From IMG/VR virus record IMGVR_UViG_3300042541_002435, positions 1-41,114 of that record: a stretch of DNA of 41,114 nucleotides; one strand, given 5' to 3'. Both the position numbers and the translations under genes were made by a program. This document shows, in pieces, positions 1 through 41,114 of the stretch (position 1 is the stretch's first letter; every line of letters begins with the position of its first letter). The notes below the pieces were generated by a model. The model was not told the DNA's origin. It saw nothing but the letters and a program-made list of their open reading frames with translations, and made no database searches. The DNA is from a virus.

Positions 1-115
1 ACGCTTTTTATATCTTTGGGTCGCTTATTTTTCGGGCGACACTTGGAATGAAGAGCTTGCAAAGTTGATTTATCTCCAACGTGAGCAAGCAAGTAAAAGT
101 CTGATAATCAACTAA
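1..115 (+). CDS. 3' part of the origin-spanning small protein gene
   Basis: This open frame has no start in this part and stops with TAA at 113-115. Base 1 completes the codon begun by the last two bases of the window (AC + A = Thr), so it is the C-terminal 37-38 residues of the gene starting at 40963. The joined protein is 88 residues, with an aromatic segment (FLYLWVAYF) near the junction. Function unknown. It is the last gene of the rightward arm and converges on the leftward gene ending at 171. Frame continuity is seen directly; circularity is inferred from it. Confidence 0.75.
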   Translation, partial: RFLYLWVAYFSGDTWNEELAKLIYLQREQASKSLIIN

Positions 116-170
116 TTAACTCAATATTCGCTCCAAAATCATCTTGCTTGCGAGCGTTGGAAAACTTGTA

Positions 171-527
171 CTATGCTTTTTCGTTTAATTGCTTTATACT
201 TAGTTCACCAGTTTGCAACATAAATAAAATATTTGAACCTTCTTCTTTGCCTTTCTTGTGAACATTTTTAATTGATTCAAGATAGGATGCTTTAAGTTCA
301 TAAAACAATTCTGCTAATTTTTCATCTTCCAAAGCCCTTGTAACCGATTGTGAACATGACATTTCAAGTCTTAAATCAATAGTATTTGATGATGTCCTAT
401 TATAAGAAGTTGAATTACTTAGAAAATATTCAACCAAACTGGAAAAGGCATTAAAGAAGGGAAGTGTTTCTTTTCCTAAAGTGCCAATATTCCTATCAGT
501 CTTTAAATTATACGATACTGCTTTCAT
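171..527 (-). CDS. hypothetical 118-residue protein with its own promoter
   Basis: Unrecognised soluble, mostly helical-looking protein, mixed in charge, with a lysine-rich stretch (KNVHKKGKEEG) near residues 87-97. It lies downstream of the terminase gene on the same strand but is separated from it by about 150 bp containing a perfect Bacteroidota promoter (595-625). It can therefore be expressed independently of the late operon. That arrangement fits a moron-type accessory gene (for example exclusion or host modulation), but no motif supports a specific function. It ends 55 bp from the convergent gene that crosses the window ends. Confidence 0.7.
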   Translation of the reverse strand: MKAVSYNLKTDRNIGTLGKETLPFFNAFSSLVEYFLSNSTSYNRTSSNTIDLRLEMSCSQSVTRALEDEKLAELFYELKASYLESIKNVHKKGKEEGSNILFMLQTGELSIKQLNEKA

Positions 528-594
528 ATTTCTTTACAATTTTAAATCTTGATAAACCTTTTGTAGTTGTCATAGTTTCCTTGTGATTGTTTGA

Positions 595-625
595 CAAAAT
601 TAGTAAATATTTTACTTGCCTCCAA
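595..625 (-). promoter_or_regulatory. Bacteroidota-type promoter for the 171-527 gene
   Basis: On the minus strand, -33 TTG (625-623), a 20 bp spacer and a -7 box TAATTTTG (602-595) match TTG-N19/20-TAnnTTTG exactly. The spacer contains the inverted repeat GTAAAATATTTAC, a possible operator. Transcription should start near 588, about 60 nt before the ATG at 527. Confidence 0.7.
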
Positions 626-675
626 GTTTAACTTCAAATAAATTTGATAACAAAATATTTTAAAATCTACGCAAA

Positions 676-2079
676 TTACTCAATAAGCCCTACCTCTCTG
701 CCAAGTTCTTTCTCAGCGAAATAGGCATTGTTTCTTACAAAGTTCATCCCATCTGTTAAAACGTCGAGATAGCGAGAACAGTCAGAAATATGGGAAATAT
801 CCCATCTAACTGCATCATTCTTGTCTATATTTCCGAAGTCATCAGTCTTTACAGAAAGTAAGTCGTGAATTAACAAGTCACATCTTTTGTCAATCTTATA
901 ATTAGTTCTATACATAGTTAAGCACCAGTTAGTAATAGCACCATTACTTTTATGCCTTAACTTGATTCTTTTCGGGAATGAAACCATTTCACAACCTGCA
1001 TCTTCCATATAATTCCTAATCTCAGCAAACTTGCTCCATTCGTCTGAGCCTCCCGATGTATCACCATAAATTATATATTCCCTATCAGTGCCAAACTCGT
1101 TTAAGATATTATGAATAATATCCCTTAGCCTAAGTGGTTTTTTAGAGTCAATTTGCCTATAATCTCTTAGTCTCGTGTTCGCAGCAGTTTTGTCGCTAAA
1201 GTGCTTCAATAGAGCTTCGTCACTACCAATCTCGTAATCTTGAAAGTGTTGTCCTAATACGCAAGTGTCATATTTACCAAAGTCAAATGACAGGTAAATT
1301 GGATATTCATCGAACATTGGTACTTCGTTGCAGGTGTGTGTGTTGTAGTGAAATCTATGATAGAAAGGATTTTCTACTTGTGTAGTTCCCCACTCTCCTA
1401 AACGAACAACCCGATACTTGTTCTCGTCAGTATGCTTGTAAGAATTTAATAGTTTGTAATCCATTTCGGTTGCAAACTTATTGTCTTCAATAGTGTATTT
1501 TCTACGATTAGCCATTGAATAAAGGGACTCTAAGAACTCTTCCTCTGTCTCAGGAACATCAAAGAACATCTTTTTTAGCCAATGCTTTTCTGAAACAGGG
1601 TTGAACATCAATATAAAGCGAATCTTTGGGTCAGCACGATAAGACGAAATAATATCAAGAAAGTCATTCTTGGATACTTGGTCAATCTCATCTATAATCA
1701 CATAACGAATATTAGCCATACCTTTTGACTTCCCACCTTCACAGAAGTCAAAAAACAAATGATTTCCATTATTAAATCTAATCCATCTTGACATATTATT
1801 AAACGTAAATGCCATGTGTGAGTCAATCTTATAATGCTCTGCTACATCTTTAATAGGTTTAAAGGCTCTTAATCTAAGTACAGAGCCTTCGTTTCGATAC
1901 CAAATAGCATTTGCACCCTTTTCAGTCCAAAGTTTCTTTAAAAGCCACTGAATACAAGAGTGTGTTTTCGAGGAGTTTCTGCCTCCGTATAAAATAGTAA
2001 TAGGCTTATCGTCTGACTGCGTGAGCGTGGTCAAGTCGAAATAAGCCTTATTTAATTCCTCTAATGAATATGCAAACAT
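676..2079 (-). CDS. terminase large subunit (TerL)
   Basis: ATP-driven DNA packaging motor and headful/end nuclease, acting at the portal vertex. The N-terminal ATPase shows a Walker A variant GGRNSSKT (residues 32-39), Walker B VIIDEID (127-133, D130/E131) and coupling motif FNP (159-161). The C-terminal RNase H-like nuclease shows metal-binding candidates D266 (LSFDFG), D340 (YGDTSGG) and D433 (SDCSRYLDV). At 467 residues it has normal length for the Terminase_3/PBSX-like group. It starts at ATG 2079, one base after the spanin-like gene. It is near the end of the late operon, whereas many phages place terminase first. No small terminase is adjacent. Confidence 0.95.
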   Translation of the reverse strand: MFAYSLEELNKAYFDLTTLTQSDDKPITILYGGRNSSKTHSCIQWLLKKLWTEKGANAIWYRNEGSVLRLRAFKPIKDVAEHYKIDSHMAFTFNNMSRWIRFNNGNHLFFDFCEGGKSKGMANIRYVIIDEIDQVSKNDFLDIISSYRADPKIRFILMFNPVSEKHWLKKMFFDVPETEEEFLESLYSMANRRKYTIEDNKFATEMDYKLLNSYKHTDENKYRVVRLGEWGTTQVENPFYHRFHYNTHTCNEVPMFDEYPIYLSFDFGKYDTCVLGQHFQDYEIGSDEALLKHFSDKTAANTRLRDYRQIDSKKPLRLRDIIHNILNEFGTDREYIIYGDTSGGSDEWSKFAEIRNYMEDAGCEMVSFPKRIKLRHKSNGAITNWCLTMYRTNYKIDKRCDLLIHDLLSVKTDDFGNIDKNDAVRWDISHISDCSRYLDVLTDGMNFVRNNAYFAEKELGREVGLIE

Positions 2080-2080
2080 T

Positions 2081-2500
2081 TTATTTTATTTTATTGGGCT
2101 TGACCAATACCCTTTTATACCACTTAGACCAGCAATCCTTAGTATAGTATTGTATATTTCCCGTTTCTTCTAAATGCTTTAACTCCTCACAACAACTATT
2201 CTCAGCACTCTTTATGGTTTTGATTTCTTTTCTCTGCTCTGCAATAATTACTTGTAATTTTTGGTCATTATCTTTCGATGCGTCAATAGTTTGTTGTAGC
2301 TCAAATATAGAAATTTGATAATTAGCAATTGTAGAGCTATCCTTTTTTGCCCTTAATTGAAGTTCTGAATTTTTCTTATCAAGTCGGCTCAACTCCTTCT
2401 TGTTTTGGTGTTTTTCAATCTTGGTAGCCAAGAAGAAAACCCCTACACAAGCAAGGATTGAAATAATATTTTGTGCGTTAAAAAAACTTAAAAATTTCAT
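2081..2500 (-). CDS. spanin-like membrane-anchored coiled-coil protein
   Basis: This 139-residue protein has one N-terminal membrane segment (about residues 10-26) followed by a long charged helix (about 30-105) predicted to form a coiled coil, then a short cysteine- and lysine-containing tail. This is the layout of an inner-membrane spanin (Rz type), which joins the membranes in the last step of Gram-negative lysis. It follows the lysozyme gene by 7 bp, as expected. No partner outer-membrane lipoprotein (Rz1) was found nearby, so the role rests on topology and position rather than sequence identity. Confidence 0.6.
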   Translation of the reverse strand: MKFLSFFNAQNIISILACVGVFFLATKIEKHQNKKELSRLDKKNSELQLRAKKDSSTIANYQISIFELQQTIDASKDNDQKLQVIIAEQRKEIKTIKSAENSCCEELKHLEETGNIQYYTKDCWSKWYKRVLVKPNKIK

Positions 2501-2507
2501 AATATAT

Positions 2508-2957
2508 TTATTTAAAATAAAGCTCTGCCTCTTTCTTTCTCCTAATCGTTAATCCCTTTAATTCAACTAAACTTCCATTTACTCGCCCTTTGTTCCATTT
2601 TAAAAACTCTTGCCCAACTGTCTTGTCGTTTGGATTTTTTGCAACCTTTCTAAAAATTGTGCTTTTTATAAAAGCACTCGCACCAATGTTATAAATCAAG
2701 GAACATAGTGCGTCAAATTGATTTTGATTTACATTGCTTGGAATAAAAGGCTCAAAGTCCCTTTCGAGTGTGGCTTTTATAAGCTCAGTAGCTTCTTGTT
2801 CGGCAATTGGCTTGTCACTCATTAATACTCTTCTTCCATCAAGATAATATGTAGAGCCGTACCCGATGGTTATTACGCCTACCGAATCTGTATATGGATT
2901 TGAAGAAAACCTCTCAAATTCCTTTATTAAATCAATGCCATATTTACTTATCTTCAT
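2508..2957 (-). CDS. endolysin, GH24 phage-type lysozyme
   Basis: Cleaves peptidoglycan glycan strands to release phage. The 149-residue protein carries the GH24 signature: catalytic Glu15 in KEFERF, Asp24 in YTDSVG and Thr30 in TIGYG, followed by the usual helical lobe (FDALCSLIYNIG). There is no signal peptide, so it should need a holin to reach the wall; holin-like genes lie just upstream in the operon. Its start overlaps the end of the secreted-protein gene by 4 bp (ATGA type). Length and motif order are typical of P22/lambda-like T4 lysozyme relatives. Confidence 0.95.
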   Translation of the reverse strand: MKISKYGIDLIKEFERFSSNPYTDSVGVITIGYGSTYYLDGRRVLMSDKPIAEQEATELIKATLERDFEPFIPSNVNQNQFDALCSLIYNIGASAFIKSTIFRKVAKNPNDKTVGQEFLKWNKGRVNGSLVELKGLTIRRKKEAELYFK

Positions 2958-4840
2958 AAATTCATCTTCACAACACTTGTAAATCGCCCGTAGGTTTTAA
3001 TTTTATACCCTTTTCCGTTAATTTCAAATTTGTGTTCTTTTACGTCATCAGGGTTGCAAAATCCATCTAATCCGAGAACCAATACCTCTTTATCCTTAAT
3101 TTTATAGGCGATTAATACTGATTTTTCATAATATGATTTCGTAGGTAAAGATACGAAATTCCACTCAGAATTGTATTCAATTATGTCCTTATTCTCACTC
3201 ATTGCCCAAATTCCTGACATTATCCAATCAATATTTTTCATTGGCTGCGATGGATACTTACTTAAATTTTCACCGTGCTTTATAGGTAATTGGTTTCCAT
3301 TCACGTCATTTGCACCCCACCCCCAATCTGACTTATTTTCAGACCAAGTATTAGGGTCACTCCAACAATCTAAACCATCTCCAACCAAAGTCCAAACGCC
3401 CCAATTAAATGCTACCGATGGTGTAACTTTAGGTTTTACTTGTGCAAAATATATTCCCTCACTTGATTCTACCCTTACCCTTTCTAAGTCGAAAGTGCTT
3501 ATTGGCTCTTGGTCGAACCAAATGGTAGCCAACATTACTTTACTGGGATTGTATTTTCTATTTAAAAGCAATTCGGTCAAATAATGATGGATAATACCTT
3601 CCTCGACAGGTAGGTTTTGATACCCCCCTATATGCCCCACCTCGACATATTTAGCATAGGTAAAATTAACCGAAACGTATTCGCCAAATCTGCCTTTAAA
3701 TTCATCTAAATTACCATCAAAAGTTAATAAATTACTAAAATCTTGACCGTATCCTTGAAATATAGGGCGACCCATGTTTATGCCTCCAACAGTCCAAAGT
3801 GCCATTTGGGCAGTATGGGGATTGTTTTGCCAAAATTCCAAACACCTTATCAATTTGTCTTGTCTTTTGTGCCAACGATTGCCAACCGTTTCCCAATTTA
3901 GCATTATATAACCTAAATCCCTATTGGGAAAATAAACCTTCTCTACAAAACTTTTTAGTAAAACGTCAGCATCTATCGACTCGCACCATAAGTCCATTGC
4001 CTCTTGTGTGCTTACATAAGCAGTAGGGCAACCTAACTCTAAAAGCCACGCATCACTCACAAAGGCATACCCTTTGCTATCGTTTCTACTTTTTACAAAA
4101 CTTACACCTTTTCTTAAATAATTATTCACCCCTATCTCTCTACTCGGAGTAGGCTGCATAACTACATACTTATTTTTTGGCAAGGTGAAGTCGGGAAATT
4201 TTAAGTCAAAATCCATTAGATGATAGCTCAAATTAGTCTTGTAACCCTTTGGCTTTAAAAAGTATTTTCCATTATCATTCCAAGTATCCTTTTGACCAAT
4301 TGAGATGTATCCTTGACTCCAAGCACCGTAATCATAAAAGCTCTTTTGATTAGCAACTATTGGTGCAAAGTCATAGCCATTCATACCTTTTATAACACCT
4401 CTTTTTGATGGAGCTTTATCCCAATTGTAAGGCTCTATCCAATATCTCGGATTTTGATAATTTACATTAACAGGAAAGACGACAGTCTCCTCATTTGGTG
4501 GAGCTATAACAGTGTCAGGAGGTGTAACAATATCGGGTGGCTTAACTACATCACCCAAATCTTTTTCATTTTTCTTTATATTAAACAAAGAAAATCCTTC
4601 AAACTTTAAGTCAAAGGCTGTAAAGTTCTTGGCAAATATTCCATCAGTTGTAAAGGCTGTATTTTTGCCACGAAAAACCACTCCTACTGAATCGTTTTTC
4701 ATAAAAACAACAAATGTATTTCCTGTTGAATCAGTGGTCAGTATTTGTGTCTTTTGGGCAAAAACTCCCATCGAGAAGAATAGTAAACAAATCACTCTTA
4801 GTGCCTTACTTCTCATAAGCTCAAATGTATGTTTTTTCAT
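2954..4840 (-). CDS. large secreted protein with signal peptide, possible glycosidase-like fold
   Basis: This 628-residue protein begins with a classical Sec signal (basic start, hydrophobic CLLFFSMGVFA, likely signal peptidase I cut before QKT). A small beta-like domain follows to about residue 85, then a Pro/Thr-rich linker (about 94-116), then a large Trp/Tyr-rich domain. Its segment YIMLNWETV resembles a strand end with an acidic residue in TIM-barrel glycoside hydrolases, but I cannot name a family. It lies between holin-like and lysozyme genes and overlaps the latter. It could be a secreted depolymerase, an envelope-modifying protein or a receptor-related protein. Confidence 0.8.
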   Translation of the reverse strand: MKKHTFELMRSKALRVICLLFFSMGVFAQKTQILTTDSTGNTFVVFMKNDSVGVVFRGKNTAFTTDGIFAKNFTAFDLKFEGFSLFNIKKNEKDLGDVVKPPDIVTPPDTVIAPPNEETVVFPVNVNYQNPRYWIEPYNWDKAPSKRGVIKGMNGYDFAPIVANQKSFYDYGAWSQGYISIGQKDTWNDNGKYFLKPKGYKTNLSYHLMDFDLKFPDFTLPKNKYVVMQPTPSREIGVNNYLRKGVSFVKSRNDSKGYAFVSDAWLLELGCPTAYVSTQEAMDLWCESIDADVLLKSFVEKVYFPNRDLGYIMLNWETVGNRWHKRQDKLIRCLEFWQNNPHTAQMALWTVGGINMGRPIFQGYGQDFSNLLTFDGNLDEFKGRFGEYVSVNFTYAKYVEVGHIGGYQNLPVEEGIIHHYLTELLLNRKYNPSKVMLATIWFDQEPISTFDLERVRVESSEGIYFAQVKPKVTPSVAFNWGVWTLVGDGLDCWSDPNTWSENKSDWGWGANDVNGNQLPIKHGENLSKYPSQPMKNIDWIMSGIWAMSENKDIIEYNSEWNFVSLPTKSYYEKSVLIAYKIKDKEVLVLGLDGFCNPDDVKEHKFEINGKGYKIKTYGRFTSVVKMNL

Positions 4841-4877
4841 AATAATTTTATGTTTTTGTGACTAAATATACTAAATA

Positions 4878-5123
4878 TTATCGCCTTTTTTCTAATTCTT
4901 CTAATCTTTTCACACGCTTCTCTATATCTAAAACCTCGTCCTTCATGCCTATCAATCTCAATATTTTTATAATATAATAAATAGCGAAAAGAGTAGCCAT
5001 GAAAATTCTTATACCATCTTCGGTACTCCTATAAATAGTAATACCATTAAATAATGTTATGGTTGCGACAAATGCAAAAAACGGCTCAAAGACTCCAAGT
5101 ATTGTCTTAACTGAGACCTCCAT
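4878..5123 (-). CDS. small holin-like membrane protein
   Basis: This 81-residue protein has two hydrophobic segments (about 10-28 and 39-55) and then a charged helical tail (DIEKRVKRLEELEKRR) of coiled-coil character. This topology is common in small phage holins and holin-associated proteins. It sits in the lysis region and overlaps the upstream membrane-protein gene by 67 bp. Whether it is the pore-forming holin, an antiholin or a helper cannot be told from sequence. Confidence 0.65.
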   Translation of the reverse strand: MEVSVKTILGVFEPFFAFVATITLFNGITIYRSTEDGIRIFMATLFAIYYIIKILRLIGMKDEVLDIEKRVKRLEELEKRR

Positions 5124-5500
5124 TTCGGGTTATATATATCAAAAAATAAAAAAAAACCTACAATGATTATATTTAAATAATCGCTATAACCCTTATTGTA
5201 AGGGTATAGTGTTAGTAATATTCCTAAATTATATAGAAATTTTGACAATACAATCCAAAATGCCAACCTTAAAATCATCTGTTTTCTATTATAGAAGATA
5301 AGTAATAATGGCAACTCGTTTAGTACGAAATAAATATTACCCCTTATTGATTTATCCATTCTCACTATATTAAACACAGAGTTCAAGTTTACACTAAACT
5401 CTCCATTGTCAGTAAACGACATAAATAGTGTACTTAAAGCTATAGAATAAAAGGCATATATTAATCTACTATCCACGAGGTTCGGGTCGTGGCTCTCCAT
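5057..5500 (-). CDS. multi-pass membrane protein of the lysis region
   Basis: A 147-residue protein with about four hydrophobic segments (LIYAFYSIALSTLFMSF, VLNELPLLLIF, LAFWIVLSKFLYNLGILL, LNIIIVGFFLFF) and little soluble sequence. It overlaps both neighbours (5469-5558 and 4878-5123), showing tight translational packing. No family recognised. Position between two holin-like genes suggests a part in lysis or membrane exclusion. The start at 5500 keeps the first membrane segment. Confidence 0.65.
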   Translation of the reverse strand: MESHDPNLVDSRLIYAFYSIALSTLFMSFTDNGEFSVNLNSVFNIVRMDKSIRGNIYFVLNELPLLLIFYNRKQMILRLAFWIVLSKFLYNLGILLTLYPYNKGYSDYLNIIIVGFFLFFDIYNPKWRSQLRQYLESLSRFLHLSQP

Positions 5501-5558
5501 TAGCCAAAGTAGCTATAACAGGCTTCACTGGTTTTGGTTTTTTAATTTTCTTCGCCAT
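5469..5558 (-). CDS. possible 29-residue Lys/Pro-rich peptide
   Basis: An ATG at 5558 opens a 29-codon frame rich in Lys and Pro (starts MAKKIKKPKPVKP). It overlaps the end of the holin gene by 17 bp and the start of the next membrane protein by 32 bp. Small Lys/Pro-rich proteins occur in many phages of this group, but this frame is too short to judge by codon use. It fills an otherwise unexplained 41 bp gap. Confidence 0.35.
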   Translation of the reverse strand: MAKKIKKPKPVKPVIATLANGEPRPEPRG

Positions 5559-6027
5559 TTTTTATATCAAATTTTTCGTTTATAATATTAGTTAATTGCA
5601 CTGGCAGCTTCATTCCTAAGTTCTTCATAATTGAGTTCACTTCTCTTACAATCAAAACACCATAAACAAACGGGTTAAATGATTTTAAGAAGTCAAAACT
5701 CTTTCCATCTACCTCAAAGTTAATTAAAACATGAGAAGTTATCAGGTACAGTGAATACTTCATTGTCTTGTTGAGTAGCTTATTAATTAGCTCGGTTAGG
5801 CTTGGTTTTGATTTCTGTATAAACCAAATCTCGTACAATTTAGCACCCAAATCGAGCATTATTACAATCAATAACCATACTAAGTATTTAAAGTCTGCAA
5901 AGATAAAAACCCTTACAAAGTCGAGAAACATCCCAACACTTATACCTAATACCCAAATCTTTCCATTAACCCAAAACTCAAATAAGTCTTTCTTAATGTC
6001 AAACGCTAATTCTGTTAAGTTATTCAT
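5542..6027 (-). CDS. phage holin family protein
   Basis: Membrane protein of about 161 residues that resembles the Phage_holin_4 (TcdE/Cph1-type) family: a central LDLGAKLYEIW segment and a C-terminal VREVNSIMKNLGMKLP that matches the family's E-x-x-S-I-x-x-N-x-x-x-L-G-x-x-x-P ending. Three hydrophobic segments are visible. The start at 6027 (MNNLTE) is preferred over an in-frame ATG at 6048, which would lie against the hairpin after the capsid gene. It opens the lysis set, directly after the capsid gene. Confidence 0.75.
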   Translation of the reverse strand: MNNLTELAFDIKKDLFEFWVNGKIWVLGISVGMFLDFVRVFIFADFKYLVWLLIVIMLDLGAKLYEIWFIQKSKPSLTELINKLLNKTMKYSLYLITSHVLINFEVDGKSFDFLKSFNPFVYGVLIVREVNSIMKNLGMKLPVQLTNIINEKFDIKNGEEN

Positions 6028-6030
6028 AAT

Positions 6031-6064
6031 TATAATATAAAACCCCACACTAAGCGTGTTAGTG
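6031..6064 (-). terminator. possible terminator/attenuator after the capsid gene
   Basis: On the minus strand a hairpin CACTAA-CACGC-TTAGTG (6064-6059 with 6053-6048) is followed by GGGGTTTTATATT. A flanking CCACAC/GTGTGG pairing could extend it. It sits between the capsid stop (6108) and the holin start (6027), where partial termination would keep lysis gene expression below capsid level. Confidence 0.45.
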
Positions 6065-6107
6065 CCTAATATGAGGTGTTTTGTGTGGATTTAGACTTCT
6101 ACCTTTA

Positions 6108-7460
6108 TTAAGCAATACTTGTGATAGCATCAACAAGTTTTCCGTAGTAGATGCCAGTTGTTGGATTCATGTCGGCACACCCAAAGGCAGGACGAGTAAA
6201 TACTTCATACTGTGCTTTCGCTTGAATATTAAATGTTGGATTTGCGTCACAAGCCAACGTAGAAACGTGTGGAGTGTGAATAAACATATCCATCGGCAAG
6301 GTCATATTTCCGTTACGGCAATTGCCAATTGTAATTGGAAGCACACCTACGTCACGGAAATTTTTGATTTTCTCAACCATTTTACCAGTTGTAGCCCAAT
6401 AGTACTCATTCGGAGTATTGTATCTTGAGTCCCCATATAGGGTTAGCCAAAACATTGCTGCCACGTTAGCCTCTAACAAGAAGAATGAGCCATCGCCATA
6501 TTTTGCGTCAATTGAATCATCTTGAACGTATTCTCCTAAGAAACCTAATGCTCTACGAAGCACAGCACCAGTGTCAATTCCTGCATCATTTACTCCTGAT
6601 TGGACACCAACTTCTGCTAATAATTTAGCAAATATGCTACCGCCAATTAAAGTCATGCCTTGACCGCAACGTGGGTGACGACGAATAAAATCTTCCATAA
6701 ACAAACGGAATAAGTTAGCGTCAATTCTTTTTAATCCGTAAGGGACTGCACCAGTCACACTCGAAGTCAATACAGGCAATTCCCAAGTATCCGCACCAAC
6801 AGGGTCGCCAGTTAATACATCCTCAGCCCAATTATACCCAGCACCAGCCTTTAATTTCTCTAAAGTGTGGTTGTTGATTTTCCACAATTGACCCGTGAAT
6901 GGTGCATTGAATGAGTGGTATATTTTCTCAGATAGCAATTTTGCGTTGTATAACCTATCAAAATTGCCAGTTGTTGAAAGCTCATTAATTGCTCTTTGCA
7001 ATACAGCAGCAGCAGCTTGACCACCCCCAGTTCTACGTGCATCCAATACTTGATTGTAATAAGGTGCTACGTCACAGCACATATTATCCCAATCCTTATG
7101 AGTCAAGGTAGTTTTGAAAAACACACATTGTTCAATCGAGAATGGAGTGGTAGCGGTTGTTGGCGTTGCTGTTTCGCCACTTGCACAGGTAAAGTCTGCA
7201 CAATCTGTGTCTAATTCGGTACAATCAGGAGTTTGGTATTCCAAAGTTACCCCGAAATTACCATCTCCATCTTTCCAAATCTTAGAAGCACAGTCTCTTG
7301 GGTCTAACGCTTCTACTACCCTGTCTTGTCTTTGAGACATTACTGCCTTTAATGCTCCATAGCTTGAGGCATCACCTTGTAGGGATTGCATACCTGTTGC
7401 TAATTGCAAATTCACTGTTAGAGACGTAGGGCAAATCTCAGGAATATTTCTTACTGCCAT
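6108..7460 (-). CDS. putative major capsid protein
   Basis: A 450-residue protein placed directly after a coiled-coil scaffold-like gene and three genes after the portal, the usual place for the major capsid protein. It has mixed alpha/beta sequence of HK97-like length, but no family motif I can name, so the call rests on size and context. It is strikingly cysteine-rich (about a dozen Cys, including DTDCADFTC and NMCCDV), which is unusual for a capsid protein assembled in the reducing cytoplasm. The start at 7460 (MAVRNIPEI) follows the scaffold gene by 22 bp. Confidence 0.75.
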   Translation of the reverse strand: MAVRNIPEICPTSLTVNLQLATGMQSLQGDASSYGALKAVMSQRQDRVVEALDPRDCASKIWKDGDGNFGVTLEYQTPDCTELDTDCADFTCASGETATPTTATTPFSIEQCVFFKTTLTHKDWDNMCCDVAPYYNQVLDARRTGGGQAAAAVLQRAINELSTTGNFDRLYNAKLLSEKIYHSFNAPFTGQLWKINNHTLEKLKAGAGYNWAEDVLTGDPVGADTWELPVLTSSVTGAVPYGLKRIDANLFRLFMEDFIRRHPRCGQGMTLIGGSIFAKLLAEVGVQSGVNDAGIDTGAVLRRALGFLGEYVQDDSIDAKYGDGSFFLLEANVAAMFWLTLYGDSRYNTPNEYYWATTGKMVEKIKNFRDVGVLPITIGNCRNGNMTLPMDMFIHTPHVSTLACDANPTFNIQAKAQYEVFTRPAFGCADMNPTTGIYYGKLVDAITSIA

Positions 7461-7482
7461 TTGTGTTGTATGGATTTAATTA

Positions 7483-8388
7483 CTATATAAAATACTTTGG
7501 TTCAACTATTTGTGTTTTTTGTTGTGGATTTAAAGTGGGATTGAATGGTACTGGGTCAGGGTTTTCTGATTTTTTATTTAAACCATACTTGATTAAAGCC
7601 GATTTAACCAAAGAATCAATTGTCAAAACTATTCCATCGGATACTACTGACATACTTTCGTCAGATGAGTTTCTAATTATAAGTTGTTTGGTATTTTTAT
7701 CTAAGACAAGTTTTGCCTTTACCTTCTCAGTACCAAAAACTTCTGTTTCAATATACTTCTTCGCTGCACCATAAACTACATCATCTACTAATTCGGGGTT
7801 TAGGTCGATTAAAATACCGCTTTTCATAGCAGAGTTTGTAATCTTTTCTCTAATACTCGCCTTTTTAAATGACTCCAATTCTTTCTTGATGTCCTCATTC
7901 TCGTCTTTGTAAGCCTTAACCGATTCGGCAGGAATGTGAGTTTTCTTTAATTCTGAAATCTCTGCTTCTTTAGCTGCAATTAAAGCCTTCGAGTCTGCGT
8001 CAGACACGCCCTCTTTCACCTTTGATTTAAGTGTCTCCACTTCTGACTTTAAGGATTCAACTTTGGCTTTATAAGCTGTTACAATGCCTTTGCTTTTATC
8101 CTTAGTCTCTGTTGGAATTGTGTCTCCTAAAAGCTCTAAATGGTCTGCGAGTGTAGAGTCAATTGAATCCATAAACGCTTTTTTAGCCTCTTTGTGCCAC
8201 TTGTCCTTATTCTTACCTACAATGGTAGGGGAGTTTTCTGCTTCTGTAAGACTAAATAAGTTGGATTTTACCCCTTCTGCAATGTCGTCTTCAATTGTAA
8301 TTTCTGATAGTTTTGCAAGGTTTGCCTCGCCAAGTTTTACTAATGTTTCTGAATCTAATTTAGACTCCAAGATTGCTTTGATATTCAT
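7483..8388 (-). CDS. putative capsid scaffold protein
   Basis: A 301-residue, highly charged and mostly helical protein with a central coiled coil (about residues 105-180, Lys/Glu/Ser-rich repeats such as KVESLKSEVETLKSKV). It lies immediately before the major capsid gene. Scaffold proteins of tailed phages have this composition and position; they guide shell assembly and are then released or cut. No protease motif is evident, so maturation, if any, would rely on another enzyme. Confidence 0.7.
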   Translation of the reverse strand: MNIKAILESKLDSETLVKLGEANLAKLSEITIEDDIAEGVKSNLFSLTEAENSPTIVGKNKDKWHKEAKKAFMDSIDSTLADHLELLGDTIPTETKDKSKGIVTAYKAKVESLKSEVETLKSKVKEGVSDADSKALIAAKEAEISELKKTHIPAESVKAYKDENEDIKKELESFKKASIREKITNSAMKSGILIDLNPELVDDVVYGAAKKYIETEVFGTEKVKAKLVLDKNTKQLIIRNSSDESMSVVSDGIVLTIDSLVKSALIKYGLNKKSENPDPVPFNPTLNPQQKTQIVEPKYFI

Positions 8389-8392
8389 ATAT

Positions 8393-8671
8393 CTATTTTT
8401 TTGTGTACTTTCTTAATGGCTTATATCCACGTTTTGAGATATAGGCGTATGGTGCGTACTTTAAATCTCCTTTAAGGTTGTAAAATTCTACAATATCTTT
8501 AGGATTATAAACTACTTCCGAATCTTTCGGCACTTCTATCGAAGCGGTTATAGGTGCTTGTGGCTCTAAAACAACTTCGTCAGTAACCTCTAACTGTTCT
8601 GTTTCTTGTAGTTCTTCAACCAAAATTGACTCTTGAACTTCGATAACTTCTGTTTTTTTGCCTCTTGCCAT
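8393..8671 (-). CDS. small hypothetical head-module protein
   Basis: A 92-residue protein with an acidic Glu/Val-rich first half (about residues 8-50) and a basic C-terminus (SKRGYKPLRKYTKK). It is packed tightly between a 52-residue gene (2 bp gap) and the scaffold gene (4 bp gap), so it is likely made with the head proteins. It could be a decoration or internal protein. No family recognised. Confidence 0.6.
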   Translation of the reverse strand: MARGKKTEVIEVQESILVEELQETEQLEVTDEVVLEPQAPITASIEVPKDSEVVYNPKDIVEFYNLKGDLKYAPYAYISKRGYKPLRKYTKK

Positions 8672-8673
8672 GA

Positions 8674-8832
8674 TTATTTTATTTTTGCTAATTTTACAGT
8701 GTCAAGTGGATTTGTTTTACTATACCTTTCGGTGGTACTCCACTTCATTCCGTCGCTTTTTTCTGTTCTAATTATAAATCCGTTGTCAATTTGTCTAACA
8801 TTATGGGAAACGCTCACTTTTGTCTTTGTCAT
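8674..8832 (-). CDS. small hypothetical protein, 52 residues
   Basis: An ATG at 8832 opens a 52-residue frame that exactly fills the space between the portal stop (8835) and the start of the next gene (8671), with 2 bp on each side. The sequence looks like a short beta-sheet protein (VSHNVRQIDNGFIIRTEKS) followed by a polar tail. The perfect fit into a gap in an otherwise gapless operon is the main support. Function unknown. Confidence 0.65.
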   Translation of the reverse strand: MTKTKVSVSHNVRQIDNGFIIRTEKSDGMKWSTTERYSKTNPLDTVKLAKIK

Positions 8833-8834
8833 AG

Positions 8835-10655
8835 CTATACTGTGGTGTTTTCGGTCACTATATTTGTACTCGACTTTACTGCGAACTCCTTTTTCAAGTT
8901 TTCACTTGCCCCATCTAAGTACTCTTGTGCCTTTATATAAACTAAATCTTTTTGTTCTTTATATGATAATAATAAGAATCCTGTCGTCTCTTCAATACAT
9001 TCAATTAAAATAGCATCAATATTAACCGTAAGCACGTACTTTAAGTCACTCAATGTATCTCTTGCCAAAACCTTCTGCGTGAATGTGTAGGCAGGAAATG
9101 GGTCTAATTTTTCTTTCGCTTTAACTAATAAATAATCGTCAGAATTAATTCCACTTTCTTTTTCTACAAGTTGTTTAACATACTTCATTTTTACCGAGTC
9201 AGGCATATTGTTTGTCCCTGCATCTTTTAATCTATTGTAAAGGCTTTGTGCCGATGTTAGATTAAACTTTTTTGGAACTGTAATGCTTAGCATCTCAGCC
9301 TCAATCGTAGCTTTTGGTAAGTTTTTATACCTCATTTCAATTACCGACTTAACTAAGAAGTCAAGTAGTTCTTCGATATGGTCAGACATAGCGACCATGA
9401 AAGCATATCCTTCTTGCATATCCTTATCCTTTGCGTCACCACTTTGGTTATAAGGAGTAATGATTGAGTTTTCTAATCCGAATGGTCTAAGAGCCAATTT
9501 AATATTCTTGTCAAAACTTTCTGAGAATATCCTTGCACCTGCTTCGGGTCTTGCAATAAAGCCTCCAAACTCATTTGGTAGCTTTTCTGATTTTCCTAAT
9601 GAACCTATATCCATAGGGATAACCATCAAGTCCAATCCACTTCCAGTATGTACTGGCATTCTTTTAGCACCATTACAGGTCGGGCAATCTCTTGCTTTAC
9701 CACCCTTTAAATCCCTAACCTTACCAGTCCCTTTACACTCACCACACTCTACCATGCCTACTCTCCATTCTTGAGATGAAACATGGTGATTATGTTCAAC
9801 GATTAAGTCTTCGTGATTCATTACGGATTCTTTTAGGAATACAAACGAATCGGCAAGGTCTGATGTTCTTAGTTCGTGTCCGTCTTCTGTTTGCTGTTTA
9901 ATCTTTCTGCCAATTTTCTTACATGGTAGAAAAGAAGAGCCGTGAGTTCTAAAACTATTATCAATTTTATTTATATCATACTTATTACTCCCATCTTGAT
10001 AGTACCCAATATGCCTTACAATGCAGTAAGACGTAGTGTCAAAGAAGTAAAAAATATCTCCCTTTTCTCTGATTATAGTCGTCTCGTCTGCCATCATCAA
10101 GTCAGATTTTAACTCTGATTTGATTAGACAGAACTCATTTGCTTTAAAATAAAGAACGTTCTCGGATTTAGCTACAAGATAATAAGGTGCTGCATAAGCA
10201 CCAGTTACCTCGTTTGGAAGAATAGCTAACACGCTATTTGGTTTAATCAAGGTGTCACTCTTGATTGATTCAGCAAATGACTTTAATAAGTTTCTTCCGT
10301 TGTAGTAACCCTTTGTAAAGTAATACTCTGCGGTATCGCTTTTGTTTGGCAACTTTGATTTTTGTGAGAAGAGTACCCTGAAATCTTCACTTGAAAATAC
10401 CTTGTCAATCTGCTTCTCAATTAACCCTAAGAAGCCTTTGACTGGATTTCCAATCTTTTCATAATACTCTTCTCTATATTTCTTCTGTTTTTCCGATTCG
10501 TTTGGTCGCTGAACTCTCATGTATGACGGGTACCCTGACCCAAAGACTTCCGAAAACTCCTCGTCTTCTTTCTCTGCTTCCTTGTAAAAGGGGTCTAAAA
10601 GCGTTTGTCTGTCATTTAAGAATCCTGAGATTAACTCGTCGGTAATTTTAAGCAT
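8835..10655 (-). CDS. putative portal protein with an inserted zinc finger
   Basis: A 606-residue protein in the portal position (upstream of scaffold and capsid) and of portal size, with the long helical C-terminal region expected of the stem/crown. Portals form the dodecameric ring at one vertex through which TerL packs DNA. A DnaJ-type zinc-finger half is embedded mid-protein: C304-GE-C307-KGTGK and C324-PT-C327-NG, spaced 16 residues apart. This insertion is not part of the standard portal fold. The identification as portal is from position, length and general character, not a motif. Confidence 0.7.
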   Translation of the reverse strand: MLKITDELISGFLNDRQTLLDPFYKEAEKEDEEFSEVFGSGYPSYMRVQRPNESEKQKKYREEYYEKIGNPVKGFLGLIEKQIDKVFSSEDFRVLFSQKSKLPNKSDTAEYYFTKGYYNGRNLLKSFAESIKSDTLIKPNSVLAILPNEVTGAYAAPYYLVAKSENVLYFKANEFCLIKSELKSDLMMADETTIIREKGDIFYFFDTTSYCIVRHIGYYQDGSNKYDINKIDNSFRTHGSSFLPCKKIGRKIKQQTEDGHELRTSDLADSFVFLKESVMNHEDLIVEHNHHVSSQEWRVGMVECGECKGTGKVRDLKGGKARDCPTCNGAKRMPVHTGSGLDLMVIPMDIGSLGKSEKLPNEFGGFIARPEAGARIFSESFDKNIKLALRPFGLENSIITPYNQSGDAKDKDMQEGYAFMVAMSDHIEELLDFLVKSVIEMRYKNLPKATIEAEMLSITVPKKFNLTSAQSLYNRLKDAGTNNMPDSVKMKYVKQLVEKESGINSDDYLLVKAKEKLDPFPAYTFTQKVLARDTLSDLKYVLTVNIDAILIECIEETTGFLLLSYKEQKDLVYIKAQEYLDGASENLKKEFAVKSSTNIVTENTTV

Positions 10656-10657
10656 AA

Positions 10658-11662
10658 TTAGTCAGCTATAACTTCTACGGTAAAACATTGACTACCTGAG
10701 ATGCAACAGTCATTTACTACCTCAACAGTAAACTTATACACACCAACAGGAAGTGTTGATGCACCAGTTACTATACCAGTGGTAGAGTCAATTGAGACGT
10801 GTGTTGATGCTGTACCCAATTCGTCTCCACAATCTTTATATAAATAAAAAGATGCACAAGAGGTTAATTCATTAACAGTTGGCGTATAAGTAAAAGCAGT
10901 TCCCTCGGTGAGGCTAAATGCCTTACAAGTACCATTAGAGCCACAAGCCTTAGCTGTAATGCCAGTGAAAGTTGCCACGCCAAACGTGAACTTAGTAGCT
11001 TCTTTTAATTTCTTAATAAAAACTGCTGGATTAGCTGAGTAGTAAAACTTGTCTTTCTTAGAGACATCAGTCAAAGTAATTGAGCCTTTAATAAAGTCAT
11101 TTCTCTCACCTGTTATCTCAAAACCTGCATCTGAAATGTAGATATTGTCATCATCATTTGCATCTTTTACAATAACGCCTTGCTTGAAGAAGTAGATTAC
11201 CGATAAACTCGATGCTCTATCTTGCATACCTGCGATAATGTCAGTATTTGGCAAATAATGTTCCTCTAACATTAATTCGGCTGTGGTTTCTTGGCGAAGT
11301 TTCTTTCTTCCGTCATAAGGAGAACCAGTCTCAGAATTTACGGTAGTAGGCTTTGCACGAGTTCCTTTAGCCAATAAACCTGCGTTTAAGAAGTGAAAAT
11401 ACTCTCCACCTCCATTGCACTCAAACTGTTGGTCACGTAGCCATTGGAGCAATGAGTCAGCATAATTTATCTCTGTTATAACTATTGGGTCTTCTTCTGT
11501 TGAAAGCGAAACAGTATCACCAACTTTTGGCAAAGAAGCCTCTTCAATAAGCCCTACGGCTGCAATTACATTATCAACCTCAACTGAGCTTTCGCAGTAT
11601 TTGGTGAAACAAGTTGCTGATTCTGCATCGCAACATAGTGTTTTAAGAATTTCTAAAGCCAT
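10658..11662 (-). CDS. cysteine-rich virion protein with C-terminal Ig-like domain
   Basis: A 334-residue protein just upstream of the portal (2 bp gap). Residues about 1-230 have no match I recognise. The C-terminal about 85 residues look like an Ig/cadherin-like domain, with a pattern (SIDSTTGIVTGASTLPVGVYKFTVEV) split over strands. Cysteines are frequent at both ends (TLCCD, NDCCISG). Expected to be on the virion, possibly tail or head decoration. Confidence 0.65.
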   Translation of the reverse strand: MALEILKTLCCDAESATCFTKYCESSVEVDNVIAAVGLIEEASLPKVGDTVSLSTEEDPIVITEINYADSLLQWLRDQQFECNGGGEYFHFLNAGLLAKGTRAKPTTVNSETGSPYDGRKKLRQETTAELMLEEHYLPNTDIIAGMQDRASSLSVIYFFKQGVIVKDANDDDNIYISDAGFEITGERNDFIKGSITLTDVSKKDKFYYSANPAVFIKKLKEATKFTFGVATFTGITAKACGSNGTCKAFSLTEGTAFTYTPTVNELTSCASFYLYKDCGDELGTASTHVSIDSTTGIVTGASTLPVGVYKFTVEVVNDCCISGSQCFTVEVIAD

Positions 11663-11727
11663 TATATGTTAATATGGATTTTATTACTAATAATACAATA
11701 AATATACAAAATTTTAAATAAAAAAAC

Positions 11728-11753
11728 AAAAACCACAAAAGATTGTGGTTTTT
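11728..11753 (-). terminator. intrinsic terminator after the 278-residue gene
   Basis: On the minus strand a perfect stem AAAACCACAA / TTGTGGTTTT (11752-11743 with 11738-11729, loop TCTT) is followed by a T-rich tract including seven T in a row. It lies just past the stop of the gene at 11759. Related imperfect copies of the same stem occur at 14084-14107 and 38027-38051. Confidence 0.75.
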
Positions 11754-11758
11754 CAAGT

Positions 11759-12595
11759 TTATGTGTATGAAATTGCAAGGAAAGGATACTCAATTCTACA
11801 AGCAGGATTGTTTACTAACTTGATTCCAAGCGTGTGATTGACAAGCGAGCTAAACGAGCCAATACTTGCCCAATCAGAAAACCAAGCTCCATTGTCTAAG
11901 CGGTATCTTAACTCTCCAAATGCTTCTACATTTAATTTACTTATAGATACTAAGTTTACTCCATCACTCTTTACACTTACATTTAATAATCGAATATGAC
12001 ATCTATTTGAAGGTTCACACTCTTGACAATCTTCTGATACTCTTTTAACCTTAACAATTGAGCTAATTGCCTTACAGGTTGAACTTACGACACTTAATTG
12101 AATTTGCTCTCCAGCTACTAAAGGATTTGACAATTCAATCACTCCAGCTCCGTCTAATACCTTCCCTTCGTCTCCACTCGCTGTTGCTAATCTTGTCCCA
12201 TCTTCCATATCTAAAGAAAAGGGAATATATGTGTCATTTTCGTATAAATCTGAAACAATAACTGGGTTAAAGCAATCATTACAACACGAAGGGAAATTAT
12301 AGATAACCGATGGCTCACTTACTGTTATCTGAAACGAAGCCGCCTGACCAATAACGTCCGCCTCAACTGCTACCTCATCCCCTGCACACAACAAACTTAC
12401 GGAAAAACCAAAAGAGCCGCCTGAATTAGGTGTATAGGAGACTATACTTCCAGCTACTGAATTTATTGTTACATTTATTGGTGTTCCAAAGACAGAATAT
12501 GTTGATGCTACACCGCCACACTCCCCTAATATCAAAGATATATCAAAGATTGATTGTTGCCCTGCAACTTGTGTTTCCTTAATTATATATGCCAT
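11759..12595 (-). CDS. cysteine-rich Ig-like virion protein
   Basis: A 278-residue, beta-rich protein with no membrane segment. Two or three repeats of about 80-90 residues with Ig-like character can be made out (for example NVTINSVAGSIVSYTP, then EQIQLSVVSSTC). Cysteine pairs are common (NFPSCCNDCF, EDCQECEP). It follows the 472-residue gene by 5 bp and is separated from the next gene by a strong terminator. This suggests a stoichiometric break in the operon. Likely a surface or tail component. Confidence 0.6.
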   Translation of the reverse strand: MAYIIKETQVAGQQSIFDISLILGECGGVASTYSVFGTPINVTINSVAGSIVSYTPNSGGSFGFSVSLLCAGDEVAVEADVIGQAASFQITVSEPSVIYNFPSCCNDCFNPVIVSDLYENDTYIPFSLDMEDGTRLATASGDEGKVLDGAGVIELSNPLVAGEQIQLSVVSSTCKAISSIVKVKRVSEDCQECEPSNRCHIRLLNVSVKSDGVNLVSISKLNVEAFGELRYRLDNGAWFSDWASIGSFSSLVNHTLGIKLVNNPACRIEYPFLAISYT

Positions 12596-12600
12596 TTTTT

Positions 12601-14019
12601 TTAATTAATTTTTATCGCCTCTAATATGTAATCTGTATCAGGAAGAATTAAATTTGTTTTTACATTAAACTTCGCATCACTTATCACTCCAATTTCTATT
12701 GGGTGGTCAAATAGTAGTCGAGGGGATTTAAACACCCTTAAAACTCCATTACTAACACCTGTTACGATACCATTCAATTCACCCAGCAAAACACAGTCGG
12801 GCTCGCAAGAAATAGAACCTATGGTTGTTGTTGTTGAATATTGAGGAAACAAAGGCTTCTCGCCATCATTTGGGTCTATATCGTAATAGCTAATTAAGTG
12901 TGCTATATACTTAGTATTCTCCTCAAAATTGGAGCTTTTTATTTGCCAAGCACCTGTACTATTGAGTCCTACTGCTACAACTGGGTCGCCTATATTATAG
13001 GGTGACTTAAAAATAACGACATCGCCTTTTTTTGTAGCAAACCCTATCATTGTTTTTTGATAATCACACTTTAAATTGCATAAGTCGGAACTTGTTACAA
13101 TTGGATGTGAAAATGTTTCGATTACACAACCTTCGTCTTGAATTACAAAATCAACTGGCTCTGAATTTATGTCTCCTGCCTTAGATAACACGATGGAGAT
13201 TTTTTTTTCTTTACTCTTGGTAAAATCTAATCCAGTAAGCGAGAAAGTCCCATTCAGTAATACAGGATTCAAAACAACGGCTGTTGAATACAAAAGATTA
13301 GTTCCATCACAAATACATACAAAAGTACCCTCAGCTACATAGGCAGTAGTTCCATTAATCACAGTCGTACTGCATGAAATTGGTGTAGTAGTTACTATTG
13401 GTGTGGGAATCTTCTCATATTGATATACTAAGGAAATCTCTAAAGCTACATCATCACAGTAAGAATTTCCTTGACTACCAACATCTACTATGAAATCTAT
13501 AACATCTCCTGTTACAAACGGACTTGGAGGGGTGTTTATGTTTGTACGGCTACTCGAAGGTTCAATGAATTGTCTTGCTTGGATAGCAACACCGTTCTTC
13601 ATTATTCGATAGCCAATGTTATCTCCACAATTTAGGTCAGCCCTTTGAATTATTGAGGCGATAGAAATATTTCCACTAAAAGGTATTGTAACCCTAACAC
13701 CTGCATCTTGCCTTACATTATCTACAATGAATGGATGCACATAAATCCCGAATGAAGGGAAAGGTTGAGGAGTAATTTCTGAGTTTGGACTAAGATTCTC
13801 AAAACCTAAATGTGGGTATCTTGTAGTACCTTTCCATACAAGGGGCTTGGTGGTATTAAATGGTTCGCCTGTAAAAGCTGTGCCATCTTCATATCTATAA
13901 TCTGTAAATAAAGTAAAATCACCAGCACTTGTGTAAGAGCCATAGGCAAACACCCCCCCGATAGAAGGATTATTTACTCTATTTATACCATTTTTTAATG
14001 AATATACTACTGATGACAT
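12601..14019 (-). CDS. large beta-rich virion protein, first gene of the late arm
   Basis: A 472-residue protein counted from ATG 14019 (MSSVVYSLKN). A longer frame starts at 14091, but its extra 24 residues are hydrophobic, atypical and lie in the intergenic control region, so I prefer 14019. The sequence is Thr/Ser/Asn-rich with several Cys pairs and Ig-like stretches. Its N-terminal half resembles a jelly-roll or fibre-type beta domain, but I cannot name a family. A tail spike/fibre or vertex protein is plausible. Confidence 0.65.
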   Translation of the reverse strand: MSSVVYSLKNGINRVNNPSIGGVFAYGSYTSAGDFTLFTDYRYEDGTAFTGEPFNTTKPLVWKGTTRYPHLGFENLSPNSEITPQPFPSFGIYVHPFIVDNVRQDAGVRVTIPFSGNISIASIIQRADLNCGDNIGYRIMKNGVAIQARQFIEPSSSRTNINTPPSPFVTGDVIDFIVDVGSQGNSYCDDVALEISLVYQYEKIPTPIVTTTPISCSTTVINGTTAYVAEGTFVCICDGTNLLYSTAVVLNPVLLNGTFSLTGLDFTKSKEKKISIVLSKAGDINSEPVDFVIQDEGCVIETFSHPIVTSSDLCNLKCDYQKTMIGFATKKGDVVIFKSPYNIGDPVVAVGLNSTGAWQIKSSNFEENTKYIAHLISYYDIDPNDGEKPLFPQYSTTTTIGSISCEPDCVLLGELNGIVTGVSNGVLRVFKSPRLLFDHPIEIGVISDAKFNVKTNLILPDTDYILEAIKIN

Positions 14020-14077
14020 GAGAATTTGGGTTTTACAAAATATTTTATAAATATACGAAAAAAAAATGACAAAATAC

Positions 14078-14108
14078 TTGCATAAAACCACAAAGTTTTG
14101 TAGTTTTG
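14078..14108 (+). promoter_or_regulatory. promoter of the tRNA/structured RNA unit
   Basis: -33 TTG (14078-14080), 20 bp spacer and -7 TAGTTTTG (14101-14108) fit the Bacteroidota consensus exactly. An AAAACCACAA / TTGTAGTTTT inverted repeat spans spacer and -7 box, so the promoter can form a hairpin or bind a dimer. It faces right, back to back with the late arm. Confidence 0.75.
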
Positions 14109-14136
14109 TAGTGTCTTAAAGAGTTGAACGATAAAA

Positions 14137-14193
14137 AAGGGTTGGGGTCGCCAAATATTGACTTATAATGTGCGTAGAATAAACTCAACCCTT
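14137..14193 (+). promoter_or_regulatory. leader hairpin before the small HTH-like gene
   Basis: AAGGGTTG (14137-14144) pairs perfectly with CAACCCTT (14186-14193) in the leader, extendable by a G-U and a G-C pair. The hairpin ends 8 bp before the ATG at 14202 and has no T-run, so it may act on translation or RNA stability rather than termination. Confidence 0.5.
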
Positions 14194-14201
14194 AATGCAA
14201 A

Positions 14202-14387
14202 ATGAACGAACTAATTGAAAAACTAAAAGAAAGGAAATATTTGATAAATATTTCTCAATTAGAGCGAGAGTGTTTAATGCCAAACTATTCCATACATAAT
14301 TGTATTAAGAATAAAGGATGCAAGCATTTTCGCAAAAACTCTGAGATAATTAAGAACGTTCTTTTTAAGTATGGAATTGTAATATAG
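14202..14387 (+). CDS. small HTH-like DNA-binding protein
   Basis: A 61-residue protein with the pattern INISQLERECLMPNYSIHNC, resembling short Cro/HTH_3-like proteins in phages of Bacteroidota (sequence-specific helix-turn-helix followed by a basic helix and a KYG ending). It is the first gene of the rightward arm and might regulate the divergent early/late switch. Its stop codon (TAG, 14385-14387) overlaps the first two bases of the downstream tRNA. Confidence 0.6.
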   Translation: MNELIEKLKERKYLINISQLERECLMPNYSIHNCIKNKGCKHFRKNSEIIKNVLFKYGIVI

Positions 14388-14457
14388 CGAGATAGAGCAG
14401 TAGTAGCTCGTCGGACTCATAATCCGAAGGTCGGTGGTGCAAACCCATCTCTCGCTA
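14386..14457 (+). tRNA. tRNA with CAT anticodon (Met or lysidine-type Ile)
   Basis: Cloverleaf: acceptor AGCGAGA/TCTCGCT, D stem GAGC/GCTC, anticodon stem TCGGA/TCCGA with loop CTCATAA (anticodon CAT), T stem GGTGG/CCATC. A1-U72 pairing argues against an initiator tRNA. The D-loop (AGTAGTA) lacks G18G19 and the T-loop (TGCAAAC) lacks U55, so the usual elbow contact is missing. No CCA is encoded. Confidence 0.8.
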
Positions 14458-14958
14458 CTAATCATAAGGTGTCAATGTTGTCAAAGACGCTAAAAAAGAA
14501 TCAAGTGCTAAATACGTAAGTTGCAATGACAAATGTGGCAACAAAGCAGTTGATTATTTATGATTAAATCAAAAACTTCGTCTAATAGCCTTTTGGCTAC
14601 GTGCGTAGGACGCTCAGAGAGCTGGAAAGTTATCCGAACATTGTGTGTGAGTAAATGTGGGTGAGAATCCCTCAGTTTTTGATTACCTCCGAATCCTGCC
14701 CTTTCTTTGAGAAGGGTTTTAAAAAGGATTTCTTGGTTTATCCAGTTAATAAACCAAGAAAATATGATGAGTAAAATCTGAGGCATCAGGTAGGATTTCC
14801 AAGCAGGTTTACGACAAGTTGCTCGATGCTTTGATTTGTTCGATACAAATGCTCATCACAATTTGTTCATCGCCAAAATGGTGAAGTGAAGTGGCTTAGG
14901 GACTTGTTCTTATCGTTCTCGTTGCCTAAAGACGGGTTCTCAATCAAGAATTGAGTTT
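14458..14958 (+). ncRNA. candidate large structured RNA between two tRNAs
   Basis: About 500 nt without a credible frame on either strand but dense in perfect helices. Long ones are 14459-14467/14558-14566 (9 bp), 14567-14577/14674-14684 (11 bp, stacked directly on the first), 14692-14700/14789-14797 (9 bp with one G-U), and 14729-14741/14749-14761 (13 bp). Smaller local hairpins are at 14520/14542, 14586/14599, 14612/14622, 14638/14658, 14778/14789, 14834/14850, 14896/14929 and 14939/14955. Length, complexity and the tRNA-flanked phage setting resemble GOLLD and ROOL RNAs. I cannot confirm homology to either. Confidence 0.65.
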
Positions 14959-15031
14959 GCTCTGTTGGACAAGCGGTTAAGTCACTTGGTTTTCATCCAA
15001 GTCATCAAGGGTTCAAATCCCTTACAGAGTT
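14959..15031 (+). tRNA. tRNA-Glu (TTC)
   Basis: Acceptor GCTCTGT/ACAGAGT (G-U at 1-72), D arm GAC/GTC with GG in the loop, anticodon stem CTTGG/CCAAG with loop TTTTCAT (anticodon TTC), T arm AAGGG/CCCTT with loop TTCAAAT. It follows the structured RNA with only 3 bp between the last helix and the acceptor. No complete CCA is encoded. Confidence 0.9.
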
Positions 15032-15147
15032 CAAGAGTGCTTTTCATGTGGGAAAACCATTTTTTCATTTTAGTTATTTAAGTTTCATATTTGCAGTACG
15101 CTTGAATCTGTTAAATATATTTTTTTTTAAAATTTCTTCCATTTTGT

Positions 15148-15178
15148 TTGTTTATTAAATAATATTTTCGTAACTTTG
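15148..15178 (+). promoter_or_regulatory. promoter of the wHTH gene leader
   Basis: -33 TTG (15148-15150), 20 bp, -7 TAACTTTG (15171-15178). The start should be near 15185, at or just inside segment X of the structured leader. The last part of the spacer and the -7 box (ATTTTCGTAACTTTG) resemble the promoters at 18395 and 21827. Confidence 0.75.
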
Positions 15179-15181
15179 GTA

Positions 15182-15287
15182 TGCGAAAATAATTGGTACG
15201 CCAACACAAAAAATACAGCAATACTCCTTAGCCAATTATTTTCGCAGATTTTTTGGTTATTTCTAAGGGTTTTGCTGTATTTTTTTT
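15182..15287 (+). promoter_or_regulatory. interlocked terminator leader, copy 1
   Basis: Segment X (15182-15196) pairs perfectly, 15 bp, with X' (15232-15246). Segment P (AATACAGCAA 15212-15221 plus CCTTAG 15226-15231) pairs with P' (CTAAGG 15263-15268 plus TTGCTGTATT 15272-15281), followed by a T-run. X' therefore lies in the loop of the P/P' terminator hairpin. X:X' pairing encloses the 5' arm of P and could compete with the terminator or make a pseudoknot. The T-run ends directly at the ATG of the 15288 gene. Copies 2 and 3 precede 38245 and 39037. Confidence 0.7.
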
Positions 15288-16025
15288 ATGCTTAATACAA
15301 GGATATATGTGGAAATGACAAAAAACGCTCTAAAGAGTCAGTTTTCGCCATACCTATTATCTTACTTTAAATTAAGGATATACACTGCTGAAAACAAGTC
15401 TTACGGACAAGTTAAGTTAAGTCAAATTCCAAACATATTAGGCTTATCTGAATCTACCTGTCACAGACATATTAAGGTACTTATTGAAAATGGATATGTT
15501 CTTGAAAAAGGATTATCTATTGAAGTAAAAGCACCAAAGAACCTCTCAAACAAAAAATCACTAAAGTATATAGCTATCGACAGTGAAATCATCAAGGGTT
15601 TCTCTTGGAAGAATATTGCTGAATTTAGAGCTTTACTCGCTGAAATTGTAAAAGAACAATATGAAGCGACAAAGAACTCTATCATCAAAGGATTTAAAGT
15701 TAGAGACAAACAAGGATATAAAGTTAGAGTACAAGACTTAAAACTATTAGAATTTAAAGGGCTTGCGGCACTATCTTTATCAGCCAAACTTTCAAACATC
15801 TCAATTAGAACAGAACAACGTTATCGCTCATTGCAAAAAGTATCCTCTTATACGTCTGAAAAGATATTTATAAACTCAAACGGTGGCGATGGCAGAAAGA
15901 TGGATTTTATAAAATACCTTTCAGACAAAAAGAAGGGTAAATTCATTGAACATAACGATAAGTTATTCTTTTCTTGTGTGTCTGAGAGAGTTTCAGATTT
16001 AAAAATTAACACTTTTAGGCGTTAA
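15288..16025 (+). CDS. winged-helix DNA-binding protein
   Basis: A 245-residue protein. Residues about 35-65 (VKLSQIPNILGLSESTCHRHIKVLIENGYV) form a typical helix-turn-helix plus wing as in replication initiators and MarR/GntR-type regulators. The rest is basic and helical. It is the first sizeable gene of the early arm and is controlled by a structured terminator leader, so a regulatory or replication role is likely. ATG 15288 directly abuts the T-run; an in-frame ATG at 15315 is an alternative start. Confidence 0.7.
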   Translation: MLNTRIYVEMTKNALKSQFSPYLLSYFKLRIYTAENKSYGQVKLSQIPNILGLSESTCHRHIKVLIENGYVLEKGLSIEVKAPKNLSNKKSLKYIAIDSEIIKGFSWKNIAEFRALLAEIVKEQYEATKNSIIKGFKVRDKQGYKVRVQDLKLLEFKGLAALSLSAKLSNISIRTEQRYRSLQKVSSYTSEKIFINSNGGDGRKMDFIKYLSDKKKGKFIEHNDKLFFSCVSERVSDLKINTFRR

Positions 16026-16173
16026 TTCAAATTTTCTGAAAAATATAGTAATAATATGTTATTTAGGTAATTAAAAGGTTTAGGAAACTGAAAAACAATA
16101 ATCTAATAGATTATATAGGACAAAACCTTAAAAATTACATAACTATCTGAAAATCAACACTTTATGATTTTCT
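16007..16173 (+). other. two hairpins around the gap after the wHTH gene
   Basis: ATTAAC...GTTAAT (about 16007-16028) spans the stop of the wHTH gene, and GAAAATCA...TGATTTTC lies about 16151-16174. Both loops contain ACACTTT. Neither has a T-run of terminator strength. No coding frame or clear promoter is visible between 16026 and 16186. Confidence 0.35.
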
Positions 16174-16186
16174 TAACGCTAAAACT

Positions 16187-16444
16187 ATGACTAAAAAGCA
16201 AAAACAAAGCTCAAAAATAGCAGAAAACACTCTTACCGAGAAACAACAAGAAGTAAATTATTTCTTTCATCTGTTAGGTCACGCAATAGTTGAAAAATCA
16301 CTCATCTGTTCCTCGCCAACTGGATTGAGAGAAGATTTGTGTAAAAAAGAAATAGTAACGATAGATAACTACGACCGCCATCTTGATAGAAAGTTAATCA
16401 TCATAACAGATGGAATGAACGAAACCGTAGTAAACCTTTATTAA
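16187..16444 (+). CDS. hypothetical 85-residue protein
   Basis: Basic N-terminus (TKKQKQSSK), then a compact mixed alpha/beta region with the motif DNYDRHLDRKLIIITDGM. No family recognised. It begins a run of short, tightly spaced genes (1 bp gap to the next), so it is probably co-transcribed with the SLOG and ThyX-like genes. Confidence 0.6.
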   Translation: MTKKQKQSSKIAENTLTEKQQEVNYFFHLLGHAIVEKSLICSSPTGLREDLCKKEIVTIDNYDRHLDRKLIIITDGMNETVVNLY

Positions 16445-16445
16445 C

Positions 16446-16634
16446 ATGAAAACCCTAAAAAGAAAACCAATGCCCACGGAAGACTTCTACCACGACTTGT
16501 TTGTAGGAGGCTACTTTCACCCCGATATGTTTTTAGAAGACATTAAAGACATATATGAGGTGAAAAATGCACTTTATATTATTGAGAAGTACAAAGAAGC
16601 ACTTGATAAAAACAATTTGATTGTAAATATATGA
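16446..16634 (+). CDS. small hypothetical protein (FYHDLFVGGY type)
   Basis: A 62-residue acidic, helical protein. Its pattern DFYHDLF-GGYFHPDMFLED followed by a predicted helix (VKNALYIIEKYKEAL) looks like a small conserved protein often seen in phages and mobile elements of Bacteroidota, without known function. Overlaps the next gene by 4 bp. Confidence 0.65.
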   Translation: MKTLKRKPMPTEDFYHDLFVGGYFHPDMFLEDIKDIYEVKNALYIIEKYKEALDKNNLIVNI

Positions 16635-16930
16635 GCAAATATCCAAAATATAGAATTGAATATTTAGATGTAAGCGTGGTTCAAGAAAAATATTTGATTC
16701 CGCAAGGTGCTTACGATGATATTATTATTCCAGCCAAGAAGGTTGTCTCTGAAATAGAGGCTTTAAATAATGGAAAGCCAACAAGCAAGTCGAAGCAGTT
16801 AAAAGAGTGGTTAAAACGTAGGTTTGGTGACTATTTCTTTACAGACCAATCGGCACTATTCAAATCAATCGAAACAGGGACTTTAAGTTGCAATAATCAT
16901 ACATCAAGAGTTAAAGTTGAATTAATATGA
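16631..16930 (+). CDS. hypothetical 99-residue protein
   Basis: A basic, soluble protein with a helical central part (KSKQLKEWLKRRFGDYFF). It could bind nucleic acid, but no motif is decisive. ATGA overlaps on both sides place it firmly in the operon leading to the SLOG gene. Confidence 0.65.
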   Translation: MSKYPKYRIEYLDVSVVQEKYLIPQGAYDDIIIPAKKVVSEIEALNNGKPTSKSKQLKEWLKRRFGDYFFTDQSALFKSIETGTLSCNNHTSRVKVELI

Positions 16931-17274
16931 AAGTAATAATAGCAGGTTCTCGTGGTTTTAATAATTATGAATTACTTAAAACAGAAGTTAAGGCTTTCTT
17001 GGAAGGTGTAGAACAAATAGAAGTAGTGAGTGGAACTGCAAGTGGAGCAGATAAATTAGGGGAGATATACGCAAGGGAAGTGAATTATAGTATTAAAAAG
17101 TTTCCTGCTAACTGGGATTTGCACGGAAAAAGTGCAGGAATGAAAAGGAATTATGAAATGGCGTGTTACGCAGATGCTTTAATATGTTTTTGGGACGGAA
17201 AGTCAAGAGGCACTGCAAACATGATTGAAGTAGCAAAGAAAAGAGGGTTAAAAGTAAAAGTGATAACGTTTTAA
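16927..17274 (+). CDS. SLOG-fold protein (DUF2493/YspA-like)
   Basis: A 115-residue Rossmann-like protein. The N-terminal strand and turn IIAGSRGFNNY and the second motif SGTASGADKLGEIYA are the signature of the DUF2493/YspA branch of the SLOG (DprA/LOG-related) superfamily, thought to bind nucleotides or nucleotide-derived ligands. ADALICFWDGKSRGT supplies the third conserved segment. In phages the role is unknown. Overlaps the upstream gene by 4 bp and sits next to the ThyX-like gene, consistent with nucleotide metabolism. Confidence 0.85.
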   Translation: MKVIIAGSRGFNNYELLKTEVKAFLEGVEQIEVVSGTASGADKLGEIYAREVNYSIKKFPANWDLHGKSAGMKRNYEMACYADALICFWDGKSRGTANMIEVAKKRGLKVKVITF

Positions 17275-17287
17275 CTAAATAATAAAT

Positions 17288-17923
17288 ATGGTAGAATTAC
17301 TATCTCACTTTGGAGATGACTTAATGGCAGTAAACGCTGCAAGGGTATCATTTGGCAAACAAAAGGAAGAGTTTGATTATAGTGACGAAAAGTTGATTAA
17401 CTACTTGGTTTCTCACAAGCATACATCGGTATTTCGCCACCCTCAGTTGCAATTTAGAATCACCTGCCCGATTTACGTGGCTCGGCAACTGGAGAAGCAC
17501 CAAGTAGGAATGTCGCTCAATTCGATTAGTGGCAGATATGTTGATTTTTCTGACTCATATACAGAAGTTAAAGAATGGCGTAAACAATCTAAGTCAAGCA
17601 AACAAGGCAGTGAAGGTTTAATTGAGAGACAGGAAGATGCGAGCTTAATTGAGGACGAGGTTATTTCATTTTGTCAGCAAGCATACCAAAATCTCCTATT
17701 TTTAGGAGTTTCAAAAGAACAAGCACGCTCTGTACTTCCTTTAAGTTTGAATACTACATTTATTTGGACTGGTAGTTTTCTTTCATTTATTCACCTATTT
17801 AATCTTCGCTTAAAGCCCGATGCTCAACAGGAGACTCGTGAGTTAGTTCAAGAAATCCTTAACTGTGTAAAGAATATAAAAGAAAAACCATTTAAGTACT
17901 CTCTAAACGCCTTCGGGTTTTAA
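17288..17923 (+). CDS. thyX: divergent flavin-dependent thymidylate synthase (ThyX-like)
   Basis: ThyX makes dTMP from dUMP using FAD and methylene-tetrahydrofolate. The 211-residue protein has the family layout: HKHTSVFRH near residues 43-51, the core motif at 70-84 and the C-terminal LRLKPDAQQETREL helix. The core reads KHQVGMSLNSISGRY, whereas the canonical form is RHRxxSxNExSxRY. Thus RHR is KHQ and the conserved Glu is Ser, while the later Ser, Arg and Tyr remain. Either activity is retained in a divergent subfamily or this is a non-catalytic or retasked relative. Confidence 0.8.
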   Translation: MVELLSHFGDDLMAVNAARVSFGKQKEEFDYSDEKLINYLVSHKHTSVFRHPQLQFRITCPIYVARQLEKHQVGMSLNSISGRYVDFSDSYTEVKEWRKQSKSSKQGSEGLIERQEDASLIEDEVISFCQQAYQNLLFLGVSKEQARSVLPLSLNTTFIWTGSFLSFIHLFNLRLKPDAQQETRELVQEILNCVKNIKEKPFKYSLNAFGF

Positions 17924-17925
17924 TT

Positions 17926-18150
17926 ATGACAACGAAAGAAATTAAAGAACAAATCAAAAAAGCTGCGACATTCAAGAGAGAAGAAGCACTTGTGAGTCAA
18001 TCATGCGGTATGCCAACGGCTAAAGCTCATTTAGTGAGCGACGAGATTGGTATTGAAATAGTAGTTAGTAATTATAGAAGCAATTTTAAGAACAGGGAAC
18101 TTGCGGTTGCTTTATTTGATGTAGCAATTGATAAAAGCATTAGAGATTAA
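17926..18150 (+). CDS. hypothetical 74-residue protein
   Basis: A small alpha/beta protein starting MTTKEIKEQIKKAATF; the second half contains a hydrophobic strand (GIEIVVSNY) and a helix. It follows the ThyX-like gene by 2 bp and is likely in the same transcript. No family recognised. Confidence 0.6.
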   Translation: MTTKEIKEQIKKAATFKREEALVSQSCGMPTAKAHLVSDEIGIEIVVSNYRSNFKNRELAVALFDVAIDKSIRD

Positions 18151-18190
18151 AAAATAGAGAAAATTTACAATTTGCAAATCAAAAATAATT

Positions 18191-18376
18191 ATGAGATACT
18201 TAAAAATGACATTTACGATTATTTATATCTCCACCATTGGTATAACTGGGGTTATTCTTTATCTTTTATCAAAGATTATTCGCTCACTTGGATATTTGTG
18301 TATGACTAAAATTCATTCGGCAAAAGAAGAATTTGTTAATTTTTGGCAAGTTGAGTATAGCAGTAATGATTTGTAA
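18191..18376 (+). CDS. small single-span membrane protein
   Basis: A 61-residue protein with one strong hydrophobic segment (about 8-30, TIIYISTIGITGVILYLLS) and a polar C-terminal tail. Its stop lies at the left edge of the promoter cassette repeated at 21805. The other copy of the cassette also follows a small membrane-protein gene. Function unknown. Confidence 0.55.
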   Translation: MRYLKMTFTIIYISTIGITGVILYLLSKIIRSLGYLCMTKIHSAKEEFVNFWQVEYSSNDL

Positions 18377-18431
18377 AAATAAATCAATAAACACTTGACA
18401 ATAGACAATATTATTCGTAACTTTGAAGAAA
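18375..18431 (+). repeat. promoter cassette repeat, copy 1
   Basis: About 55 bp nearly identical to 21805-21863 (two or so differences), covering AATAAATCAATAAA, the -33 TTG, the motif ACAATAGACAAT, the -7 box and GAAGAAA. It functions as a promoter at both sites, so the duplication probably brings two gene groups under one control. Confidence 0.8.
18395..18425 (+). promoter_or_regulatory. promoter with ACAATAGACAAT spacer
   Basis: -33 TTG (18395-18397), 20 bp, -7 TAACTTTG (18418-18425). The leader before ATG 18437 would be only a few bases. The spacer holds a direct repeat ACAAT-AG-ACAAT, also present at 21830 and, inverted, in the noncoding region near 26012. Confidence 0.8.
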
Positions 18432-18436
18432 AAAAA

Positions 18437-18844
18437 ATGAAAATAAATTTCAATCCGATTAGCGATGGTTGGCTTTATAAATTGTGGAAGCAAAGAGAAG
18501 AAACATTTATTGATTATATATGTCTTAAATATTTTCTAAATCAAGAGCAAAGTGCCATCTTAACAGGTGTTTGCGAATTAGTTAAATCAAGTGGAAGGTT
18601 TACTACGCAAGAATTAAGGCAAATCAAAGAGTTAGGTATTCCGCTTAGTCAAATAATTGGATTTAATTTAAAGGGACTTAGGGAGCGTAAGTTGTCAGTA
18701 TCGTACGATACATTTATCGAATATTTAGTAAATATTTGCGACGGAAAGTTTACAAAAGAACAAATTAAACAAACAATAGAAAGAAATGATAACCAAAGGA
18801 GAGTTACATCAAATAGAAGAAGAAAGCAGGGCAATATTTATTGA
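18437..18844 (+). CDS. hypothetical 135-residue protein
   Basis: An all-helical, basic protein; the last 25 residues are Arg/Asn/Lys-rich. The frame is open back to 18395, but those 14 codons are the promoter itself, so ATG 18437 is the start. No family recognised. Its middle part (TTQELRQIKELGIPLSQII) might be a helical DNA-binding region, which is only a guess. Confidence 0.65.
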   Translation: MKINFNPISDGWLYKLWKQREETFIDYICLKYFLNQEQSAILTGVCELVKSSGRFTTQELRQIKELGIPLSQIIGFNLKGLRERKLSVSYDTFIEYLVNICDGKFTKEQIKQTIERNDNQRRVTSNRRRKQGNIY

Positions 18845-18845
18845 A

Positions 18846-19019
18846 ATGAAAAAGAAAAGAATATTGGCTATTATAAAATGTTACGCCAGTAGGCAAAGAA
18901 GAACCTGCGAAGTGCCATATCATCCACTTTTAGACTCCTTTTTCGAGGAATTAGTAGAAGGAGGATTGAAAATAGAATCAAAAAGTTTAGACAAAATAAG
19001 GCTATCATGGTTGAATTAA
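18846..19019 (+). CDS. hypothetical basic protein, start uncertain
   Basis: From ATG 18846 (1 bp after the preceding stop) it encodes 57 residues; the same frame is open from ATG 18786, which would overlap the upstream gene by 59 bp. The region is Lys/Arg-rich (MKKKRILAIIKCYASRQRRT). It overlaps the next start by 13 bp. Function unknown. Confidence 0.5.
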   Translation: MKKKRILAIIKCYASRQRRTCEVPYHPLLDSFFEELVEGGLKIESKSLDKIRLSWLN

Positions 19020-19243
19020 AGAAATACGGATTTGAACAACTTGGCGAGGATTGGTTTCTAAAGGAAGGTATATATACTCTTATGTATAGCAAAAGAGGGA
19101 TACTTGGAAAATCGTTTCCTACATTTAGATATATTGAGAAGTTAGAATTATACGCAGAAAACAAGGACGGAGAGATGATTTTACTTGGAGAAATAGAGGG
19201 AGAAGAATCTTTGAAAACAATTTTAAACCTAATTAAACAATGA
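19007..19243 (+). CDS. hypothetical 78-residue protein
   Basis: A beta-rich small protein (IYTLMYSKRGILGKSFPTFRYIEKLELYAE) with an acidic C-terminal helix. ATGA overlap with the next gene. No family recognised. Confidence 0.6.
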   Translation: MVELKKYGFEQLGEDWFLKEGIYTLMYSKRGILGKSFPTFRYIEKLELYAENKDGEMILLGEIEGEESLKTILNLIKQ

Positions 19244-19440
19244 CAATTCCAGTATCAGTTTATATCGCATTTTACATCGTCGGAGTTATTCTTTCATTCG
19301 ATGTTTTAACTTCAAAATTAAAAAGGAAATTCCCTAACTTGATGTACGACTCAAGAATGAGATTTGGGGTTTTTGTGACTTGTTTATTTAGTTTTGTTGC
19401 CCTTTACTTCATTGTAACAAATAAATCCTTGAATGAATAA
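19240..19440 (+). CDS. small two-span membrane protein
   Basis: A 66-residue protein with hydrophobic segments at about 5-23 and 41-60 separated by a basic loop (KLKRKFPN). It overlaps neighbours on both sides. It may sit in the inner membrane. No family recognised. Confidence 0.6.
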   Translation: MTIPVSVYIAFYIVGVILSFDVLTSKLKRKFPNLMYDSRMRFGVFVTCLFSFVALYFIVTNKSLNE

Positions 19441-19615
19441 GCTAATTTTAGGAGAAAAGAAAATTGACTTAACCAATAAAGGCTCTTTGATGAGACTAAC
19501 CGTTGAGGAGCTTATTTGGATAGCAAGCATAAAAAGAAAGGAACATTCCTTTAAAGAAAATTTAATTGATTATATAATAAAAATACATGGAAGTACTGAT
19601 AGAGAAAATGCTTAA
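19433..19615 (+). CDS. hypothetical 60-residue protein
   Basis: A small charged helical protein (MRLTVEELIWIASIKRKEHSF). It overlaps the membrane-protein gene by 8 bp and the next small gene by 29 bp. No family recognised. Confidence 0.55.
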   Translation: MNKLILGEKKIDLTNKGSLMRLTVEELIWIASIKRKEHSFKENLIDYIIKIHGSTDRENA

Positions 19616-19760
19616 CGCTGATGGATATGTAGTCCTTACAGTAGTGAATGTAGAAGGTACATTTAAAACAAAGATTGATTATTCTCCGTCAATGACACCT
19701 GAGATAGTTGATGACCTTTTAATTAAAGTAGCCGAAACAATTAAAAAGAGACAAGTATGA
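19587..19760 (+). CDS. hypothetical 57-residue protein
   Basis: ATG 19587 opens a 57-residue frame (MEVLIEKMLNADGYVVLTVV) that fills the otherwise empty 19616-19756 interval and ends in an ATGA overlap with the next gene. A beta hairpin and a C-terminal helix are likely. The fit between neighbours supports it strongly despite its size. Confidence 0.65.
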   Translation: MEVLIEKMLNADGYVVLTVVNVEGTFKTKIDYSPSMTPEIVDDLLIKVAETIKKRQV

Positions 19761-19984
19761 AAAAGAAAGACATAAGTATTCCGTATATAAAGTTTGAAAG
19801 TATTCAAGATATTGAGGAGATAGTCTTGTTTTGTAGCGGAGAGAAGTGGAGGTATATAAGTGAAGGAGAGTTGCTTACAATAAAAACAAGATATGAGTCA
19901 ATAGATGTATGGCTTAGAGGGTGTATTGTTTTGCTACATAACAAACCTGTATTTTTAAATAAAGAACAATTTAATGCTTTATGA
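19757..19984 (+). CDS. hypothetical 75-residue protein before the helicase
   Basis: A small mixed alpha/beta protein with Trp-containing segments (GEKWRYISEGE, IDVWLRGCIVLL). It overlaps the helicase start by 4 bp (ATGA), so it is translationally coupled to it. Function unknown. Confidence 0.6.
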   Translation: MKKKDISIPYIKFESIQDIEEIVLFCSGEKWRYISEGELLTIKTRYESIDVWLRGCIVLLHNKPVFLNKEQFNAL

Positions 19985-21348
19985 TACTACGACCAAACCA
20001 AGTAAACGCTATAAGGGATATTCAAGAGTTCATACATTCTGACTTAGATAACGGAATTGTTGTTAGCCCTGTGGCTACTGGAAAGTCCATCATTATTGCA
20101 GAGACGGTGAAGTTATTTAATGCTCCAACCATTTGCCTTCAACCAAACAAGGAACTTTTAAAGCAGAATTATGAAAAATATACAGGCTATGGTTTTGATG
20201 CTTCGATTTACTCCGCTTCATTAAAGAGAAAGGATGTTGGACAAGTAACTTATGCTACTATTGGCTCTATTATGTCTGATTTAGGGTCTTTTCGCGATAT
20301 TGGAGTGCAAAATATCATAGCTGACGAAATTCAGTATGGCTCAAAAGATGGAAACCAACTCGCAGAGGCGTGTAAGTTTTTAAAAATTAAGAAAAAAATT
20401 GGCTTAACAGCGACTCCAATCTTCCTTAGAAACTCACAAGAAGGTTCTTTTTTGCAAATGATGTCAAATAATCGTGAATCAATTTTTAGAAATATTATTC
20501 ATGTTACTCAAATTCAAGACATACAGCAATATTGGACTCCAATCAACTATAAATACTCGAAAGAGGGTGTTAATAGTTTAATGCTTCAACTTAATTCGAC
20601 TGGCAGGGATTATACGGCAGAGTCTTTAAAGAGGTTTTACGATTCAAATTCGATTGAATACAAGATTCTTCGCTCAATTTCATGGTTAAAGGAAAAAGGA
20701 GTCTATCAAGCATTAATTTTTGTTCCATCGGTGGCAGAGGCAGAGTCAATAGCTATTCAAATAGTTGGTGGAGAGGTTCTTCATGGTGGTACTAAGCCAA
20801 AAGAACGAGAAAGAATCGTTGAAGGTTTTAAAAGTGGGGAAATTCCTTACGTAATTAATGTAGATGTACTTGGAACTGGCTTTGACTACCCGAAACTTCC
20901 TGCAATTATTCACGGAAGACCAACTAATTCATTCGTGACATATTATCAGCACATCGGCAGAGTTGTAAGAACGCATACCGATAAAAAACAGGCTTGGTTT
21001 CTCGATTTAGTAGGTAATGTTCAGAAATTTGGAAAAATTGAAGAGTTTAGGTTCGAGCAAGATAAGAAAGGTAAATGGGAAATGTGGGATTCTGAGAAAA
21101 AGATTACTCACAATGGATTTAAACCCAAGATAATTTCTATGAGTGAGATTCTTGAATTAGAGGAAAATATTCGTTCTTACTTGATTATGACAGGGAAGTA
21201 TAAAAATTACAATCTCATTGAAGTAGTTAAAAAAGATAAGAGGTATTTACAATGGATGGCAAGTGATAAATTCGAGCCAATGTCAGAAAACGCACAAAGA
21301 GATAAAGAGTCGGCAATAATCGCACTTAAATATTTTAATATAATATAA
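19981..21348 (+). CDS. SF2 DNA helicase (ResIII/DEAD-like)
   Basis: ATP-dependent helicase/translocase, probably for phage DNA replication or recombination. RPNQVNAI at the N-terminus is the Q-like motif; Walker A SPVATGKS is at 29-36, motif II DEIQ at 115-118 (most relatives have DEAH/DEAD), motif III TATP at 143-146. The second RecA lobe shows ALIFVPSV, VDVLGTGFDYP (motif V) and QHIGRVVR (motif VI, arginine finger). Length 455 residues is normal for the type. It is the only helicase recognised; no polymerase or primase was found, so replication probably uses the host replisome. Confidence 0.92.
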   Translation: MILRPNQVNAIRDIQEFIHSDLDNGIVVSPVATGKSIIIAETVKLFNAPTICLQPNKELLKQNYEKYTGYGFDASIYSASLKRKDVGQVTYATIGSIMSDLGSFRDIGVQNIIADEIQYGSKDGNQLAEACKFLKIKKKIGLTATPIFLRNSQEGSFLQMMSNNRESIFRNIIHVTQIQDIQQYWTPINYKYSKEGVNSLMLQLNSTGRDYTAESLKRFYDSNSIEYKILRSISWLKEKGVYQALIFVPSVAEAESIAIQIVGGEVLHGGTKPKERERIVEGFKSGEIPYVINVDVLGTGFDYPKLPAIIHGRPTNSFVTYYQHIGRVVRTHTDKKQAWFLDLVGNVQKFGKIEEFRFEQDKKGKWEMWDSEKKITHNGFKPKIISMSEILELEENIRSYLIMTGKYKNYNLIEVVKKDKRYLQWMASDKFEPMSENAQRDKESAIIALKYFNII

Positions 21349-21350
21349 TT

Positions 21351-21569
21351 ATGGAATTTTTAATTTATTTAATCGGATTTCTTTTTGCATACATATTGCA
21401 ATATATTGACTTTGTTGTTCTTGATAAAGTTACTTGGACAGTTGGTCATAGATTTAACGCCATAAAATGTGCATCTCTAAGTTGGATTATTGTACTTATT
21501 GGGTTAATATATATGACTTGCAAATGGTTTGGCAGAATGGAGAAAAGTGACGAACCTGCTTCTTGGTAA
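21351..21569 (+). CDS. small membrane protein, paralogue 1
   Basis: A 72-residue protein with two hydrophobic segments (about 2-22 and 42-60). It begins MEFLIYLIGFLFAYI and is a paralogue of the next gene (MYLLIYLIGIPLAYI): both share the IYLIG-AYI start, a central charged loop, a second span and an acidic SDEPASW or ESDW end. A recent tandem duplication is likely. Function unknown. Confidence 0.65.
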   Translation: MEFLIYLIGFLFAYILQYIDFVVLDKVTWTVGHRFNAIKCASLSWIIVLIGLIYMTCKWFGRMEKSDEPASW

Positions 21570-21606
21570 AAACAAATAAACATTTTAATATAATATCTAT
21601 ATAATC

Positions 21607-21807
21607 ATGTATTTACTAATCTATTTAATCGGAATACCTTTAGCGTATATAACTATCAGGCATACATTTAAAGCCATTTATGGAGAGTGGGCTAAATCTG
21701 ACAGAGTAAAAGGGATTGCTGTATCTTTCCTTAGTTTTTTAACAGTTTTTATTGCATTGGTAATGTACTTTTTTCTTTATGAAAATAACGAGGAGTCTGA
21801 TTGGTAA
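21607..21807 (+). CDS. small membrane protein, paralogue 2
   Basis: A 66-residue protein, two spans, similar start and end to the 21351 gene. The stop lies against the second copy of the promoter cassette. Confidence 0.65.
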   Translation: MYLLIYLIGIPLAYITIRHTFKAIYGEWAKSDRVKGIAVSFLSFLTVFIALVMYFFLYENNEESDW

Positions 21808-21863
21808 AAAATAAATCAATAAATACTTGACAATAGACAATATTATTCGTAACTTTGAAGAAA
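21805..21863 (+). repeat. promoter cassette repeat, copy 2
   Basis: Near-identical to 18375-18431. The shared region starts just before the stop codon of the preceding small membrane-protein gene and ends at the start of the next gene. Confidence 0.8.
21827..21857 (+). promoter_or_regulatory. promoter with ACAATAGACAAT spacer
   Basis: -33 TTG (21827-21829), 20 bp, -7 TAACTTTG (21850-21857). The ATG at 21867 follows at 9 bp, so the transcript is almost leaderless. It drives the DUF1599/methyltransferase group. Confidence 0.8.
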
Positions 21864-21866
21864 GAT

Positions 21867-21998
21867 ATGGAAAGAGATGATTTAATACTATTCCTTAATT
21901 ATGCAATACCATTATTGAGAGACGGTTTTAATATTGGAGAGATTGTTGATGGATATTTGAAGGTAAAAGAGTTTAAAGAAAAGATATTAACACTATGA
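21867..21998 (+). CDS. hypothetical 43-residue protein
   Basis: ATG 21867 opens a 43-residue helical frame (MERDDLILFLNYAIPLLRDG) that begins right after the promoter and ends in an ATGA overlap with the next gene. Its position as first gene of a strongly promoted unit and its overlap support it as real. Function unknown. Confidence 0.65.
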   Translation: MERDDLILFLNYAIPLLRDGFNIGEIVDGYLKVKEFKEKILTL

Positions 21999-22501
21999 TA
22001 AAAAAAGAATTAAGAGACATTTATTTTGGTTTTTATGACCAATTAAATGAGCCTGAGTGTTCAGAGGCTAAAGAAAATTGGGATTATTCTTTTTGTAGTA
22101 TCTCACTTCCAAGAAATCTCATTGTTTCGTTACAAGATGGTTTTAATTGGGAGGACACCAAGCAAGGGTATCAATATTGGCAAGAAATATGCACTAAATT
22201 AACAACTCACAGATATAAATTTGAAATTAAACCAAACAGGCGAAATTTCAAGGAGATAACAGAAGGCATTTGTGAGCTACTTGAAGAGAAAGACAAGAGA
22301 TACGGTTCTGCACTTGATAATCCACTGGAAATATTTGCAGGAAAATCAAAGTTTGGAGTAAGGATAGATGAAAAATTATCTCGAATTAAAAATAGCGAAA
22401 AGTTAAGATTGAACGATGTCGCAGATACAATGGGTTATTTAACTCACTTAATAGAAGAGCAAGGTTGGACAAAGCAAGATATTTTAAATTTAATAGATTA
22501 A
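21995..22501 (+). CDS. DUF1599/Nmad1-like protein
   Basis: A 168-residue protein. The C-terminal about 75 residues carry EKDKRYGSALDNPLEIFAG and VRIDEKLSRIKN, close to the DUF1599 (nucleotide modification associated domain 1) pattern; the family is helical, MazG-related in fold, and is found with phage DNA modification genes. The first 90 residues are an extension without a match. It is followed by a DNA methyltransferase 1 bp later, so a role in nucleotide supply or base modification is plausible. Confidence 0.75.
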   Translation: MIKKELRDIYFGFYDQLNEPECSEAKENWDYSFCSISLPRNLIVSLQDGFNWEDTKQGYQYWQEICTKLTTHRYKFEIKPNRRNFKEITEGICELLEEKDKRYGSALDNPLEIFAGKSKFGVRIDEKLSRIKNSEKLRLNDVADTMGYLTHLIEEQGWTKQDILNLID

Positions 22502-22502
22502 T

Positions 22503-23246
22503 ATGATAAATAAGAGTTATCTTGGTGATTGTTTTGATATACATTCAAAAATACAGGACGAATCTATTGATTTGATTTTAACAGACCCACCCTATGGCAC
22601 AACTCGTGCAAAATGGGATACAAGTATCGACTTAGAAAAACTTTGGATAGATTATGAAAGGATAATAAAGCCAAATGGAGTTATTGTTATATTTTCTCAA
22701 ACACCGTTTGATAAAGTTCTTGGTGCATCTAATTTGAATATTTTAAGATATGAATGGATATGGGAAAAAACTCATGTTACTGGTCATTTGAACGCAAAAA
22801 AGATGCCAATGAAATCGCATGAAAATATTTTAGTATTCTATAAGAGGTTGCCAGTGTATAATGCTCAAATAACAGAGGGTCATATTAGGAAGGTATCAAA
22901 GGCTATTCACAAAGAAAGAACCATTAAAAATCAATCAGAGTTATATAATTCATTTGATAATTTTTCCGATTACGATAGCACAAGTAGGTATCCAAGAGAT
23001 GTACTAAAATTTCCTTCTGATAGGCAAAAGTTGTCTTTACATCCAACTCAAAAGCCATTGTTACTATGCGAGTATTTAATAAAGACATATACAAATGAAG
23101 GGGGAATTGTTTTAGATAGTTTTGGTGGGAGTGGCACTATTGCAAGGGCGGCTAAAAATTTAAAAAGAAATTATATCACCATTGAAACAAATGAGAAGTA
23201 TTTTGATGCAACAAATGAGAGATTAATAAAGCTAATAGGAGAATAA
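22503..23246 (+). CDS. DNA methyltransferase, N4/N6 type, beta class
   Basis: SAM-dependent methyltransferase acting on adenine N6 or cytosine N4, likely protecting phage DNA. The catalytic motif IV DPPY is at 28-31, before the SAM-binding FGGSGT (about 207-212); this order defines the beta class (N6_N4_Mtase). The target recognition region lies between them. HPTQKPLLLCEYLIKTY is the usual motif before the SAM site. Length 247 residues is normal. No partner restriction enzyme nearby, so it is a solitary enzyme. Confidence 0.93.
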   Translation: MINKSYLGDCFDIHSKIQDESIDLILTDPPYGTTRAKWDTSIDLEKLWIDYERIIKPNGVIVIFSQTPFDKVLGASNLNILRYEWIWEKTHVTGHLNAKKMPMKSHENILVFYKRLPVYNAQITEGHIRKVSKAIHKERTIKNQSELYNSFDNFSDYDSTSRYPRDVLKFPSDRQKLSLHPTQKPLLLCEYLIKTYTNEGGIVLDSFGGSGTIARAAKNLKRNYITIETNEKYFDATNERLIKLIGE

Positions 23247-23247
23247 T

Positions 23248-23388
23248 ATGATAGATGTAAGTAAATTAAAAACTTTCAGTAATTACGGAAGGATTATTGG
23301 AAAATCAAGGCAATGGGTATATGAACTTGCAAAAGAATCAAAAATTAAAGTAGTGGAAATTGACGGTGTTAAATTCGTACAACTATGA
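23248..23388 (+). CDS. small HTH-like protein, 46 residues
   Basis: ATG 23248, 1 bp after the methyltransferase stop, opens a frame with the pattern SNYGRIIGKSRQWVYELAKE and then a short strand pair (KVVEIDGVKFV). It looks like a minimal MerR/excisionase-type helix-turn-helix with a wing, as in many small phage regulators. It overlaps the next start by 4 bp. Confidence 0.65.
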   Translation: MIDVSKLKTFSNYGRIIGKSRQWVYELAKESKIKVVEIDGVKFVQL

Positions 23389-23621
23389 CAGCGAAGGAAA
23401 AGTTAAATTACTTGGCTGGGCTATTTGACTGTGCAACAGACGACTGGTTATCTCAGGAAGAGAGAATAAAGAAGTGTGTTAAAGTATTTATTTTAGAACA
23501 AAAGAAACTATGTTCCTATGTGTCCAAAGAGGATTATAAAAGTGTCGAACAATTTAGAAGTATTGATGAGTTATTTGTATCTTATTGGGATAATTTATTA
23601 GAAGAATTAGAAAAATTATGA
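23385..23621 (+). CDS. hypothetical 78-residue acidic protein
   Basis: A helical, acidic protein starting MTAKEKLNYLAGLFDCATDD. MTAKE/MTAKD-type starts recur in the next gene and at 33922, hinting at a common origin of small phage genes of this kind. ATGA overlaps on both sides. Function unknown. Confidence 0.6.
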   Translation: MTAKEKLNYLAGLFDCATDDWLSQEERIKKCVKVFILEQKKLCSYVSKEDYKSVEQFRSIDELFVSYWDNLLEELEKL

Positions 23622-23818
23622 CAGCAAAAGATTTGATACTACAAGCAGACGAGCCTTATCGTACACAGATGTTTCAAAATGCACATCCTGTAACTGTTTT
23701 GTGTAAATATACGACGCTAAGCCATTGTCTTCCATACCTATTTGATTGGGAAGTATCTCCGCAGGGACGTAAATATTGGTCGAATTATGAAAAACATTTA
23801 ATTAAACAAGGATTATGA
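23618..23818 (+). CDS. small conserved protein, paralogue of 32619-32825
   Basis: A 66-residue protein with the pattern EPYRTQMFQNAH...LFDWEVSPQGRKYWSNYEK. The protein at 32619 shares EPYKSQAMANTN...AFEWYSSPQKEDYWIRLND, so the two are clear paralogues with conserved EPY, F-W, SPQ and YW. Function unknown. Confidence 0.65.
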   Translation: MTAKDLILQADEPYRTQMFQNAHPVTVLCKYTTLSHCLPYLFDWEVSPQGRKYWSNYEKHLIKQGL

Positions 23819-24021
23819 CAGCTTTACAGGAGCTAAAAGAATATTTGAATGAAAATAGGAATTGGAGTGCGGATATGATTTTTAATAAATTAGAGTCACT
23901 TCTTGAAAAAGAAAGACATCAAATTTGCGAGGCTTACAAGTGCGGATACGATGATGGTTTTCATTCAGATTTAAGTCTATCTGAATATGTCTATCTGAAT
24001 ATGAAAAATACGAGAAAATAG
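23815..24021 (+). CDS. hypothetical 68-residue protein
   Basis: A helical, acidic protein starting MTALQELKEYLNENRNWSAD with CGYDDGFH in the second half. This type of small protein is common in Bacteroidota phages. ATGA overlap upstream. Confidence 0.6.
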   Translation: MTALQELKEYLNENRNWSADMIFNKLESLLEKERHQICEAYKCGYDDGFHSDLSLSEYVYLNMKNTRK

Positions 24022-24045
24022 GTGAAATTTATTTTAAAGAAAATT

Positions 24046-24504
24046 ATGAATAGAGTAGAAAAACTAAAAGACCTTATACAAAAAGTAGAGGCATGGGCAG
24101 GAGAGAGAAATCTTCTTAAATTTGAAAACTCAGACAAGCAGTATCTCAAATTCCTTGAAGAGACTGGTGAATTAGCAAGAGCTATATTAAAGAATGATGT
24201 GCCTGAGATAGTAGATTCATTCGGCGATTCACTCGTAACTATTATTATCCTTGCAAAACAATTGGGTAACCCTTTAGATGTAAATATATCAAGTGATTTG
24301 AATATAATTTTTGGAAAAATTAGTCCTTATGATTTCGTAAATCTTGTTTCTCCCAATTATGTCGCAAAGGAAGTTATAGATGTAATGAACGAGGTAGTGC
24401 AATCTTATGGATACGATTTAGTAGAATGTTTAGAAGTAGCCTATAATGTTATTTCAAAAAGAACTGGAGTTACAAAAGGTGGAATTTACATAAAAGATAA
24501 TTAA
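24046..24504 (+). CDS. MazG-like nucleotide pyrophosphohydrolase
   Basis: All-alpha NTP pyrophosphatase that hydrolyses (d)NTPs, possibly to keep dUTP or damaged nucleotides low. The 152-residue protein has the metal-binding helix pattern KFLEETGELARAI (EExxE) and the second pair DSFGD. The C-terminal LVECLEVAYNVISKRTGVTKGG ending matches phage MazG-like proteins. The start at ATG 24046 is preferred over a GTG at 24022 in the same frame. Confidence 0.85.
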   Translation: MNRVEKLKDLIQKVEAWAGERNLLKFENSDKQYLKFLEETGELARAILKNDVPEIVDSFGDSLVTIIILAKQLGNPLDVNISSDLNIIFGKISPYDFVNLVSPNYVAKEVIDVMNEVVQSYGYDLVECLEVAYNVISKRTGVTKGGIYIKDN

Positions 24505-24505
24505 G

Positions 24506-24934
24506 ATGACAAGCAAAGAATTATCAATCGGAAGTATTTTAAATCAACAGGACTTCGGTCAAATAGTGGTAGCGGAGATTTTTCAAGACCGAATATATGC
24601 CCATTTGCCTGATGGCAAACCACTCGGAATGTTAATGCTTGATGAAGTAGAGCCAATCGAAATCTCGGAAAAGTATCTCTTAGGTTTTGGATTTACAAAA
24701 GAGCCTCAAATGCACGGTAGGTTTGAGGAAATTTATTATACGCTTGAAGTCAAGAATGTATTTTTTGTTTATGCTAATGATTGGTCGCTCGCAATCGCAG
24801 ATAGTAAGAAGTCTTACGAAAAGGAGACAAATTACTTAACACCCGATAAAGAGCTTACAGACAAAGTTCATTTGTGGCAGAATCTTTTTTCTTCATTAGT
24901 GGGAAGTGAAGTTTACGAAAAACATCATAAATAA
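24506..24934 (+). CDS. conserved phage protein of unknown function
   Basis: A 142-residue protein of a type often seen in Bacteroidota phages and prophages: N-terminal beta unit (LSIGSILNQQDFGQIVVAEI), then the linker VEPIEISEKYLLGFGF, then a C-terminal VHLWQNLFSSLVGSEVY corresponding to the usual VHQLQNLYFALTGEEL ending. Role unknown; its relatives are usually in replication or accessory gene groups. Confidence 0.75.
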   Translation: MTSKELSIGSILNQQDFGQIVVAEIFQDRIYAHLPDGKPLGMLMLDEVEPIEISEKYLLGFGFTKEPQMHGRFEEIYYTLEVKNVFFVYANDWSLAIADSKKSYEKETNYLTPDKELTDKVHLWQNLFSSLVGSEVYEKHHK

Positions 24935-24935
24935 T

Positions 24936-25256
24936 ATGAGAATTAATCCATCAAAAATAATTGAGTGCAAACTTTGGTTGAAACGAGTTAATCATGAAGT
25001 TAATCTCGTAAAGAATTGTGAGATTAAGATATTTGGACTCGTTTTTCAAAAGAAAAGTGAGTATCTGATGTGGAAAGGATTTCCAAGTATTAAAGTTACA
25101 CACACTTATTGCGAGGAAGGTATTTGTTATTATGAGCCTCATGTGGAAATAGCTACCGATGCAGGATTAAGAACAGCTTGGTTTGATAATCCAAAAGAGT
25201 GCCAAGAGTATTATAACGAAATATCGAAAAACTTTTTAGAACTTAAAAAGAATTAA
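24936..25256 (+). CDS. hypothetical 106-residue protein
   Basis: ATG 24936 (1 bp after the upstream stop) is preferred over 24906, which lies inside the upstream gene. Mixed alpha/beta protein with a Tyr/Cys-rich stretch (THTYCEEGICYYEPHVEI). No family recognised. Confidence 0.6.
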   Translation: MRINPSKIIECKLWLKRVNHEVNLVKNCEIKIFGLVFQKKSEYLMWKGFPSIKVTHTYCEEGICYYEPHVEIATDAGLRTAWFDNPKECQEYYNEISKNFLELKKN

Positions 25257-25279
25257 AGAAAAATTAAACAATAAATAAA

Positions 25280-25603
25280 ATGGGAGTAGATTACACAGCC
25301 AAGTTTGGTATTGGCTATAAAATTAAAGTTGCAAAGGAAGTTGTTGAAGATAAATACGACGGAGACACTCACGAGTACCTTCACGATATTATTGATAACT
25401 TCGTAGATGGTGTTACTTACTTCGAGACAGGAAGCGAGGTTTACGGAGGCGACGAAAATGAATGGCACTTAGTAGTCGAAGAACCTTTTGCTGACGGATT
25501 AGACTTGACCCATATCAAAGCGTGCCTTGATGACATCATTGAATCCTCAGATTTAGAAAGAGATTCTGATTTTGGTGTAGTAGGAGGGTTGTTGATTTAC
25601 TAA
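25280..25603 (+). CDS. acidic hypothetical protein, last gene of the unit
   Basis: A 107-residue, strongly acidic protein (MGVDYTAKFGIGYKIKVAKE, then many Asp/Glu). It is followed by a strong terminator at 25644, so it ends the transcription unit begun at 21827. Acidic phage proteins of this size include DNA mimics, but nothing here proves that. No family recognised. Confidence 0.6.
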   Translation: MGVDYTAKFGIGYKIKVAKEVVEDKYDGDTHEYLHDIIDNFVDGVTYFETGSEVYGGDENEWHLVVEEPFADGLDLTHIKACLDDIIESSDLERDSDFGVVGGLLIY

Positions 25604-25643
25604 AGTGTTTCAATAATTATCTTTTTAAATAACTTTTAGTTTT

Positions 25644-25674
25644 TAGGCTGGCTTAATACCCAGCCTATTTTTTT
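25644..25674 (+). terminator. intrinsic terminator
   Basis: Perfect 8 bp stem TAGGCTGG/CCAGCCTA (25644-25651/25660-25667, loop CTTAATAC) followed by seven T. It ends the unit 21867-25603. Confidence 0.9.
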
Positions 25675-26075
25675 ACCTACCCCACCTGAAATGCTTCAGA
25701 AGAATATCTACTTGGTAATCTCTATAAGTCAGAATATGTGGAGGGACTATACCCCCACCCCATATACGGCTCTCCTTAACTAAGGTTGTACCCCTATGCC
25801 GTCATGACATATAAGGCACTATACAGCCACCACAAGGCAATAACACCCCTCCTATAAGACCATCACATTAAACACATAAAGATAACGCCTTAAACAGCCT
25901 GTTTTGCCCTATATATACGTGCGTGTGTGTCTCCTATATAGCAACACAAATAATCATAATATATAACTATTCTAATAACTTATATAGTTTAATCAAGAAC
26001 TTTAATTGCTTATTGTCTATTGTAAAGAAAGTATATAATTATTTAAAGAACTTTCAATATTTTTTTAGTTTACGC
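25675..26075 (+). other. 400 bp noncoding region with inverted strand bias
   Basis: No frame of note on either strand. In contrast to the purine-rich plus strand of the flanking genes, this stretch is C-rich on the plus strand (for example ACTATACCCCCACCCC). It repeats CTATA-type motifs (about ten) and contains short hairpins (CTGAA/TTCAG, CCTTA/TAAGG, AAACAG/CTGTTT, CTATATA/TATATAG). The motif ATTGTCTATTGT near 26012 is the inverse of ACAATAGACAAT in the two duplicated promoters. Possible replication origin, regulatory hub or minus-strand RNA. Confidence 0.4.
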
Positions 26076-26105
26076 TTGTAAATACAAGAATTGATTGTAC
26101 CTTTG
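26076..26105 (+). promoter_or_regulatory. promoter of the tiny-gene region
   Basis: -33 TTG (26076-26078), 19 bp, -7 TACCTTTG (26098-26105). It restarts transcription after the terminator and noncoding region. Confidence 0.75.
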
Positions 26106-26180
26106 TATCAGTCAAACGAAGCACAGCAACAGCATAGCTTAAACGACACAAAATTTTAAACCTTTTAAATAACTAAGATA

Positions 26181-26276
26181 ATGGAAAATATAACGATTAT
26201 AGACCTAACAATAGTGTTAATAATGTCATTTGTTGTCATCGTTTTTGTTAGAGATTGGTTTAAAAGCAGAAAGTAA
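26181..26276 (+). CDS. 31-residue single-span membrane peptide
   Basis: ATG 26181 opens MENITIIDLTIVLIMSFVVI, a hydrophobic helix, followed by a basic end (RDWFKSRK). A start context AAGATA-ATG and position after a good promoter support expression. Membrane peptides of this size are hard to verify by sequence alone. Confidence 0.5.
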   Translation: MENITIIDLTIVLIMSFVVIVFVRDWFKSRK

Positions 26277-26518
26277 GAATAAATAAAAACAGATTGGCTT
26301 TAGTTCTCAAAAATGTAGCGGTGCAAAACATTAGAGTTTAACGGTCGAATAAAGGTCTTTGACATGATGTAATTAAGATTATTGTAGTAAATAATTCAAA
26401 ATTTGCACTAACTTAGTGTAGTATTGTTCTATTAAATACATTTGCTTATATTTCACGATTATCATTTTTTAATGTCTGTTAAATACAGAAAAATATCAAC
26501 AGCAATGGTCTTAATTTT
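26277..26518 (+). other. noncoding stretch before structured element E1
   Basis: No credible frame. Small hairpins are visible (CACTAA..AGTG near 26408-26420; TCTGT/ACAGA near 26475-26489). No promoter match seen. It leads into the closed structure at 26519. Confidence 0.35.
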
Positions 26519-26563
26519 GGTGCTAAATATAAACTTTGCCTATTGTTGTAAATAGGTAGCACC
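26519..26563 (+). promoter_or_regulatory. structured element E1 before a tiny gene
   Basis: Outer stem GGTGCTA/TAGCACC (26519-26525/26557-26563), 13 unpaired bases on the 5' side, inner hairpin CCTATT/AATAGG (26539-26544/26551-26556), and no linker on the 3' side. It ends 25 bp before ATG 26589. Same layout rule as E2 and E3. Confidence 0.6.
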
Positions 26564-26588
26564 GCTAACCTTAAACAATTAAAAAAAA

Positions 26589-26744
26589 ATGGAAAATTTT
26601 AAATTACTTTCTTGGGGCAATGGTTCTTATTTATATTCTTTTAATAATAACCCTATGCCGATTTTAAAAGGATGGCTATTTTGCGATGAAATTACATATA
26701 GCAAACAAGTTGAATTGTGGCACAATAAAACGTATAACAAATAA
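26589..26744 (+). CDS. hypothetical 51-residue protein
   Basis: ATG 26589 after a run of nine A opens a 51-residue frame rich in aromatic and Asn residues (MENFKLLSWGNGSYLYSFNN). Preceded by element E1 and followed by E2 after 12 bp. No family recognised. Confidence 0.5.
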   Translation: MENFKLLSWGNGSYLYSFNNNPMPILKGWLFCDEITYSKQVELWHNKTYNK

Positions 26745-26756
26745 AGTTATACAAAA

Positions 26757-26826
26757 CACCCCTACAAATTGGATAATATATCGTATAAGTTACGATATAT
26801 TAAAGGTTCGATGCCTTTTAGGGGTG
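26757..26826 (+). ncRNA. structured element E2, tRNA-like three-way junction
   Basis: Outer stem CACCCCTA/TAGGGGTG (26757-26764/26819-26826, 8 bp), 10 unpaired bases, long arm AATATATCGTA/TACGATATATT (26775-26785/26791-26801, 11 bp, loop TAAGT), second arm AAAGG/CCTTT (26802-26806/26814-26818) with the 7-base loop TTCGATG. The second arm and outer stem abut as a tRNA T arm and acceptor do, and the loop nearly fits the T-loop consensus TTCRANY. A normal D arm is missing. It ends 24 bp before ATG 26851. Confidence 0.65.
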
Positions 26827-26850
26827 CTAACATTTAAACATTAAGAAAAC

Positions 26851-26982
26851 ATGAAAGTATATACAACCTACGATGAGGCGAGCAGATTAGCCTCGATATT
26901 AAATAAATGCAGTGAAGTAATTGCGTTGGTTATAAGAGTACAAAATGGGTATGTTATTAAAATACAAAAATACGAACCCTAA
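26851..26982 (+). CDS. hypothetical 43-residue protein
   Basis: ATG 26851 opens a small alpha/beta frame (MKVYTTYDEASRLASILNKC; then a strand pair ending KYEP). The pattern resembles short DUF-type proteins that occur in mobile elements of Bacteroidota. It lies between E2 and a 10 bp hairpin. Confidence 0.5.
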   Translation: MKVYTTYDEASRLASILNKCSEVIALVIRVQNGYVIKIQKYEP

Positions 26983-27000
26983 AATAATTAACAAAATGAA

Positions 27001-27027
27001 AAATCTATGCAAGTTTCGCATAGATTT
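27001..27027 (+). other. perfect 10 bp hairpin
   Basis: AAATCTATGC (27001-27010) pairs with GCATAGATTT (27018-27027), loop AAGTTTC. No T-run follows. A 29-codon frame starting at 26996 would encode it, but the hairpin explains the sequence better. Confidence 0.6.
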
Positions 27028-27101
27028 ACAGGTAAGTACAGAACTAAAGGTATTTAACGCTATTAATTTTCCTATGGTTCTTTAAAATTCTATAAAGCAA
27101 A

Positions 27102-27163
27102 CAACCTATAAATAGAAATTTACACCCCAAAAGTGTACGTAATTCGTTTATTACGATAGGTTG
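27102..27163 (+). promoter_or_regulatory. structured element E3, three-way junction
   Basis: Outer stem CAACCTAT/ATAGGTTG (27102-27109/27156-27163), 11 unpaired bases, arm TACAC/GTGTA (27121-27125/27133-27137, loop CCCAAAA), arm CGTAAT/ATTACG (27138-27143/27150-27155, loop TCGTTT), no linkers on the 3' side. Same layout as E2 with different sequence. It is followed by a short GCAACNTA repeat and the ATG at 27204. Confidence 0.65.
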
Positions 27164-27203
27164 CAACGTAGCAACATAGCAACGAATTTAAACAAATACA
27201 ATT

Positions 27204-27470
27204 ATGCAAGCAATACCAAATACCGCAAAATTTTACATTACTAAGAATTTTTACAACGATATAAACGGAAACCCACGAAAATTCTACGAGTTATATGATG
27301 CCGAAATAAATTATCTTGGTTATTGTAAAGATAATTATGCAGGTGAAAACTTCACCTACGGGAGGGATCTTAAAAAAATAGGTAAAACCGTTTTAAATCG
27401 TGGTGGCTATCGAGAATATATTAAAGGTTTAAAAAGCTGTACTGAATTTAAAAATGAAGGCTTAAAATGA
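27204..27470 (+). CDS. hypothetical 88-residue protein
   Basis: A Tyr/Asn/Lys-rich, basic protein (FYITKNFYNDINGNPRKFYE, LKKIGKTVLNRGGYREYIKG). It is the largest product in the tiny-gene region and overlaps the next start by 4 bp. No family recognised. Confidence 0.6.
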   Translation: MQAIPNTAKFYITKNFYNDINGNPRKFYELYDAEINYLGYCKDNYAGENFTYGRDLKKIGKTVLNRGGYREYIKGLKSCTEFKNEGLK

Positions 27471-27592
27471 AAATCACAAAAACACGGAATGGCTACAATG
27501 TAAGGATAGCTATTCCTTTTTGGGTGAAATGTTTAATTATATTTTACTTTTTAATTTTAATAACAAATAGTTTGGATAAATTAATAATATAA
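27467..27592 (+). CDS. 41-residue single-span membrane protein
   Basis: ATG 27467 overlaps the stop of the upstream gene (ATGA). A polar start (MKITKTRNGYNVRI) is followed by a hydrophobic segment (LIIFYFLILITNSL). Coupled translation supports it. Confidence 0.55.
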   Translation: MKITKTRNGYNVRIAIPFWVKCLIIFYFLILITNSLDKLII

Positions 27593-27599
27593 AAGCAGA

Positions 27600-27716
27600 A
27601 TGGAAAAGATAAAACAAGAACTAATAAAATACTTTCGTATGAATAAAAAAGATTTGATTATTCCTCGTAAGAATGTAAAATCTGAAATACTATCGCTATC
27701 AGAAAGAGAATTATAA
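27600..27716 (+). CDS. hypothetical 38-residue protein
   Basis: ATG 27600 opens a basic helical frame (MEKIKQELIKYFRMNKKDLI) 7 bp after the membrane peptide gene. The start context and spacing fit the operon. Too short for family recognition. Confidence 0.45.
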   Translation: MEKIKQELIKYFRMNKKDLIIPRKNVKSEILSLSEREL

Positions 27717-27782
27717 ACTCAATACAAGGTGCATATCAAAGATTTGAGTTCTTATGGACTAATATAAACAATAACGCAAACC

Positions 27783-27824
27783 TATGTATTATGAATAAAT
27801 TATTATGTATTATGAATAAATTAT
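27783..27824 (+). repeat. 21 bp tandem duplication
   Basis: Two perfect head-to-tail copies of a 21 bp unit (27783-27803, 27804-27824), each containing ATGAATAAATTAT. Because 21 is a multiple of three, the frame continues and the gene has two equivalent start regions. Confidence 0.9.
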
Positions 27825-28012
27825 TATGGATATGCCATCGGTCTCAGGTAGTGGAGGTCGTGGCATCGGATAAAACGGCTTTAAGGCTTTCTAAGTGGGT
27901 GGAAGTCGTTGAAATTGAGACCGTAAAAAGTCGCCCGTTATCTTTTCGGGTGATAAGCGATAAATGGCTATGCAACTGGTTGGATATTCCTTATGAAGGT
28001 CTGAAAAATTGA
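27791..28012 (+). CDS. hypothetical protein with duplicated start
   Basis: 73 residues from ATG 27791 (MNKLLCIMNKLLWI) or 66 from ATG 27812. The 21 bp duplication repeats the first seven codons in frame. The remainder contains VVEVVASDK and WVEVVEIETVKSRPLSF, a Trp/Val-rich small beta protein. No family recognised. Confidence 0.55.
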   Translation: MNKLLCIMNKLLWICHRSQVVEVVASDKTALRLSKWVEVVEIETVKSRPLSFRVISDKWLCNWLDIPYEGLKN

Positions 28013-28207
28013 TTTTCTTGGAATAGTACAACACTTTTTAGTATTTTCTTGGGAAAACTCTGACTAAATATTAGAAAAATGCAATTTGATTTGTTTAAAA
28101 ATGACAAATTGCGTAAAAATGGGGTAAAAAGTGGTATTTTAAGCGTATTTTAATACTTATAAAATATGTTTAAAAAACATACATAATAACTTTTAAAAAC
28201 AAATAAT
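28013..28207 (+). other. intergenic stretch with hairpins
   Basis: Contains GCAATTTG/CAAATTGC (28081-28088/28105-28112) and ATGTTT/AAACAT near 28170-28180, and a direct repeat TTTTCTTGG. A 24-codon frame from 28079 overlaps the first hairpin and is not convincing. Confidence 0.4.
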
Positions 28208-28417
28208 ATGGGTAATGTATTTTTATATCGGAACGCTGAGCGTATAATAGGAAGCGTTGGGCTTGTTTGGTGCGAAAAAATTGACATTAAGTCAGTACGG
28301 GACACCATTTTAGAGTTAAACTCTAAAAGACTTAATTTTCCGCATCAAATAGCAGATAGTTTTAAGTTTTGTAATTCTCAATTGATAGAAACATCCCAAC
28401 TAATAAATCTAAATTAA
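28208..28417 (+). CDS. hypothetical 69-residue protein
   Basis: A soluble mixed protein (MGNVFLYRNAERIIGSVGLV) with two Cys. No family recognised. It stands alone with about 200 bp upstream. Confidence 0.55.
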   Translation: MGNVFLYRNAERIIGSVGLVWCEKIDIKSVRDTILELNSKRLNFPHQIADSFKFCNSQLIETSQLINLN

Positions 28418-28418
28418 A

Positions 28419-28514
28419 ATGTATAAATTACGAGTAAACCAAGTTATTAGGAACGGCAAAGGTATTAAAGAATTAAGTTCTTGTTTACTGTCTCTTAAAT
28501 CTTTTATAAGGTAA
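28419..28514 (+). CDS. possible 31-residue peptide over a hairpin
   Basis: ATG 28419 opens MYKLRVNQVIRNGKGIKELS. The frame is largely covered by an RNA stem AGTAAAC/GTTTACT (28433-28439/28483-28489) with inner hairpin AAGAA/TTCTT abutting the 3' strand. The RNA structure may be the functional item instead of the peptide. Confidence 0.3.
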   Translation: MYKLRVNQVIRNGKGIKELSSCLLSLKSFIR

Positions 28515-28545
28515 GACAAGTAATTAGATGCCTTTGCGGGGCTTC

Positions 28546-28576
28546 AAAAAAATAACCCTAATTTGTGTTTAGGGTT
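28546..28576 (-). terminator. minus-strand intrinsic terminator
   Basis: AACCCTAA/TTAGGGTT (28554-28561/28569-28576) with, on the minus strand, a following ATTTTTTT. It would stop leftward transcription, for example read-through from the reverse gene at 31562-32041. On the plus strand no T-run follows. Confidence 0.5.
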
Positions 28577-28648
28577 CTAAGGATATAACATATATTATAT
28601 CAATAAAGTTCTTTAAAAATAAATTTTACAACATTAAATAACTAAAAA

Positions 28649-29968
28649 ATGATAACATTCTCAAATAGCTTCAAATTTTTCTTAAAAGAAAACAAGGAAC
28701 GTAGCAAAGTAATTAAGTCCCTTTATGAGTACACAGAGAACCCAAAAATAATTGCGTATAAATTAATGATTAAGGAAGAAGAAATTAATTATATTACATT
28801 TAGAGGCAATGGTATGATTTCTTATATGCCAAAAGGTAAGGAACAGACTTTTAATGCAGATGGAACATGGAAAAAAGAAGGTAGGCAAGAAGGCAAACCT
28901 GCAAAAGTTATTCGTAAATTATTTACCGATAAAGCGGTGAAACTATTTAAAGAATCAGATTTGGATTGTTTTAATAATATATACAAATCACACTTTAACA
29001 CCGAATTAGAATTTGAATTGCTTGATAGACACTATATTAAGGACGTTTATGAGATGGAACGCAAAAGCGGAGGGAGTTCTCTCAATTCCTCTTGCATGAA
29101 TGGAGATAGTGAATATTTAGACATCTACCAAGCCTGTAAGTCTTTGTCTATCTTGATTCTAAGAGACAAAGAAGGTTTATTGTGCGGGCGTGCATTAGTT
29201 TGGAATGCAGATGACTTGATTTTAATAGATAGAATTTATGTCTCAGATGATTATATGTTCCAAATGTTCTTCGACTACGCTCAAAAAAAACAAATGGTTC
29301 GCAAGTATGAGCAAAGTTATGCAAATAAAGCTACATGGTTGAAACCAAATGGCGAAAAATTTACAAAGTATTTCAACATAGAAACAGATACCGACTTTGA
29401 AGCATATCCGTATATAGATACTTTTTCGTACGGTGGTGATGGTTTTCTAACTAATACAAATGTAAGTAAGTACGAATATGATAATACTGACGGAACAAGA
29501 GGGGGCGATGACAAGGAAGAAGACCACGACAACGAAATATACGATGAAATAAATGACGAGTATATTTACGAAGATGATGCCGTTCAAATAGATTACGGAA
29601 GGTATAGAAATCACCATACCCATTATAGAAGTACGGTTACAACTATTGCTGGCTGGGTTTACTGGATAGATTCAGACGAGATTATTAGACTTGAGGATGG
29701 AAGAATAACAGAAGTTGAAAATGCTACTTTTTGCGAATACACAGAAAAATATCACTTAATAGATGATTGTACTTATGTTTCTTGTGGTGAATATGCAAAT
29801 ATGAGTTTGCACAATGATTACGTAGTTGCCGACATAGATGGGAATAATTGGTTTGCTGGTGATAGTGGCATAGTTTTAGTAAATGGTCTGTATTATCCAT
29901 TTGATAGTAAACTAATCACTGAGGTAGATGGCGAATATTGTTTAATTGAAAATTTAGAAAATAACTAA
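28649..29968 (+). CDS. large unknown phage protein, 439 residues
   Basis: Unrecognised family. Residues about 1-250 form a basic/mixed domain with the pattern SSLNSSCMNG...LSILILRDKEGLLCGRALVWN...LILIDRIYVS, which resembles a conserved unnamed domain of phage proteins (GRA-[IL]W and DRIY segments). A very acidic low-complexity linker follows (about 280-310, DDKEEDHDNEIYDEIND). The C-terminal part is made of short Tyr/Trp/Asp-rich repeats like WVYWIDSDEIIRL and NWFAGDSGIVLVNGLYY. It is 10 bp upstream of the M20-like peptidase. Confidence 0.75.
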   Translation: MITFSNSFKFFLKENKERSKVIKSLYEYTENPKIIAYKLMIKEEEINYITFRGNGMISYMPKGKEQTFNADGTWKKEGRQEGKPAKVIRKLFTDKAVKLFKESDLDCFNNIYKSHFNTELEFELLDRHYIKDVYEMERKSGGSSLNSSCMNGDSEYLDIYQACKSLSILILRDKEGLLCGRALVWNADDLILIDRIYVSDDYMFQMFFDYAQKKQMVRKYEQSYANKATWLKPNGEKFTKYFNIETDTDFEAYPYIDTFSYGGDGFLTNTNVSKYEYDNTDGTRGGDDKEEDHDNEIYDEINDEYIYEDDAVQIDYGRYRNHHTHYRSTVTTIAGWVYWIDSDEIIRLEDGRITEVENATFCEYTEKYHLIDDCTYVSCGEYANMSLHNDYVVADIDGNNWFAGDSGIVLVNGLYYPFDSKLITEVDGEYCLIENLENN

Positions 29969-29978
29969 TATAACCAAT

Positions 29979-30914
29979 ATGAAAAATATAGAAAAATTCA
30001 AAGAATTGCTTTCAATTCAGTCAGTTTCTTATAATCAAAAAGAAATGACAAAGTATTTAAAGTCAGAACTTAGTAAAATAGATGGCATAACTTTTCACGA
30101 AAAAGATGAAAACGTATTCGCAACTAAAGGTAAAGGATTAATGCCGTGTGTAGTTTCACACATTGATACGGTTCATGCAATTACCTCCGACTTATATCCT
30201 TTACAAATTAGCGATAACATTACAGGATTTAATCGTAAAACATTAACCCAAACAGGGGTGGGCGGTGATGATAAAGTAGGTGTTTGGATATGTTTAGAAG
30301 TTTTAAAGAATTTCGATAATGCAAAGGTTGTATTTTTCTCAAATGAAGAGGTAGGCTGTAAAGGTAGTTACGCAACTGACTTAAAATTCTTTGAAAATTG
30401 CACTTTCGTACTTCAATGTGATAGGCAAGGCAATAAAGATTTCGTTATTGATGCTTGCGGTGTCGAATTAAGTTCAAAAGACTTTCAAGATACCATCAAA
30501 GACACTTTGAAGGGCTTTGGATATAGTTTTTCCGATGGCGGCATAACCGATGTTATGGCTTTAAAAGAAAACGGCTTAGAGATTTCTTGTGCTAATATGA
30601 GCTGTGGATATTACAATCCACACAGACCGAATGAGTATATTAATATTGTTGATGTAGAAAATGTCAAAAATATGGTTTTCTCATTAATACAAAAATTTGG
30701 TTCGATGGCCTTTCCTCACAAATATACTTCGTATAGGTCTTACAAGAAAAATAACTTTGACTGGGATTTTTTAGATGAAGAGCCGTCTAAAAAAGAAAAA
30801 ATGCAGGGAGTTTCTTGTGACAATTGCAAGAATGAAGTTGATTTCTACAATGATGACTACTTTTGTAGTTACTGCCTGATGTATGGGGCTGAAATTAAGG
30901 ACTTTATAATATAA
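29979..30914 (+). CDS. M20-like metallopeptidase with C-terminal zinc ribbon
   Basis: A 311-residue protein with the di-zinc amino/carboxypeptidase pattern: SHID (H61, D63), GGDD (D97/D98), catalytic EE (E123/E124), D148 and H215 (NPHRPNEY). This fits the M20 family (peptidase T-like core without the large lid domain). Residues about 240-311 add a linker and a CxxC-12-CxxC zinc ribbon (C279, C282, C295, C298). Exopeptidases are unusual in phage genomes; the substrate is unknown. It should act in the cytoplasm, as no signal peptide is seen. Confidence 0.85.
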   Translation: MKNIEKFKELLSIQSVSYNQKEMTKYLKSELSKIDGITFHEKDENVFATKGKGLMPCVVSHIDTVHAITSDLYPLQISDNITGFNRKTLTQTGVGGDDKVGVWICLEVLKNFDNAKVVFFSNEEVGCKGSYATDLKFFENCTFVLQCDRQGNKDFVIDACGVELSSKDFQDTIKDTLKGFGYSFSDGGITDVMALKENGLEISCANMSCGYYNPHRPNEYINIVDVENVKNMVFSLIQKFGSMAFPHKYTSYRSYKKNNFDWDFLDEEPSKKEKMQGVSCDNCKNEVDFYNDDYFCSYCLMYGAEIKDFII

Positions 30915-30923
30915 CAAAATAAA

Positions 30924-31175
30924 ATGAACTGGAGTAACGTAAATTTAAACAATCAGGAAGTAGATTCTAAGATTGTAGATGACTACTCATTCAGCACCCT
31001 TCTTTTAGAGGTTGAATATAATGTAAGAAAGATTAATAAAAAAACTATTGAAAAGTAATTTTTAGAAAGCCTTAATAGTAACATAGAGAGTGCTAAGGGA
31101 GTTTTTTATGCAAACTTAGATAATATACTAAAAGAATCACTTAAACGCAGAGATTTAGATGAAAATAGCAATTAA
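30924..31175 (+). pseudogene. small gene interrupted by a TAA stop
   Basis: ATG 30924 encodes 44 residues to TAA 31056-31058. The same frame then stays open for 38 more codons of good coding character (FLESLNSNIESAKGVFYANL), ending at TAA 31173-31175 and overlapping the next ATG (31159) as is normal in this arm. EK-stop-FLES would be EKQFLES with one C-to-T change (CAA to TAA). So it is either a broken gene of about 83 residues, a read-through site, or an assembly error. Confidence 0.55.
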
Positions 31176-31536
31176 GTACAGAAAGAAATTCATAAGGCAC
31201 GTAGATTTTGACAACTTAGAAATGGCTAAACGTTTTACTATTCTTAGTACAGATGAGATAGCTAAGTTTTACAGTAAAATTAATTTAAGTTTTGAGTATC
31301 AAGAAATTATTGATGCTCAAAACTTAACTACAAAAAAGAAATGTAGCATAATTACAAGAATGATTAAATTCATAAATAACTGCCCTAACTTTAGAATAGT
31401 AAAACTACCACACTTTAAGTTAGGTAGTTTTACCGAACTATTCCAAGCTGAATACAAAGATGATATTATTATTATTAGCCTAAATAAAAACAAATACCAT
31501 CGAGGCTCGATGGTATTTCACATAAAAAAATATTGA
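31159..31536 (+). CDS. hypothetical 125-residue protein
   Basis: A basic protein (MKIAIKYRKKFIRHVDFDNL) without recognised motif. The last residues are encoded by a perfect inverted repeat (31492-31518) that also forms the terminator between this gene and the convergent reverse gene. Confidence 0.6.
   Translation: MKIAIKYRKKFIRHVDFDNLEMAKRFTILSTDEIAKFYSKINLSFEYQEIIDAQNLTTKKKCSIITRMIKFINNCPNFRIVKLPHFKLGSFTELFQAEYKDDIIIISLNKNKYHRGSMVFHIKKY
31492..31518. terminator. 13 bp palindromic terminator between convergent genes
   Basis: AAATACCATCGAG-G-CTCGATGGTATTT is a perfect hairpin. On the minus strand it is followed by GTTTTTATTT and ends the reverse gene at 31562. On the plus strand it lies inside the last codons of the 31159 gene. 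Both flanks are rich in A or T. Confidence 0.75.
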
Positions 31537-31561
31537 AAAAGTTGTTTTACTTATAAAGCAC

Positions 31562-32041
31562 TTACATTGAAATAAGTTCAAATTCTTCTTTAGGTTGAAA
31601 GGTTTCTCTTGGGGTTTCGAGTGCTTTACGTTGTGCGAGAATCATTTCAATAGTCTTTGTGTCTAATCTATTTATAATGTCTGAATCGTCTTGCATTGGT
31701 GGCAACTCAAAAGTTTTTGCTTCACTTGTCTCTTTAACCTTGCCGTACAATTCAGCCTGTAAGTAGGAAAAATCTTTTAAATTAGGATTAGTAATTAAAG
31801 ATGCAATGTTTTGATAAGCTACTGCAATTTCTACGGTAAATTCATTTAAGGATTCGCCAAAAGTTAGTTCAACAAATTCTAAAAGTTGAGGGTTTTTTTT
31901 AGCAAAATCCTTTAAAGGTAATTGCATGAGGTATTTTAAAACATCATTTCTCATTAAGCCTTGTATGGCTTGTTTCTCCCTCGTCGCTTTGTGAATTGCA
32001 CCTTTGGGCTTAGTAACTTGTGTACCGTATTTATTTACCAT
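31562..32041 (-). CDS. lone reverse-strand gene, candidate small terminase or regulator
   Basis: A 159-residue, mostly helical protein and the only leftward gene in the 27 kb rightward arm. A basic N-terminus (VNKYGTQVTKPKGAIHKATREK) is followed by helices and an acidic tail. No HTH is convincing. Since no small terminase is found near TerL, this is one candidate; a regulator or packaging-related protein is equally possible. No clear promoter could be matched upstream; it has its own terminator at 31492-31518. Confidence 0.6.
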   Translation of the reverse strand: MVNKYGTQVTKPKGAIHKATREKQAIQGLMRNDVLKYLMQLPLKDFAKKNPQLLEFVELTFGESLNEFTVEIAVAYQNIASLITNPNLKDFSYLQAELYGKVKETSEAKTFELPPMQDDSDIINRLDTKTIEMILAQRKALETPRETFQPKEEFELISM

Positions 32042-32135
32042 ATAATATCTTTGTATTTCTTACTTTCTTAAATAAACATTTTTGAAAGAATCTAATACAA
32101 TATACAAAGAAAAATAAGAAAAAACAAATTTATCT

Positions 32136-32165
32136 TTGAAGTATAGAAAAGAGTATTTAACTTTA
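32136..32165 (+). promoter_or_regulatory. promoter of the 32186 gene group
   Basis: -33 TTG (32136-32138), 19 bp, -7 TAACTTTA (32158-32165), seven of eight -7 positions matched. It restarts rightward transcription after the reverse gene. Confidence 0.65.
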
Positions 32166-32185
32166 CAATATTAAACATAAATAAA

Positions 32186-32467
32186 ATGAAAAAATTTAAA
32201 GAATATTTTAACGTGATTTTGAATCCTTTTACGAAAGAGATTAGAGCAACTCACCACACGAGTAAATCAGAGACTTACGAAAAAGAATTATCATATCAAG
32301 AAATTGATGAATGGCAATCATTTAAAATCGATGGAGCTGTCTTTGATTTACATATTTTGTATGACGAAAAACTTACGGTTTCTATTTACAGGATAAACGA
32401 AGACTTTCCCGATTGCTATACCGATTCTATAAAAGTAAATCTAACTATCAAACTTACAGAAAAATGA
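32186..32467 (+). CDS. hypothetical 93-residue protein
   Basis: A charged alpha/beta protein (MKKFKEYFNVILNPFTKEIR), first of a run of about a dozen tiny genes. ATGA overlap with the next gene. No family recognised. Confidence 0.6.
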   Translation: MKKFKEYFNVILNPFTKEIRATHHTSKSETYEKELSYQEIDEWQSFKIDGAVFDLHILYDEKLTVSIYRINEDFPDCYTDSIKVNLTIKLTEK

Positions 32468-32622
32468 TATATATAATCATAAAAATATTCGTGTTGGCTG
32501 TTTACGCCTTTGCCATAGGTTTTATCATCTTAAACTCCATTACGCTTGTGGTTGGACAAATTATACCTATTCTTAGACTTTTGTTCGTTATCTTGCTATT
32601 TACTTTATTTATGCTTTTATGA
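32464..32622 (+). CDS. 52-residue two-span membrane protein
   Basis: ATG 32464 (ATGA overlap) is the likely start; an in-frame ATG at 32413 lies inside the upstream gene. Almost entirely hydrophobic (MIYIIIKIFVLAVYAFAIGF and a second span). ATGA overlap downstream too. Confidence 0.6.
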   Translation: MIYIIIKIFVLAVYAFAIGFIILNSITLVVGQIIPILRLLFVILLFTLFMLL

Positions 32623-32825
32623 AAAAGACAATTAAAGAATGGCTTAGCGAACTTGAAGAACCTTACAAGTCGCAAGCAATGGCGAACACTAATAAAGAAT
32701 TTCTCTCTTTTGAAGAAGATTCATTAACAATGGCATTAACTGGGGCTTTTGAATGGTATTCCTCACCTCAAAAAGAGGATTATTGGATTAGATTAAATGA
32801 TAAATTAAAAAATGAAAACAGATAA
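32619..32825 (+). CDS. small conserved protein, paralogue of 23618-23818
   Basis: A 68-residue protein sharing EPYKSQ, FEWYSSPQ and YW with the 23618 gene. Both are in runs of overlapping small genes. Two copies in one phage suggest a useful but unknown function. Confidence 0.65.
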   Translation: MKKTIKEWLSELEEPYKSQAMANTNKEFLSFEEDSLTMALTGAFEWYSSPQKEDYWIRLNDKLKNENR

Positions 32826-33063
32826 GATTAAAGGGTTAAGAATATATACCGAAACGATTGGTACGCTAACTTACATTAAGTGCGAAACCGAAAAGGGGGA
32901 TACTATTGCGTTTCCTCATACTATAAAGCCTGTGAGAGAAGTCTTTGCTAAAGTAGTAGAGATAATGTCTGAAATCTCATGGGACGGAGTAGATACTTCT
33001 AATATTTCAGAAGAACACTATCAAGTTTACAAAAAAGCACGTTTTGAAACTTCAAAAATATAA
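32812..33063 (+). CDS. hypothetical 83-residue protein
   Basis: A beta-rich small protein (LRIYTETIGTLTYIKCETEKG). It overlaps the upstream gene by 14 bp. No family recognised. Confidence 0.6.
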   Translation: MKTDKIKGLRIYTETIGTLTYIKCETEKGDTIAFPHTIKPVREVFAKVVEIMSEISWDGVDTSNISEEHYQVYKKARFETSKI

Positions 33064-33067
33064 CTTT

Positions 33068-33229
33068 ATGAAAAAATATAAAAAAAACTATACTCTCGAT
33101 AAGGCAACCATCAACACCTTAGAGGGGTTTATTAATCAAAGCGAGGTTTTACGCTTACTCGTTGCTTCATTAAATCCCCTTGCCAATCGGGAGGGAATAA
33201 AGGAGCAGTTAATCAAATTAAAAAAATAA
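33068..33229 (+). CDS. possible ribbon-helix-helix protein, 53 residues
   Basis: ATG 33068 (4 bp after the upstream stop) is preferred over 33044, which lies inside the upstream gene. A basic start, one strand (KNYTLDKATINTLEGFI) and then SEVLRLLVASLNP suggest a CopG/Arc-like DNA-binding fold, which would make it a small transcription regulator. The match is weak. Confidence 0.5.
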   Translation: MKKYKKNYTLDKATINTLEGFINQSEVLRLLVASLNPLANREGIKEQLIKLKK

Positions 33230-33240
33230 CTAACTACGTT

Positions 33241-33294
33241 ATGGAAAAAATATTGTATTTCATACTACTTGTATGGTGCTTAATCGGGTGTTAA
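33241..33294 (+). CDS. possible 17-residue lipobox-ended peptide
   Basis: ATG 33241 encodes MEKILYFILLVWCLIGC and then stops. It looks like a bare lipoprotein signal ending at the lipobox Cys (LIGC). It may be a minimal lipopeptide like small lysis or colicin-release lipoproteins, or the remains of a longer gene. It fills a gap between two genes. Confidence 0.35.
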   Translation: MEKILYFILLVWCLIGC

Positions 33295-33315
33295 TAATTT
33301 AAAATAACTAAAAAA

Positions 33316-33531
33316 ATGACTATAACGATTTTTGTAGAACCAAGTTGCCTGAATAAGTTTGTTCAAATAACTAAGACACTGGAAGGGCTTCCTTTAGATA
33401 CGAGTTATGTATTCAATCCATCTGAAATCAAATTCAACGAAACAATGATTTCTGTAAATTGGTTTCAAATAAATATGGATATTGCGGAGTATTTCAAATT
33501 AAAGTATTACATTAATAAACTAAACAAATAA
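33316..33531 (+). CDS. hypothetical 71-residue protein
   Basis: A small alpha/beta protein (MTITIFVEPSCLNKFVQITK) followed by a hydrophobic/aromatic half. No family recognised. Next gene starts 4 bp later. Confidence 0.55.
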   Translation: MTITIFVEPSCLNKFVQITKTLEGLPLDTSYVFNPSEIKFNETMISVNWFQINMDIAEYFKLKYYINKLNK

Positions 33532-33535
33532 AATC

Positions 33536-33916
33536 ATGTTTACTTCAAAAATCAGCAAAAAGGCATGGGCAATTTATAGAGAAATTTGTCCTAAAAAGGA
33601 AAATGAAATTAGCCAAGACAAAGAGGCTAAAAAATTAGAGAGAAGGAATTACTTCGCCCAAGCGGTTAAAGCTGCATACGAATATTACAAAGCTGTTAAA
33701 AACGGCGTTGTTAGATTTATTAAGATTTTAGACATGGTTACTGGAGAGTCTAAAATTGAAGAAAGAAAAGTTATGTCTTTAGAGCAGTATGAATACAAGA
33801 AAAAAACAGATAGAGTGCCAAAAGCGTCTCAATTTGTTTTTATAGATGTAGAAAAAGCATTTGTAGGCAAAGTTAGAGAGTTTATATCATTTCACGTTTC
33901 GCAATTAGTTTGGTAA
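33536..33916 (+). CDS. hypothetical 126-residue protein
   Basis: A basic, helical protein (KKAWAIYREICPKKENEISQ; AVKAAYEYYKAVKNG). It may bind nucleic acid given its charge, but no motif is decisive. Confidence 0.6.
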   Translation: MFTSKISKKAWAIYREICPKKENEISQDKEAKKLERRNYFAQAVKAAYEYYKAVKNGVVRFIKILDMVTGESKIEERKVMSLEQYEYKKKTDRVPKASQFVFIDVEKAFVGKVREFISFHVSQLVW

Positions 33917-33921
33917 AAAAA

Positions 33922-34179
33922 ATGACAGCAAAAGAGATTTTAGAAGAAGTTTTGTCTTCAATATCATTGCAAAATAGAATGTTCATTTGCAATGCAATAG
34001 ACGATGTATCAAGTTGCAAAACAGCAAAAGAACTCAAAGTTCATTTCAACAATCCAAGCAATATCCCTGAGGAATATAGGGGTTTGAACTGGATTGGTGA
34101 TAGGGTGAGTGGCTTATGGCTTGCTACCGCCAAAGAGGAGAGGATTGATTATTTAAAACACTTAATTTCAAAACTATGA
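33922..34179 (+). CDS. hypothetical 85-residue protein
   Basis: Begins MTAKEILEEVLSSISLQNRM from ATG 33922 (a TTG at 33910 in the same frame is less likely). Central pattern FICNAIDDVSSCKTAKELKVHF is like a small conserved phage protein of unknown role. ATGA overlap downstream. Confidence 0.6.
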   Translation: MTAKEILEEVLSSISLQNRMFICNAIDDVSSCKTAKELKVHFNNPSNIPEEYRGLNWIGDRVSGLWLATAKEERIDYLKHLISKL

Positions 34180-34463
34180 AGAAAAAAAATAAACTATCAT
34201 GGACTTTTGAGGGAGAAAGTTTCGAGGTTGGCGAATGTATTATAGAACCCTATAACATCAACCTCAATAGAGACAAATCAGACCGCCCAATAGTCTTTTA
34301 TAGAGGAAATGTGTTTATTCTTAGAAGTTGGTACAACAATAAGTGTTTTTTAGTTTCTATATATCAAGATTTTTCGGTTTGGGCTAAATGTGATTATGTT
34401 TTTCAAGTTTTAAAAGTATTTAAAAATGAAAATATTCAAAGAAAAAGTTTATCCGCCAAATAA
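34176..34463 (+). CDS. hypothetical 95-residue protein
   Basis: Basic, Trp/Tyr-rich beta protein (KLSWTFEGESFEVGECIIEP). It overlaps the next frame by 38 bp. No family recognised. Confidence 0.5.
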   Translation: MKKKNKLSWTFEGESFEVGECIIEPYNINLNRDKSDRPIVFYRGNVFILRSWYNNKCFLVSIYQDFSVWAKCDYVFQVLKVFKNENIQRKSLSAK

Positions 34464-34608
34464 ATTAGTGGATAAGACGACAATACATGGTTTAACGTTT
34501 CACTTAGACTTTCTAAAAACCGTCTTGTGGTTAAAGCATTTTGAGAGACTAAGCGATAAGCCTATTATAACAAGAGAAACAAAAACAAGAACCGTTTACC
34601 CAAATTAG
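34426..34608 (+). CDS. hypothetical 60-residue protein
   Basis: A basic, aromatic protein (MKIFKEKVYPPNKLVDKTTI) starting inside the end of the upstream gene. The continuing frame spacing to 34613 supports it. No family recognised. Confidence 0.5.
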   Translation: MKIFKEKVYPPNKLVDKTTIHGLTFHLDFLKTVLWLKHFERLSDKPIITRETKTRTVYPN

Positions 34609-34612
34609 AGTT

Positions 34613-34837
34613 ATGAGAGAATATTTAAAATTAGCGGCAATGCTTGCCATAGCTTCATCTTTTGAGCAAGCGTCTCATAGAATAGAAAAGCCAACACTGT
34701 TTGAGCCAAGTATAAAACCAAAAGAACCAATAAGACCAAAGAATCATAAACCGTTTATTATTAAAGGTGTTGAGGTTTGGGCTTTAAGCGAAAAACATGC
34801 AAGAGATAAGTTCAATAAAATAAAACTTTCTCTTTGA
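34613..34837 (+). CDS. hypothetical 74-residue protein
   Basis: Contains a Pro/Lys-rich middle (KPTLFEPSIKPKEPIRPKNH) between two short structured ends. The N-terminal residues (LKLAAMLAIASSF) are weakly hydrophobic. It overlaps the next promoter by 4 bp. No family recognised. Confidence 0.55.
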   Translation: MREYLKLAAMLAIASSFEQASHRIEKPTLFEPSIKPKEPIRPKNHKPFIIKGVEVWALSEKHARDKFNKIKLSL

Positions 34838-34863
34838 CTTATCGCCACAAATGTTTATATTTG
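34834..34863 (+). promoter_or_regulatory. promoter of the NinG-like gene
   Basis: -33 TTG (34834-34836), 19 bp, -7 TATATTTG (34856-34863). It starts a new unit of recombination/replication genes. Confidence 0.75.
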
Positions 34864-34901
34864 CTTGATAATCAGCCAATTTGGCATTAAATTTATTAAG
34901 T

Positions 34902-35537
34902 ATGAAGAAATGTAAGGTTTGTGGCGTGGAATTTTCTCCGAGTAACTCTATTCAAAAAGTTTGTTCTGTTAATTGTGCTATCTCGTTTGCTAAAAACAAA
35001 AGTGATAAAGAAGAGTTAGTAGTTCAAAAGAAAGAAAAGAAAGCATGGGTTGAAAGGAAGAAAGATATAAAAGAAAAGATTAAAACTCTTTCAGATTATC
35101 AAAATGAACTTCAAAAGGAAATTAACAAAATTGTTCGCTTGCTTGATAGGGGTCATTCATGTATATCTTCGGGCAGAAACTTGGGAAGTAAATTCGATGC
35201 AGGGCATTGTTTCTCTCGTGGTGCATTTCCTGCAATTCGTTTTAACTTACATAATATTTGGTCGCAAAGTGTTCACGATAATCAGTATTTATCGGGCAAT
35301 TTTAACGGATTCAGAACTCGATTGATTGAAAAGTTTGGGGTTGCGTATTTTGAATATATCGAAGGTCTTAAATTAGAATATCTTTCACTTAAACTAAGCA
35401 AAGAAGAATTAGTTGAAGCTAAAAATATTTGTAAGGATATTATTAGGCAATTACAAGAGGAGGGTTATCTTACTGACCAAGAAAGATTAGAATACAGATA
35501 CAAACTAAATAAACGAATTGGAATTTATGACAAATAG
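34902..35537 (+). CDS. ninG: NinG/Rap-like recombination protein
   Basis: Relative of lambda NinG (Rap), a Holliday junction/branched DNA endonuclease. A 211-residue protein from ATG 34902; 34881 would include promoter-proximal sequence. Residues 1-25 form a zinc finger (CKVCGVEFSP ... CSVNC), a lysine-rich coiled helix follows, then the family core RGHSCISSGRNLGSKFDAGHCFSRGAFPAIRFNLHN split over residues about 88-125 (CxSS, DAGHC, N-x-H-N). A role in recombination-dependent replication or resolution of concatemers before packaging is likely. Confidence 0.85.
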   Translation: MKKCKVCGVEFSPSNSIQKVCSVNCAISFAKNKSDKEELVVQKKEKKAWVERKKDIKEKIKTLSDYQNELQKEINKIVRLLDRGHSCISSGRNLGSKFDAGHCFSRGAFPAIRFNLHNIWSQSVHDNQYLSGNFNGFRTRLIEKFGVAYFEYIEGLKLEYLSLKLSKEELVEAKNICKDIIRQLQEEGYLTDQERLEYRYKLNKRIGIYDK

Positions 35538-35685
35538 AGAAAAAGCAAACGAATGGTGGAGTAATCTATCACTCGACGAGAAATTAAAAAAGAAAAATGA
35601 ATACTTTTGTGAAGATACTTTACTTGCAGATTTAGACGAAATAGATATTGAGAATATGTATGTTTATTATCACTTGGTTGTATGA
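35527..35685 (+). CDS. hypothetical 52-residue acidic protein
   Basis: ATG 35527 overlaps the NinG-like gene by 11 bp and opens MTNREKANEWWSNLSLDEKL with an acidic tail, ending in a 4 bp overlap with the next gene. The EWW-NLS motif is typical of small phage proteins of this host group. Function unknown. Confidence 0.65.
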   Translation: MTNREKANEWWSNLSLDEKLKKKNEYFCEDTLLADLDEIDIENMYVYYHLVV

Positions 35686-36038
35686 AAGAGATTAGGGAAA
35701 CAAAGAGATTAAAAACTCAGCTAAGAAAGCTGGAAGAGCAGATTTTTGATATTCACAATGTTATGTCTGAATACCAAAGGAGATACAACGGATTAAAAAA
35801 GGATAAAACTTTACTTATAAATAAAATAAATGATATGAATAAAGGAGAACTAAGGGTTACAGAACACGCAATAATTAGGTATTTTGAGCGTGTTTTAGGT
35901 TTCAATATTGAAGAAATTGAAGAAAATATTATCTTAGGAGTTTCTGAGGCTCAAAAGGAATTGGGTAACGGAACTTACCCTTCCGAGAACTTCAAAGTAG
36001 TAATAAAAGAGAATACGGTTGTAACAATAATCAGTTAA
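35682..36038 (+). CDS. coiled-coil hypothetical protein
   Basis: 118 residues: residues 1-55 a coiled coil (KRLKTQLRKLEEQIFDIHNV), then a small domain with RVTEHAIIRYFERVLGF, a pattern seen in several uncharacterised phage and plasmid proteins. It may oligomerise; no function assigned. Confidence 0.65.
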   Translation: MKEIRETKRLKTQLRKLEEQIFDIHNVMSEYQRRYNGLKKDKTLLINKINDMNKGELRVTEHAIIRYFERVLGFNIEEIEENIILGVSEAQKELGNGTYPSENFKVVIKENTVVTIIS

Positions 36039-36043
36039 TAAAA

Positions 36044-36277
36044 ATGAAATTACAAGAGAAATTAGATAGCAACATCAAAAATGCAAGCAATATGTTTGAT
36101 GGAGAAGTGGGTATAATAATAAACTCTGCGATGTCTAAATATAATGGAAGAATAGTTCAAAAATATGGAGACGCATTGGTTTGCCTACAATCATCTTATG
36201 GTGATAGTTGGGTAAAAGCACCTGAAACACTTAAAGTTCGTATTCTACAAAAAGGAGAAGTTTTAATTATCGAATAA
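36044..36277 (+). CDS. hypothetical 77-residue protein
   Basis: A small alpha/beta protein (MKLQEKLDSNIKNASNMFDG) followed by a beta part. Its start 5 bp after the upstream stop and its end 1 bp before the DUF1367-like gene suggest a linked role. Confidence 0.6.
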   Translation: MKLQEKLDSNIKNASNMFDGEVGIIINSAMSKYNGRIVQKYGDALVCLQSSYGDSWVKAPETLKVRILQKGEVLIIE

Positions 36278-36278
36278 T

Positions 36279-36785
36279 ATGTACGGAAAAATAAGAACCA
36301 ATAAAGAAGGTAAGAAGTTCATCGAGCTTCTTTCCGAAACCAAAAAGCCGTATGAAGATGGCGAAGAAATTTGCTTTGAGATTAAAGATGTTCGTTCAAT
36401 CGAGGTTCATAAGAGGTATTTCGAGGTACTAAGATTGTTCTCGGATAACGCTCCTGACCTTGCGATTCTTAGCCTCTTGGATATTTCGCCAAAAGAACTC
36501 CTCACTCTTCAAAAGTCTAAAGATACCTTAGAGGAAAGAATTAGAAAGGCAATTGAAATTGAATTAGGCTTCGTTGAAGATGAAAAAATGACTATCACTC
36601 TTGAAGATGGAGAAGTTATAAATGCCACCCGTAAGAGAGCAAAAAGTATTGCTTACGGTAAAATGACCGAAGAGCAATTTACATCACTCCACAGGGGACA
36701 AAAAGAGCTTATTTTTGACATTTTAAGAGAACATGGTTGGCAAGAAGAACAATTAAAGGAACTGTTTAAAAATTTCTACGTATGA
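36279..36785 (+). CDS. DUF1367-like protein
   Basis: A 168-residue protein resembling DUF1367 family proteins of lambdoid and other phages: N-terminal beta domain, VHKRYFEVLRLF (typical HRKFFALL-like segment), then ATRKRAKSIAYGKMTEEQF. The family has been found in recombination/replication gene groups and has no proven biochemical function. Placement two genes after a NinG-like gene matches that context. Confidence 0.75.
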   Translation: MYGKIRTNKEGKKFIELLSETKKPYEDGEEICFEIKDVRSIEVHKRYFEVLRLFSDNAPDLAILSLLDISPKELLTLQKSKDTLEERIRKAIEIELGFVEDEKMTITLEDGEVINATRKRAKSIAYGKMTEEQFTSLHRGQKELIFDILREHGWQEEQLKELFKNFYV

Positions 36786-36830
36786 AAAATTATTTTAGAG
36801 GTAACACTTTCTATTTTAGAATAACTTTTC

Positions 36831-36861
36831 TTGCTAAAATGAGAAATGTAGTTTAACTTTG
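36831..36861 (+). promoter_or_regulatory. promoter of the 36868 gene group
   Basis: -33 TTG (36831-36833), 20 bp, -7 TAACTTTG (36854-36861). The ATG at 36868 lies 6 bp after the -7 box, so the transcript would be leaderless or nearly so. Confidence 0.8.
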
Positions 36862-36867
36862 CAAAAA

Positions 36868-37089
36868 ATGAGAGACGTAAAACTAATCAACAAAGAAGGT
36901 TTTTATTGGGTAGAGGATATGGGTAACAGAACAACTGGCTTATGTATTGACCCAATAGAAGCAATTTCAGAATGGGAATATTTTGAGAGATTGAATACCA
37001 ATAGCGAGCCATATAGGAGATTTTTAAAGCACGTAATTTCGCTTCGTGAAATCGAAGAAACTGTAAATAAATTAAAAAATGATATTTAA
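36868..37089 (+). CDS. hypothetical 73-residue protein
   Basis: Start at ATG 36868 (MRDVKLINKEGFYWVEDMGN) rather than 36859, which is inside the promoter. Compact alpha/beta protein. It overlaps the next gene by 11 bp. No family recognised. Confidence 0.6.
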   Translation: MRDVKLINKEGFYWVEDMGNRTTGLCIDPIEAISEWEYFERLNTNSEPYRRFLKHVISLREIEETVNKLKNDI

Positions 37090-37408
37090 TGAACTAAAGA
37101 AAAGAGAGATACCCTTTAATGTTGTGCAATCCTATCAAAGTATGGGCAGGATATTGAATACAGAAACGAGGGTTTACTCAATTGTCGTTTTGAATCAATT
37201 TGCTTTAAAACTGGAGGGCTTAATGTCGGGCGAAGGGAATGATGGTTTCTACTACTCAGAATATGAGAATGTTTATTGCTACGAGATGAATAAAGACGAA
37301 ATCAAACAATTCTCTGCTTTGAGGCTACCTGTGGCTTTCCAAACACAGTGCGATGGAACATTTTTTGGAGAAGATTTAAGAAAGTATAAAACAAAAAAAA
37401 CAATATGA
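37079..37408 (+). CDS. hypothetical 109-residue protein
   Basis: Mixed alpha/beta, Tyr-rich (DGFYYSEYENVYCYEMNKDE). ATGA overlap with the next gene. No family recognised. Confidence 0.6.
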   Translation: MIFNELKKREIPFNVVQSYQSMGRILNTETRVYSIVVLNQFALKLEGLMSGEGNDGFYYSEYENVYCYEMNKDEIKQFSALRLPVAFQTQCDGTFFGEDLRKYKTKKTI

Positions 37409-37851
37409 AAAAATTACCTAAAACTTGGTTTGTAGATATACACCAAAAAGAGCCACTTATTGATGTTTTTAAGACTTGGTATAACGACCAAAATAATACC
37501 GAACATTTTTACTCGATGCAATATTACGGACAAATAAATGGAGAATATGATTGTTTATCCTCAGCCTCCGAAATAATTAGCGTACAAGAATGGTATGATT
37601 GCGTATTTGGATTACAATTTGAAGAAGGAGAGAGGGTTTTAGTGAGAGATAACGAATGGAAGAATCCCAAACTTTGGATTGGAGCAACCTTTATTGCAGA
37701 ATTTAATGGAAAATTTATTGTAGATACTGGCGGATACGTTCATTATTTCGCCCAATGCAAAAAGAAGCAAAGCGAACTTGATATTAAAATCGAAGAATTG
37801 CGTAAATTGGCAGATAAAAGAGGCGTTAAATTGACTATAATCACAGAATAA
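37405..37851 (+). CDS. hypothetical 148-residue protein
   Basis: Trp/Tyr-rich; its middle (GEYDCLSSASEIISVQEWYD ... FEEGERVLVRDNEW) is typical of small proteins with an SH3-like barrel (EEGERVLVRDN-W). A short coiled helix ends it. Similar barrels occur in the 40412 gene. Confidence 0.6.
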   Translation: MKKLPKTWFVDIHQKEPLIDVFKTWYNDQNNTEHFYSMQYYGQINGEYDCLSSASEIISVQEWYDCVFGLQFEEGERVLVRDNEWKNPKLWIGATFIAEFNGKFIVDTGGYVHYFAQCKKKQSELDIKIEELRKLADKRGVKLTIITE

Positions 37852-37899
37852 GGGGGAATTTACATATAGAATGGATTCAACAATTAACTAAATAAAATT

Positions 37900-38028
37900 A
37901 TGAAAGTATTTCAAGGAATTAAATTTGATTATGATTCTTCCGATGGTTGTATAGAATATGACTATCTTCCCTCAGACGAAGAGGAAGACGCACTTCAAAG
38001 ACAGGAAGACGAAGCGATGGAGGATTAA
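37900..38028 (+). CDS. acidic 42-residue protein
   Basis: ATG 37900 opens MKVFQGIKFDYDSSDGCIEY followed by an Asp/Glu-rich tail (SDEEEDALQRQEDEAMED). It is followed at once by a hairpin/terminator. Function unknown. Confidence 0.6.
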   Translation: MKVFQGIKFDYDSSDGCIEYDYLPSDEEEDALQRQEDEAMED

Positions 38029-38052
38029 AACCACAAAACATTGTAGTTTTTA
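38027..38052 (+). terminator. weak terminator-like repeat
   Basis: AAAAC-C-ACAA / TTGT-A-GTTTT (38027-38036/38041-38050, one C-A mismatch) followed by few T. Same repeat family as the stem at 14084 and the perfect terminator at 11728. Confidence 0.5.
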
Positions 38053-38065
38053 GTGCAATTTTCGC

Positions 38066-38096
38066 TTGTTTATGTGAAAAGTTTTAACTAACTTTA
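38066..38096 (+). promoter_or_regulatory. upstream promoter of the methyltransferase leader
   Basis: TTG (38066-38068), 20 bp, TAACTTTA (38089-38096). It would transcribe all of leader copy 2 including segment X. A similar segment (TATGTGAAAA.TTTT) occurs before copy 3. Confidence 0.5.
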
Positions 38097-38115
38097 AAAA
38101 TAATTAACAATTTAC

Positions 38116-38146
38116 TTGCTTTGGTAGAGCTTAGTCAGTAAATTTG
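38116..38146 (+). promoter_or_regulatory. promoter overlapping leader copy 2
   Basis: TTG (38116-38118), 20 bp, -7 TAAATTTG (38139-38146), a perfect match. Segment X (38124-38132) lies between the two boxes. Confidence 0.75.
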
Positions 38147-38232
38147 TAACAGAAAATATTATACGAGGAACACCTCAAATTGATAGCAAGCTCTACACCC
38201 TTCGGGGGCTATCTTTTTGAGGTGTTTTTTTT
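38124..38232 (+). promoter_or_regulatory. interlocked terminator leader, copy 2
   Basis: X (GTAGAGCTT, 38124-38132) is the exact complement of X' (AAGCTCTAC, 38188-38196). P/P' is AACACCTCAAA/TTTGAGGTGTT (38169-38179/38216-38226) plus GATAGC/GCTATC (38182-38187/38208-38213), followed by eight T. Inside the loop is a small CCC-TTCG-GGG hairpin after X'. A competing GAGG-AACA-CCTC hairpin (38165-38176) can mask the 5' arm of P. Located 12 bp before the methyltransferase ATG. Confidence 0.7.
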
Positions 38233-38244
38233 GTATCAAATATT

Positions 38245-38808
38245 ATGAAATTAGACTTAATAACCAATAAAGCAGAGAGAATTGGCTCTTTAAATCCCAA
38301 TGATGAGTTTTATACTCCAAGATATGCAATAACCCCTCTACTCAAATACTTAGAGCCACAAAGCTGTATATTGTGTCCCTTCGATTCAAAGGAAAGTAAT
38401 TACGTGAAAGTTTTATCAGAAAATGGTCATCATGTTTACAAGTCTCACATACACAATGGGTTAGACTTCTTTGCCATAGAAAAAGACGTTCACTGTCTTG
38501 GGATTAAATATATAATTTCCAATCCTCCTTATTCCTTAAAGGCAGAGGTGTTTAAAAAACTTTTTGAGCTTGATATTCCTTTTGCAATGCTTGTAGGAGT
38601 TGTAGGTTTATTTGAGTCAAAAACAAGATTTGAAATGTTTCGTAATAATGATTTTGAGATAATGTACTTTGACAAGAGGGTATCTTATTTTAAAGACTAC
38701 AACGACCAAACACCGAGTTTAAATCCTCCATTTTCAAGCGTTTACATAACAAAAGGCATACTGCCGAAGCAAATAGTTTTTGAGAGTATTAATAAGAAAG
38801 AATTATAA
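38245..38808 (+). CDS. phage adenine DNA methyltransferase-like protein
   Basis: A 187-residue protein with SNPPYS (motif IV, NPPY, about residues 91-96) and the N-terminal NPNDEFYTPRYAITPLLKYL, which corresponds to the substrate/SAM pocket start of phage Dam-like N6-adenine methyltransferases. It is shorter than full-length enzymes and no FxGxG is clear, so activity is uncertain. Such genes are common in Bacteroidota phages next to replication proteins. Controlled by a structured terminator leader. Confidence 0.8.
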   Translation: MKLDLITNKAERIGSLNPNDEFYTPRYAITPLLKYLEPQSCILCPFDSKESNYVKVLSENGHHVYKSHIHNGLDFFAIEKDVHCLGIKYIISNPPYSLKAEVFKKLFELDIPFAMLVGVVGLFESKTRFEMFRNNDFEIMYFDKRVSYFKDYNDQTPSLNPPFSSVYITKGILPKQIVFESINKKEL

Positions 38809-38891
38809 TGAAAAATAGTTGCACAGTTTTTCATACATTGTGATAATGTGAAAATTTTTCATTATATTTAGTATAATAATTAGCAAAATAC

Positions 38892-38922
38892 TTGCATAGG
38901 TAAGAGTCTGTGAGTAAATTTG
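38892..38922 (+). promoter_or_regulatory. promoter overlapping leader copy 3
   Basis: TTG (38892-38894), 20 bp, -7 TAAATTTG (38915-38922), with segment X (38899-38909) between the boxes, the same layout as at 38116. Confidence 0.75.
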
Positions 38923-39012
38923 CAATAGAAAATATTAATACGAGGAACACCTCAAACAGATAGACTCTTACCACGCCATGCGTGCCTATCTTGTTTGGGG
39001 TGTTCTTTTTTT
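38899..39012 (+). promoter_or_regulatory. interlocked terminator leader, copy 3
   Basis: X (GGTAAGAGTCT, 38899-38909) pairs exactly with X' (AGACTCTTACC, 38962-38972). P/P' is GAACACCTCAAAC/GTTTGGGGTGTTC (38945-38957/38993-39005, one G-U) plus GATAG/CTATC (38959-38963/38986-38990), then seven T. Loop hairpin CACGC-CAT-GCGTG follows X'. The outer P stem is conserved with copy 2 while X/X' differ but remain complementary. It ends 24 bp before the replication initiator ATG. Confidence 0.7.
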
Positions 39013-39036
39013 GTCCACCTAAATTTTTATAATAAA

Positions 39037-40107
39037 ATGGTATCTGAAAAACACTGGTTTGACACCGAAAATGCAAAACAATACGGAATAGTAGAGGCTA
39101 TATTAATTGAAAACCTATCTTTTTGGATTGGCAAGAATATGGCTAACAAAACACACATACATAAAGTGGTGGAAGGGGAATTGGCAGGGCAAGAGCGTTG
39201 CTGGAGTTATAATTCAGTGGTTGCATTTACTAAGATATTCGACTATATATCTCCGAAGAAAATACGAACATCATTAGATGGTTTAGTAGAGAAGAAAGTT
39301 TTATTAAAAGGTAATTTTAGTAAAGACAAAACAGACAGAAGTAATTGGTATGCTTTTTATTGTGAAGAGGATTTTATTAGCGGAAAGTATATAAGCATAA
39401 AAGAGTCCCATTTGCCCCACAGGGCGAATGCACTTGCCCCACAGGGCGAATGTATATATACAGATAAAAAACAAACAGATAAAAAACATATTCCTGCGGA
39501 AGAAAATAAAGATAATATTTCTTTACTTACATCTAATACTACTATGTATGAAAGTAAGAAAACCAATATAGAATTGAATTGCACTTTACCAATAAATGAT
39601 GTAATTATTCCAATAGTAGAGAAAAAGCCAAAGAAGGAAGTAAAAGACCCTGCTATTATGAGTGAAAATAGAAGGTTCTCAAAAGACTTTACAGAGGCTT
39701 GGAGTAAAGCAGGAAAAGAAAAACTTACACAAATTGGCTATGTAGCTATTAATAAATTATTTACCAAGCATGGTTACGAAAAAGGAATGTTTTTCTGCGA
39801 CTACTTGTGTCAAATGTATGGCTCAAACGAGAAGTCAATTGCTAAGATAGAAAATCAAGACAAGGCACTATTGTTCTATCAAGACCCACAAGAAGAGCAA
39901 CCTAAATACTTAGGAATTACAAAATGGGATTCTTACAAAAGATTTAAGAATGAGCAGGAAGAACCAAGTATGGGTTCGTTTTTTAATGAGGATTCATTTT
40001 ATGCGGCATTGGAGTATTTTTATTCAAATCAATTCGGTGGTACTGAACTCGTGAAGAAAGTTCGTGAAAGAGTAAAAGAAATTAATTGTAAATATAATAA
40101 ATACTAA
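39037..40107 (+). CDS. replication initiator / replisome organiser protein
   Basis: 356 residues from ATG 39037 (an in-frame ATG at 38995 is in the leader). The N-terminal about 110 residues are a winged-helix domain of the type found in phage replication proteins of Bacteroidota and Firmicutes: HWFDTENAKQYGIVEAILIENLSFW, CWSYNSVVAFTKIFDYISPKKIRTSLDGL, then NWYAF. A variable polar linker (about 140-225) leads to a helical C-terminal domain similar to DnaD-type helicase loaders. It probably binds the origin and recruits the host helicase. Confidence 0.8.
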   Translation: MVSEKHWFDTENAKQYGIVEAILIENLSFWIGKNMANKTHIHKVVEGELAGQERCWSYNSVVAFTKIFDYISPKKIRTSLDGLVEKKVLLKGNFSKDKTDRSNWYAFYCEEDFISGKYISIKESHLPHRANALAPQGECIYTDKKQTDKKHIPAEENKDNISLLTSNTTMYESKKTNIELNCTLPINDVIIPIVEKKPKKEVKDPAIMSENRRFSKDFTEAWSKAGKEKLTQIGYVAINKLFTKHGYEKGMFFCDYLCQMYGSNEKSIAKIENQDKALLFYQDPQEEQPKYLGITKWDSYKRFKNEQEEPSMGSFFNEDSFYAALEYFYSNQFGGTELVKKVRERVKEINCKYNKY

Positions 40108-40108
40108 T

Positions 40109-40360
40109 ATGAAAAATATATTAAAACCCGAAACGCTTCACTACGAATTACTTATTTCATACAAAACAGTGATGCAAGAATTGATTGACAATGTTAAGAA
40201 GTTTCTTTACTTAAAAGAAGGAGACGTGGTTAAAATAAAAGAAACCACATTAGTAGTAAATATTTTTGGCTTCTTTAGGGGGAGAGGGATTTGCTGTATT
40301 TACAGTTCAGAGTTTGGAGGTGGCTGGGTTCGTTTTAGTGAAGTAGAGAAAATAAAATAA
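40109..40360 (+). CDS. hypothetical 83-residue protein
   Basis: An N-terminal helix and a C-terminal SH3-like beta part (KEGDVVKIKETTLVVNIFGF; YSSEFGGGWVRFSEVEKIK). Follows the initiator by 1 bp. No family recognised. Confidence 0.6.
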   Translation: MKNILKPETLHYELLISYKTVMQELIDNVKKFLYLKEGDVVKIKETTLVVNIFGFFRGRGICCIYSSEFGGGWVRFSEVEKIK

Positions 40361-40364
40361 TTCT

Positions 40365-40394
40365 TTGATAGTAAATAAATCTTGTTTAACTTTG
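40365..40394 (+). promoter_or_regulatory. promoter of the 40412 gene
   Basis: -33 TTG (40365-40367), 19 bp, -7 TAACTTTG (40387-40394), close before ATG 40412. Confidence 0.75.
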
Positions 40395-40411
40395 TAAAAA
40401 AATAAAGAATC

Positions 40412-40966
40412 ATGTTTAAAATAGGAGATAGGGTATTCGATGATAATTATGGCAAAGGAGTTGTTACTGATATTCAAGGTAACTGGCTTTCGGTATCTTT
40501 TAACAATGGAGTACAACAATACACCTTAGATGGAAGGTGGTCACGTGACTGTTCAATTACATTATTTAAAACAAAAGAAATGAAAAATTATTATTATGTA
40601 GGTCAAAAAGTTAGTCACCAAGCCTTTGGTGATGGTGTTGTAAGGTCTATAAATTTAGGCTCAGTCTGTCCTATTATAGTTGATTTTGGCGATTTTGCCA
40701 TGTCATTCACTACTGATGGGTGTCTTAATATAGGCGAATACCCTACGCTATCTCAAAAGCCTCACGTTCACTTGGAGTTGGAAGAAATAGTTTCTTTTGA
40801 GAAAGGTGAGTTGGTTTGGGTGAGATGTGGCATAGTTTGGGATGCGAGGTATTATTCTCATTTTGACGGGGTTAATCATTTTTATTTTAGTAGTCAGCAA
40901 AAAAATGGTAATACGTTTACAACCAAAGAGGTTAAAAAATTCGCCGATAATCCATTAATACCATGA
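40412..40966 (+). CDS. tandem SH3-like barrel protein
   Basis: A 184-residue protein with two homologous units of about 55 residues, FKIGDRVFDDNYGKGVVTDI and YYVGQKVSHQAFGDGVVRSI, each followed by a strand pair ending in TLDG or TTDG. A third, more distant unit begins at KGELVWVR. Internal duplication of a small beta barrel is seen directly; such barrels commonly bind nucleic acid or protein, but the function is unknown. Overlaps the next gene by 4 bp. Confidence 0.7.
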   Translation: MFKIGDRVFDDNYGKGVVTDIQGNWLSVSFNNGVQQYTLDGRWSRDCSITLFKTKEMKNYYYVGQKVSHQAFGDGVVRSINLGSVCPIIVDFGDFAMSFTTDGCLNIGEYPTLSQKPHVHLELEEIVSFEKGELVWVRCGIVWDARYYSHFDGVNHFYFSSQQKNGNTFTTKEVKKFADNPLIP

Positions 40967-41114
40967 ACGTAAAAGAATATTTATCATCAAAAAATAATCT
41001 CACCTTGGATAGCGAACCAATAAAGGCTCTAATTTCCGAATTAAGGGAATCAGAGCCAACCAAGGAAGAGGTTATAGACATTATGGAGTTTTTCTTAAGA
41101 GAACTCGCCAAAAC
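40963..41114 (+). CDS. 5' part of the origin-spanning small protein gene
   Basis: ATG 40963 (ATGA overlap with the upstream stop) opens a frame still open at the window end after 50 codons plus two bases. The frame continues at base 1 and stops at 115, giving an 88-residue acidic helical protein. It is the main evidence that the window ends join. Confidence 0.8.
   Translation, partial: MNVKEYLSSKNNLTLDSEPIKALISELRESEPTKEEVIDIMEFFLRELAK

Follow-up and report, generated by a model that had tools for sequence, protein, structure and literature searches.

Results

Organization of the tRNA array

The window analysed here is the whole 41,114-base viral record IMGVR_UViG_3300042541_002435, which encodes a terminase, a portal-like protein, an endolysin and a helicase. 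Promoters of the form TTG-N17-22-TAnnTTTG are enriched on its + strand (15 versus 2.9 in shuffles), a type that, going by the generally known consensus, presumably indicates a Bacteroidota host. One such site precedes a 61-amino-acid (61-aa) ORF and a tRNA array (Table 1), and it is found at the same place in four of four phages (the window and its relatives L003, L004 and L005). The ORF likewise adjoins the array in all four phages, with identities by alignment of 70% in L004, 92% in L005 and 43% in L003. The T-loop of the first tRNA gene, tRNA-CAT, reads TGCAAAC, with a G at position 55, and a gap of 500 nt (14459-14958) separates this gene from tRNA-Glu.

Two leaders near the array contain structure of their own, and neither has an Rfam match. 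The leader of the 61-aa ORF (14137-14193) is closed by a stem, AAGGGTTG/CAACCCTT, around a conserved GTGCGTAGAA segment; in L004 the counterpart, read by eye, is closed by GGTCAGG/CCTGACC. Downstream, an HTH gene at 15288 is preceded by a leader (15182-15285) with two interleaved stems in the order a-b-a'-b' (TGCGAAAATAATTGGT/GCCAATTATTTTCGCA and AAAAAATACAGCAA/TTGCTGTATTTTTT), possibly an H-type pseudoknot or a switch with a T-run at its end. Its first stem differs in sequence yet keeps its pairing in L005 and L003, a better covariation than anything in 14459-14958.

Table 1 Features of the tRNA array and of the gap between tRNA-CAT and tRNA-Glu (window coordinates).
Feature	Position	Strand	Description
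Bacteroidota-type promoter-like site	14078-14108	+	TTG-N20-TAGTTTTG; upstream of 61-aa ORF and tRNA array
61-aa ORF	14202-14387	+	2-nt overlap with start of tRNA-CAT
tRNA-CAT (anticodon CAT)	14386-14458	+	ARAGORN; Rfam 65.6 bits
Domain A, closed domain	14459-14566	+	z -2.8; perfect 9-bp outer helix 14459-14467/14558-14566; absent from L005
Core part B, predicted tRNA-like RNA	14565-14684	+	Conserved in L005; two-sequence consensus fold; descriptor match; covariance model R1
Core part B, acceptor-type stem	14567-14577/14674-14684	+	11 bp
Core part B, D-arm-like stem	14579-14583/14608-14612	+	5 bp; encloses hairpin 14586-14599
Core part B, T-arm-like hairpin	14657-14673	+	Loop TGAGAAT 14662-14668
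Core part C, two hairpins	14685-14765	+	14699-14716 and 13-bp 14729-14761; kept in L005; z -4.8
Element D, tRNA-like	14766-14858	+	Acceptor GATGAGT/GCTCATC; T-arm ATTTG-TTCGATA-CAAAT; slot of L005 tRNA-Ala
Region E, 3' spacer	14859-14958	+	Structure at chance level, z 0.0
tRNA-Glu(TTC)	14959-15032	+	ARAGORN; common to L005

Structure of the gap

The + strand of the gap folds at -136.7 kcal/mol, compared with a mean of -117.0 kcal/mol for dinucleotide shuffles (z -3.59), and the - strand shows a weaker excess (z -2.54). Three perfect Watson-Crick helices reach 9 bp or more (13, 11 and 9 bp), where dinucleotide shuffles give 0.25, whereas helices of at least 7 bp are not above chance (5 versus 5.3 expected). 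By domain, z is -2.8 for A (14459-14566), -1.7 for B (14565-14683), -4.8 for C (14684-14764), -2.3 for D (14764-14859) and 0.0 for E (14860-14958), while B and C folded as a unit give -3.75. It is thus A, C and the B+C unit that account for the excess structure of the gap; nothing marks out its final 100 nt.

These values bear on an original prediction, made from the letters of the window, which had placed a structured noncoding RNA between the two tRNAs. That much is borne out, both by the fold excess (z -3.6) and by the lack of a conserved gene: a 92-aa minus-strand ORF (14508-14786) has no counterpart in L005, and protein coding was rejected. The many long perfect helices that it described hold as an excess at 9 bp and above, but they are three rather than four and at 7 bp and above lie at chance. 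Its closed domains do begin directly after tRNA-CAT; within their proposed succession, 14860-14958 folds no better than chance. The prediction had also failed to match the region to GOLLD or ROOL and had named an Rfam search as a check, and this search agrees, returning no family for the gap either at the gathering threshold or at a permissive E of up to 10, so that neither GOLLD, with its conserved 3' region, nor ROOL is matched. A GTGCG string that had raised a group II intron as a candidate was taken as chance, and the candidate was dropped for want of an Rfam match.

A conserved core of about 200 nt

Of the relatives, contig L005 (IMGVR_UViG_3300020045_007949) is the best, with neighbouring proteins at 88-92% identity to those of the window. 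Its array reads tRNA(ACA), tRNA(CAT) (detected by Rfam), a 218-nt homologue of window 14565-14766, tRNA-Ala(TGC) and tRNA-Glu. This homologue, which we call the core, is directly flanked by tRNA genes in L005, with tRNA-Ala exactly where the window has the 14766-14857 piece, and window positions 14459-14564 and 14767-14958 have no counterpart at the corresponding place. L004 has a single tRNA-Cys there and L003 another mix of tRNAs and tRNA-like pieces, so that the array order is reshuffled among the four phages. Because the relatives differ in pieces, the 500 nt are modular, and the domain folding agrees. A single ornate RNA of about 500 nt, as originally predicted, is not supported. Of the gap, L005 retains just 202 nt from the middle, between immediately adjoining tRNA genes, and the 14766-14857 piece, which takes the place of tRNA-Ala, is a tRNA-like element of its own.

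The core and its L005 homologue are identical at 167 of 201 aligned positions (83%), and between the two best blocks (50/54 and 40/43) lies a variable segment, which includes an indel of 15 nt. By comparison, identity to L005 is only 61-65% at the fourfold-degenerate sites of four long neighbouring genes (8/11 in the short 61-aa ORF), which gives the core identity a binomial p of about 1e-8 to 3e-10 under the neutral fourfold rate. The two copies share no reading frame. Identity above that of fourfold sites in a sequence with no shared frame places the core under purifying selection. Conservation is strongest in single-stranded and T-loop segments. With two known copies of the core (window and L005), nearly all helix positions are invariant in the alignment, and one pair only changes on both sides.

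A tRNA-like frame without an anticodon arm

The RNAalifold consensus of the two copies contains the 11-bp acceptor-type stem, the 5-bp D-arm-like stem with TAGCC/GGCTA as its inner hairpin and, directly abutting the 3' strand of the 11-bp stem, GTGGG-TGRGAAT-CCCTC as a T-arm-like hairpin (Table 1). In this model the predicted connectivity is that of the acceptor, D-arm and T-arm of a tRNA, a variable domain standing where the anticodon arm would be. The acceptor-type stem is 11 bp as opposed to 7 bp in tRNA, and the T-arm-like loop is TGAGAAT in place of TTCRANT. Single-sequence pair probabilities are low for the D-like, anticodon-like and T-arm helices in both sequences; given these and the one double-changed pair, the frame rests on conservation, connectivity, and the descriptor and covariance-model results. 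An anticodon-arm-like stem, CTCA/TGAG, was rejected as a drawing only, being absent from the two-sequence fold.

A descriptor requiring a 7-bp acceptor, its 3' strand placed directly after a T-arm whose loop fits T[TG]N[AG]ANN, matches the gap exactly twice, at the core and at 14766-14857, compared with 0.06 times in shuffles. We then built a covariance model from the core (R1) and ran it over 104 kb of phage loci. The best non-self match was a true tRNA of the tRNA-rich phage L052 (E 0.011), aligned over the variable loop, T-arm and acceptor, with AAATGTGGGT...AATCCCTC in common. Neither the Rfam tRNA model nor ARAGORN recognises 14565-14684 as a canonical tRNA with an anticodon arm. The core therefore resembles a tRNA with its decoding half replaced and with TGA for TTC in its T-loop. 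The motif GGTGNRAATCC occurs in five phage records only in tRNA arrays and on the tRNA strand (5/5); as a general array signature it was rejected, not being confined to arrays in eight other phages.

Lineage-specific flanking pieces

Domain A, absent from L005, is lineage-specific, as is the rest of the gap outside the core. Element D has the 7-bp acceptor of a canonical tRNA and, adjoining it, a 5-bp T-arm whose loop fits TTCRANN, although it has no Rfam tRNA match and, by eye, no 5-bp stem with a 7-nt anticodon loop. It is an unannotated, lineage-specific element separate from the core.

Searches for further homologues

Among 50,697 phage and 72,556 plasmid records, no sequence homologue of the gap was found beyond its tRNAs. 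Run as DNA patterns against viral contigs, the two conserved motifs found only L005, and a looser pattern gave 19 chance matches together with L005 and the tRNA-rich phage L035. Protein-guided scans with the portal, the HTH protein and the 61-aa ORF returned only L003, L004 and L005. The major capsid-like protein (6108-7460) had no match in genome contigs, and the core and portal models had none in 399 genomes drawn from a single bacterial order around a Crocinitomicaceae MAG.

Other tRNA-like and structured elements

Two L003 tRNAs above the Rfam threshold (3406-3473, 33.7 bits; 3606-3669, 43.8 bits) have the apex of the anticodon arm deleted, and they stand at the array place that corresponds to the core region. 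Elsewhere in the window, an unannotated tRNA-like gene (26757-26826) combines an 8-bp acceptor, CACCCCTA/TAGGGGTG, and a T-arm, AAAGG-TTCGATG-CCTTT, with an 11-bp hairpin with a 5-nt loop that replaces the anticodon arm. Taken together, element D, the L003 tRNAs and 26757-26826 therefore indicate that anticodon-less tRNA-like genes recur in this phage group.

Several other structured pieces were seen. A 1.6-kb stretch of the window almost without ORFs (25604-27203) houses a candidate structured RNA of about 250 nt (26316-26568) closed by a perfect 9-bp helix, TAGCGGTGC/GCACCGCTA. On the minus strand of L005, an element of about 125 nt (5609-5483) between tRNA-Glu and a tRNA-Leu-like gene has a 7-bp stem AATAGTC/GACTATT, a T-arm-like GCGG-TGTAAAT-CCGC and a complex body. 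L035 (IMGVR_UViG_3300020160_002689), an 84-kb phage record, has 43 tRNA matches in three arrays, several of them divergent, and a small minus-strand stem with a TGAAAAT T-loop (172-192) between tRNA-Ile and the next tRNA. In Brevundimonas phage Kikimora (L059), the roughly 900 nt that separate tRNA-Cys from tRNA-Met, near position 154863, contain GGTGCGAATCC on the tRNA strand.

Discussion

A conserved, noncoding sequence with a tRNA-like frame lies within this tRNA array. We favour, with reasonable rather than high confidence, the reading that the gap is part of an array alternating between tRNA genes and structured RNAs that do not decode; the main such RNA would be the tRNA-like core of about 200 nt. 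The 5' 120 nt of the core would form a tRNA-derived frame with a hairpin at the D-arm place and a variable domain at the anticodon-arm place, followed by two hairpins.

The closest kind of RNA is T4 species 1 (rnaC), as a parallel rather than a proven homologue. The T4 species 1 and species 2 RNAs (rnaC, 139 nt; rnaD, 119 nt) are small stable RNAs in a phage tRNA array, and neither has an Rfam match at the gathering threshold. At its end, rnaC has a perfect T-arm, CCGGG-TTCGAAT-CCCGG, and then an acceptor-like stem with partial pairing. A tRNA-type T-arm at the 3' side, a non-tRNA body and the array location are shared with the core; sequence similarity is lacking, and rnaC retains a canonical T-loop. 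The hosts differ too, T4 infecting Escherichia coli while the phage of the window apparently has a Bacteroidota host. The T4 tRNA cluster thus offers a parallel to the core, a conserved RNA about 200 bases long and new to Rfam. In staphylococci, a non-decoding cell-wall tRNA-Gly, which takes no part in translation, resembles the core in having an altered T-loop (G for U55), but it keeps an anticodon and normal size and the core keeps neither. GOLLD and ROOL are structured RNAs that phages or prophages encode close to tRNA islands (PMC12286853). The gap resembles them in place, with tRNA genes on both sides, but the Rfam search excludes both families, and the core differs in its much smaller conserved unit of about 200 nt and its tRNA-like frame.

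A large ornate RNA spanning the whole gap of about 500 nt, which would be a new class working like GOLLD or ROOL with the lineage-specific parts as peripheral domains, would fit the whole-gap fold (z -3.6) and the closed domains that occupy the space between two tRNAs, and GOLLD itself has a variable 5' region and a linker that can carry tRNAs (PMC12286853). However, tRNA genes abut the core on both sides in L005, where nothing matches A, D or E, region E folds as chance, Rfam gives no match, and the conserved part is about 200 nt where many GOLLD members exceed 800 nt; we regard this reading as improbable. If the pieces were instead relics of former tRNAs, decaying among spacer and with no present role, the reshuffling of the array between relatives, the damaged anticodon arms in D and the L003 elements and the lack of conservation of A and E would all be expected. 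Decay could still account for D, A and E, and the other anticodon-less elements may be either functional or decaying, but the core is conserved well above fourfold sites, which argues for a function of the core and makes decay an unlikely explanation overall. In a further reading the core is a cis-acting spacer or processing signal that mainly prepares cleavage or shields the tRNA precursor and is inactive once excised. Its tight fit between tRNAs agrees with this, as does the place of the 13-bp hairpin, which in both phages lies directly 5' of the following tRNA or tRNA-like element. We think such a spacer very doubtful, as the top conservation, in single-stranded and T-loop segments, would exceed what a processing hairpin needs.

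Returning to alternating tRNAs and structured RNAs, the 61-aa ORF, the tRNAs and the structured RNAs would be co-transcribed from the promoter at 14078-14108. The RNAs would then be excised by tRNA processing enzymes at the flanking tRNAs, a plausible route that the original prediction had raised, and perhaps at the tRNA-like stems, and may persist as stable mimics of tRNA that lack an anticodon. The likeliest role for such mimics would be to bind or occupy a tRNA-handling factor, such as a host defence enzyme that attacks tRNA or a processing or charging enzyme. A decoy role of the core RNA is a tentative suggestion, reasonable because phage tRNA loci can defeat tRNA-cleaving defences, as with Septu and phage T6 (PMC13096335). 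Equally speculative, though worth stating, is a recurrent class of phage-array RNAs with an acceptor/T-arm frame, in which the anticodon arm is deleted or swapped for large domains and which are selected as tRNA mimics, for example as decoys; the core would be its first conserved member and T4 species 1 a distant parallel.

Non-tRNA RNAs of phage tRNA clusters have been known since the T4 species 1 and 2 RNAs, and to our knowledge their function is unexplained. RNAs of the core type would be a warning that tRNA finders miss tRNA-like genes in phage arrays. A conserved small RNA with a tRNA frame and no anticodon, in an unrelated phage group, would offer a second, independently evolved handle on the role of these array RNAs.

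Follow-up and report, generated by a model that had tools for sequence, protein, structure and literature searches.

Promoter-proximal terminators with covarying loop complementarity suggest an undescribed RNA switch in uncultured viruses with Bacteroidota-type promoters

Organization of the leader elements

The 41,114-nt virus DNA analysed in this work (IMG/VR record IMGVR_UViG_3300042541_002435, positions 1 to 41,114; hereafter the window) contains three plus-strand elements in which a promoter is followed by a terminator-like hairpin. The loop of each hairpin carries a segment, X', complementary to an upstream segment, X; the 5' and 3' arms of the hairpin are designated P and P'. The element at 15148-15287, downstream of tRNA genes and upstream of an early regulator gene, is referred to as type 1, those at 38116-38232 (W1) and 38892-39012 (W2) as type 2. 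Their features and the genes that follow them are:

15148-15178, plus strand: type-1 promoter; TTG at 15148-15150, 20-nt spacer, -7 box TAACTTTG at 15171-15178, predicted start 15183
15182-15196, plus strand: type-1 X, about the first 14 nt of the predicted RNA; homologues in L267 and L123
15209-15231, plus strand: type-1 P, the terminator 5' arm, AAAAATACAGCAATACTCCTTAG
15232-15246, plus strand: type-1 X', in the terminator loop
15263-15287, plus strand: type-1 P' and a run of eight T, followed at 15288 by the start codon of the regulator
15288-16025, plus strand: winged-helix regulator (Pfam HTH_24), first gene past the type-1 element; the L123 homologue is 76% identical
38116-38146, plus strand: W1 promoter; TTG, 20-nt spacer, TAAATTTG, predicted start 38151
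38124-38132, plus strand: W1 X, predicted -27 to -19, within the promoter spacer
38165-38179, plus strand: W1 P, GAGGAACACCTCAAA; a local GAGG/CCTC hairpin is also possible
38182-38186, plus strand: 5' arm of W1 P2, GATAG, with the 3' arm CTATC at 38209-38213; kept in all six type-2 elements
38188-38196, plus strand: W1 X', an unpaired internal loop of the hairpin
38216-38232, plus strand: W1 P' and T run, from folding
38245-38808, plus strand: DNA methyltransferase gene 3' of W1 (PHROG 799, E 2.7e-25)
38892-38922, plus strand: W2 promoter; TTG, 20-nt spacer, TAAATTTG, predicted start 38927
38899-38909, plus strand: W2 X, predicted -28 to -18
38942-38958, plus strand: W2 P, from folding
38962-38972, plus strand: W2 X', exact complement of W2 X
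38992-39012, plus strand: W2 P' and T run, from folding
39040-40107, plus strand: replication initiator gene 3' of W2 (PHROG 11233, E 4.1e-22)

The initial annotation had named control and replication genes downstream of the hairpins, and the HTH_24, PHROG 799 and PHROG 11233 assignments agree with this. When the plus strand of the window was searched for TTG-Nn-TAnnTTTG, eight sites had a spacing of 20 nt and five a spacing of 19 nt, with none or one at other spacings. This peak indicates that the window uses the Bacteroidota sigma-A promoter and, judged from promoter type alone, the host would be of Bacteroidota type. In Flavobacterium the TAnnTTTG-type box sits at -12 to -5 (PMC9723704), which places the predicted starts at 15183, 38151 and 38927. 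In all nine elements, those of the window and the relatives described below, the terminator is located between promoter and start codon, thus expression from that promoter requires read-through.

The two types differ in the position of X. The terminated type-1 RNA includes its own X. In type 2 the offset of X from the promoter is constant within 1 nt in all six elements, and the predicted local RNA, about 80-90 nt long to the terminator, contains P, X' and P' and lacks X. The interlocked X-P-X'-P' leader of the initial annotation therefore describes 15182, where X is part of the local transcript, but not 38124 and 38899, where X precedes the predicted start and an interlocked pseudoknot could form only on RNA entering from upstream. 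Upstream sources of X-containing type-2 RNA can be predicted: W1, L122 and L120 are preceded by a predicted TTG-N20-TAACTTTA/G promoter, and L126, L281 and W2 by an adjacent gene. The census, which covered this one promoter type, contained no minus-strand TTG-N19/20-TAnnTTTG promoter near 38-39 kb.

All three type-1 promoters (window 15165-15189, L267 and L123) have an inverted repeat, TTTTCG-N13-CGAAA, across the -7 box. It is probably an operator, perhaps one bound by the downstream winged-helix protein. Two further hairpins were seen in the window. One of them, AAAACCACAA/TTGTGGTTTT, recurs near three gene starts (38027-38051, 11729-11753 and 14084-14108) and overlaps the promoter at 14078; the other, AAGGGTTG...CAACCCTTTTTT at 14130-14195, is a minus-strand terminator upstream of a leftward operon and has a weak 8-bp X-like match, CAAATATT.

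Relatives and covariation

Relatives were collected by pattern and protein scans of IMG/VR, followed by scans of the fetched contigs. The type-2 set comprises six elements with five distinct X alleles (W1, W2, L122/L028, L120/L125, L126 and L281), and type 1 is known from three phage contigs (window, L267 and L123). Type 1 is accompanied by at least one type-2 element in three contigs: the window, 3300020045_007949 and 3300011115_000838. The elements at 38124 and 38899 are homologous to each other, whereas 15182 stands apart and has no evident sequence similarity to them, so that the single family originally proposed has to be divided. A covariance model of type 2 recovered the six known elements and no convincing new ones, the other matches being far weaker (several fell on the complementary strand of known elements, and the remainder scored near chance). 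No element was present among 93 pattern matches in GTDB contigs, in 395 Bacteroidota genomes or in Bacteroides phages with related initiators (the whole of B124-14 and the initiator regions of BF698P1, C3_41T2LP and BF3-TP1). Comparison with Rfam yielded sub-threshold noise and no family match, and the open-access literature on phage and plasmid RNA control contained no description of such an element, in line with the earlier view that it is undescribed.

The replication initiator gene follows type 2 in five of the six cases. W1 is the exception: in the window a copy of the leader and, behind it, the methyltransferase gene are located immediately ahead of W2 and the initiator. The methyltransferase was ruled out as the partner of type 2, as 18 relatives (L139-L156) are without the leader. 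Long imperfect inverted repeats resembling attC or cassette ends (start TAACG, end GTTAT...) precede the methyltransferase genes in L139, L144-L147 and L156. The L028 contig (G001) carries a TnpB-like (PF07282) gene at 65215-65418, the only one in the five contigs.

Two additional candidates were not accepted as elements. At L125 12739-12860 a promoter is followed by a strong terminator hairpin with a match between 5' end and loop, GTTTGACA/TGTCAAAC, of 8 bp (p 0.08-0.14); it is possibly a third type but by itself not significant. At window 34834-34960, the spacer of the promoter in front of NinG contains CGCCACAAA, and TTTGTGGCG falls barely within the coding region; this 9-bp match, whose downstream partner is thus within coding sequence, is probably due to chance.

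The X:X' pairs reported earlier, 15182-15196/15232-15246 (15 bp), 38124-38132/38188-38196 (9 bp) and 38899-38909/38962-38972 (11 bp), are exact, and in a search of the whole window each X was found exactly only at its own X and X'. Shuffled upstream sequences reached the observed match length in 0 of 500 trials for 15182, 2 of 500 for 38124 and 0 of 300 for 38899, the last test being run on the L277 copy, which has the same X and X' as the element at 38899. The compensatory change noted within the window became far stronger when the relatives were included; a lack of covariation in related phages, which by the initial annotation would have refuted it, was not observed. In type 2, 44 of 45 cells are paired over the five alleles, and seven of the nine pairs have changed on both sides, while no pair has changed on a single side; this covariation was matched by 0 of 500 shuffles, slid control structures were 20-50% paired, and column-wise shuffles failed to reach the observed pairing in any of 20,000 trials. 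Every type-2 X has its own X' as its best complement. The type-1 alignment consists of three sequences only, in which 40 of 42 cells are paired and four of 14 pairs show two-sided change (1 of 500 shuffles). The shuffles and the covariation together reject a chance origin, and we consider it established from these comparisons that X:X' pairing, or at least an enforced complementarity, is real.

Near-perfect inverted repeats about 50-65 nt apart and free of G-U pairs could also be kept identical by mutation (template switching at quasi-palindromes) or as the repeats of an invertible promoter, with no selection for pairing. The boundaries and position of the repeats are, however, nearly constant over diverged alleles, X' is always the loop, X differs from one element to another, and neither serine nor tyrosine recombinases (PF00239, PF00589) were detected in the five contigs, which may be fragments. 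We judge this explanation very improbable.

Comparison of L126, L281 and W2 delimits what is exchanged between phages. L126 and L281 are nearly identical in DNA up to the TTG box and have different elements from there on, and L126 shares its X/X' allele with W2 while the upstream DNA of these two differs; the exchanged module thus extends from the -33 box through the terminator and includes X. Moreover, W2 and L126 combine the same X with different initiator N-termini, and the initiators of L120 and W2 are related (52% identity) and their X differ. X therefore does not track initiator type, which speaks against an initiator binding site. The same observation weighs against the broader idea that a DNA-binding protein recognises X and X' as inverted half-sites, forming an operator or replication iterons, as do the two different X pairs in one genome and the absence of a counterpart for the covarying part of type-1 X from the left half-site. 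Even with the TTTTCG-N13-CGAAA repeat conserved over the type-1 -7 box and a replication initiator downstream of type 2, there is in our view little chance that this idea is correct.

None of the 84 paired cells of the two types is a G-U pair, which is unusual for a purely RNA helix and leaves room for a constraint at the DNA level. In the terminator stem a compensated change was seen (ACACC/GGTGT versus ACGCC/GGCGT), and the P helix does contain G-U pairs. Strict Watson-Crick pairing would be in keeping with recognition of X as promoter DNA by the terminated RNA, in an RNA-guided or R-loop self-repression whose logic resembles that of a self-targeting guide RNA. Such recognition would also fit the constant offset (within 1 nt) of X in type-2 promoters and the overlap of type-1 X with the start region. 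On the other hand, a segment of 9-11 nt is short to pair with duplex DNA without assistance, and no shared candidate effector was found, the TnpB-like gene occurring in one contig of five, and we regard this explanation as improbable. The X' loop of the terminated leader might be a short guide that, with some partner protein, directs the RNA to promoter DNA X, located in the -33/-7 spacer for type 2 and in the start region for type 1; this we likewise consider improbable. If it were true, each phage promoter would possess its own matched, co-evolving RNA address.

Folding and proposed mode of action

The P:P' hairpins fold with -27.6, -30.8 and -33.5 kcal/mol at 15182, 38124 and 38899, respectively (z -4.0 to -6.0), and in all three P' is followed by a run of 7-8 T. 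This combination of a G+C-containing stem and an immediate U run is that of an intrinsic terminator and, with X' in the loop, it agrees with the original description of the hairpins. In folding, the local type-2 RNA forms one long hairpin in which the X' loop is flanked by P2 (GATAG/CTATC) on one side and by P3, a small hairpin that varies, on the other. X' spans an unpaired internal loop of 8-11 nt in all type-2 hairpins, and X:X' complementarity ends at the edge of the P2 stem or at most 2 nt from it. As X complements the loop and not the stem of the terminator, the arrangement does not support classical mutually exclusive stems.

In pseudoknot-free folding of the X-containing RNAs, X:X' was the optimal structure up to a point about 8-15 nt short of the T-run end, and P:P' was optimal thereafter. 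For type 1, X:X' has -19.2 kcal/mol in the prefix, and in the full RNA P:P' has -27.6 versus -21.3 for X:X'. In the X:X' state of the X-containing type-2 RNA the terminator 5' arm is held in a local hairpin, mostly GAGG/CCTC. The predicted change of fold resembles a kinetic antiterminator. The X:X' duplexes of the elements themselves have -13.9 to -18.6 kcal/mol, and the W1-W2 cross duplexes -6.9 and -8.6; pairing within W1 or within W2 is favoured over pairing between them by 5-12 kcal/mol, which suggests that W1 and W2 are insulated from one another.

From the arrangement and the folding we infer the transcripts, the termination, the direction of the switch and an action in trans, as follows. 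The elements would be promoter-proximal conditional terminators (attenuators) in which X and X' form a specificity pair and the terminated leader acts in trans. RNA bearing X (every transcript in type 1, transcripts from upstream in type 2) would form X:X' immediately once X' has been transcribed; this pairing would enclose P and delay P:P' until the polymerase has passed, so that the gene is expressed. The terminated RNA would be a small RNA displaying X' in its loop, and in type 2 it would contain no X. On accumulating, it would pair in trans with the X of new transcripts and free P for P', by which termination is restored. The outcome would be that early and replication genes are shut off in a copy-sensing manner, and owing to the divergence of X/X' each element would respond only to its own RNA. 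We give this reading as a whole an even chance. The type-2 design appears tailored to it, because the local promoter yields RNA with X' only and RNA from upstream carries X.

Part of the evidence could also be accommodated in cis, X:X' and P:P' constituting a single interlocked pseudoknot or bistable leader that is read by a protein, the ribosome or polymerase pausing, with no RNA acting in trans. In type 1, X and X' are indeed within one RNA and X:X' forms first, at the -19.2 kcal/mol of the prefix, and the linkers measure 12-17 nt. In type 2, however, transcripts initiated at the conserved local promoter do not contain X, and pairing in cis would require upstream transcription; the constant placement of X within the spacer would also be left unexplained. 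Action in cis only seems unlikely to us.

At about 36 nt, the type-2 linker between X and P leaves enough room for a pseudoknot, and together with the pairing of X to the loop this means that X:X' need not block termination; X:X' may instead favour it. No phage-encoded NusG-like factor, as would be sought for an antitermination leader of the UpxY/NusG type, was found in the five contigs; a host factor might serve instead. These contigs, which may be fragments, also contained no integrase or resolvase. Since no integrase was found, the elements more likely serve to regulate copy number or timing, or to exclude related phages, than to confer lysogenic immunity.

If the interpretation as an RNA switch is correct, the elements represent an undescribed family of regulatory RNAs, carried by phages that use Bacteroidota-type promoters. 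The covariation of the RNA loop with part of its promoter or 5' end is unusually clear. Should they act in trans, X/X' would be a simple, swappable code of phage identity for copy control or related-phage exclusion, and could possibly provide orthogonal RNA switches for Bacteroidota.

Comparison with known RNA-controlled systems

The closest parallels to the proposed mechanism are found among phage and plasmid RNAs. The immunity RNA of phage P4, CI RNA, with its segments seqA, seqB and seqC (PMC4825925), is likewise a phage leader RNA that derives from the transcript it controls and has a segment complementary to an upstream segment; the upstream segment of type 2 is predicted to be transcribed only from further upstream. 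In both systems premature termination precedes replication genes, here as a prediction. CI RNA is excised from a longer transcript, whereas the ends of the RNA proposed here would be defined by a local promoter and an intrinsic terminator. A whole-window search for exact copies of each X detected no downstream copy comparable to seqC, no sequence similarity between CI RNA and the window elements is known, and an integrase was not found here.

The C4 RNA of P1 and P7 contacts its target through loops a' and b', of which a' confers specificity (PMC5320573). It too is a small RNA of phage origin that shares a transcript with its target, but it has three stem-loops, is processed by RNase P and occludes ribosome-binding sites; the elements studied here had no Rfam match, including to the C4 antisense RNA covariance model. 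In plasmid pIP501, RNAIII controls premature termination in the leader of the replication initiator mRNA (PMC4981023), the step at which control is predicted here. RNAIII is, however, an antisense RNA from a convergent promoter, while X' and the proposed small RNA are on the mRNA strand. IsrK of Gifsy-1 consists of a short terminated RNA and a read-through mRNA from one promoter, the short form acting in trans on the long one (PMC4825925); it activates translation of the read-through RNA, whereas an effect on termination is proposed here. By analogy with these systems, the elements would belong with the known phage and plasmid RNAs that control termination in their own leader.
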